A stretch of DNA of 39,834 nt, taken from contig JAJYCL010000027.1 of NCBI GenBank assembly GCA_021778415.1, forward strand, positions 1-39,834, read 5' to 3'. The notes under the pieces were generated by a model that saw nothing but the letters and a program-made list of their open reading frames with translations, was not told the origin of the DNA and made no database searches. Source of the DNA: a bacterium (GTDB lineage Bacteria; Vulcanimicrobiota; Vulcanimicrobiia; Vulcanimicrobiales; Vulcanimicrobiaceae). Position numbers and translations under genes: made by a program. This document shows, piece after piece, positions 1 to 39,834 of this stretch (the first letter of the stretch is position 1; the number at the start of each line of letters is the position of its first letter).

Positions 1-334
1 GTTCGTTGAAGAGTTTCATCGCTTCCAAAATGCACACGACTCGCCCGACTTCGACGCGATCGCCGATGTTGACGAACGATTCGGCATCGGGAGACGATGC
101 GCGATAAAACACGCCGGTCAAAGGAGCGGTGATCCGCTTGGTGCTCGCGCTTGGCCCCTGTTGCTGGGCCGGTGCAGCCGCTACGGCAGCGGCCGGGAGC
201 GGAGCCTGTGCAACACCCGCTTCGCGCTTGACCAGCTCATAGGTCGCATCGCCGATTTTCACTTTGAGCACGTCTAAATCGTGCTCGGCCATCATTTCCA
301 ATAATTCGGCTAAGGTCTGCTTTTCGTCCATCAT
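1..334 (-). CDS. accB: Biotin carboxyl carrier protein of acetyl-CoA carboxylase (3' end cut off)
   Basis: Carries biotin between the biotin carboxylase and carboxyltransferase parts of acetyl-CoA carboxylase, the first step of fatty-acid synthesis. Reading from the ATG at 331 the protein begins MDEKQTLAELLEMMAEHDLD, then has an Ala/Pro/Gln-rich linker at residues about 41-63 and the start of the biotinyl domain. The biotin-accepting lysine is in the motif EAMKLFNE (Lys106), just before the window edge, so only the last part of the domain is missing. Two ATGs are adjacent (334 and 331). The first overlaps the hisS stop as TAATG. The second is better spaced from the GGAG upstream, so I favour 331. 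It is translationally coupled to hisS. The domain order and motif are as expected for the family. Confidence 0.93.
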   Translation of the reverse strand, partial: MMDEKQTLAELLEMMAEHDLDVLKVKIGDATYELVKREAGVAQAPLPAAAVAAAPAQQQGPSASTKRITAPLTGVFYRASSPDAESFVNIGDRVEVGRVVCILEAMKLFNE

Positions 335-1605
335 TACTCCAACTCTCCAACGGCGGCGCAGACCTCTTTGCCGGAACCAAGCGGAAGCCTCCGCTCACTG
401 CGCGTCTGAAGGTCTCGCAGCACGATTTCGTTCTTGGCGAGTTCTTCACTCCCTAAAATAAGCGCATAACGCGCCGCATTGCGATCGGCAATTTTCAGGT
501 GTGCAAGAATCTTGCGATCTCCAAAATCCATAAACACCGGCATGGACGTCTCCTGCCGCATCTGGGCTACGAGGGTAAACAGTCGTTCGCGCGCATCGGC
601 ACCCAACGCGATTGCCTGCACACCACTGCGAGTGGTTTCGGAGTGTATGCCCAGCGCATCGAGGATCATCAGGAAGCGCTCGAGGCCTAGGCCGAAGCCG
701 ACCGCCGGCGTCGCCGGGCCGCCAAGTGAGCTGACCAACTCATCGTACCGACCGCCGCCGCACACCGTCGACTGCGCACCCAAGACCGACGAGGTGATTT
801 CAAAAACGGTTCGCGTATAATAATCGAGTCCGCGCACCACTTTTTCGTTGAGAACAAATGGAATATTCGCGGAGCGAAGCGCGTTTTGGACCGCTTCGAA
901 ATGATCGCGACACGGCTGGCATAAGACGGAACTTAACGTCGGCGCAGTCGCAATGTATGCCGCATCCGCCGCATCTTTGCTATCGAGAATGCGCATGGGA
1001 TTGCGTTCTAATCGACGTTGCGAATCTTCCGAAAGCGACGCGAGATGCGGACGGAAATGGGCAAGCAATGCGTCGCGATACAACGGACGACAGGCCGCAT
1101 CGCCGATCGTATTGAGATGTAACACGGCATCGGTGATCCCGTGCGAGCGAACGAGATCCCACGCCAGCGAAATGACTTCGGCATCTGCTTGCGGCTGCTC
1201 GTAGCCGAAACATTCGACGCCGAACTGGTGTGCTTGCCGATAGCGACCTTTTTGCGGGCGCTCGTACCGAAAAATCGGGCCGATATAGAAAAAGCGGCGC
1301 GCCCCTTGGGCGAACAACTTATGCTCCAGCGCCGCTCGCACCACGGGGGCTGTCCACTCCGGGCGCAACGTCATGCTACGGTCGCCCTTATCGGTGAACG
1401 TATACATTTCTTTTTCGACGATATCCGTCGTCTCGCCGACGCCTCGCACAAATAACTCGGTCGCCTCGAACATCGGCGTGCGAATTTCTTCATACCCGAA
1501 ACGGCCCGCGACCTCACGGGCGCGCGCTTCAAGCGCGCTCCAACGAGCGGAGTCGGGAGGCAAGATATCCTGCGTCCCACGAGGTGCGTGAACAGTCGAG
1601 GCCAT
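334..1605 (-). CDS. hisS: Histidyl-tRNA synthetase
   Basis: Charges tRNA-His with histidine (class II aminoacyl-tRNA synthetase, cytoplasmic). The 423-residue length is normal for bacteria. The N-terminus APRGTQDILPPDSARW is typical. Class II motif 2 appears as FRYERPQKGRYRQAHQFG, the histidine-specific motif as GLDYYTRTVFEI, and motif 3 as GFGLGLERFLMIL. A C-terminal anticodon-binding domain follows (roughly residue 325 onward, with DFGDRKILAHLKIADR). The ATG at 1605 is preceded by GAGGGG and begins exactly where homologues begin. The stop shares one base with accB, so the two are probably one transcript, an uncommon partner for accB. Confidence 0.97.
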   Translation of the reverse strand: MASTVHAPRGTQDILPPDSARWSALEARAREVAGRFGYEEIRTPMFEATELFVRGVGETTDIVEKEMYTFTDKGDRSMTLRPEWTAPVVRAALEHKLFAQGARRFFYIGPIFRYERPQKGRYRQAHQFGVECFGYEQPQADAEVISLAWDLVRSHGITDAVLHLNTIGDAACRPLYRDALLAHFRPHLASLSEDSQRRLERNPMRILDSKDAADAAYIATAPTLSSVLCQPCRDHFEAVQNALRSANIPFVLNEKVVRGLDYYTRTVFEITSSVLGAQSTVCGGGRYDELVSSLGGPATPAVGFGLGLERFLMILDALGIHSETTRSGVQAIALGADARERLFTLVAQMRQETSMPVFMDFGDRKILAHLKIADRNAARYALILGSEELAKNEIVLRDLQTRSERRLPLGSGKEVCAAVGELE

Positions 1606-1695
1606 GGCCCCTCGTTTGGACGGCTTGGCCGACCAATCATGCTATGACGGCAGCGATCCTCATACGTGAGCTCGGTGGAAAGCCCCGTCGCCTGG

Positions 1696-2085
1696 CTAGC
1701 GAACGCGCGCTTCGAGAACCTCGACGGGAATGCCGTTGGGATCCTCGATGAACGCGATGGCCCGCGTTCCGCCCGGCGAACGGTACACGTCTTTGATAAT
1801 TTTTACTCCGCGCTCCCGAAGCGTCGCAATATAGGGCTCCAATGCGCCATCGGCTTCGATGGCCAAATGTTCGTAACGATTTCCAAGGGCATACGGCGGA
1901 TGCTCTTCAAGATCGAAAACGAGCTCGATATATGCATGCCAATCATGCCCCACAAATGCCATATCCGCATTGCCGGGATAGTGATTGGGGCCATCGAGCA
2001 ACGTCAAGCCCAACTTCTCGGTGTAAAACGCGATCGATTCGGCCATATCGTTGACGAAAATCGACGTGTGCAAAAATCGCGGCAT
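1696..2085 (-). CDS. Glyoxalase I-like VOC-family metalloprotein
   Basis: A 129-residue protein of the vicinal oxygen chelate superfamily, most like lactoylglutathione lyase (GloA), which converts the methylglyoxal-thiol hemithioacetal to a lactoyl thioester. The paired beta-alpha-beta modules are visible (FLHTSIFVNDMAESIAFYTE and YEHLAIEADGALEPYIATLR). All four positions matching the GloA metal ligands are present: His6, Glu54, His73 and Glu122. The end of the second module, AFIEDPNGIPVEVLE, is typical. This supports a metal-dependent enzyme, but the substrate is not proven, and other VOC lyases or dioxygenases use the same ligands. AAGGAAG lies five bases before the ATG. It is 90 bp upstream of hisS on the same strand and divergent from the HNH gene. 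Confidence 0.85.
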   Translation of the reverse strand: MPRFLHTSIFVNDMAESIAFYTEKLGLTLLDGPNHYPGNADMAFVGHDWHAYIELVFDLEEHPPYALGNRYEHLAIEADGALEPYIATLRERGVKIIKDVYRSPGGTRAIAFIEDPNGIPVEVLEARVR

Positions 2086-2147
2086 AATCGCTTCCTTGAT
2101 CTACAATGAAAGAATGATTTCTCCGGCATGAAGCGTAGGGTATCCTT

Positions 2148-3089
2148 GTGGCAACACGATTCAGCCAGCGAGATCTCTATATTGGAATAACCGATCGATC
2201 CTGGTATGAGTTTCTTTATGCCCGAAAACCTCATGACGAGGTGAATTTTTGGAAGCCAAGTACCAGTCGTCTCAACGCGCGACTCGGTGCGCCATTTCTC
2301 TTTAAACTCAGGGCTCCAATAAATAAAATTGTCGGTGTCGGTTTTTTTGAACTGTCCTCATCCTACCGAATATCCGACGCATGGGAATTTTTCTCGCACA
2401 AAAATGGTGCACCATCGCTTGATGATTTTCTCGCAAGTATCCGCAGAATTGCACATGCCCCATTGCTCCCCGCATCACATGAGATAGGGAGCATTCTCCT
2501 TTCCCAACCGATTTTTTTTGACGAACCCGACTGGATTCCGGCACCGGTTGACTGGCCGATGAATACGCAAAACGGCATGTACTATGATATGAATTCCGGC
2601 GAAGGCGCCAGGGTGTGGACTGCCGTTCAAGCGAGAATCGGAAGCACGCTTCCACCGCTTGCCGTCAGCTACGGGAATCTGCCCTTTGGCGGACAGGCAA
2701 AACCGGCTCTGTATCTCCCGCGACAGGGCCAAGGCACCTTCCGGGCAGTGGTTCTGGACGCGTATGACCGCCGATGTGCGATAACTGGTGAACGTACGAT
2801 ACCAGTCCTCGATGCGGCCCACATCACCCCTTTTTCGGAGCTAAAACGTCACGAACTCTCTAACGGCGTTGCGCTTCGATCGGATGTCCACCGGTTGTTC
2901 GATTTGGGCTACGTTTCAATTCGCCCGGATAACCGATTTGTGGTTAGTCCCCACTTGCGCGACGATTTTAGCAATGGAAAAATCTACTACGAAATGCACG
3001 AACGTGAAATTCGCCTTCCCGAGAGCTCCCATGCACAACCAAAGCGCGAAGCATTGGAATATCACTACGACAACGTCTTCCGAAAATAA
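2148..3089 (+). CDS. HNH endonuclease with N-terminal PUA-like domain (putative restriction enzyme)
   Basis: A 313-residue protein with a C-terminal HNH nuclease domain of the HNH_2 type. It has Cys210 in YDRRCAITGE, a catalytic-type His225 in LDAAHITPFS, Asn239 in LSNGVALRSD and His248 in DVHRLFDLGY. The first ~100 residues (EVNFWKPSTS, GAPFLFKLRAPINKIVG, DAWEFFSHKNGAPSL) resemble the PUA/EVE-like segment found in this family. I infer that it recognises a base or nucleic-acid mark. The GTG at 2148 is chosen because the nearby ATG at 2128 is in a frame that closes quickly. The gene stands alone, pointing against both neighbours, with AT-richer codon use at its 5' end. It carries no adjacent methyltransferase, so a modification-dependent or stand-alone defence role is possible. 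Family assignment is firm; function is inferred. Confidence 0.85.
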   Translation: MATRFSQRDLYIGITDRSWYEFLYARKPHDEVNFWKPSTSRLNARLGAPFLFKLRAPINKIVGVGFFELSSSYRISDAWEFFSHKNGAPSLDDFLASIRRIAHAPLLPASHEIGSILLSQPIFFDEPDWIPAPVDWPMNTQNGMYYDMNSGEGARVWTAVQARIGSTLPPLAVSYGNLPFGGQAKPALYLPRQGQGTFRAVVLDAYDRRCAITGERTIPVLDAAHITPFSELKRHELSNGVALRSDVHRLFDLGYVSIRPDNRFVVSPHLRDDFSNGKIYYEMHEREIRLPESSHAQPKREALEYHYDNVFRK

Positions 3090-3117
3090 CGGCCGCAATG
3101 GGCGCGCTTATCTCGTG

Positions 3118-4707
3118 CTAATGCAAGAAGTAACGGTACGAGCTAAAGACGAGGGTGACACCGAGCCGATCCGCGGCGGCGATGACTTCGGCGTCGCGAA
3201 CCGATCCACCGGGCGCAATGATCGCGGTGCATCCGGACGCGGCCGCGGCCTCTAACCCATCGGCGAACGGAAAGAATCCGTCGCTCGCGCAGGCCGCACC
3301 GCGCGCATCCGCGCCTGCACGATGCGCTGCGATTTGCACGGCACTCACGCGATTCGTTTGACCAGCACAGATGCCGCGCGTCGTACCGCCGGAAACGATG
3401 ACGATGCCGTTGGATTTCACATGCCGGACCACATCCCAGGCAAACGCAAGATCATGCCACTCTTGCTGTGTCGGGCCGCGCTTGCTCACCACCCGCCAGG
3501 TCTCCGGCGATGCTTGCGGATCATCATCTTCTGCTAAAACACCGCCGAGCGCGCTGCGCACGCGCAATTCGCGCGCAAGTTGATCCGGTAGGCCCTGGCC
3601 GAAACGCATCACGCGAAGATTTTTTTTCTTCTTGAGAATTTCTAACGCATCGGCGTCAAAGCCGGGTGCGGCCACGATTTCTAAAAAGAACTTTGAAAGT
3701 TTTTCAGCGGCATCGCGATCAATGACGGCATCCGTCGCAACGACACCACCATAGGCCGACACGGCATCCGCATCGAGCGCATCGACAATTGCTTTGCCGA
3801 CGGTCGAGCGTTGTGCCACACCGCAGGGAACGGTATGCTTCACCACCGCTGCGCGCACAAAGCGCTCATGCTCGCTGCCGAATTCAGCCCCTAAGGCCGA
3901 ACGCGAAAGCAACCGCAGCGTTGCATCCATATCGAGCAAATTGTTATACGAGAGCGCCTTGCCATGCAATTGCTCGGGGAGATGATCGGCGCGTGCGAGG
4001 TAAAATGCGGCGCGTTCCTGAGGGTTCGTTCCATAGCGCAAACGCTGCGCTAGAGGAAGCGTCAAGGCCAATGCGCCGGGAAGTTCCGATGGCAAGACTT
4101 GACCGTCCGCGGCGAGATAGTGCGAAATCGCGACATCGTATTCTGCGGTGCGTTCAAAGGCAGCAATCGCCCAGCGACGCCGCAAATCGAATGCATTTTC
4201 CGGCGTTGCGTGCAAAAACGCATCATATTGTGACGGATGCGTTAACACGGCAACGTGTGCAAAATTCTTGGCCGCCGCACGCAGCAAGGAGACACCACCG
4301 ATATCGATCTGTTCGATGGCCTCGGAAAGGGTCACATCTTCACGGGCCACCGTAGCTTCAAACGGGTAGAGATTCACAACGACGGTTGAAATCGTCGGAA
4401 TCGCATACTGCTCCATCTGTGCGCGGTGTTCGGATGATTCGCGATCGTACAAAATCGCACCGAAAACTTTCGGATGCAGCGTCTTGACGCGGCCGCCGAA
4501 GAGCGACGGGAATCCCGTGATATCCTCCACATCGCGCGCCGGAATACCGTGATCGCAAAGAAAGCGACGCGTCCCGCCGGTTGCATAAATGACGACACCG
4601 CGATCATGCAGGGCCTGTGCCAATAGCTCTGCGCCCGATTTATCGGAAAGCGAAAAAAGCGCGCCTTCGATGATGCCCTTAGACAAAGGAAAGTTCTCGC
4701 TGTTCAT
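3118..4707 (-). CDS. purH: Bifunctional AICAR transformylase / IMP cyclohydrolase
   Basis: Catalyses the last two steps of de novo purine synthesis: formylation of AICAR, then ring closure to IMP. The 529 residues are the usual bacterial length. The N-terminal MGS-like cyclohydrolase domain (about 10-150) contains ALFSLSDKSGAELLAQAL, YATGGTRRFL and FPSLFGGRVKTLHPKVFG. The transformylase domain follows with LRYGTNPQERAAFY, the catalytic Lys-His in VVKHTVPCG, SAYGGVVATD and the C-terminal YRYFLH. Bacterial homologues usually have Asn before Pro-Cys-Gly where this one has Val, a small substitution. The start at 4707 overlaps the end of smc by 29 bp, suggesting coupling. An internal start a few codons later is also possible. 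Confidence 0.96.
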   Translation of the reverse strand: MNSENFPLSKGIIEGALFSLSDKSGAELLAQALHDRGVVIYATGGTRRFLCDHGIPARDVEDITGFPSLFGGRVKTLHPKVFGAILYDRESSEHRAQMEQYAIPTISTVVVNLYPFEATVAREDVTLSEAIEQIDIGGVSLLRAAAKNFAHVAVLTHPSQYDAFLHATPENAFDLRRRWAIAAFERTAEYDVAISHYLAADGQVLPSELPGALALTLPLAQRLRYGTNPQERAAFYLARADHLPEQLHGKALSYNNLLDMDATLRLLSRSALGAEFGSEHERFVRAAVVKHTVPCGVAQRSTVGKAIVDALDADAVSAYGGVVATDAVIDRDAAEKLSKFFLEIVAAPGFDADALEILKKKKNLRVMRFGQGLPDQLARELRVRSALGGVLAEDDDPQASPETWRVVSKRGPTQQEWHDLAFAWDVVRHVKSNGIVIVSGGTTRGICAGQTNRVSAVQIAAHRAGADARGAACASDGFFPFADGLEAAAASGCTAIIAPGGSVRDAEVIAAADRLGVTLVFSSYRYFLH

Positions 4708-7700
4708 CGGCTTTGGTCAGCTCTGCCGAGATCACCGACGAAACACCGGGCTCGGCCATGGTGACGCCGTACATGCGCTCAGCAAGCTCCATCGTCTTTT
4801 TGTTGTGCGTCACCACGAGCATTTGCGATTGCGTCGACAGCTCGCGAAGCGTGTTGGAGAGAATCTCCACATTGGAATCATCAAGCGCCGCATCGATTTC
4901 ATCGAGCAGATAGAACGGCGACGGCTTGGTGCGGACCAATGCGAAGATGAGCGAGGCGCAGGCCATCGCGCGCTCTCCACCCGAGAGCGTCATCGGCGGC
5001 ATACGTTTTTTGCCCGGCGGTTGTACGGCAATTTCGATGCCCGTTTCGGCTAAGTTTTCGGGATTCGTCTGCCACATCTCGGCGACGCCACCCGGGAACA
5101 ACTGCGCGTAACTCTTCGCAAATTCAGCGGCGACACGCTCAAACGTTTCGTTGAATTGCGCTTGGGTTTGGCCTTCAATCTCTTTAATCGATTCGAGCAG
5201 CGTTTCACGCGCCCGCGAGAGATCCTCGAGTTGCGTGCGCAGGAAGCCATCGCGCTCGGTGAGTTCGTCGCGCTCGGCCTCGGCATTGAGATTGACGTTT
5301 GCCGAAAGTCTCGCGACTTCTTCGCGTAAGCGCGGCAATTCATCGAGCACGCCATCGCCCTCTTCGCTAAAGCGTGCCTCCACATCGCCTAATTCGTCTT
5401 CGCCCGCCGGATTTTGTGCAAATTGCGAGACAAGCATGCCCAACTCGCCGTCGATTTCCGCCAAGCGCATCCGCGTGCGCTCACCGTCGGCATGCGCATC
5501 GCGCTCTTCGTTTTCAGCGAGTCGCAGATCCGATTCGGTACGCGTTGATTCATCAACAAGACGTTCGCGTTCCTTACGCGCCGCATCCAACGCAACGTCG
5601 GCATCGTTCACTCCCGTGCGCAAGCCATCGATACGCTCGCTTAGCGCCCGCGTACGATGCAACAGTTCGCCGATTTCGGCAAGCATTTGTTCACGCGCCA
5701 TCGTTGCGCGTTCTTCATCGACATCAAGCATGCTGAAGCGCCCGGATGCGGCATCGCGCTCCGCCGTCATTGCGGCAAAGCGTTCGCGCACTTCGGCAGC
5801 ATGTTCGGTTGCAAGGAGCTGCTCTTGTTCGGCATGAGCGATGCGCTCACGAATTGCACTCAGCTCGGTTTCTAGACGCGTCCGCTCTTCGTCGCTGGCA
5901 ACAACCTGCGGCTCATCGTTCTCAAGCTCGCCTTCGGATTGACGCGCGTCTGCAGCTTTGATGGCGAGTTCGGAAAACAGCGTGCTTGCCGTGATGAAAT
6001 CATGGTGCGCCCGCTCGGCATTTTCCGAGAGCTTGACCATATCGGCGCGCAGTTCGGCCAACTGTACATCGATTCTCCCAAGTGCTTCGCGAGCGTCATC
6101 GCGAGCGGCCTTGGCGTGATCGGCATGAACGCGGGCGGCTTCTAAGGCAGCTTCGCGTTGCGCAAGCGTATCTTGAAGGCCAAAGAGTTGCTCCCGCAGT
6201 GTTTGCAATTGTACGCGGCGAGACAGCAGAGATTTTTCACGCGCGAATCGACCACCGGTGATCGCTCCGCCGCCGGCGATTTGCTCGCCCGATAGCGTGA
6301 CGACGGAATCGCGGAAACCGCGCTCGCGAACTAAATGGATACCCGTCTGCAGCGTATCGACGACAAGAATATTGCCGACGAGGAAGCGCACCACACCGGC
6401 GTAGCGCGGATCGGTAGTAATGAGTTCGTGCGCATACGCAATGACACCGGGAATGCGGGCGATGTCGGGCGATGCCGTTTTCCCATCGCGATTCGCCAAC
6501 GTATCGAGAGGCAAAAACGTGGCTCGGCCTGCCTCTTTACGCTGCAGAAAATCAATGGCTCGCTCGGCATCTTCAGATGACGTTACGACAATATTGGAAA
6601 GCCGCGCGCCGAAGGCGATATCCATAGCGCGCGCATAGCGTTCATCGGTGGTGATAAGATTGGAAACGATGCCTTCGATGCCCGAAAGCTCGCCCCGATT
6701 CTTTGCTTCGATGACCGCACGCGTGCCGGGCACGTGGCCTTCTAGGGCATTTTCAAGCTCTTCAATCGTATGCACGCGCGATTCGGCGGCTTTTACTTCT
6801 CCCGATGCATCGCGCAATGCGTTCATTGCTCGTGCGAGCGCTTCTTGCGAGGCCACGGCGTTGTGCTCGGTGCTCATTACGACCCCGCGAGCCGCCGTTG
6901 CTTGTTCTTCGACGCGAGCTAAATCATGTTCGCGCTGCGCATACGCTTGCGCCGCACTACCGGCTGCGATTTCCAACTGAGCCGAACGCTCGCGCGCCTG
7001 GCTGGTTTGTTGCTCATAGCGTTCCGCCTCAATGCGCAGATTTTCACGTTGCATGCGGCGCTCCGCCTTGCGTGCGGCATCTTGCGCGGCTGCCGATTCA
7101 ACGGCGCGCAGTTGCGTGAAGATCGCATCAAGCTGCGCGCGTGACGCCGCAAGAGCGCTTTGCGCGGCAAGTTCCGCTTCACGCGCCGTCTCAACAAGCG
7201 TTCCCATTGGAGCGAGGCGCTCTTCAAGCGAGGCAATATTGCGCGCAAGTTCTTCGCGTTCGGCGGCAACGCGTGCGGCGTCCTGATCGGTTTGCGTCGA
7301 CTGCGCTTCGAGTGCCTCACGACGCGCCAGCGCTGCGGCATATTCAGCTTCAAGAGCAGCCAATTCCGCGCGCACACGCTGCGCATGCGTACGCAGCTCC
7401 TCGAGTTGCAACTCATGTTTATAGGTCGCCGTTCGAATCTCGGCGAGCTGCGCCCCGAGGGTCGCCGCTTTTGCGCTGGCAATGCCACGACGTTCTTCAT
7501 TACGTTCGGCATCGAGGCGAAGCGTTTCACGTTCGGTGCGTCGCGATGCGCTGGCCCGAATATACGATAAGATCTCAAGATCGCGCACGCGCGCCGAAAC
7601 TTTGCGATAGCGCTTTGCGCGACGAACTTGGGTTTCTAATTCCGGAATGCGCTTTTCTAACTCGGCAACAAGATCGTTGATGCGAATCGCATTTTGTTCC

Positions 7701-8251
7701 GTTTGATCCAAGCGGCGCAGCGACTCGTTTTTGCGCGCCAGAAACTTGGCAATGCCGGACGTCTCTTCAAACAGCGAACGCCGTTCTGTCGGCTTCGAGG
7801 TGAGAAAGGCATCGATTTGGCCCTGAGAAACGATGGAATACGAACCTGGACCCAAGCCCGTTCCCATGAGTAACTCAATGATATCGCGCAACCGAACTTG
7901 GCTGCGATTGATGAAATATTCACTCTCGCCGGCGCGATAGGCGCGGCGCGTGATCTCCACTTCCGTAAAATCAATGGGAAGACGGCGATCGGCGTTATCA
8001 AAAGTCACCGAGACTTCGGCGAGACCGAGCGGCTTGCGCTTTTCATTTCCGGCGAAAATAACGTCTTCGAGTTTGCCTGAACGCAACGAACGCGATGATG
8101 TTTCTCCGAGAACCCAGCGAAATGCATCGACAAGATTCGATTTGCCGGAACCATTGGGCCCAACGACGGCAGTAATGCCTTCGCCGAATTCAAGAGTGGT
8201 CGGTTCCGCGAAGGTCTTAAAGCCAAACGCTTTGATTTTTTTGAGTTTCAC
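4679..8251 (-). CDS. smc: Chromosome segregation ATPase SMC
   Basis: ATP-driven DNA-organising protein that with ScpA/ScpB compacts newly replicated origins, usually loaded at ParB-parS. The 1,190 residues show the full architecture. The Walker A is GPNGSGKSN (31-39) and the Q-loop region reads YSIVSQGQID. Long Ala/Glu/Arg-rich coiled coils flank a hinge at about 510-660 (EGIVSNLITTDERYARAMDI ... EQIAGGGAITGGRF). The ABC signature LSGGERAMACASLIFAL and Walker B YLLDEIDAALDDSN lie near the C-terminus. Start is GTG at 8251, overlapping the rnc stop as GTGA. The parS sites at 34643 and 34691 are the natural partner system. Confidence 0.97.
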   Translation of the reverse strand: MKLKKIKAFGFKTFAEPTTLEFGEGITAVVGPNGSGKSNLVDAFRWVLGETSSRSLRSGKLEDVIFAGNEKRKPLGLAEVSVTFDNADRRLPIDFTEVEITRRAYRAGESEYFINRSQVRLRDIIELLMGTGLGPGSYSIVSQGQIDAFLTSKPTERRSLFEETSGIAKFLARKNESLRRLDQTEQNAIRINDLVAELEKRIPELETQVRRAKRYRKVSARVRDLEILSYIRASASRRTERETLRLDAERNEERRGIASAKAATLGAQLAEIRTATYKHELQLEELRTHAQRVRAELAALEAEYAAALARREALEAQSTQTDQDAARVAAEREELARNIASLEERLAPMGTLVETAREAELAAQSALAASRAQLDAIFTQLRAVESAAAQDAARKAERRMQRENLRIEAERYEQQTSQARERSAQLEIAAGSAAQAYAQREHDLARVEEQATAARGVVMSTEHNAVASQEALARAMNALRDASGEVKAAESRVHTIEELENALEGHVPGTRAVIEAKNRGELSGIEGIVSNLITTDERYARAMDIAFGARLSNIVVTSSEDAERAIDFLQRKEAGRATFLPLDTLANRDGKTASPDIARIPGVIAYAHELITTDPRYAGVVRFLVGNILVVDTLQTGIHLVRERGFRDSVVTLSGEQIAGGGAITGGRFAREKSLLSRRVQLQTLREQLFGLQDTLAQREAALEAARVHADHAKAARDDAREALGRIDVQLAELRADMVKLSENAERAHHDFITASTLFSELAIKAADARQSEGELENDEPQVVASDEERTRLETELSAIRERIAHAEQEQLLATEHAAEVRERFAAMTAERDAASGRFSMLDVDEERATMAREQMLAEIGELLHRTRALSERIDGLRTGVNDADVALDAARKERERLVDESTRTESDLRLAENEERDAHADGERTRMRLAEIDGELGMLVSQFAQNPAGEDELGDVEARFSEEGDGVLDELPRLREEVARLSANVNLNAEAERDELTERDGFLRTQLEDLSRARETLLESIKEIEGQTQAQFNETFERVAAEFAKSYAQLFPGGVAEMWQTNPENLAETGIEIAVQPPGKKRMPPMTLSGGERAMACASLIFALVRTKPSPFYLLDEIDAALDDSNVEILSNTLRELSTQSQMLVVTHNKKTMELAERMYGVTMAEPGVSSVISAELTKADEQRELSFV

Positions 8252-8949
8252 GACGTAGTCCGTTCAGAGAGAAAAGCAAGGGCGGCCCCTGCCGCCGCCT
8301 GTTGTGCCGCCTTCTTCGACGCCCCGGCCCCGGTGCCCAGCGCCGAACCCGCAACGCTGACGGTCGATTCGAAACGGGGAGCCTGCGGCGTCCCGACAAC
8401 GGCCTCGCGGTAGACCGGGGTACTGGCAAACTGCTCTTGAGCGACGAGCTGCAACTTAGATTTTGGGTCCAAGAGGGCCTCGCGGTCATGGTCCAAATGG
8501 GCAACATGCTGGGTCAACACGAAGCGCCGCGCGGTTTCCAGGCCATATTCGAGGTACAATGCCGCCACAAATGCCTCGAAGGCATCCGCGAGGATTGAGG
8601 TGTTTTCAGCCCCCCCGCTCGTCCGCATTCCCGCTCCGAGAAAGACGAGTTCCGGGAATTTTAGCCGCAGGGCGGTCTGGGCAAGTTGCGCATCGTTGAC
8701 GATTCGTGAGCGTCGCACGGTGAGGATGCCTTCGTCTTCATCACCGAACGTTTCGTAGAGCCAGGTTGCGACGATGACCCCGAGAACGGCGTCGCCGAGA
8801 AATTCCATGCGTTCGTTGGAGACGGCCGTATGCTCGCGCGCATAGGATTCGTGCACAAAGGCACGATCAAGACGTTCGAGATCGCCGCTCCGCTTGCCGA
8901 CTAACCGCAAGAGCGCGCGCAAGCGGCGCCGATGCGCCTCTCCGCTCAT
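8248..8949 (-). CDS. rnc: Ribonuclease III
   Basis: Double-strand-specific endoribonuclease that matures rRNA and some mRNAs. It has 233 residues. The signature NERMEFLGDAVL lies at 45-56 (canonical ERLEFLGDSVL) with the acidic catalytic residues Glu49 and Asp53, and the second acidic pair Asp122 and Glu125 in ADAFEAFVAALYLEYG. A double-stranded RNA-binding domain fills the last ~70 residues (DPKSKLQLVAQEQFASTPVY ... GASKKAAQQAAAGAALAFL). It lies 12 bp downstream of fabF and overlaps smc, the common bacterial order fabF-rnc-smc. Confidence 0.97.
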   Translation of the reverse strand: MSGEAHRRRLRALLRLVGKRSGDLERLDRAFVHESYAREHTAVSNERMEFLGDAVLGVIVATWLYETFGDEDEGILTVRRSRIVNDAQLAQTALRLKFPELVFLGAGMRTSGGAENTSILADAFEAFVAALYLEYGLETARRFVLTQHVAHLDHDREALLDPKSKLQLVAQEQFASTPVYREAVVGTPQAPRFESTVSVAGSALGTGAGASKKAAQQAAAGAALAFLSERTTS

Positions 8950-8961
8950 CGCTTTTCGGCG

Positions 8962-10206
8962 TTAGGACGGCTTAGAAAAGACGAGCACGCTATTGTGACC
9001 GCCAAATCCAAAAGAGTTACTTAAGGCGACACGCACCGGCGCTTTGCGCGCGACATTCGGAACGTAATCGAGAGTACACGCCGGATCGGGAAATTCGTAA
9101 TTGATCGTCGGCGGCATAATATCGTTATGCACGGCAAGCACGGTCGCGACCGCTTCTAAGCCACCCGCTGCACCAAGACCGTGCCCGTGCATTGATTTCG
9201 TTGAACTCACCGCCAGACGATGCGCGTGATCGCCGAATGCTTTTTCAATCGCCCGTGATTCCGCAGGATCGCCTTGCGGTGTCGAGGTTCCGTGCGCATT
9301 AATATAATCGACATCGGTCGTCGCGATTTTCGCGCAGGCAAGTGCGCGTTGCAAGGCAAGCAAAACGCCTTCTCCCGTCGGATCCGGAGCAACTAAATCG
9401 TGTGCATCACCGGATTGACCATATCCGAGCATTTCAGCGTAGATCGTTGCGCCGCGGGCCTTTGCGTGTTCGTATTCCTCGAGAACGAGAACGCCGCTGC
9501 CTTCGCCTAAGACAAACCCATCGCGTTGCAAATCAAACGGGCGCGATGCTCGCGTCGGATCATCGTTACGCGTCGACATCGCGCGCATCGAGCAGAATCC
9601 ACCGACGGCCATCGGCGCGATCGTCGCTTCGCTTCCGCCGGTGATCATCACATCGGCATCGCCGTACCGAATATAATTAAATGCCGTAAGGATCGCGTCG
9701 TTACCCGTCGCGCAGGCCGAAGCGACCGAAAAGAGTGGCCCGCGATAACCGTACGTCAGCGAAATATGGGCAGCCGCTGCGTTGGCCATAAGCATCGGAA
9801 TGAAAAACGGCGAGGTCTTCGCCCAGGTCCCGTACTGGTTCGCACGACCCGAAGCCGCCCAAAACGTGCCGATGCCGCCGATGCCCGTACCGATAACGAC
9901 TCCGGTGCGATCTTTGAGGCTCTGCGAATCAGGGAGCGCCGCGTGGGCTATTGCTTCGCGCCCAGCCACAAAAGCAAAATGCGAGAAGCGATCCATACGC
10001 CGCGCTTCCTTCTTGCCGATGAGCTCCTCGGGGTCAAAATCTTTGACCTCCATCGCGATTTGCGTCGAATAATCGGACGGGTCGAACGCGGCGATTCGGG
10101 CAGCACCCGATTCACCGGCGACGAGCCGACGCCAGAAATCTTCGCGAGTATTACCAATGGGCGTCACAGAGCCAAGGCCCGTGACGACGACACGCCTCGT
10201 AGTCAA
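8962..10206 (-). CDS. fabF: 3-oxoacyl-[acyl-carrier-protein] synthase II
   Basis: Condensing enzyme that elongates acyl-ACP with malonyl-ACP in type II fatty-acid synthesis. The 414 residues contain the complete Cys-His-His triad: Cys165 in VASACATGNDA, His305 in NAHGTSTPQGDP and His342 in TKSMHGHGLGAAGG. The N-terminus RRVVVTGLGSVTPIGN is typical of KAS II. The only start near the conserved N-terminus is TTG at 10206, preceded by GGGAG but at short spacing; an in-frame stop lies about 18 bp further upstream. The acpP gene that often precedes fabF is absent. Confidence 0.96.
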   Translation of the reverse strand: MTTRRVVVTGLGSVTPIGNTREDFWRRLVAGESGAARIAAFDPSDYSTQIAMEVKDFDPEELIGKKEARRMDRFSHFAFVAGREAIAHAALPDSQSLKDRTGVVIGTGIGGIGTFWAASGRANQYGTWAKTSPFFIPMLMANAAAAHISLTYGYRGPLFSVASACATGNDAILTAFNYIRYGDADVMITGGSEATIAPMAVGGFCSMRAMSTRNDDPTRASRPFDLQRDGFVLGEGSGVLVLEEYEHAKARGATIYAEMLGYGQSGDAHDLVAPDPTGEGVLLALQRALACAKIATTDVDYINAHGTSTPQGDPAESRAIEKAFGDHAHRLAVSSTKSMHGHGLGAAGGLEAVATVLAVHNDIMPPTINYEFPDPACTLDYVPNVARKAPVRVALSNSFGFGGHNSVLVFSKPS

Positions 10207-10282
10207 AACTCCCGCATCTTTTTAGCGCCCGGCCTCGCCTCCCTTCCCAGCCCCGTGCATTGGTATCGCTCGGCACACATTC

Positions 10283-10645
10283 TCAGCGATGCATCGCGAA
10301 CGCGACGGCCACCACCGCGCCGATAATCAGCGCCGTTTGCCCAGTCATTGCCGTGATAAGAAGACGTGTGGTTGCCTGCATCTCGGAGCGCAGACTTCCC
10401 GCCTGCGCATCGATCTTCGTATCAAGAGCGCCAAGCAGACCACCGAACTTCGCGTCAAGAGCACCAACCAACCCGCCGAACTTCGCGTCAAGAGCACCCA
10501 GTCGTTCGTCGGCCCGCGCGAACCCATCATGCATCTCGCGGCGCACTTCGCCGACGTTGGCATCAAGCGAGTTCAGGCGCTCGGCGACCTGTTCGTATGC
10601 GCCCTCTAAGCGTGCGGTGCGCTCTTCGTGGGGACGAGGCATCAT
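10283..10645 (-). CDS. Small coiled-coil protein with C-terminal membrane anchor
   Basis: I recognise no specific function for this 120-residue protein. It starts MMPRPHEERTARLEGAYEQV and is helical and charged (residues ~5-95). At about 50-82 it carries an 11-residue repeat: LGALDAKFGGL, VGALDAKFGGL, LGALDTKIDAQ. It ends in one hydrophobic segment (TALIIGAVVAVAFAMHR). The layout suggests a tail-anchored oligomeric coiled coil at the inner membrane, with most of the protein in the cytosol. AAGGAG lies seven bases before the ATG, so it is probably translated. It is 76 bp upstream of fabF on the same strand and divergent from rpmA. A sensor, scaffold or phage-type holin accessory would all be guesses. 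Confidence 0.65.
   Translation of the reverse strand: MMPRPHEERTARLEGAYEQVAERLNSLDANVGEVRREMHDGFARADERLGALDAKFGGLVGALDAKFGGLLGALDTKIDAQAGSLRSEMQATTRLLITAMTGQTALIIGAVVAVAFAMHR
10422..10487. repeat. Two tandem 33-bp units within the coiled-coil gene
   Basis: Units begin at 10422 and 10455 with TCAAGAGC and end in CCGAACTTCGCG; a partial third begins at 10488. The units are in-frame with the coiled-coil gene and encode its 11-residue repeats, so repeat number could vary without breaking the frame. Confidence 0.8.
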
Positions 10646-10728
10646 GAGGTTCTCCTTCCGACCATCCTATCACGCCAAAGACCGCGCGCGACAAGCGGGC
10701 TCGATAGCGAACATACCGGAAAAGGCAT

Positions 10729-10758
10729 TTGACTCCGGGGGCTGGGCTAGGCTATACT
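10729..10758 (+). promoter_or_regulatory. Sigma-70-type promoter of rpmA
   Basis: TTGACT at 10729-10734 and TATACT at 10753-10758 are separated by 18 bp. The expected transcription start (about 10765) falls only two or three bases before the rpmA ATG at 10768, and no ribosome-binding site is present, so the mRNA may be leaderless or nearly so. Confidence 0.7.
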
Positions 10759-10767
10759 CCCTCGGCT

Positions 10768-11043
10768 ATGTTCTGCTTTGATTTGCAGCTGTTTGCGTCC
10801 AAAAAAGGCGCCGGCTCTACCCGCAACGGTCGCGATTCCAATGCCCAGCGCCTCGGCGTGAAGAAGTTCGGTGGCGAGCACGTCATTCCGGGCAACATCA
10901 TCGTCCGCCAGCGCGGCACCCGCTTTTACCCTGGGACGGGCACGATGCTCGGCAAGGACCACACGGTCTTCGCCGTCGTCGAAGGCCACGTGAAGTTCTC
11001 GCAACGCAAGAACCGCCAGTATATCGACATTATCGCTGCCTAA
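10768..11043 (+). CDS. rpmA: 50S ribosomal protein L27 with Firmicutes-like N-terminal extension
   Basis: Large-subunit ribosomal protein whose N-terminus reaches the peptidyl-transferase centre. The 91 residues contain the classic [20 protein letters not shown], the [15 protein letters not shown] segment and a conserved C-terminus. The protein begins [14 protein letters not shown]. In Firmicutes an equivalent leader (of the MLxLxLQFFASKKG type) is removed by the cysteine protease Prp between Phe and Ala. The matching LQLF-ASKKG here predicts the same maturation. ATG 10768 is chosen because the promoter -10 ends at 10758 and an earlier TTG lies within the -35 box. The usual neighbours rplU and prp are not beside it. 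Confidence 0.95.
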
Positions 11044-11066
11044 GACGGCGGCACGAGAGCAGCTTC

Positions 11067-11094
11067 AACGGCCGCCCGATGGGTGGCCGTTTTC
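11067..11094 (+). terminator. Rho-independent terminator after rpmA
   Basis: ACGGCCGCCC and GGGTGGCCGT form a 10-bp stem (one G-U pair) with a GAT loop, extended by an A-T pair and followed by TTTC. It sits 24 bp after the rpmA stop and before obgE. This suggests that rpmA is partly insulated from the obgE operon. Confidence 0.7.
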
Positions 11095-11141
11095 ATTCTC
11101 CCAGGATTCTTGCGCTCAGATTGAGCAGATTGGCTCCAGCG

Positions 11142-12404
11142 ATGCAATTTATCGATGAAGTGACCATCGAGGTCGCTGCCGGCGACGGCGGCGCGGGTGC
11201 AGTTGCGTGGCGGCGCGAGAAATACGTCGATAAAGGCGGCCCGGCCGGGGGCGACGGCGGCCATGGCGGCGGCGTCTACCTGGAGGCCTCGCACGAACTT
11301 TCCACCCTCGTGGAATTCCGGTATAAGCGCAGCTTTCACGCCGATCTCGGCAAGCCCGGCGATATCAAAAATATGTCCGGCCGCTCGGGTGAGGATCTCG
11401 TCATTCGCGTCCCGGTCGGAACGCTGGTCTATCGCAAGACGGAATCGCGCGACGAGGCATTTTTTGCCGACCTGTGCGAAGACGGCCAGCGCGTCCTCAT
11501 CGCCAAAGGCGGCCGCGGCGGCCTCGGCAACCAACATTACGCAACACCCGTCCGCCAGGCACCGCAGTTCGCCGAAAAGGGCGAACCCGGCGAGCGCTTC
11601 ACCATCCGCATGGAACTGCGCTTGCTCGCCGATTGCGGGATCATCGGGGTCCCCAATGCCGGCAAATCCACCCTGCTTTCCGTCGTCTCGGCAGCGCGCC
11701 CGAAGATCGCGAATTATCCGTTCACCACGCTTGAGCCGCAACTCGGCGTCGTACGCATTTCCGACGACGAATCGTTTCTCATGGTCGATGTGCCCGGACT
11801 GATCGAAGGAGCGCACGAAGGCGCGGGCCTTGGCGATCAATTTCTCCGTCACGTCGAACGCACGCGCGTGCTCGTTCATCTGCTCGATGGAGCGAAAACG
11901 CTGGATGAAATTCTCGCCGACAAGAGCATGATCGAACGCGAATTGCATGCGTGGAAACCGCAACTTTCCGAAAAGCCGATGCTCCTCGTCCTCAATAAGT
12001 GCGATCTTCCCGATGCGCAAGAACATTTGGAAGAACTACGCGCGCGTTTTGGTCATGTGCTTGGCATGAGCGCGGCGACCAACTCCGGCGTACGCGAATT
12101 TCTCTATGACGTCTGGAAGGCCATTGGAGAAGCTCCCATCCCCCATGTGGATCATCCGGAACCTCGCATCGAACTGCTTCCGCGCGATGCGTTTATCGTT
12201 ACGCGCGATGATGATGGAACATTCGTGCTTTCCGGCGATCGCATCGAGCGCTTAGCGGCGATGACGAATTTTGAAAGCGATGAGGCGCTCTTGCGCTTTG
12301 AACGAACGCTCGTAAAAATGGGCGTTGAAAAAAAATTAAAGGCACTCGGCGCAGTCGACGGCGATTCTGTCCGCATCGGCACCTACGAGTTTTTCTATTC
12401 GTGA
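11142..12404 (+). CDS. obgE: Obg-type GTPase involved in ribosome assembly
   Basis: GTPase that helps late 50S subunit assembly and links growth to stress. The 420 residues show three domains. The glycine-rich Obg fold is at 1-158 (GGPAGGDGGHGGGVYL, GGRGGLGNQHYATP). The G domain has G1 GVPNAGKST, G3 DVPG and G4 NKCD. The C-terminal OCT domain is at about 345-420 (FIVTRDDDGTFVLSGDRIER ... YEFFYS). ATG 11142 (MQFIDEVTIEV) matches the family start. It heads a tight run ending at mrdA, and the next gene overlaps it. Confidence 0.97.
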   Translation: MQFIDEVTIEVAAGDGGAGAVAWRREKYVDKGGPAGGDGGHGGGVYLEASHELSTLVEFRYKRSFHADLGKPGDIKNMSGRSGEDLVIRVPVGTLVYRKTESRDEAFFADLCEDGQRVLIAKGGRGGLGNQHYATPVRQAPQFAEKGEPGERFTIRMELRLLADCGIIGVPNAGKSTLLSVVSAARPKIANYPFTTLEPQLGVVRISDDESFLMVDVPGLIEGAHEGAGLGDQFLRHVERTRVLVHLLDGAKTLDEILADKSMIERELHAWKPQLSEKPMLLVLNKCDLPDAQEHLEELRARFGHVLGMSAATNSGVREFLYDVWKAIGEAPIPHVDHPEPRIELLPRDAFIVTRDDDGTFVLSGDRIERLAAMTNFESDEALLRFERTLVKMGVEKKLKALGAVDGDSVRIGTYEFFYS

Positions 12405-13009
12405 AGATCGGACTTTTCGGCGGAACTTTCGATCCGATCCACAACGCGCATCTTTTTCTTGCCGAGTCGGCGCGAGTGAGCGAACATTTGGATCGCGTGC
12501 TTTTTTTGCCGACCAACCAACAACAATACCGCGAAAAAGCGAATGTTTCCCCGGAACATCGCTGCGCGATGATTCTTGCCGCAATCGAATCGAATGCGGC
12601 GTTTTCCCTCGATACGACCGATCTCCAACCGGACGCAACCGGCTACACGGCAGATCTCTTGCCACGTTTGCGCACGAAATACCCGGACGACGAATTTACT
12701 TTTATCATCGGCGCCGATTCGCTGGTGAATGCAACGTGGGTCCGTTTCGACGATGTTCTCAACGCGCTTGATCGCTTTATCATTGCCCCGCGCTCCGGAT
12801 CACTGCCCGATGCGCTAGCTCGTGCCGTCGCAGCAGTTCCGACGCGCCTACGAGAGCGCATTGGGACGCTGAACCTTCCCGAGTTGCCTGAATCCGCATC
12901 GTTGATTCGTACGCTCATTGCGCAGAATAAAAACATTCGCTATCTCGTTCCGGATGCGGTGTGGAACTATATCGTTGCTCAAAAGCTCTACGAACCGGCC
13001 GTTGCCTAA
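12401..13009 (+). CDS. nadD: Nicotinate-nucleotide adenylyltransferase
   Basis: Transfers AMP to nicotinate mononucleotide in NAD synthesis. The 202 residues open with KIGLFGGTFDPIHNAHL, the nucleotidyltransferase (T/H)xGH-type motif region. The family landmarks FIIGADSLVNATWVRFDDVL and the C-terminal SASLIRTLIAQNKNIRYLVP (the ISST/S-x-x-R region) are present. The GTG at 12401 overlaps the obgE stop as GTGA. Obg-NadD adjacency is common. Confidence 0.95.
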   Translation: MKIGLFGGTFDPIHNAHLFLAESARVSEHLDRVLFLPTNQQQYREKANVSPEHRCAMILAAIESNAAFSLDTTDLQPDATGYTADLLPRLRTKYPDDEFTFIIGADSLVNATWVRFDDVLNALDRFIIAPRSGSLPDALARAVAAVPTRLRERIGTLNLPELPESASLIRTLIAQNKNIRYLVPDAVWNYIVAQKLYEPAVA

Positions 13010-13409
13010 GACGCGCGTTTTTTCCGGCTTGTGCATCCTCGGATTTGCGCTCGCGGCGTGTTCGGCACCGAACAATACGACCGTCTGCAACGCACATGTA
13101 GAGCATCGTTCGCACATCGAAACAACGGCCTCAGGCACGCTCGTGCGCATTTTACACGAAAGCAACGGCCGATACGGCCCGCACGCGCAATTCTTGGTTC
13201 GCTTAGATTCCGCGTGCGCGTTGACCGTCCGCATCGCGGCGAACGAGCGATTCACCGGACCACTTCCCTTACGGGTCGGCGAACACGTTCTCGTTCATGG
13301 AGAATACGAATACTATCGCAGCGGTGGTGTGATCCATTGGACGCATCGCGATCCACGCGGTCATCACGATAGTGGTTTCATCGAGCTTTCGGGACGACTC
13401 TACGAATGA
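13002..13409 (+). CDS. DUF3465-family lipoprotein
   Basis: A 135-residue putative exported protein. The TTG at 13002 gives MPKTRVFSGLCILGFALAAC, a short positively charged and hydrophobic signal with lipobox LAAC (Cys20), so a lipid-anchored periplasmic product is likely. The mature part matches what I recall of DUF3465: GTLVRILHESNGRYGPHAQF, PLRVGEHVLVHGEYEYYRSG and GVIHWTHRDPRGHHDSGFIE. The family has an OB-like beta fold and no established function. It overlaps nadD by 8 bp at the start and maf (ATGA) at the end, so it is embedded in this operon. An ATG at 12918 is also in frame, but using it would bury the signal peptide. Confidence 0.8.
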   Translation: MPKTRVFSGLCILGFALAACSAPNNTTVCNAHVEHRSHIETTASGTLVRILHESNGRYGPHAQFLVRLDSACALTVRIAANERFTGPLPLRVGEHVLVHGEYEYYRSGGVIHWTHRDPRGHHDSGFIELSGRLYE

Positions 13410-14002
13410 CAGTCGTCCATCGCGTTCATCTCGCGTCGGCTTCGCCGCGACGCCGCGAGTTGCTGGCATCCCTCGGCCTTGAGGTCATGGTTGTTCCCTC
13501 GGGCTTCGAGGAGCACGATGAGGACCGGAGTCTCGCCCCCCGGGCGCTGGCGACGATCAATGCCCTGGGAAAACGGGACGCGGTCGAATCGGCGACCGAA
13601 GGGACCCTAGTCGTCGCGGCCGATACCGTTGTCGATCTCGAGGGAGTTTCGCTGGGAAAGCCCTCCCATCCCGAGGATGCGCGACGGATGCTCCTCCTGC
13701 TTTCCGGTCGCTCGCACCTCGTGCACACCGCCGTCGCCTGCCGCCTTCCGGGCGGTGCGCTCCTCGATTTTCTCGAGACAACCGCCGTCACGTTCTATCC
13801 GCTCACCCCGGAGGAGATCGATGCCTACGTTGCCACGGGCGAGCCGATGGATAAGGCCGGAGCCTACGGCATTCAAGGGTATGCGTCGACGCTCGTGCGC
13901 AAGATCGACGGCGATTTCTATACCGTCATGGGCTTTCCGCTCGCGCACTTCGTCCGGACCTTACGCGACGCGGGGTTGCGCCTCTCGCCAACGAATCCCT
14001 AA
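13406..14002 (+). CDS. maf: Maf-family nucleotide pyrophosphatase
   Basis: Hydrolyses non-canonical or modified nucleoside triphosphates (dTTP/UTP type), a house-cleaning and septum-linked activity. The 198 residues show HLASASPRRRELLASLGLE, VVAADTVVDLEG, GKPSHPEDARRMLLLLSGR, GEPMDKAGAYGIQGYA and the C-terminal DGDFYTVMGFPL, in family order. The ATG at 13406 overlaps the preceding stop. It precedes mreC without mreB, which often lies between them. Confidence 0.95.
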   Translation: MTVVHRVHLASASPRRRELLASLGLEVMVVPSGFEEHDEDRSLAPRALATINALGKRDAVESATEGTLVVAADTVVDLEGVSLGKPSHPEDARRMLLLLSGRSHLVHTAVACRLPGGALLDFLETTAVTFYPLTPEEIDAYVATGEPMDKAGAYGIQGYASTLVRKIDGDFYTVMGFPLAHFVRTLRDAGLRLSPTNP

Positions 14003-14042
14003 CCCCGCTACTCCCTCGTGACGACCGCGGAGCCATTCCATC

Positions 14043-14849
14043 ATTTTTTCCCGTCGAGATGAACGCAGACTCTTTGGACTGATCCTCGTGATTATTGCTG
14101 CTGCATCATTTGCGTTGTGGCAAATTTCTGCTGCGCGCGGTGGCGCGGCAACGCCAATCGGATCATTCATCGCATCCATCGTTACGGGCATCGAGGCCGG
14201 AACATCCTACGTGACCAATGGTGTCCGCGCTTTCGGCACCTCCGTGGTGAATCTCCCCAATCTCAGCCGGGAAAACGCCACGTTACGCGCGAGCAATGCG
14301 GCTCTTGCAGAGCGTAATGCTCGTCTGCTCAACGAACTCGCATCGTATCGCGAGCATCTCGCCTTGCGGCCTCTCTTGGAACGCGACCCACACGCCATCG
14401 AAGCGAGCGTTATCGGATTTCCCCCGGAAAATGAATCGCGCACCGTCACCATCGACGTCGGCTCACGCAACGGCGTTCATAAAGATGACGGCGTCGCAAC
14501 GGCGCGTGGAATCGTCGGTCGAATCGTTGCAGTGAACGAATTTTCCAGCACGGTCTTACTCGCAACCGATTATACGAGCCGCATACCGGCGGTGATACGA
14601 CGCGGCCGCTGGTGGGGAATAGCGCGCGGCAATCTCACGTCGATTCGCATTGAATTCATCTCGCAAGATGCCCACTTAAAAATCGGCGATACAGTCGTTA
14701 CCGGCGAAGGGCGCTCGTTTCATGCTGGTCTCGTCATCGGTCGCATCATCAAAATCGAACGGAGCGATGAACTCCTCTATCAATCGGCAATCGTAAAACC
14801 CACCGTCGATCCGGGCGCGTTAAATCGCGTCGTTGTCCTTGCGCGCTAA
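14043..14849 (+). CDS. mreC: Rod-shape determining protein MreC (start codon uncertain, probably non-canonical)
   Basis: Periplasmic scaffold of the elongasome, linking MreB/MreD to PBP2. It has a membrane segment (RLFGLILVIIAAASFALWQI), a coiled coil (LSRENATLRASNAALAERNA) and two beta domains (EASVIGFPPENESRTVTIDV, GVATARGIVGRIVAVNEFSS, GDTVVTGEGRSFHAGLVIGR). The first conventional start, GTG 14088, would cut the membrane helix in half and lose the charged SRRDERR before it. The frame stays open back to the stop at 14019. An ATC/ATT pair at 14040-14045 lies seven bases after GGAG. I give the ATT at 14043, and CTG 14079 is another option. Gene identity is certain; the start is not. Confidence 0.9.
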   Translation: MFSRRDERRLFGLILVIIAAASFALWQISAARGGAATPIGSFIASIVTGIEAGTSYVTNGVRAFGTSVVNLPNLSRENATLRASNAALAERNARLLNELASYREHLALRPLLERDPHAIEASVIGFPPENESRTVTIDVGSRNGVHKDDGVATARGIVGRIVAVNEFSSTVLLATDYTSRIPAVIRRGRWWGIARGNLTSIRIEFISQDAHLKIGDTVVTGEGRSFHAGLVIGRIIKIERSDELLYQSAIVKPTVDPGALNRVVVLAR

Positions 14850-15360
14850 GATTCCGAGCACATCGCACAGCGAACCGGCCTGGTGGACCACGGGGCTGTG
14901 GCTCGTCGGCGCATTGATTGCGCAAATTCTCCTTGCGGCATTTGTGAATTTCCGCGATGCGCGGCCAAGTGCATTTCTCGTCGTGACGGTGTGGTATGCG
15001 GTGCGCGTCGATCCATGGCGCGCAGCACTCTTCGGCTTCATCGGCGGATTGCTTGAAGACGGCCTCGCCGGCGTTACCGGTGGCGCATTTGCCGTGAGCA
15101 CGGCGATTGCCGGCGCACTCGCAGCGATCGGTTCGCGCGGATTTTTTGCCGACTCGATTCCGATTGTCACCCTGATCGCATTCTTGGCCTCATTTGCCCG
15201 TCTTATCGTTTTTTGGGTCATCATGGCGATCCAGGGATACCCAGCCGGAATGGGTCGCATTCATCTTCATGAGGCCGTATGGCAGGCACTGTTGAATGCC
15301 GGGTTTGCGGCGCTCGTTATTCTCGTCGCACGTCGTTATAGCCCCACCAACGAACCGTGA
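14839..15360 (+). CDS. mreD: Rod-shape determining protein MreD
   Basis: Integral membrane elongasome component with about five membrane segments in 173 residues (WLVGALIAQILLAAF, ALFGFIGGLLEDGLAG, IPIVTLIAFLASFARLIVFW, ALLNAGFAALVILVA). The family landmark FIGGLLEDGLAGVTGG matches the usual GlxxDl... region. Starts available are TTG 14833 and TTG 14839, both inside the end of mreC; I chose 14839 but either is possible. The stop overlaps mrdA as GTGA. Confidence 0.88.
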   Translation: MRAKIPSTSHSEPAWWTTGLWLVGALIAQILLAAFVNFRDARPSAFLVVTVWYAVRVDPWRAALFGFIGGLLEDGLAGVTGGAFAVSTAIAGALAAIGSRGFFADSIPIVTLIAFLASFARLIVFWVIMAIQGYPAGMGRIHLHEAVWQALLNAGFAALVILVARRYSPTNEP

Positions 15361-17234
15361 GCGCGCCGTACTACCGCCGTAGCGGGCGATGGGAACGCCC
15401 GACGGCACGGATTATCGTGTTCATCTGCGGCGTTATTCTTTTGCTTGCGGTGTTGGTAATGCGCTTAGCCGATGTGCAACTCGAACACGGCGAGATGTAT
15501 CGCAAACAAGCCCAAGAAAACCAAGTTCGCCTTATTCCGGTCGCTGCACCACGCGGCCTGATGTATGATCGGCATAACACCGTTTTGGTGCGGAGTCGTC
15601 CATCGTTTGTCGTCGCCGCAATCCCATCGGAACTCACCGATGTCACAACCGAATTTGCGACGCTGGCAAAGGCCATTGGCGTTCCCGCACCACGATTACA
15701 ACAACGCCTGTTCCACCATCGCGGGATCAACTACACGAGTTTTTCGGAACTGCAAACCGATGAGCCGTACGGCCCGGTCATTCTCGAACGCAATCTCAGC
15801 GTGGCGAATGTGGCTCGCGTCTCGGAACTCCTCGGTGATTTGCCGGGCATCGATCTTGAGGTCCAGCCGATTCGCGATTATCCGATGGGAACGTTTGCGT
15901 CGCATCTCTTCGGCTATGTCGGGGCAATCACCGAAAATGAATATACGCGGCTCAAATCGCAAGGCTATTCACCCAATGACGTTCTCGGCAAAGACGGCTT
16001 AGAAGCCGAATATGATCGCTATTTGCGCGGTGAGCCTGGCGGCCAGCGCATCGTTGTGGACGCGACCGGTAGCGTCGTTCGCGGCGCGAAATTGCCATCC
16101 AAGGCTGCAATTCCGGGTGACGCGCTCCAACTGACGATCGACTGGCGATTACAACATATCGCGGAAGTCGCAATGGCCAATGAATTGCTGACGCTCGGCC
16201 GACAAACCGGACGCAAGCTTTCCGGAGCCATCGTTATTGAAGATCCGTGGAGCGGCGCAATCCTTGCGCTGGTGAGCTATCCGAACGTCGACCCCAATAA
16301 ATTTGCGTTAGGCATCGATTCCAAAACGTTTTCCGGTTATCTCAACGATCCCGCTCAACCACTCTTCAATCGCGCCATCGATGCCGCGACGCCAACGGGA
16401 TCGACATTCAAGCTCGTAACGGGAACGGCGGCCATTAGCGAAGGCGTGATCGATCCCAATAAACCGCTCTACGATAATGGTTCCTGGAACTGCTTCGGTG
16501 CGCAATTTCGCGATTTGGTCAGCGGCGGTTTAGGAGAGACGACCTTCGTTCCGGCGCTCGCCGCATCCGAAGATGGGTACTTCTATCAGCTCGCAACGCG
16601 TTTACGCAACGCACGATTGCGCAAATGGGCGCTGCTCTTTGGACTCGGAAAACGAACGGGCATCGATCTTCCCGGCGAATATGCGGGGAACTGGCCGACG
16701 AATGCGTGGATGATGAAACACGCGGGTCTTCCGCTTGAACCCGCCGATGTTTGCAGCTTGGCCATCGGTCAAGGTGCAATGCAAGCAACGCCATTACAAA
16801 TGGCCCAAGTTGTCTCGGTGGTCGTCAACGGCGGAACACTATACCGGCCCCGCGTCGTTCGCGAGATCCTCTCACCCAAAAATCACATCATAAAACGTTT
16901 TACCCCGACGATCATTCGGCACGTTCCAGGAACGCCCGAGGCATTTTCTGCCGTACGTGCCGGTATGGCGCAAGTCACGTCCGCCATCGGAACCGCGTAC
17001 GGCCTTGCTATACCGGGCTTACCATTCGGTGGAAAAACAGGAACGGCAGAAACAGCCGGCGGCAGCGGCCCAAATACGACCTGGTTTGTTGCGTTTGCAC
17101 CGGTGAAACATCCTAAACTCGCCATGGCTATTTATGTTGAGCGCAGCGGAAGCTACGGGGCGAGCGTTGCAGGCCCCATCGCCCGCAATATTCTTATGCA
17201 GTATTTCCGGGTTTCAACGCCAGCGCAGAAATAA
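15357..17234 (+). CDS. mrdA: Penicillin-binding protein 2 (peptidoglycan D,D-transpeptidase)
   Basis: Class B PBP that crosslinks peptidoglycan during side-wall growth with MreC/MreD and RodA. The 625 residues have an N-terminal membrane helix (RIIVFICGVILLLAVLVMRL), a dimerisation domain (~55-230) and a transpeptidase domain. The catalytic motifs are STFK (Ser349), S404-E-D and K560-T-G in GGKTGTAET. The second motif ends in Asp instead of Asn, as I recall for other PBP2 proteins. Start GTG 15357 overlaps mreD. The 3' end runs 41 bp into the oppositely transcribed gene below. Confidence 0.96.
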   Translation: MSAPYYRRSGRWERPTARIIVFICGVILLLAVLVMRLADVQLEHGEMYRKQAQENQVRLIPVAAPRGLMYDRHNTVLVRSRPSFVVAAIPSELTDVTTEFATLAKAIGVPAPRLQQRLFHHRGINYTSFSELQTDEPYGPVILERNLSVANVARVSELLGDLPGIDLEVQPIRDYPMGTFASHLFGYVGAITENEYTRLKSQGYSPNDVLGKDGLEAEYDRYLRGEPGGQRIVVDATGSVVRGAKLPSKAAIPGDALQLTIDWRLQHIAEVAMANELLTLGRQTGRKLSGAIVIEDPWSGAILALVSYPNVDPNKFALGIDSKTFSGYLNDPAQPLFNRAIDAATPTGSTFKLVTGTAAISEGVIDPNKPLYDNGSWNCFGAQFRDLVSGGLGETTFVPALAASEDGYFYQLATRLRNARLRKWALLFGLGKRTGIDLPGEYAGNWPTNAWMMKHAGLPLEPADVCSLAIGQGAMQATPLQMAQVVSVVVNGGTLYRPRVVREILSPKNHIIKRFTPTIIRHVPGTPEAFSAVRAGMAQVTSAIGTAYGLAIPGLPFGGKTGTAETAGGSGPNTTWFVAFAPVKHPKLAMAIYVERSGSYGASVAGPIARNILMQYFRVSTPAQK

Positions 17235-17631
17235 TCCGCGCATCGTCTTCTTGCGCGCGAACGCGTTCCAGAACGCTCCGTGACCATGATGAATCTAAGA
17301 CAACAAGTCGCTCGATCATATCGAGTTTCTCATCGAATTCGACGTCAATCGAACTCCCGACAATGTCGTACGTCCATGGCAAAGCCTCTGAGCTAGCCGG
17401 CACGTGTGGTGGGCTCGGTGGAGGCGACGCAACCAGCGGTTCTTGTAGGCCAAGGATCGCTCGTGCGCGTGGGTCGACGGATTCTCCTGTTTGCGTATTC
17501 GATGCACTATTACCCGGCATCCATGATGACAGAACGTCGGCATATCGGACGAGGAGCGTGCCCGCAATAAAGACCAGCAGCCCGGCCGAGAAGGCAACAA
17601 CAAGGGCGAGGGTGAGACTATTTGATGACAA
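17194..17631 (-). CDS. Small single-pass membrane protein of the repeated module (copy 2)
   Basis: No known family recognised. The 145 residues have one N-terminal membrane helix (LTLALVVAFSAGLLVFIAGT), then a Pro-rich linker (ASPPPSPPHVPASSEALPW) and a helical C-terminus (FDEKLDMIERLVVLDSSWSR ... ARIISALALKPGN). That tail lines up with the tail of the small protein at 21040-21444: both carry EFD, L-LD, S-S/R-S and a closing ISALA/VSLAA, like one HEAT-type helix pair. Basic residues after the helix suggest a cytosolic tail. The start is TTG at 17631, 14 bp inside the upstream giant gene; no ATG or GTG lies nearby. Its 3' end overlaps mrdA convergently. Confidence 0.7.
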   Translation of the reverse strand: MSSNSLTLALVVAFSAGLLVFIAGTLLVRYADVLSSWMPGNSASNTQTGESVDPRARAILGLQEPLVASPPPSPPHVPASSEALPWTYDIVGSSIDVEFDEKLDMIERLVVLDSSWSRSVLERVRAQEDDARIISALALKPGNTA

Positions 17632-20600
17632 GATGCGCTGCGGTGCGCAGCGTTTGCAGCACCGCGGTAAGCGCATCGTCAAGCGTACGATTGACGCTTG
17701 AGGCTAGCACGCGATGAAATTCGTCGAGCGGTAGCTCGCTGAGCACTCCAAAGATGTCTAAGAGTTGTGCGCGATAGGATGCGATTGCCGTATCGATTCC
17801 ATCGTCCGTCGTTATGCTTGTCCCCAAAACCTGAGCGTTGATCATCCACGGAGTTGCCGAACCGATTGGCGAGGCATCCAACTCCGCGAGCAACGGCTTA
17901 AACGTCGCTACATCGACGCTTCCTTCGATACGCAAATTGCCTGCGGCCCGCGGCGGCAGCGTCTGCGCCGGATCGGCCGAAAAAAGACGATCGGTGGCGC
18001 GCCGCAATGCCAGGCGAGCATCACGATCCTCTAAATCCTTACTGGTGATCGTCAACCTTGGCATACGCAAGCGTACAAAGAGTCGTTCCAACGGCGCGCG
18101 CATCGCTAAACCGGCGCTCATCAAGGCCTCATCGTGCGACGGAGTCGCACCGAGTAAATGCTCGGGAAACAATGAACGCAAGGCAAAGAAGTGCGCGATG
18201 AGACCGCCGCCGGCATCGGCGCGCTCAAGCAATCGCACGATACTCGCTACGCGTTCGGGAGCAAAATCCGCGTAGAGAACCGCTCGTTCGGCCTGAATTT
18301 CATGATCATGCGTGACCATCTCCGGCTCCGGCTCGCGCATAATTTCCGTCGCCCAGAGCGGTTGTTCTTCGGTGATGTTTTCATTGAGACGACGTAGCGC
18401 ATCGGGCATATCGTCGGGCTCGACTTCGTCTTGGGCGTGCGATGCTTCAAGCCCAGCGGGCTCTTCATCAAGCGGCGCAACCGTTACCGTAAAGACCGGC
18501 GGTGCGACATCGACGTGCGGTGGACTCGGAAGTGCGACTTCGGCTTCCGGCGGAGCGCTCACCGAAGACTGTTCCGGCGCGAGAACGGGCAACGTTCGCG
18601 CGACGGAAATCGGCGTACCGAGCGTCGATTCTACGAGCGACGGTTGGGCCTCAACGCGCAACGAAGGCGCAACGAGCGCAAGCGAAGCGCCACCTTCCCA
18701 TTCGACGACGGCACGCGTTTCGATTGGCGTTCCGGCGGTGAGCGGTGCGACGACAAAGGCTTCGAACCGAATGTGCAATTCTGCACCGGGATCGATATCG
18801 GTGAGGGCAAGGCCGCGATTCGACCACAGTTGCGAATTCCCACCGTCATCTGGAATGACCATTCCATTGATCGATGTACTCGACGGAACATAGACGATGA
18901 GATTGCTGGGAATCGCGCGGACAAGCACCTGATCGGCGGGGCCGTCACCGTCATTACGCATGCGCAATTCATAGAGCACTCGTTCGCCGGCATTCACCGA
19001 ATCGCGCGGCGTCGAGAAGAGACCGGCCGTGCGTTCGAACTCAGGAGCGGCAAATGTGACGAGATCGAGCGGAGCGAGTTGAATGGCGCCAACACCGCGA
19101 CCGGCTAAGATACTCCCGATGGAGAGCGTCGTACCGCGCGGCATCGGTTTGGTCAGTCGCACCGTGACGCGAGCTTCATGCGTCACGCCGGAACCGATAT
19201 CGGCAAAGGCGACACCATCACGATCTCGTCGTGCATCTTGAGCGCGATCGATCACCACTTCCGGTGGAAGTGCGATACCCAACCGCGCTTCACGCAAAAC
19301 ATCCGACCCGGTATTTGTAAAACGAATGAGCAGATCGGTCGTCTGGTGCGGACGCAACGGCTCGCTCGATTTTCGTTCCCAGGTTACGGCATCGACATCG
19401 ATGCGAGGGCGCGAACGCACGACCAACATCGACGTTCCGAGATCGAATGTGCCTTCGGGATAATCGAGAATCGCGCCGAGCGTGACCGACGCTCGGTCCG
19501 GAATTGGCGTCGCGATACGACCTGTTACGACGAATGAGCGCACGCGGTGCGGAGCAATCGTTCCTAGCGCATACGGTTCGGCGACGGCGACGGGCGTTGC
19601 ATCCCCATCGGCGATGCGCAGCGATTCAAGATACGCGCCCGGCACGAGGCGTAAGCGCGCATCAGGTTGCGCTGCCGTACCGTCGTTATAGATTTGGATC
19701 TCAAAAGAAATCTCTTCGCCGGCTTGCGCGAGACCACGCTGCGTCCGAATATAATTGCGCGAACGATGGAACCGCGACGCCGTCTTCATCGTGAGATTCC
19801 GCGAAAACGATCGAGAACCGCCGCGCCAACGCAGCGTCGCTTCGATAGGCAGCGCCATATCGTCACCCGAGGGCAACGCAACGGTAGCAATGCAACCCAC
19901 TTCTGTGACGCGGCCCGGCGCAATTGGCCCGAGAACGTAATTGAGCGGCCCATCCGGTTCACCGATCGGCTGACCATCGATATGTGCCGTTCCCGGTGCA
20001 TACACTAAACCGGCGGGAAGATTTAAGGTGACGGCGCCTTCTTGCGCTCGGCCCGTTCCGCCGTTCATCGCGCGAACAACAATCGGAATACGCGTACCCG
20101 GCGTCACGACATCGTCGCAAAACAACGCCATTGTCGTTTCGTCGTTATCGAACTCCGGAGGCGATTCAACGACGATATCCGAGGAAGCGATCGGAAACTC
20201 TGCCGTTTGACGCGACGATATCGCGCCGGTTGCTTTTATGCGCGTTTGATCGTCGAGCGGAGAATCGATCTCCGCTTGATATTCGACGAGCAGTGATTGC
20301 CCCGGCGCAAGCCGTTCGGAAACGATCGTCGAGGTGATGAAATCGAAAGGCTCGTCGCCAACGACGTTGAGGACGCGGCCGCCAACGCGAGCACTACGTG
20401 CAACATACGTGGTGTTTTCGGGAACGGGAAGCACGGCAATAACATCGTGTGCGCTTGCGGTGCCCGTATTGACGATCGTTGCGCGGATAGAGATCGTATC
20501 GCCGGGATGCGGATGATCCGGCGCAATGAGCGTCAGTAATGATTGCGTATTCCGTAACTCGGCAATGCTCTGCGCTCGAACGCGCTCGACATTCGATCCA

Positions 20601-21001
20601 ACGATCGGCGTACGATCACCAACGACAGCGACCTGAAATGCGAGTTCCGTTCCGTCTTCAATTTCCGAATCGACAAGGAAAGAGCACTCGACGCGACACT
20701 GCTCTCCCGGCGCAAGGTTCGGAACGGGGGCACCGTCGCCATCGATGAATCGCGCGCCCTCGGGGAGCTCGGCGCCATCGGCACGATCGGCGTCGGCAAT
20801 ATGCGTAACACCGGGTGGTGCCGCGAAGCGAACGCGCAGTCCCGTTGCCGGGGCACCGCCAAGATTGGTAAAGGTGAACTCGGCACGGAGCGTCTCACCC
20901 GGGCGGACCCGACGATGCGGCGAGAGGACGAGCGTACGAAGAGACTCCACCAATGCGGGGGAGCCTGGGGAAAACACGCCAGTCAGCGACGCTGCAGCCA
21001 C
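17618..21001 (-). CDS. Giant DUF11-type repeat protein with C-terminal helical domain (copy 2)
   Basis: A 1,127-residue protein of unknown function. After a short leader (SLTGVFSPGSPALVESLRTL) it has six beta-sandwich repeats of 110-130 residues (~28-765). They show the DUF11 pattern: a start such as PGETLRAEFTFTNLGGAPAT, then TYVARSARVGG, VYAPGTAHIDG or VYVPSSTSING, then an IAPG or DIDPGAEL turn. A Pro/Glu-rich acidic linker (~770-890) leads to a helical domain (~890-1127, LIAHFFALRSLFPEHLLG, RLFVRLRMPRLTITSKDLED). Repeat for repeat it matches the protein at 21441-24644. There is no signal peptide, unlike typical exported DUF11 proteins. The GTG at 21001 follows GGGAAGAGAG and lies 38 bp after the preceding gene. 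Confidence 0.85.
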   Translation of the reverse strand: MAAASLTGVFSPGSPALVESLRTLVLSPHRRVRPGETLRAEFTFTNLGGAPATGLRVRFAAPPGVTHIADADRADGAELPEGARFIDGDGAPVPNLAPGEQCRVECSFLVDSEIEDGTELAFQVAVVGDRTPIVGSNVERVRAQSIAELRNTQSLLTLIAPDHPHPGDTISIRATIVNTGTASAHDVIAVLPVPENTTYVARSARVGGRVLNVVGDEPFDFITSTIVSERLAPGQSLLVEYQAEIDSPLDDQTRIKATGAISSRQTAEFPIASSDIVVESPPEFDNDETTMALFCDDVVTPGTRIPIVVRAMNGGTGRAQEGAVTLNLPAGLVYAPGTAHIDGQPIGEPDGPLNYVLGPIAPGRVTEVGCIATVALPSGDDMALPIEATLRWRGGSRSFSRNLTMKTASRFHRSRNYIRTQRGLAQAGEEISFEIQIYNDGTAAQPDARLRLVPGAYLESLRIADGDATPVAVAEPYALGTIAPHRVRSFVVTGRIATPIPDRASVTLGAILDYPEGTFDLGTSMLVVRSRPRIDVDAVTWERKSSEPLRPHQTTDLLIRFTNTGSDVLREARLGIALPPEVVIDRAQDARRDRDGVAFADIGSGVTHEARVTVRLTKPMPRGTTLSIGSILAGRGVGAIQLAPLDLVTFAAPEFERTAGLFSTPRDSVNAGERVLYELRMRNDGDGPADQVLVRAIPSNLIVYVPSSTSINGMVIPDDGGNSQLWSNRGLALTDIDPGAELHIRFEAFVVAPLTAGTPIETRAVVEWEGGASLALVAPSLRVEAQPSLVESTLGTPISVARTLPVLAPEQSSVSAPPEAEVALPSPPHVDVAPPVFTVTVAPLDEEPAGLEASHAQDEVEPDDMPDALRRLNENITEEQPLWATEIMREPEPEMVTHDHEIQAERAVLYADFAPERVASIVRLLERADAGGGLIAHFFALRSLFPEHLLGATPSHDEALMSAGLAMRAPLERLFVRLRMPRLTITSKDLEDRDARLALRRATDRLFSADPAQTLPPRAAGNLRIEGSVDVATFKPLLAELDASPIGSATPWMINAQVLGTSITTDDGIDTAIASYRAQLLDIFGVLSELPLDEFHRVLASSVNRTLDDALTAVLQTLRTAAHLVIK

Positions 21002-21039
21002 GTCATCTCTCTTCCCTCGGTTCCTGAACAGGCCCTGTT

Positions 21040-21444
21040 TTAATCGCGGTCGATATCGAAAAGTTGAAGCGCCGCCGCCAAGGCATCGCTTCGCTCGCCG
21101 GGATGCGCGCGTAAGTACGCACTCACATCGGCCTCTCGTCCGCCGGCCACAAGCCCGCGCGCCGCTGCCAAGGAGACGACGCCCGATTCATCGGCGAGCG
21201 CATGTTCCAGCAAGGCACTGGAGCGTTCATCGTCGAGAAGCGCGATGGAAAAGAGCATTTCACAGCGCGCGTTTTCGGAGAGTCGATCAAACTCCGCAGC
21301 GGAATCGCGATCGAAGCCGCTGCGTTCGCCGTCGCCCGTATCGGTTCGGGGCGGCGCTACCGGCACCGTCTTTTGTCGGGCCGCAAAACGGGCCACCAAA
21401 AGAATAGCGACCGCGACGATCACCAAAACGACGGCGATGATCAT
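21040..21444 (-). CDS. Small single-pass membrane protein with HEAT-like tail (copy 1)
   Basis: A 134-residue protein with an N-terminal membrane helix directly after the start (MIIAVVLVIVAVAILLVARF), followed by basic residues (ARQK), a polar linker and a helical tail. The tail (EMLFSIALLDDERSSALLEH, ESGVVSLAAARGLVAG, ADVSAYLRAHPGE) has the look of one or two HEAT repeats. The positive-inside rule places the tail in the cytosol. The ATG at 21444 overlaps the giant gene's stop (ATGA), so the two are translationally coupled and probably made in fixed ratio. A longer reading from further upstream would lie inside the giant gene and bury the helix. It is the counterpart of the protein at 17194-17631. 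Confidence 0.75.
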   Translation of the reverse strand: MIIAVVLVIVAVAILLVARFAARQKTVPVAPPRTDTGDGERSGFDRDSAAEFDRLSENARCEMLFSIALLDDERSSALLEHALADESGVVSLAAARGLVAGGREADVSAYLRAHPGERSDALAAALQLFDIDRD

Positions 21445-24400
21445 GAGGCGGCGAGAAGTCCCAGGCGAGCGCGCAGGACGGCGAAGGCCGCCGAGGCGGC
21501 CGGGGCCGGTTGCGTCACCAAGAGATCGGCAAACTCCGAAGCATCCGACGAGGCACACGACTGCAATGCGGCGATGAGCGATCCGCGATAATTGGCCGCT
21601 TCCGGTGAATCGTTCGGAAGCAAATGCGCAAGCGCACTCCACATAGCGGCCGACGGAGCCTCGTGCAACGCGTCGATAGCCGCTTTCATTTCATCGCGCT
21701 CAATGACGGTCCGTAAAATGATGCCGTGATCATGCGGGGCCGACGGCGTTCCGCGAGCATGGACGACATCAAGTAAGGCTCGCTCGACCGCTCCGCGCAA
21801 CGATGCAGAATCGATATCGCGCACCGTCATCGTGAAGTTGGGGAGCCGCAAGCGAATATAAATGCGGTCCAAATGATCGCGTAACGCTTGACGGGCGGCG
21901 CCCAGCGCCACGCTATGCGCATCCCCTGCTTGATCCGGAAGAAGCGCACGAATAACAAAGAGGTGCCCCACGAGTAATCCGAGATCGAGTTCATCGAGCA
22001 TGCGCATGGTGCGTTCCGCTCGCTCGGAACGCAAGGCAAGTTGCAGGACGATGGAATCGGCTTGCACTTCTTCGGCGTCTACGCCATTAAGGGAAAGCAT
22101 CGGCGACGCGCCGATCGCGTGCCGCGCTCCATCGCCGACCCCATTGTTCACGGGAGTCGCCGGCGGCAGTTCCAGATAGCGCGATTCGGTCAAAGCTCGC
22201 GTAGCAACAAACGATGGCCCAACCATTCCATCGACACCAAACGGCAATCCCGGAATCGTGTTTGCAAACACCGGTGTTGCGCGAACTTTGATCTCCGACG
22301 AGAAGAGTTCGTCGCGACGATCTCCATCGTAGATGATCGTCGCAATACGCGTGATGCCGATGCCGGAAGTTAAGCCATTATGAATGACGTCGCGCCAACG
22401 AATCGTCACCTCAACTCCGGGATCAACATCGCTTAAGGTTATTCCGCGGTCCAGCGTAAACGGTGCATGCGCCCCCGTATCACGCAGCGGCACATCATTA
22501 ACCGTCGTGGAATTGGGAACATAGATCGTCGCTTCATTTGCATCGATATGAATCTGAACACGTCGCGCCGGGCCATCGCCGCCATTGCGAACGTGCAGCG
22601 CCCATTCAATCATCTCACCGGCATCGGCCGAATCAGCCGGTTCACTCCGGAACGTTCCGATGGAAAAATCGGGCTCCGCAGCGGTGGCAATCGTTAATCG
22701 CTCCAGCGGCAGCGGCTCTGCAGCATTTGCACTGATCACGCCGTCAACCGTGACCGGATACGCTTTTGCAAGACTTCGCAACAGACGCAAGCCCAATCGC
22801 GCTTGCGCGCGGGCACCCGGCGCAATCTCACCAAAAAGCAGCGACGATCGATCACGCGTTGCCCCGTCGACGGTTTCCAATCGCGCATCCGGAGAGACGT
22901 ACAGACGCATCCGAACATCGTGCGCAATATCCGTCCCTTCGTTCGCCATGACGACATCGACCGACGCAATGCCGTTGGGTCGCAATACGGCATCATCAAG
23001 CAACGTAAGGTGCGAGTTCTGTACGGTAAAGGCGGGCTGCGAATGAACCAACCAGCGCACATCGCCTAGCGCAATCTCGCCCAATTCATGCGTATGCAAA
23101 CTTGCCGCAATTTGCAATTCCGTGCGATTTGCATGAGGCGACCGAACGCGCCCGCGAATCGCGAGACGACGGGTACCGAAGGCTTCAATCGTTCCCAAAG
23201 AAACGCTGTCATCATCCTGTTGCAGTCGCGTTGCCTTCTCGTAGATGCGCACGTCATCAAGACCGCTATCGCGCACAATGCGCACGACGCAATCAGTGGC
23301 ATCGGCACTCCCGTCATTCACGAGCGTCAACGTCGCCTCGATATCATCACCGGGAGCTACCGTCGTAGCCGCGCTTGGCGACAAGATATTCTTGCGCGGC
23401 GAAAAGGCCGGCAACGAATGAACCGTCACGCTTCGCTCGAAGCGACGCTCGCGCTTTGCGCCCCAATGAATCGTTGCGACCGCATGAAGCACCGTTGCAT
23501 CGGCAATCGGCGAGGCCACCATTGCATCGATGCGCATCTCAATGCTTTCGCGAGCGCCGATCTGCCCGAGTTCAATGGCGGTCGCCTCTTTTTTGCGCTC
23601 GCGCAACGGCTTGCCATCAATACGAAGTGAACCGCGCACAGGTAAAAGACCCTCGGCAAATTCGACCGTAACGCTAACATCGTCGGCCGCCGCACTGCCG
23701 GCGTTCATTGCAACCAGCGTCAAACTCACCAACGAACCGGCAAAGACATCGGTTGCGGGTTCAAGGGCACACGTCGAGCGGTCGTCGCTAAAATCAGCCG
23801 ACGATGAGACGGTGAGCGATGCCGGCGTGAGATCGAAGCCAGCCGTTTCCTGAGACGCAACCCTGGCCGTTGCAACGAGCCGCGTCCCGTCCGGCAAAGG
23901 ATCATCGATCCGCACCTTATAGGACAGCGTTCCGGTAGCACTTGCCGCCAAGGTTGGCGCAACGACGGGAGCATGGATGCGATCGAAGGCCGATCCCAAG
24001 TCTCGCTCGAGTTCGCGCCCATTCATGCGCGCAGAATTGGCGACATAGACCGTGTGCTGCGGGATGGGTGCGATGACGACGACATCGTGAGCGCTGGATT
24101 CCCCGGCATTATGGATGCGAACCGTCACCTGCGCTTCGCCGCCCGGCCGGGCCTCGCGCTGCACCTCAAGTGCCACGCCGGTAAGCGCATTGTCGAGCTG
24201 AGGTTTACTGCGGGCGATCAGCCGAACGACGTTCGAGCCGACCGGCGCGACTTCAAACGAGGCAACCGCGGCTTGCAGTTCGACCGTCGACCCATTCTCG
24301 ATCGCTCCGGCCACCGAGTAGGCAATCTCTATTCGGCGCTGCTCGCCGGGCGGGACATCACCGATGGCCGCCCCGGCTCTGGCCAACAAGGGCGAGTTCC

Positions 24401-24644
24401 CGAGATCGTCGTCGAGATCGGCTCCATCGAGCGTTCCGCTCCCAACAAGATAGACGAGTCCATCGGGGAGATTAAAACGAACGCGAACTCCACTTGCCGT
24501 CGCCCCACCTTGATTGGTAAAAGCGAACGAGGCTCGAACGGTCATCCCAGGTTCCAACTCACGGTCGGGCGAAACGACGAGCGTTCGCAACCCTTCTGGT
24601 AGCGTCGGAGCTCCGGGCGCAAAGACTTCGGTCAGGCTGCGCAT
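21441..24644 (-). CDS. Giant DUF11-type repeat protein with C-terminal helical domain (copy 1)
   Basis: A 1,067-residue protein, full-length paralogue of the one at 17618-21001. The leader MRSLTEVFAPGAPTLPEGLR parallels the other copy. Six beta-sandwich repeats (~20-785) include SFAFTNQGGATASGVRVRF, VYVANSARMNGRELERD, IYVPNSTTVNDVPLRD and LSDVDPGVEVTIRW, the hallmarks of DUF11. A spacer of ~70 residues then leads to the shared helical domain (~853-1067, LLVGHLFVIRALLPDQAGD, RIYIRLRLPNFTMTVRDID). No signal peptide or membrane helix is visible. ATG 24644 is chosen because upstream in-frame codons are antisense to the aminotransferase and because it aligns with the paralogue's start. DUF11 repeats are usually structural or adhesive, but here export is not supported. 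Function unknown. Confidence 0.85.
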   Translation of the reverse strand: MRSLTEVFAPGAPTLPEGLRTLVVSPDRELEPGMTVRASFAFTNQGGATASGVRVRFNLPDGLVYLVGSGTLDGADLDDDLGNSPLLARAGAAIGDVPPGEQRRIEIAYSVAGAIENGSTVELQAAVASFEVAPVGSNVVRLIARSKPQLDNALTGVALEVQREARPGGEAQVTVRIHNAGESSAHDVVVIAPIPQHTVYVANSARMNGRELERDLGSAFDRIHAPVVAPTLAASATGTLSYKVRIDDPLPDGTRLVATARVASQETAGFDLTPASLTVSSSADFSDDRSTCALEPATDVFAGSLVSLTLVAMNAGSAAADDVSVTVEFAEGLLPVRGSLRIDGKPLRERKKEATAIELGQIGARESIEMRIDAMVASPIADATVLHAVATIHWGAKRERRFERSVTVHSLPAFSPRKNILSPSAATTVAPGDDIEATLTLVNDGSADATDCVVRIVRDSGLDDVRIYEKATRLQQDDDSVSLGTIEAFGTRRLAIRGRVRSPHANRTELQIAASLHTHELGEIALGDVRWLVHSQPAFTVQNSHLTLLDDAVLRPNGIASVDVVMANEGTDIAHDVRMRLYVSPDARLETVDGATRDRSSLLFGEIAPGARAQARLGLRLLRSLAKAYPVTVDGVISANAAEPLPLERLTIATAAEPDFSIGTFRSEPADSADAGEMIEWALHVRNGGDGPARRVQIHIDANEATIYVPNSTTVNDVPLRDTGAHAPFTLDRGITLSDVDPGVEVTIRWRDVIHNGLTSGIGITRIATIIYDGDRRDELFSSEIKVRATPVFANTIPGLPFGVDGMVGPSFVATRALTESRYLELPPATPVNNGVGDGARHAIGASPMLSLNGVDAEEVQADSIVLQLALRSERAERTMRMLDELDLGLLVGHLFVIRALLPDQAGDAHSVALGAARQALRDHLDRIYIRLRLPNFTMTVRDIDSASLRGAVERALLDVVHARGTPSAPHDHGIILRTVIERDEMKAAIDALHEAPSAAMWSALAHLLPNDSPEAANYRGSLIAALQSCASSDASEFADLLVTQPAPAASAAFAVLRARLGLLAAS

Positions 24645-24701
24645 GGCGCGCTCGTTCGCCGCCCAGACACGCCCCCCTTGACGTATAAGGACTCGTAAAC
24701 G
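24645..24701. promoter_or_regulatory. 57-bp divergent intergenic region
   Basis: This is the only space between the aminotransferase start and the giant repeat gene start, so both promoters must lie here or overlap coding sequence. TATAAG on the plus strand at 24685-24690 could serve as a -10, but no convincing -35 pairs with it, and neither gene has a clear ribosome-binding site. Confidence 0.35.
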
Positions 24702-25898
24702 ATGCTTGCTACAGCCACCGACCGTATTTCCTCTGCCGTCGCGCGCCTCGGCGCCGAGAACGCCTTCATGGTCCTTGCCCGTGCGCGCGTACTCGAAGCC
24801 CAAGGGCGGCGCATCGTCCACATGGAGGTCGGCGAACCGGATTTCGATACGCCGACGCATATCAAGGACGCGGCGATTGCAGCATTACACGAGAATTATA
24901 CGCACTACTCGCCATCGACGGGCATCAACGAACTCCGCGATGTCATCGCTGAGTACGTCAGCCGCTTCCGCGGCATTACGCCGGCCTACACGCGCGATAA
25001 TGTGACGGTCACGCCGGGCGCAAAACCGGTGATCTGGAATATTATGTCGGCGATCATCAACCCCGGCGATCATTTTGTCTATTTCAGCCCAGCCTATCCG
25101 GCGTACGCGTCGGCGGCAAGTTATTTGCAAGCCGATGTCACGGCGATTCCGCTGCACGAAGCGGCCAACTGGCGCCCCGATCTTGATGAGCTCGACCGCG
25201 TTGTCACGCCGAAAACCAAAGCGATTGCGATCAATTCGCCGCACAATCCAACCGGCGGTATTCTCACGAACAGCGATCTCGAACGCATCGCCGAGATCGC
25301 CATTCGCAACGATTGCTTGGTTATCGCCGATGAAATCTACAGCCGCAATTTTTATCTCAGCGAAAAATTCGTTTCGATTGCTAGCCTTCCGGGCATGCGC
25401 GATCGCACGATCATCGTCGATGGTTTTTCAAAAGCCTACGCCATGACGGGCTGGCGCCTCGGATATGCCGTGATGCCGGAAGCCTTGCAAAACGTCGTGA
25501 CGCTCTTTAATAACAATACGTTCTCCTGCGTCGCAACGTTCGTACAACGCGCCGGAATTGCCGCACTCACCGGCCCCGATGAACCGGTGCAGAAAATGAA
25601 TGCGATATTCCGCGAACGTCGCGATCGCATCGTCTCCGGCCTCAATGCCATTCCGAACGTGAGTTGCACCCTTCCCGAGGGCGCATTCTACGCGATGCCC
25701 AACATGACGGCGATAACGCACGACGATAAAAAACTCGCGAGTTTCTTGCTCGAAGAAGCCGGCGTCGCATGTAATGGCGGTTCGGCCTTCGGCGCCGCTG
25801 GCAAAGGCTACATTCGTTTTTCCTACGCCGCGTCGCTCGACGACATCGATCTGGCCTTAGCGCAAATCGCCAAGCATCTTCCGCACTACAAAGACTAA
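24702..25898 (+). CDS. Class I pyridoxal-phosphate aminotransferase (aspartate aminotransferase-like)
   Basis: Transfers amino groups between an amino acid and a 2-oxo acid using PLP. The 398 residues follow fold type I subgroup I: MEVGEPDFDTPTHIKDAA near the N-terminus, YSPSTGINELRDVIAEY, SPHNPTGGILTNSDLERIAE (substrate and PLP contacts), ADEIYSRNFY (Asp binding the pyridine N, Tyr), the Schiff-base lysine in DGFSKAYAMTGWRLGYAV and the substrate-carboxylate Arg in KGYIRFSYAASLDDI. This is the Ib branch that contains bacterial AspC/AspB. Exact substrate (aspartate, alanine or a longer chain) cannot be settled from sequence. It is transcribed away from the giant repeat genes and followed by a cluster of dyads. 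Confidence 0.93.
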   Translation: MLATATDRISSAVARLGAENAFMVLARARVLEAQGRRIVHMEVGEPDFDTPTHIKDAAIAALHENYTHYSPSTGINELRDVIAEYVSRFRGITPAYTRDNVTVTPGAKPVIWNIMSAIINPGDHFVYFSPAYPAYASAASYLQADVTAIPLHEAANWRPDLDELDRVVTPKTKAIAINSPHNPTGGILTNSDLERIAEIAIRNDCLVIADEIYSRNFYLSEKFVSIASLPGMRDRTIIVDGFSKAYAMTGWRLGYAVMPEALQNVVTLFNNNTFSCVATFVQRAGIAALTGPDEPVQKMNAIFRERRDRIVSGLNAIPNVSCTLPEGAFYAMPNMTAITHDDKKLASFLLEEAGVACNGGSAFGAAGKGYIRFSYAASLDDIDLALAQIAKHLPHYKD

Positions 25899-25899
25899 G

Positions 25900-25921
25900 C
25901 ACGCGGTTTTCATTCCGCGTG
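25900..25921 (+). other. Hairpin directly after the aminotransferase
   Basis: CACGCGG and CCGCGTG pair perfectly around the loop TTTTCATT. It starts two bases after the stop codon. No T-run follows, so intrinsic termination is not clear; it may protect the mRNA end. Confidence 0.6.
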
Positions 25922-25939
25922 ACACGTGCTCAATGGTGA

Positions 25940-25980
25940 ATCAAAGAGGTGACCTGGTTTTTCCAGGCCACCTCTTTGAT
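25940..25980. other. Long near-perfect stem-loop
   Basis: An 18-bp stem (ATCAAAGAGGTGACCTGG pairing with CCAGGCCACCTCTTTGAT, one mismatch) with a TTTTT loop. Neither strand has a T-run after the stem, so it is not a standard terminator despite its strength. It could be a transcription barrier, an RNA-processing site or a small mobile-repeat remnant. Confidence 0.75.
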
Positions 25981-25993
25981 CTGTTAAACTACA

Positions 25994-26010
25994 TCGCTAT
26001 TCAATAGCGA
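25994..26010. other. 17-bp perfect dyad
   Basis: TCGCTATTCAATAGCGA is an exact inverted repeat around one central C. It could be a protein-binding dyad or a short hairpin with a TTCAA loop. It lies 124 bp before the start of the GFA-like gene. Confidence 0.55.
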
Positions 26011-26133
26011 CGATACGTGATTATTACCAGTCGTTATTTTCACTTTTCTTCTGTTGCCGACAATAGTCCGTTGTAGGTTTTCCGCCCACACGATCAACGC
26101 GAAGGGCTATGAGATGCTACATCCAAAAGGCGT

Positions 26134-26649
26134 ATGGCGATGCTGACGATCGACGATCAGACCCAGGTGCGCTGTTCGTGCGGGGCAGTTGTGTTGACGC
26201 TGCGAGGCGCACCGATCGTGAGCCTGGTGTGTTATTGCGACACGTGCCAAGAGGGTTCGCGTCGCATTGAAGCGTTGCCGAACGCACCGTCCGTGCGAGA
26301 ACCGGACGGCGGCACCGCATACGTGTCATACCGCAAAGATCGAATCACGTACGCGAAGGGGCGCGAGCTTCTGATAGACATCACGCTGGACCAGCGTTCG
26401 AAGACCAAGCGGGTTGTCGCATCGTGCTGCAATTCGGCTCTCCTGATGCGCTTCGACGATGCGCGGCATTGGGTCCCTCTCTACCGCGTTCGCTTCGAAT
26501 CGAACCCGCCGGCGATAGAGATGCGTATCTGCACGAGTTTTCTGCCGGGAAACGTCGTTCCCCCAAACGACGTGCCGTCGTACCGGGACTACCCCGGTGC
26601 GTTGGTCATGAAGCTCCTTCGATCTCGCTTGGCGATGCTATTCCGTTGA
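26134..26649 (+). CDS. GFA/CENP-V-like zinc-binding protein (DUF6151 type)
   Basis: A 171-residue protein with the cysteine pattern of the glutathione-dependent formaldehyde-activating (GFA) fold: Cys14-x-Cys16-Gly, Cys33-x-Cys35-x2-Cys38 and Cys98-Cys99-Asn. In the family these bind two zinc ions. The length and the ending (TSFLPGNVVPPNDVPSYRDY) resemble the DUF6151 subgroup, as I recall it. The substrate is unknown, and GFA-fold proteins often lack proven formaldehyde activity. ATG 26134 follows AAAAGG. The gene stands alone, with 235 bp of structured spacer before it and trpS converging 14 bp downstream. Confidence 0.75.
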   Translation: MAMLTIDDQTQVRCSCGAVVLTLRGAPIVSLVCYCDTCQEGSRRIEALPNAPSVREPDGGTAYVSYRKDRITYAKGRELLIDITLDQRSKTKRVVASCCNSALLMRFDDARHWVPLYRVRFESNPPAIEMRICTSFLPGNVVPPNDVPSYRDYPGALVMKLLRSRLAMLFR

Positions 26650-26663
26650 CAATCACCTAACAA

Positions 26664-27653
26664 TTAGAGCCGCATGGCGGATTTTACGTCGCGCAATACG
26701 CCGGCTGCGATATGGCGAGTTCGTTCCGTTCCCTTGGCAATGATGCGTTCGACTTCTCCCATATCGTTGCGATAGATCCGCAAGCGATCGCGTACCGGGC
26801 TCAAATAGGCATTTAACGCCTCGGCAAACGCAGCCTTATCCGGCGCGCAACCTAACTCGCCCGTTCGGCAGCCAGCAGCGATTTCGTTGAGCTGCGGCAC
26901 TGCAGCGACGAGTTTCCAAAGGCTGAACACCGGGCAGACTTCCGGACGTCCGGGGTCGCCCTTGCGGATTTTCAGCGGATCGGTCACCATGCCGCGGATT
27001 TTTTTCGTCGTCGTTTCTTCGTCGTCGGAAATGAGGATCGCATTATCATATGATTTGCTCATTTTTCGGCCATCGGTTCCCGGCACATCGGGAAATTCCG
27101 ACAGCGTGGGTTTGGGCTCGACGAGAACCTCTCTCCCGGCTCCGTATAGATGATTAAAGCGCCGAACGACTTCGCGCCCGAGTTCTAAATGCGCGACTTG
27201 ATCGCGCCCGACGGGAACCGATTCGGCGCGCACGATAGCGATATCGCAGAGTTGCAACAGCGGATACCCGAGAAAACCGAGCGTCGAAATTTCGGAACCC
27301 AATTCTTCGATTTGACTTTTAAACGTCGGTACGCGCTCCAGCCACGAGATCGGCGTGATCATCGAAAGAAGCGCATACAACTCGGCAATCTCGGGAACGG
27401 CCGACTGCAAAAAAAACGTGCCCTTGTTGGGATCCACACCGGCGGCCAACCAAACGGCAACCATCTCGTTGCGCGCGTCGCGTATTTTTTTCGGATCGGC
27501 AAACCCCGTCGTATATGCGTGAAGATCGGCGATTTCAAAGAATGCTTCGGATGTATCGCAATACGAAACCCACTGCGTGAGAACGCCGACAAGATGGCCG
27601 AGATGCAGATCGCCGGTCGGGCGCATGCCCGACATCACCCGTGGTGTATTCAT
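26664..27653 (-). CDS. trpS: Tryptophanyl-tRNA synthetase
   Basis: Charges tRNA-Trp (class I synthetase, Rossmann fold). The 329 residues contain the HIGH-type motif as HLGH (17-20) in RPTGDLHLGHLVG and the KMSKS motif in GRKMSKSYDNAILISDD. PVGRDQVAHLELGREVVRRF and the C-terminal helix region (LNAYLSPVRDRLRIYRNDMG) are also typical. The ATG at 27653 overlaps the thiD stop as ATGA; a longer reading would extend into thiD. Coupling to thiamine genes is unusual and probably just operon packing. Confidence 0.96.
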   Translation of the reverse strand: MNTPRVMSGMRPTGDLHLGHLVGVLTQWVSYCDTSEAFFEIADLHAYTTGFADPKKIRDARNEMVAVWLAAGVDPNKGTFFLQSAVPEIAELYALLSMITPISWLERVPTFKSQIEELGSEISTLGFLGYPLLQLCDIAIVRAESVPVGRDQVAHLELGREVVRRFNHLYGAGREVLVEPKPTLSEFPDVPGTDGRKMSKSYDNAILISDDEETTTKKIRGMVTDPLKIRKGDPGRPEVCPVFSLWKLVAAVPQLNEIAAGCRTGELGCAPDKAAFAEALNAYLSPVRDRLRIYRNDMGEVERIIAKGTERTRHIAAGVLRDVKSAMRL

Positions 27654-28417
27654 GGTCCGCCCGGATTGGTGGATGGCACAAGAGAACCCTTGCTCGCGCG
27701 CAAAAGCTCGCTGCGCACACAATTTCGCGCATCCTCAACTGCGGCTGCTAACGGCCGTCGATTTGCCAGCCCCGCAGCCAATGCGGCAGCAAACGTGCAT
27801 CCCGTTCCCGGCATTGTCGCGGCAATGCGATCCCCCGTAAACCACTGCGCTCCATGCTCATCGACGAGCAGATCATCCGAGCCATGTGTACGATGACCAC
27901 CTTTGAGCACTATTGCGCGCGCGCCACGGTCGTGCAACGCCGTTGCCGCCTCCAGCATCCCGTCGTCACGTAGCTCCGCGACGCCGAGCAAGTGCGCGGC
28001 CTCAAGCAGATTCGGTGTGATAATCGCCGTCGGTAAACCGAGCAGCATATCTTGTAAGCACGCATACGCCGTCGCGTCATAAAACCGCCCACCCTTCGAC
28101 GCGCCCAAAACGGGATCGATGACGACGGGCAGATCTCGCTCACGCAAAAAGCGTTCGACCATCGCAATATTCTCGACGGTCACCAAAGCCCCGATACGAA
28201 CCGCTGCAATACGCTCCCATGGCATGACCGCGAGCTGTTCGGCAACGAGCGTCGCATCCAGCGGATGCAGGGCAACAACGCCGCTTTCATCTTGAGCGCT
28301 TACTGCCGCGACGACCGTAAAACAGGTCACGCCGAAATGCATCATCACCGCAATATCGCGTCCTACACCCGCAACATTTTGCGGATGCGTCGTTCCGATC
28401 GAGAGAACCGAACTCAT
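27650..28417 (-). CDS. thiD: Hydroxymethylpyrimidine phosphate kinase (ThiD-like)
   Basis: Phosphorylates HMP-P to HMP-PP, the pyrimidine half of thiamine. The 255 residues follow the ribokinase-like fold: VTCFTVVAAVSAQDESGV, VVIDPVLGASKGGRFYD, ITPNLLEAAHLLGV, VLKGGH and the anion-hole motif PGTGCTFAAALAAGLA. The N-terminal substrate loop is unusual: GTTHPQNVAGVGRD replaces the common AGSDxSGGAGIQAD. A shifted substrate preference is therefore possible. ATG 28417 overlaps the thiE stop (ATGA); two upstream ATGs in the same frame lie inside thiE. The pairing with thiE supports a thiamine role. Confidence 0.87.
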   Translation of the reverse strand: MSSVLSIGTTHPQNVAGVGRDIAVMMHFGVTCFTVVAAVSAQDESGVVALHPLDATLVAEQLAVMPWERIAAVRIGALVTVENIAMVERFLRERDLPVVIDPVLGASKGGRFYDATAYACLQDMLLGLPTAIITPNLLEAAHLLGVAELRDDGMLEAATALHDRGARAIVLKGGHRTHGSDDLLVDEHGAQWFTGDRIAATMPGTGCTFAAALAAGLANRRPLAAAVEDARNCVRSELLRASKGSLVPSTNPGGP

Positions 28418-29067
28418 ACCGAACATTGCTCCCATAAGCCTACCAGAGTCTCCGCTGCTGCCCGAGGATTCGTCGCCGACGCGAGTGCGGAAATCACCGC
28501 CGCCATCGCAACGCCGCTAGCTGCCACCGCGGCGATCGTCTCGCGCGAAATTCCACCGATTGCACAGACGGGAAGATTCGCGGCTGCGGCAATATCCAGC
28601 AATCCGGAAAGTCCGATGGGGATCCCGGCATCATCTTTGGTTTTCGTCGGATAGACTGGCCCAACGCCGATATAATCGATGCTCTCTCGCTGAAGTGTCA
28701 GTGCTTCACGCACGGATCCGCACGAAATGCCAAGAATCCCGTCGGGCCACGCTGCGCGAACGAATGACGGATCATCGAATCCATCATCGCCGGGCCCGAG
28801 GTGCACGCCGTCGCACTCCAACGCTTTTGCCGCCTGCCAATCGTCGTTGAGCAACAGCAGGGCATCATGCTCGCGCGTTGCGCTGCGCAAGAGTCGTAGC
28901 TCGTCGAGATCGATGCCGCCTTTGCGTCGATATTGCATCACGCGCACGCCCGCTCCGAGCGCAGCATTTGCGACATCGAGCGCATTGGCGCACGCATCGC
29001 CGACAATAGCGTATACGCCTGAGAGGCTCAGCGTTCGACCTAAAGGGTGTGACGAAGTTTTCGCCAT
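28414..29067 (-). CDS. thiE: Thiamine-phosphate synthase
   Basis: Joins HMP-PP to the thiazole phosphate to give thiamine phosphate. The 217 residues form a TIM barrel with the family landmarks VMQYRRKGG (usual QLR-K), LLLNDDWQAAKALECDGVHL, IGVGPVYPTKTKDDAG and VCAIGGIS. ATG 29067 is preferred over the in-frame 29100 because it trims the protein to the family start, but it has no strong ribosome-binding site. Translation may be coupled to the small membrane gene that it overlaps by 28 bp. No TPP riboswitch is recognisable upstream. Confidence 0.93.
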   Translation of the reverse strand: MAKTSSHPLGRTLSLSGVYAIVGDACANALDVANAALGAGVRVMQYRRKGGIDLDELRLLRSATREHDALLLLNDDWQAAKALECDGVHLGPGDDGFDDPSFVRAAWPDGILGISCGSVREALTLQRESIDYIGVGPVYPTKTKDDAGIPIGLSGLLDIAAAANLPVCAIGGISRETIAAVAASGVAMAAVISALASATNPRAAAETLVGLWEQCSV

Positions 29068-29225
29068 GCCAACACATTTGCCACGGCGTAAATAATCCAA
29101 ACGACAACAAGTCCGGCGGCAAGAAGCGGTTTATGATTCGCCAACGCCAACGGAACGAGCACACCACCGCAAAGCACGCCAGCCATTGCGACGGAAAGCA
29201 ATCGCGTAAACGTAAACATCTTCAT
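29040..29225 (-). CDS. Small two-helix membrane protein
   Basis: No family recognised. The 61 residues form two hydrophobic helices (RLLSVAMAGVLCGGVLVPLA and LLAAGLVVVWIIYAVANVLA), ending in the basic tail WRKLRHTL. It overlaps the thiE start and is co-directional. A role in thiamine precursor uptake would be speculation. Its short length leaves some doubt that it is a gene, although the two clean helices and the basic end favour it. Confidence 0.55.
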   Translation of the reverse strand: MKMFTFTRLLSVAMAGVLCGGVLVPLALANHKPLLAAGLVVVWIIYAVANVLAWRKLRHTL

Positions 29226-29319
29226 GACGGGTGCCCCCGGTTGATATGAAGCGAAGAAGTACCCTGCATTGCTTTTTGAACGATCACGGCGATTGCCAGG
29301 TTTGCGTAACGACCCTTCA

Positions 29320-29354
29320 TTTCCCTACACACAGGGAAAGCCGGCGAAACCGGC
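29320..29354. other. Two abutting perfect hairpins at the island edge
   Basis: TTTCCCT-ACACAC-AGGGAAA (29320-29339) is followed without a gap by GCCGG-CGAAA-CCGGC (29340-29354). They lie between the restriction gene's stop (29385) and the thiE operon. On the minus strand they would fold 30-65 bases after the restriction gene, consistent with a transcript end, but there is no T-run. Confidence 0.6.
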
Positions 29355-29384
29355 CACGCTGAAATTACGCGTTAGAAACAGTGA

Positions 29385-30086
29385 CTATACATCGTTTTCT
29401 AAATCGACGCCGGCGTTGATTTTTTCTTCTTCCACCTCGGCTTCCGCCTCCAGTAGGGCGCGGTCTTGGGGTACGTCAGGCTCAACACCCACAAGAACGA
29501 GCGGTACATGTGGAACCCCTCGGCCTTCTCTTATAAGATCGAACAAGGCGCCTTCATAGTATGGGACGCCCGATGACATTTGCGCCTGAAGCGCCTTCAT
29601 TGGCAAAATTTCGATCCCGACATCCATGTGATCTGTTGTATAGAAGGCCATATGTTTTACAAAAAGATCATGAGCAATAAATGCGTATTTCCCAAACTGA
29701 ACCTCGACCATGCAACGCTCTTTTACGAAATCAGTTTGATTATACGAGAGGAATGGAATTTTTCCAGCGGCCAATATTCTCTCGCGTTGCTCATTTTTGG
29801 GTAGAGCCAGATTTTCACGTGTTATTCGTTCATCGTCGGTGACATAATATGTTACTCGCCGGTCTTCCCAACCAAGTTTTCCAAAACTCGCTTTAATGGC
29901 CTTGTTCATATCGGTCGGAGAATACAGCAACTTACCGATCATTCGCCTTTCTTTTGAGACTTTTGTTCGGTGCTTTTCGGCGTCACAAGCACTTATTACA
30001 GAAACTATTTCCTCCCAAAGATGTGGCTTATGAATAAGAAGGTATTCGTGGCCGTTAAGATGCGAATATTTTGCTGCAATCTTCAC
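29385..30086 (-). CDS. BglII-like type II restriction endonuclease
   Basis: A 233-residue protein I assign to the BglII endonuclease family. The active-site segment TDFVKERCMVEVQFGKYAFI carries Asp119, Glu128 and Gln130. That is the same D-x8-E-V-Q spacing as Asp84, Glu93 and Gln95 of BglII as I remember it, where Gln replaces the usual catalytic Lys. Downstream matches (MDVGIEILPMKAL, VPYYEGALFDL, VPLVLVGVEPD) follow the same order. By analogy it would cut a palindromic hexamer, perhaps AGATCT-like, but specificity cannot be read from sequence. The GTG at 30086 overlaps the methyltransferase stop (GTGA) and has GGAGG nine bases upstream. It ends in a Glu-rich tail. Base composition is clearly AT-richer than the flanks, suggesting transfer. 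Confidence 0.85.
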   Translation of the reverse strand: MKIAAKYSHLNGHEYLLIHKPHLWEEIVSVISACDAEKHRTKVSKERRMIGKLLYSPTDMNKAIKASFGKLGWEDRRVTYYVTDDERITRENLALPKNEQRERILAAGKIPFLSYNQTDFVKERCMVEVQFGKYAFIAHDLFVKHMAFYTTDHMDVGIEILPMKALQAQMSSGVPYYEGALFDLIREGRGVPHVPLVLVGVEPDVPQDRALLEAEAEVEEEKINAGVDLENDV

Positions 30087-31018
30087 GCCTTTTGGCCTCC
30101 GTTTGGCCGCGTCGGATCGTAAATGGGGCGATTCATTGGTCGAGTTCTTAAGACTCCAGAATTCAAATCATCGATTCGCTTCGCAGCGATTTCAACGTAC
30201 TCGTCAACAATGTCGCAGCCATAGCCTTTTCGCCCATGCAACAATGCAGCGACAAGACTCGAACCAACCCCCATATATGGATCGAGAACGATATCGTCAA
30301 CATTTGTTAACGACAATACCAGTCGCTCAATAAGCTCAACGGGGAACTGACAGGGGTGTTGCGTCTTTTCAACGTGGTTAAATTTTACGTTGGGAATTAC
30401 CCAAACATCACCTGGATTTTTTCCAAGTGGATTGCAGGATAGTTGCCCCCGTTTCGGGCCTTTATAGTACTTTTTCCCCGGGTACTTTGATGGAACTCTA
30501 ATCGGGTCTAGGTTGAAAGTGTATTCTCCGCCTTTCGTGAACCACATTATAGTTTCGTAACGACCTGAGAGCCTTTTAGAGCCATGAAGGCCGTGCTCGA
30601 AATGCCAAATTATGCGATTGCGAAGCTTTAGACCATGCTTCCGAAAGACATCGAAGAGCAGTATATCTAAGGGTATTATCTCGCCGTCTAGCACGTGATT
30701 TCCAACCTGCCAACAAATTGATCCCCGTGGCGAGAGTACTCGAACGCATTCTTCTATTACTTGCGACTGCTCGCGAACATACTGCTCTAAAGGTGTCGAC
30801 TTCTCGTAGGCCTTTCCAATGTTATATGGTGGCGAGGTAACCACCAACTGGACGCTTTCGTCGGCGACATCGCCCAAAAAACGTAGGTTGTCGCACGCAA
30901 GCATTTTTACTCGGTCGTGACTACCAAGAGCATTCTGCCATTGCCGGTTTGGAGCGGATGCGAGCACAGGTGCCTCTCTTAAAATTCCAGGAAGCGATGG
31001 GGCGTGATAACTTGGCAT
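30083..31018 (-). CDS. Type II DNA methyltransferase, beta class (N4-cytosine or N6-adenine)
   Basis: SAM-dependent methyltransferase protecting host DNA from the adjoining nuclease. The 311 residues have catalytic motif IV TSPPY at 61-65 and SAM motif I DPYMGVGSS at 246-254. Motif IV before motif I defines the beta group. The central WHFEHGLHGSKRLSGRYETI region and KTQHPCQFPVELIERLV (218-234) are usual in this group. The Ser before Pro-Pro-Tyr favours N4-cytosine methylation, which I recall is also the chemistry of the BglII methylase, though some SPPY enzymes methylate adenine. The N-terminal ~30 residues are poorly conserved, so the ATG at 31018 is tentative. Confidence 0.92.
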   Translation of the reverse strand: MPSYHAPSLPGILREAPVLASAPNRQWQNALGSHDRVKMLACDNLRFLGDVADESVQLVVTSPPYNIGKAYEKSTPLEQYVREQSQVIEECVRVLSPRGSICWQVGNHVLDGEIIPLDILLFDVFRKHGLKLRNRIIWHFEHGLHGSKRLSGRYETIMWFTKGGEYTFNLDPIRVPSKYPGKKYYKGPKRGQLSCNPLGKNPGDVWVIPNVKFNHVEKTQHPCQFPVELIERLVLSLTNVDDIVLDPYMGVGSSLVAALLHGRKGYGCDIVDEYVEIAAKRIDDLNSGVLRTRPMNRPIYDPTRPNGGQKA

Positions 31019-31117
31019 GTCGCTAAGCCATCACGCGTCAACATGAGGCCAACAAGGCCCTTAAGGACAGACATCGGGTCAATTGACAGTTTTTCACACT
31101 CCCCCTTCTCTGGATTA

Positions 31118-31132
31118 AATCTAACAGAAAAA
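31118..31132. promoter_or_regulatory. Second, degenerate operator candidate (inverted copy)
   Basis: TCTAACAGAAA at 31120-31130 is the exact reverse complement of TTTCTGTTAGA at 31220-31230, about 90 bp away. It lies about 100 bp upstream of the methyltransferase start. It is weaker as a dyad (core TCT-AAC-AGA). Confidence 0.4.
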
Positions 31133-31218
31133 ATCGATATTGGCTATCTAGTGGGAGCCTTTGATCCGCGCACTATACCTAGCGGCAAACACTCGTTCTG
31201 GACTTGGCTACTCGGTTA

Positions 31219-31233
31219 ATTTCTGTTAGAAAT
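31219..31233. promoter_or_regulatory. Dyad operator candidate before the RHH gene
   Basis: ATTTCTGTTAGAAAT is a perfect 6+3+6 dyad ending 7 bp before the TTG start of the RHH gene. A weak promoter reading (TTGGCT 31204-31209, 17 bp, TAGAAA 31227-31232) overlaps it, which would suit autorepression. Confidence 0.5.
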
Positions 31234-31240
31234 AACTGCT

Positions 31241-31414
31241 TTGGCGCGCACTATTGGTACAAAAACGGGACGAAAGGGAGAAACATGTAGCTTATACGCG
31301 GACCCGCGTATCATGGGCTTATTTAAGCAGGCAGCGGAAGAGCGGGGCCTAAGCCCCGGAAAATTATTAGCCGAGGTCGTCGCCCTGTTAGTAAACAAAA
31401 AAGAGTCTGCCTAA
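31241..31414 (+). CDS. Small ribbon-helix-helix DNA-binding protein, likely controller of the R-M genes
   Basis: A 57-residue protein divergent from the methyltransferase. From the TTG at 31241 it has a basic start (MARTIGTKTGRKG), a strand (ETCSLYADP), helix A (RIMGLFKQAAEERGL) and helix B (SPGKLLAEVVALLVN). This is the strand-helix-helix layout of Arc/CopG/MetJ-type dimers, with the familiar AxERGLSxxxLLxE pattern. The next possible start, ATG 31313, would remove the strand, so TTG is preferred. There is no ribosome-binding site, as with rpmA. RHH proteins commonly repress their own promoter and neighbours; control of the restriction-modification operon is an inference. An antitoxin without its toxin is the alternative. 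Confidence 0.6.
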   Translation: MARTIGTKTGRKGETCSLYADPRIMGLFKQAAEERGLSPGKLLAEVVALLVNKKESA

Positions 31415-31494
31415 GAATCTCGCGCATAAACCGAAAATCCGGTCAGCCTACCTGCTTGCTTGAACCGTGGCAACGAGTCTTAATTCTCCCGCCT

Positions 31495-32385
31495 TCATGA
31501 CGGATCTAGGAGAGCATCTCCTAGTGCCAACAACTCGTCGCGGCTTGCACAGCGGAAAACAATCGTGCCACCTTTACCGCTTCGCTTGTATTCCACGCGC
31601 ACGCCAAATCGCTCACGCAGTCGCGACTCGAAATCACGTTCATCGGGAGCCAGCGCCTGCTCGCGCTTTTCCGGCGCCTTTTTCACCGCGGTGAAAGCTC
31701 CATCGGAAGCAAGCTGCTCGACCGCGCGAACAGAAAGACCATCGTGAACGATACGAACGGCAATTTCTCGACGGCGCTGCGATGGCAACGCAAGCAAAGC
31801 ACGCCCGTGCCCCGCACTCAGGCGCCCATCGGCCAACATTGCCTTAATTTCGTCATCAAGTGAAAGGAGTCGCAACGCATTGGCGATCGCCGGTCGCGAT
31901 TTTCCCATACGGGTCGCGAGTTGCTCTTGCGAGAGCGCATACTCTTCGAGGAGGTGCGCAAAGCCCATCGCCTCTTCAAGTGGATTGAGATTTTCGCGCT
32001 GTAAATTCTCGACGATGGCAAGCTCGAGCGATTCGCGATCATCACTGGTGCGTACGATTGCCGGAATAACCGCTTTCCCCGCAACGGCGGAAGCGCGCCA
32101 CCGACGCTCGCCGGCAATGATCTCGTATCGCTCACCGCGCGCGCGCACGAGTATAGGAATAATGACGCCGAGTTGTGTGATCGATGCCGCGAGCTCGGCA
32201 AGAGCATCTTCGGAAAAATGTTTGCGTGGTTGGTGCGGATTCGGAACAATCGAGTCGAGCGGAATTTCACGCGCATGCTCACGTGACTGCTGCTGGATCG
32301 TTGGCGTTGGCGAGGTCGGTAATGGCGAATCACCCAAGAGTGCACCGAGACCGCGTCCGAGGCCGCGTTTTGCGGGCGCACTCAT
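31495..32385 (-). CDS. parB: Chromosome partitioning protein ParB
   Basis: Binds parS, spreads by CTP-dependent clamping and loads SMC at the origin. The 296 residues contain the basic N-terminus that stimulates ParA (KRGLGRGLGALLG), the ParB/Srx fold with box I (IPLDSIVPNPHQPRKHF) and the CTP-binding GERRWRA (92-98), a helix-turn-helix (EEYALSQEQLATRMGKSRPA) and a C-terminal dimer domain. The ATG overlaps the parA stop as ATGA. Its own binding sites lie about 2.3 kb upstream at 34643 and 34691. No clear terminator follows it. Confidence 0.96.
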   Translation of the reverse strand: MSAPAKRGLGRGLGALLGDSPLPTSPTPTIQQQSREHAREIPLDSIVPNPHQPRKHFSEDALAELAASITQLGVIIPILVRARGERYEIIAGERRWRASAVAGKAVIPAIVRTSDDRESLELAIVENLQRENLNPLEEAMGFAHLLEEYALSQEQLATRMGKSRPAIANALRLLSLDDEIKAMLADGRLSAGHGRALLALPSQRRREIAVRIVHDGLSVRAVEQLASDGAFTAVKKAPEKREQALAPDERDFESRLRERFGVRVEYKRSGKGGTIVFRCASRDELLALGDALLDPS

Positions 32386-33155
32386 ACGGAGGCACCGGCG
32401 TAATCGAACACTTCGCGAGCAAGCGCAAGATAGGCTTGCGCTCCGCGCGATTTTACATCGAACAAGATCACCGGCTTGCCATACGATGGCGCTTCGGAAA
32501 GACGAATGTTGCGTGGAATCTGCGTTTTAAACATCTGCTCCGGAAAATATTTTTCTAATTCATCGAGAACTTCCATCGCGAGTTTCGTTCGACCATCAAA
32601 CATCGTTACCAAGACGCCGCTAACATGCAACGTCGGATTTAACGCCTCGCGTACGCGCCGAACAACGCCCATGAGTTGCGTGAGGCCTTCGAGCGCATAA
32701 AACTCGGCTTGTACGGGAATAATAATTTCTTGTGCTGCCGTCAACGCATTTATCGTCAGCAATCCCAGTGAGGGCGGGCAATCGATGAGCACAAAATCAT
32801 ATTTATGGGCGATCGGCGAAATCGCGGAGCGCAAACGCGTTTCGCGCGAAAGCGCCGAAACGAGTTCGATCTCCGCTCCGGCGAGATTTATCGTGGCCGG
32901 AATGAGCGAAAGATTTTCAACTTCCGTATCGATGATGACATCGTCGACGGATGCTTGACCGACGAGAACATCGTACACATCGCTTTCGATTTGCGATTTA
33001 TCAATGCCAAATCCGGTTGTGGTATTGCCTTGCGGATCGTTATCGACGACTAAAACACGCGCGCCACCAACGGCAAGCGCAGCGCCGAGATTGACCGCCG
33101 TGGTTGATTTTCCGACGCCGCCTTTTTGATTGACGAGCGCGATGATTCGCGACAG
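32382..33155 (-). CDS. parA: Chromosome partitioning ATPase ParA (Soj), apparent CTG start
   Basis: Walker-type ATPase that moves ParB-parS complexes along the nucleoid. The 257 residues have the deviant Walker A KGGVGKSTT (11-19), DNDPQGNTTTGFG, VLIDCPPSLG and PVQAEFYALEGL. The usual family start reads MSRIIALVNQKGG, and here the codon at that place is CTG (33155), 5 bp after the cca stop, with GGAG ten bases upstream. The only ATG in frame (33281) lies 126 bp inside cca and adds 42 unrelated residues. I therefore take CTG. Confidence 0.95.
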   Translation of the reverse strand: MSRIIALVNQKGGVGKSTTAVNLGAALAVGGARVLVVDNDPQGNTTTGFGIDKSQIESDVYDVLVGQASVDDVIIDTEVENLSLIPATINLAGAEIELVSALSRETRLRSAISPIAHKYDFVLIDCPPSLGLLTINALTAAQEIIIPVQAEFYALEGLTQLMGVVRRVREALNPTLHVSGVLVTMFDGRTKLAMEVLDELEKYFPEQMFKTQIPRNIRLSEAPSYGKPVILFDVKSRGAQAYLALAREVFDYAGASV

Positions 33156-33160
33156 TGTAG

Positions 33161-34567
33161 TTATACTCCAGAGGGCGACGACGGCGCCGTCGGCGCAGCG
33201 TCGAAATACAATGAAAGAAGCGCCCGAAGCGCTGCTGTTTCGTTGCGCTCCGGTGCATCCGTAACCTGCTCTAGGAGCCATTTCAGCGCCGCACCGACAC
33301 GTGCATCTCCGCGGAATCCGGGCTCTGCCACACCGCGCTCGAGCATGAGTGCAATCACGTCATCTCCGGAAAGGCAAAGATCGGCGACGCCAAGGGCATG
33401 GTGTCGCTCGAGCTCGGCTGCCACGCGAGCCTCGAAACGAGCATTCCAGTCGCCGCGTTCGGGAAGACCGCTCCCCACCACATCGGCACGGCGAAGGGCA
33501 AATTGGAGGGCCAAGAGTTCCGGTGAAACGCGACGGATAAACCGGCGCACCGCGGCATCGCCCTGATCGGGGCTGTTGGAATACATATGCTGACGGATGA
33601 CCGAACAGACATCATCGACGAGATCCCCTGCAAAGGCCAGGCGCTCGAGCATTGGACGTGTCATCTCCGCACCAATCTGCTCATGGCGATAAAAATGGGG
33701 GCCCTCTTTTGTGCGCGGCTTGCCGACATCGTGAAACAAGGCGGCAAGGCGCAGGGCGAGATTTCCCTGCGGAGTCGCATCAACGCTGGCCATTGCGTGG
33801 CCCCAAACATCGAAGGCGTGGTACTCGTTCTGCTCGACGCCAAGGCCTTCGAGCAGTTCCGGCCATACGAACGCCATCAACCCCGTTTCGCGCAAAAGCT
33901 CCAGCCCGATCGACGGCTTCGGAGCCAACACCAACAGTTTTACGAGTTCGTCGCGGATCCGCTGAGCGGAAACACTCGGCGCGAGCTGCGCTGCCGCCCT
34001 GATGCCTCGGTCCGTCCTCTCGCTGAGCGCATAGGAGAATCGCGCGGCAAAGCCGGCTGCGCGGAACATGCGAAGCGGGTCGTCGACGAAGGTTTGCTCG
34101 GCCAAAATATCGATGCGCCGGGCACGAATATCCGCCTCGCCACCGTAGGGATCGACGAGTTCGCCCGTAGGAAGCGCCCGCGCGATCATATTCATGCGGA
34201 AATCGCGGCGCGCCAGATCGTCGGCAAGCGGCACGTCCGGCCCCGATTGCACGGCAAAATCGCGATGCCCAACTCCGGTCGAGCGTTCGCGTCGAGGCAG
34301 GGCCACATCGACGGTTTGCCCACCGATACGCAGCTTAAAGACCGAAAAGACCGAGCCGACAACGTCCACGGGCCCTAGCGTAGCGAGAGCGGCACGCAAC
34401 TCGATCTCGTCGACACCAACGACGACATAGTCGAGATCGGCCACTGTGGCAACGATGCCATCAACGTCAGATCGCAGCTCATCTCGGACGCGCCCGCCAA
34501 CAGCAAAAAGCGCACGCGCTGGAAGCGTTGCAGCCAAAAGCTCATCGATCGGGTGAGGATGGAACAC
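33161..34567 (-). CDS. tRNA nucleotidyltransferase (CCA-adding type) with HD domain
   Basis: Adds or repairs the 3' CCA of tRNA. A poly(A) polymerase role cannot be excluded, as the class II family includes both. The 468 residues show the nucleotidyltransferase head: GGRVRDEL (24-31), metal-binding Asp44 and Asp46 in ADLDYVVV, and RRDFRMNMIARAL. The neck follows (DPLRMFRAAGFAARFSYAL), then an HD phosphohydrolase domain (ALRLAALFHDVGKPRTKEGP, HEQIGAEM). The start is GTG 34567, just after the parS pair. Its place between rsmG and parA is not usual. Confidence 0.9.
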   Translation of the reverse strand: MFHPHPIDELLAATLPARALFAVGGRVRDELRSDVDGIVATVADLDYVVVGVDEIELRAALATLGPVDVVGSVFSVFKLRIGGQTVDVALPRRERSTGVGHRDFAVQSGPDVPLADDLARRDFRMNMIARALPTGELVDPYGGEADIRARRIDILAEQTFVDDPLRMFRAAGFAARFSYALSERTDRGIRAAAQLAPSVSAQRIRDELVKLLVLAPKPSIGLELLRETGLMAFVWPELLEGLGVEQNEYHAFDVWGHAMASVDATPQGNLALRLAALFHDVGKPRTKEGPHFYRHEQIGAEMTRPMLERLAFAGDLVDDVCSVIRQHMYSNSPDQGDAAVRRFIRRVSPELLALQFALRRADVVGSGLPERGDWNARFEARVAAELERHHALGVADLCLSGDDVIALMLERGVAEPGFRGDARVGAALKWLLEQVTDAPERNETAALRALLSLYFDAAPTAPSSPSGV

Positions 34568-34642
34568 GGGAGTGATTTTACCGCCTTTGCATCGCGAAGT
34601 CCCCTGCGCGGTGCGCGCCTATGGCAACCGCGACCGGCCCGA

Positions 34643-34658
34643 TGTTTCACGTGAAACA
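34643..34658. promoter_or_regulatory. parS centromere site 1
   Basis: TGTTTCACGTGAAACA is a perfect 16-bp match to the bacterial parS consensus and is flanked by one more symmetrical base pair. ParB nucleates here. Confidence 0.97.
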
Positions 34659-34690
34659 TGGTACAGCGTGTGAAGCGCCTGCGTCATTCG

Positions 34691-34706
34691 TGTTTCACGT
34701 GAAACA
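34691..34706. promoter_or_regulatory. parS centromere site 2
   Basis: A second identical TGTTTCACGTGAAACA, 32 bp from the first, in the same spacer between rsmG and the CCA-type gene. Confidence 0.97.
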
Positions 34707-34730
34707 TCGGCAGGCTCGCTCAGCCGCAGG

Positions 34731-35411
34731 CTAATAGCAGAGCGGTCGTTTCGCCGGGATTCCCTCGCGCCGGGGGAACCGTATGGGCGTCTCGCCCCGC
34801 TTGTTGAGGAAGAGTAGGCGGCGCTCCCCGTCGAGGATGATTTCGTCGCCGGCCTCGGCTCCAAGCATGAGCGCTGCATCGCGAACGGCGTTTCGTTCGC
34901 GCTCTTCCAGCGCGCCGCGCTGGAGAATGGCCGTTCCGCCCGGGGCCAGAAGCGGAAGCAATAACTCTGCGACGGTTGGGGCAAGGGCGACGGCTCGAGC
35001 CGTTCCAACGTCAAAATGATCGCGGAGAGATTCGTCGCGGGCGGCGACCTCAGCTCGGAGTGGAACAACTCGGCCCGCAAGGTCAAATTCCTTGAGCATT
35101 CGCTCCAAAAAGCGCGCTTTTTTAAGAATCGACTCCACCAGGGTCACGTCGCATCCGGAGGCGATTGCTGCGGGTATCGCCGGTAGGCCACCTCCGGAAC
35201 CGATATCGACATACCGTCCGCGGAGATATGGGACCACCGTGAACGAGTCCAACAGGTGGGGAACGAGTTCAGCCGCCGTTTTTGCGCCGGTGAGGTTCGT
35301 CGTTCTGTTTTCTGCCAGCAGAAGCGCTCCGAAACGCGAGATCGGTTCAATGAATCGCTCGGCGACGCCGCCTGCGGCAAGGCCCACGGCGAGCTCATCG
35401 TGCTCGTTCAT
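34731..35411 (-). CDS. rsmG: 16S rRNA (guanine-N7) methyltransferase RsmG
   Basis: Methylates G527 (E. coli numbering) of 16S rRNA. The 226 residues have NLTG at 39-42, the SAM-binding [16 protein letters not shown] (67-82), [37 protein letters not shown] and a C-terminal strand region. ATG 35411 overlaps the mnmG stop (ATGA). The mnmG-rsmG pairing is classic near the origin. Confidence 0.96.
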
Positions 35412-37252
35412 AGAGCGCGCTCGAAGCGACGGACATACAGGGAAAGAATGGCGATGTCAGCGGGGGTAACGCCGGGGATTCTTCCTGCGCTTCCGAGTGT
35501 TCGCGGCCGCTGCGCACAGAGTTTTTCACGACCTTCGCGCGAGAGCGCTGCAATCTCCTCAATGGCCAGATCATCGGGAATAAGCGTCTGTTCCATGCGG
35601 GCAGCTTGAGCGATGGCCGCCTCTTCCCGGCGAACATAGCCGGCAAGCTTGGTTTCGATCGTCACGCGCAACCCGATTTCAGACGAAAGCGGGGGCGAAA
35701 ACCCCTCGTGTATATCCTCAAACGTTATGTTTGGTCGCCGTAGCGCGTCGGCAAGCGTCGCCCCGCCCTCAAATTTTTCGCCTGCGAGCTCCCGCACGCC
35801 AAGACGCGTCCGGCTCGCCTGCGCAATCCCGGCCTCGAGCGCAGCCCGCCGGGAAGAAAAAGCTTCGAAGCGATTGTCGTCAAGCAGGCCGATCTCCCGA
35901 CCAATCGGCGACAGCCGCACATCGGCGTTGTCATGACGCAGTAAAATTCGGTGTTCCGCCCGCGAGGTCAGCAGGCGGTACGGCTCGTCCACCCCCTTGG
36001 TCACGAGGTCGTCGATCATCACGCCGATATACGCTTGTTCGCGGCCCAGGCGGAGTGCCTGGCGACCTTGCGCTCGTCGAGCAGCATTGATGCCCGCAAT
36101 CAACCCTTGCGCCGCCGCCTCTTCGTATCCCGATGTGCCATTCAGTTGTCCGCAAAAAAATAACCCGGCAACCCGTCGCGTTTCGAGCGTCTCGCGCAAT
36201 TCCGTCGGCGGCACCATATCGTATTCAACAGCGTACCCCGCTCGTAGCATCGTGACGTCTTCTAATCCCGGCAACGTCCGCAACATCGCACTTTGCACGT
36301 CGCCGGGCAACGACGTCGAAAAACCGCCGACATACCATGTCGGTTCATCCCAGCCTTCCGGTTCGATAAAAACTTGATGCGTGGGATTGTGTGCGAACTT
36401 CACCACTTTGTCTTCAATCGACGGACAATAGCGCGGTCCGATACCTTCGATCAAATCCAATCCATACAGCGGCGAACGGTGGAGATTTTCGCGCACGAGC
36501 GCATGCGTGCGTTCATTGGTATCGGTGAGATAACACGGGAGTTGCGGCCCGGCGAATTGCACAACTCCATCAAACGAAAACGGTAACGGAATCTCCGATG
36601 CATCCTGACGCAGCATCTTGGACGTATCGACCGTCGCGCGATCGATCCGCGGCGGCCGGCCCGTCTTTAATCGTCGCGTCGGAAAACCGGCGGCCTGCAA
36701 TGCCTGCGATAAGCCGATGGCCGGCGCCTCCCCGAAACGGCCTTCGCTGCGAACGGTATCGCCGCTAAATGTTTTCCCGCCCAAAAACGTCCCGGTCGCA
36801 AGCACGACATTGCCGCTGCGATACACGTGCCCGTCCGCGCAACGCACACCGCGCACGTGTCCATTCTCGATCAGGAGTGAATCTACGAGACCCTGTATGA
36901 TGGTAAGATTCTTTTGCCCGGATAACATGCGCAACGCCGCGCGATTATACGACGGCTTATCCATAAGATGCCGCAGCGCACGAACCGCCGGGCCTTTGGT
37001 TTCATTGAGAAACCGCGAATGCGTACTACACGCATCGGCAAGAATCGCCATGGCACCACCCAGCGCATCGATCTCGCGCACGACTTGACCCTTTGCACTT
37101 CCGCCGATTGACGGATTGCACGCAAGCGTGCAGATTTTCTCAGGATCTCCCGTCACTAAACACGTTTCTACGCCCATCCGCGCAGCGGCGAGTGCCGCTT
37201 CCACGCCGGCATGACCACCACCGACAACCAACACACCGATGTCGTTGCTCAT
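35408..37252 (-). CDS. mnmG: tRNA uridine-5-carboxymethylaminomethyl modification enzyme MnmG (GidA)
   Basis: FAD enzyme that with MnmE modifies the wobble uridine of several tRNAs. The 614 residues have the N-terminal FAD motif [19 protein letters not shown], the invariant [65 protein letters not shown] and the helical C-terminal domain ([16 protein letters not shown]). It starts immediately after the mnmE stop with no spacer. Confidence 0.97.
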
Positions 37253-38593
37253 TTATTTGCCGATACAAAAGCGAGCAAACACGCCATCCAAAAGTTCCTC
37301 GACGGCATCATCCCCGCTGATCTTTCCAAGGGCGGCGACCGCACGGTGCAACGCAGGTGCCAACATGTCCAGCGGCTCTCCGCTTTGCAATACCGCTTCC
37401 ACTTCATCCACATTGCGACGAGCTTGCGCCATCGCCGAAAACTCATGCGCCGCACTGATATGCGGGCGAGCGACGTCGATACGTTCTCCGCCCCACGCAA
37501 CGCGCGCTATCGCGCGACGAAGCGCCTCCAGCGTCGTCGCATCGCGCACACTTCCGACGACGGCAACGCAATCATCGAGCGCCAGCTCCAGCACATTCCC
37601 GCGATCCGCCTTGTTCGCAAAAACAACACGCGGCCGATGCGCCGTCGCAGCAAGAATGGATTGTCCCGAATCGCTCAGCGGCTCCGAGCCATCGAGAACA
37701 ACCAACAGCACTTCTGCCTGTTCGCTTGCTCGTCTGGCGCGTTCGATCCCAATCGCTTCGATGCGATCGGCGTGATCGCGAATTCCCGCAGTATCGATGA
37801 TCCGCAACGGAACGCCGTCAATAAGCACGCGCTCTTCAATCGTATCGCGCGTCGTCCCGGGAATCTCGGAAACGATGGCCCGCTCCTCACCAAGCAGTGC
37901 ATTGAGCAATGAGCTCTTGCCTGCATTCGGCGGGCCTATGATCGCCACACTCACGCCTTCGCGCAGTAGCCGACCACGTTCGCCATCGCGCTGCATTGCC
38001 GCCAGCGTCACGCCGACAGCGGTTATTTCACGAGCAACTGCTCCGCGCTCCGGTTCGGCAACTTCATCCGGATAATCAATCGATGCAGCCAGCTCCTCCA
38101 GCACCCGCGACAATCGCTCGCGCAACGCTCGCACTTCCCCCACGAGCGTGCCTCCCAAATTCGCCAACGCAGCACGCGCCGCGGAACGCGACTCGGCATC
38201 GATGATATCGGCGACCGCGCTCGCTGCGTGCAAATCGAGCTTCCCGTTGAGAAACGCTCGCTGAGTAAACTCACCGGCGTTGGCCATGCGCGACCCAGCG
38301 GCCATCGCCGCACGCAGAACCTCACGCACGATCGCCGGCGAACCATGCAGATGAAATTCGACGAGATCTTCCCCGGTGTATGAGTGCGGAGCGGCAAAAA
38401 AGAGCACGAGTGCATCATCGATGCGTTCGTGCTCTTCATCGCGCAACGATCTCATCGATGCGACACGTGGCTCCGGAATCTCCCCGACAAGACGCTGGCA
38501 GAGGGGGCGAACTCCGCAGCCGCTCGCTCGTACGATGGAAATAGCGCCGCGCCCCGGAGGGGTGCTTAGCGCAACAATGGTGTCGTCGATCAG
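37253..38593 (-). CDS. mnmE: tRNA modification GTPase MnmE (TrmE), apparent CTG start
   Basis: GTPase partner of MnmG. From CTG 38593 the protein reads MIDDTIVALSTPPGRGAISI, the conserved folate-domain N-terminus, giving 446 residues, the normal size. Tetrahydrofolate domain, helical domain, then the inserted G domain with G1 GPPNAGKSS (220-228), G2 IPGTTRDTIEE and G3 DTAG. It ends in the catalytic-type Cys-Ile-Gly-Lys. The first in-frame ATG (38455) would delete the first 46 conserved residues. The CTG overlaps the jag stop as CTGA; ATC at 38590 is the other conceivable start. Confidence 0.95.
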   Translation of the reverse strand: MIDDTIVALSTPPGRGAISIVRASGCGVRPLCQRLVGEIPEPRVASMRSLRDEEHERIDDALVLFFAAPHSYTGEDLVEFHLHGSPAIVREVLRAAMAAGSRMANAGEFTQRAFLNGKLDLHAASAVADIIDAESRSAARAALANLGGTLVGEVRALRERLSRVLEELAASIDYPDEVAEPERGAVAREITAVGVTLAAMQRDGERGRLLREGVSVAIIGPPNAGKSSLLNALLGEERAIVSEIPGTTRDTIEERVLIDGVPLRIIDTAGIRDHADRIEAIGIERARRASEQAEVLLVVLDGSEPLSDSGQSILAATAHRPRVVFANKADRGNVLELALDDCVAVVGSVRDATTLEALRRAIARVAWGGERIDVARPHISAAHEFSAMAQARRNVDEVEAVLQSGEPLDMLAPALHRAVAALGKISGDDAVEELLDGVFARFCIGK

Positions 38594-39216
38594 ACCGGGT
38601 AAACGACGAGCCGGCGTTCGGGCTCTTCGCCCTCCGATTCCGTACGCACGCCCGGCTCTTCGGACAATGCAATGTGAACGATCTTTCGTTCCGACGGAAG
38701 CATCGGCACGAGCTTAATCGGTTTCTTTTCCGCTAAACAGCGTTCGCGCGTCTCATAGGCGAGTTCGCGCAATTTCTCCGCGCGACGAGCGCGATAGCCT
38801 TCGGCATCGATCGTGAAATAGTGTCGATTGTTGCGCACGCCGGCGTTAAGAATATTGTTGAAAATAAGATTGATGGCTTCGAGCGTCGCGCCATGCTTGC
38901 CGATGAGCATGGCCAAATCCGGAGCGTCGACTTCGAGATACTCGCCTTCAGGACGTTTATGGTACGCAATCTCGACGTGCGACACGCCCATCTTTGCAAG
39001 CAATTCCGTTAAGAGATCGCGAGCGGCAAACGCCGATTCCGGAATGGCATCGCCTTTGGAGCGAGGCGCAGCACCAGCGCGGCCGCGGCGAGGAGCCGGG
39101 CCGCGACGACGCGGTTCACTCGTTGCGGCTCCGTGCGGAACATTTTTCCCCGGGATCGCGCGATCTCGGATGTTCGCCGGTTGCTCTTCGATTTCGTAAT
39201 CGTCTTCGTACAGCAT
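38590..39216 (-). CDS. jag: KH-R3H RNA-binding protein Jag (KhpB)
   Basis: Small RNA-binding protein linked to elongation control and mRNA handling in other bacteria. The 208 residues start with an acidic then Arg/Pro-rich disordered part (~1-60). A KH domain with GKHG at 106-109 (LAMLIGKHGATLEAINLIFN) follows, then an R3H domain with PSERKIVHIAL (174-184). The Jag-N domain seen in longer homologues is not evident. It lies 5 bp after yidC and overlaps mnmE, as in many origin regions. Confidence 0.94.
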   Translation of the reverse strand: MLYEDDYEIEEQPANIRDRAIPGKNVPHGAATSEPRRRGPAPRRGRAGAAPRSKGDAIPESAFAARDLLTELLAKMGVSHVEIAYHKRPEGEYLEVDAPDLAMLIGKHGATLEAINLIFNNILNAGVRNNRHYFTIDAEGYRARRAEKLRELAYETRERCLAEKKPIKLVPMLPSERKIVHIALSEEPGVRTESEGEEPERRLVVYPV

Positions 39217-39221
39217 CGTAC

Positions 39222-39834
39222 TTACGCTGGCTTGCCTTTCTTGGCTTTTGCAGGGGCGCCGTTGCGCGGCGTTTTGCCCGAGCCTTTAACCGGTTCGGGA
39301 AGACCTTGCGTAACCGCATGTTCGCTATCGATGAGCGAGAGCGGTTGATGATAGCGACGCAACATGTAGAGCTGTTGAGCCATCGTGAAAATATTAAACG
39401 AGAGCCAGTAGAGCACCATCGCCGAAGGCCAGTTCGCGCGAAATCCGATAAAACCGAACATCAGCGGCGAGATAATCTGCATGATTTTCATCTGCTGCGC
39501 CTGGGCTTCATCCGTCGGCGGCATCATCGTGAACCGCATCGAAAGATATTGCGTCACCATGTAGATACCGACCAAAAGAATATCGGCATGCGCGAGATTC
39601 GCGCCGAAAAACTTGGGATACTGTACGGATAGCGCCGAGCCGATCCACAAAAATGGCGTGTTGGCGAAAAGCTGGCTGTGCGTGATCACCGCGTAGTACA
39701 CGCTGATAAGCACGGGCATCTGCAAGAGCGTCGGCCAGCATCCGGCCAACGGATTGACACCCTCGCTCTGATAGAGGGCCATCGTCTCTTGCTGGAGTTT
39801 TTGCGGGTCGCCCTTGAACTTCGTCTGGAGCGCC
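39222..39834 (-). CDS. yidC: Membrane protein insertase YidC (5' end outside the window)
   Basis: Inserts and folds inner-membrane proteins alone or with SecYEG. The window holds the last ~203 residues of the insertase core. Its first complete residues read ALQTKFKGDPQKLQQETMAL, followed by the hallmark YQSEGVNPLAGCWPTLLQMP. Membrane segments follow (VLISVYYAVI, ADILLVGIYMVTQYLSM, ISPLMFGFIGFRANWPSAMV, LYWLSFNIFTMAQQLYML). The tail is basic and lysine-rich, ending KAKKGKPA. rpmH and rnpA would be expected just beyond the edge. Confidence 0.95.
   Translation of the reverse strand, partial: ALQTKFKGDPQKLQQETMALYQSEGVNPLAGCWPTLLQMPVLISVYYAVITHSQLFANTPFLWIGSALSVQYPKFFGANLAHADILLVGIYMVTQYLSMRFTMMPPTDEAQAQQMKIMQIISPLMFGFIGFRANWPSAMVLYWLSFNIFTMAQQLYMLRRYHQPLSLIDSEHAVTQGLPEPVKGSGKTPRNGAPAKAKKGKPA

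Follow-up and report, generated by a model that had tools for sequence, protein, structure and literature searches.

Tandem gene pairs for an Ig-like (DUF11) array protein and a HEAT-like membrane protein in a Vulcanimicrobiota genome, with relatives in type IV pilus operons

Two gene pairs between pbp2 and an aminotransferase gene

The window analysed here, 39,834 nt in length, is one contig of the 2.59-Mb genome of an uncultured soil bacterium of the Vulcanimicrobiota. Between pbp2 and an aminotransferase gene it carries two tandem copies of a module made of a large and a small gene, all four on the minus strand and read in the order B-large, B-small, A-large, A-small (Table 1). A first-pass annotation of this DNA had placed the four genes correctly, and it had also noted that in both copies the small gene overlaps the end of the large one. 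We observed that the start of A-small overlaps the A-large stop by 14 nt and that B-small overlaps the stop of B-large by 4 nt, lengths that occur more often than any other among the pairs of relatives (4 nt in 24/82, 14 nt in 8/82). The 3' ends of the convergent pbp2 and A-small genes share 41 nt (window 17194-17234). In genomes that have no module, the aminotransferase gene adjoins pbp2 or is near it.

Table 1. Genes and domains of the two pairs and their flanks, in window positions
Feature	Position	Strand	Remarks
A-large, Ig-like DUF11 array and C-terminal domain	17618..21001	(-)	1,127 aa; GTG start; no signal peptide or TM
A-small, one N-terminal TM helix and HEAT-like unit	17194..17631	(-)	145 aa; TTG start
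B-large, six Ig-like domains, disordered linker and C-terminal domain	21441..24644	(-)	1,067 aa; ATG start
B-small, N-terminal TM and HEAT-like domain	21040..21444	(-)	134 aa; ATG start
Six Ig-like (DUF11) domains of B-large, residues 22-787	22284..24581	(-)	AlphaFold2 model and Pfam
C-terminal domain (CTD) of B-large, residues 864-1067	21444..22055	(-)	no Pfam match
CTD of A-large, last 225 codons	17621..18295	(-)	
Flank: mreC, mreD, pbp2	14088..17234	(+)	convergent with A-small; synteny conserved
Flank: class I/II aminotransferase	24702..25898	(+)	divergent from B-large

The large proteins had been described as matching repeat for repeat. Aligned end to end, A-large and B-large are 31% identical over 1,009 aa (E 3e-123). 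Pfam DUF11 matches A-large at 61.5 bits and B-large at 97.4 bits (curated cut-off, 24.6), and NCBIfam TIGR01451 matches the large proteins at 78 and 81 bits (cut-off, 24). An AlphaFold2 model of B-large (mean pLDDT, 82) contains six Ig-like beta-sandwiches at residues 22-787, a disordered linker at 790-861, and a mostly helical CTD at 864-1066, in agreement with the six repeats and helical C-terminus read earlier from the sequence. The CTD matched nothing in Pfam, and neither Foldseek nor VIA gave a known fold for it when queried with the whole model of a natural fusion protein (see below) rather than the CTD alone. Neither A-large nor B-large has a sequence match to PF22544, the HYDIN/CFA65/VesB Ig family; matches to that family were found only in two distant arrays, L066 and L134.

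The small proteins were said to share a similar tail. Pairwise BLASTP does not bear this out (E 18, no significant alignment between A-small and B-small), but profile comparison by hhalign does (E 1.9e-5 over 62 columns). An A-small HMM recovered 29 of 36 B-small proteins at E<1e-3 and none of 410 shuffled decoys. In the longer small proteins of other lineages, an A-like unit comes first and a B-like unit last. It looks as if A-small and B-small each arose by shortening of a single ancestral TM and HEAT protein, an order of events that we infer from these comparisons. Like HEAT-repeat proteins, a long-form small protein (L118) matches HEAT_2 (PF13646; E 2.6e-5, under the Pfam cut-off), and the modeled HEAT part resembles HEAT structures in VIA at a Z of about 7, a middling value; the match of B-small to HEAT_2 has an E of 0.033. 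Unlike HEAT-repeat proteins in general, the small proteins fall below the Pfam cut-off, are short and membrane anchored, and are paired with a CTD protein. We call them HEAT-like on the basis of this sub-cut-off match and these middling structural matches.

Conservation, rearrangement and predicted location of the pair

Our first search of the phylum covered 149 genomes. A query with a single protein had found no relative; searching contigs with an alignment did, and the CTD was detected in 82 of the 149 genomes, every one of which belongs to family f1 or its sister f2. Pairing was counted over 96 non-redundant CTD genes, none of them truncated at a contig end. A TM and HEAT open reading frame directly follows the CTD gene in 82, and in 3 more the partner has no standard start codon (85/96 together). 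Eight further CTDs are already fused behind a small protein, one (L063) has a downstream partner with a HEAT-like segment but without a TM segment, and two (L044 A and L079) have no small partner downstream. The clearest exception to pairing is L044:4697-7954, where A-large is intact and no small partner can be recognised after it.

A quick tree separates A from B, each as its own clade (99 and 100% SH-aLRT). The duplication is therefore old, and a recent duplication is ruled out. A is dispensable: many species retain B alone, and others retain just the CTD of A. In this respect the first-pass annotation needs correcting. In most f1 genomes that have A/B pairs, these lie between pbp2 and the aminotransferase gene, and other copies of the pair occur at unrelated loci. 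At L052:4450-14297 (also L064, L136, L140 and L141), a diverged pair adjoins a Crp-like regulator, a GGDEF protein and priA; in L052, the locus in which neighboring gene families were checked, clpX lies on the other side. Genome G008, a single contig of 3,508,363 bases whose GC content is about 69% across the loci examined, carries two module copies, L051 and L052.

Three natural rearrangements bear on how the parts may be joined. One genus has lost the Ig repeats of A and carries the A-CTD joined to the end of B-small, as a TM-HEAT-CTD protein (L102:10198-11376; similar in L098, L099, L105, L107, L113, L117, L120 and L130). The model of this fusion is confident for the TM, HEAT and CTD parts (pLDDT, 87), while its pTM of 0.61 does not fix their arrangement. 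In another genus, A has no Ig repeats, yet the CTD and A-small are kept (L050, L077, L080 and L085). In G028 (L049), a TM segment runs straight into the Ig array, and the protein has neither CTD nor HEAT part. Together, the rearrangements point to a CTD-HEAT tether, in which the HEAT and CTD parts would be in contact.

The L049 gene (L049:6833-9994) encodes an Ig array with its own N-terminal TM segment, followed by an Arg, and has no small partner; it may be a TM-to-array fusion. Its TM segment is 27% identical to the G028 small protein over 146 aa, with an E of 9e-8 obtained without composition correction, which is only suggestive.

Across 28 species, B-small distances correlate with both CTD distances and Ig distances after the flanking genes are accounted for (partial r, 0.70 each; permutation p, 5e-4). 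As a comparison of sequence distances, this correlation shows joint variation in rate, not contact. The working large-small partnership suggested earlier is well supported: the two genes stay adjacent and overlapping in relatives, natural fusions occur, the parts are retained together, and their rates are correlated.

A hydropathy scan of the large proteins found neither a signal peptide nor a TM segment at their tight, conserved start. On either side of the small-protein TM segment, Lys and Arg residues average 2.65 after and 0.23 before, with more after in 81 of 82 proteins. By the positive-inside rule, this charge pattern places the HEAT part in the cytoplasm, and the small protein is predicted to be single pass with its N terminus out and its C terminus in. 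Since the large proteins lack an export signal and the HEAT part has a cytoplasmic-type charge pattern, the DUF11 array looks like an intracellular structure, a prediction that places it inside the cell rather than making it a surface stalk. A surface adhesin was rejected because of the missing export signals. DUF11 is usually counted among the stalk domains of fibrillar adhesins (PMC9210967). The window proteins belong by score to the same Ig-like repeat family as these DUF11/TIGR01451 stalks; they differ from them in having no export signal or wall anchor, a CTD without a Pfam match, and an obligate-looking HEAT-like membrane partner.

Relatives of the pair in type IV pilus operons

In eight genomes, from several genera that have no pair at the mre locus, the pilQ gene of a pil operon is followed at once by a homologous, diverged CTD gene (L203, L205, L235, L237, L238, L239, L241 and L243). 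A HEAT partner comes next in six of the eight (L203, L205, L235, L237, L239 and L241), followed in L203, L239 and L241 by a PilT-like ATPase. An HMM of the long-form small proteins of other lineages matched the five pil-operon HEAT proteins tested at 2e-20 to 2e-12, which identifies them with the same pair as the module. In the CTD tree, the pil-operon CTDs group with the CTD of L063, whose protein retains an Ig array. The pil-operon relatives are a shortened version of the module set among type IV pilus genes; the pairs of the window itself are not in a pil operon.

We then compared the distribution of the module with that of the pilus secretin PilQ over 103 genomes of f1 and f2. The module is present in 62 of 64 PilQ+ genomes and in 23 of 39 PilQ- genomes, counts that include three diverged copies (G016, G022 and G130). 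Among the 58 high-quality genomes, it is present in 36/36 PilQ+ versus 13/22 PilQ- genomes (Fisher p, 4.7e-5, a value that ignores relatedness); four of the nine absences in high-quality PilQ- genomes come from one genus. Where the only copy stood in the pil operon, its disappearance together with the pilus is trivial. The telling cases are the genera g36, g25 and g12: here a pair sits outside the pil operon, some species lack it, and every species lacking it is PilQ-. No T4a-type PilC arrangement occurs in the PilQ- genomes tested; they have only a paired T2SSF arrangement, probably Tad-like to judge by spacing and open reading frame sizes, or none. In family f3, PilQ is present and the module is absent. 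Strict dependence of the module on type IV pili was rejected, since 13 high-quality PilQ- genomes retain it.

B-large is broken in two PilQ- genomes, by a stop in G004 (L060:5851-9085) and by an internal deletion in G085 (L244:756-1953). In both, the small gene beside it is still readable.

A candidate cytoplasmic scaffold and its alternatives

We propose that the module encodes a cytoplasmic scaffold tethered to the inner membrane, most likely one that assists the type IVa pilus machine or serves it as a docking site, a reading that we hold with about as much confidence as doubt. The small protein would anchor in the inner membrane by its single pass, and its HEAT-like domain would bind the CTD of the large protein. 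The six Ig-like domains would form a rod, held by the CTD through the flexible linker so that it lies alongside or beneath the cytoplasmic face. The duplicated copies at the mre locus would be paralogues of the pair encoded inside the pil operons of related genera, and scaffolding, as well as a pilus role for the window's own copies, is what we infer.

Might a tethered cytoplasmic scaffold instead serve rod shape and cell wall synthesis with MreBCD-PBP2, or another envelope task? The position of the A/B pairs in most module-bearing f1 genomes and the 13 high-quality PilQ- genomes that retain the module would both fit such a role. However, the pair is convergent with pbp2 and hence not co-transcribed with it, many genomes have the mre cluster and no module, other copies sit at unrelated loci, and the only co-directional operon seen with functionally assigned neighbors is the pil operon. 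Proximity to mreC-mreD-pbp2 was set aside as vertical inheritance, the genes being convergent and the locus often empty. We consider a role in rod shape or another envelope task unlikely. Vertical inheritance of an operon could also account for adjacency by itself, with large and small proteins that form no complex: much of the order shares one ancestral locus, and the proposed complex is deduced from comparing sequences. Against this stand the occurrence of the pair together at several different loci, its fusion in one genus, and the joint survival of the CTD and small protein where Ig repeats are lost, which make inheritance alone quite improbable. Least probable, and by our estimate very much so, is export of the large protein to the cell surface, as an attached stalk or adhesin that the small protein anchors. 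The usual role of DUF11 speaks for such a stalk; the lack of a signal peptide at the conserved start, the HEAT domain predicted to be cytoplasmic in 81/82 proteins, and the Arg right after the TM segment joined to the Ig array in L049 speak against it.

The proposed pilus scaffold resembles known systems in part. FimV and TspA are inner membrane scaffolds of type IV pili, single-pass proteins with a cytoplasmic helical-repeat domain, linked to PilMNOPQ. Compared by description only, the small protein is likewise single pass with a predicted cytoplasmic helical-repeat domain, but it has no Pfam-reported LysM or TPR, is HEAT-like instead, and has a separate Ig-array partner. The HYDIN/CFA65-type cytoplasmic Ig (ASH-like) arrays of cilia also form a tandem Ig array inside the cell, and central-apparatus proteins are the top Foldseek matches of the array studied here (E 1e-26). 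The window proteins differ in lacking a PF22544 match, and the structural match may reflect tandem Ig folds alone.

Distant DUF11 arrays without a visible signal peptide were seen in the same phylum (L066:3957-12141) and in a record labelled Melainabacteria (L134:1456-9957). Both adjoin an AAA_22 ATPase and a FlhB C-terminal-like gene, L134 also a FliK-like gene and a sigma factor, and downstream of L066 there is a weak match to the CTD (E 3e-5). This neighborhood suggests a flagellar-export link in distant relatives, a possible lead toward a broader role in motility machines. More tentatively, bacteria may have cytoplasmic Ig-array scaffolds as a class of their own, tethered through coupled CTD and HEAT parts and working for motility machines that span the envelope, with type IV pili served in this order and the flagellar export apparatus in the distant arrays.

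Our literature search found no description of a cytoplasmic DUF11/HEAT system, and the earlier statement that no system with this layout has been described stands as far as such searches could tell. What the present analysis adds to it is that the Ig-array protein has no export signal and that relatives of the pair lie in type IV pilus operons. DUF11 is generally treated as part of extracellular stalks; here a conserved family appears to be intracellular, coupled to a membrane HEAT-like protein via its CTD. If the pilus link is true, an unrecognised part would be added to the type IV pilus machine of the Vulcanimicrobiota. The idea is testable, because Vulcanimicrobium alpinum, the first cultured species of the phylum, glides toward light by type IV pili (PMC9758169).
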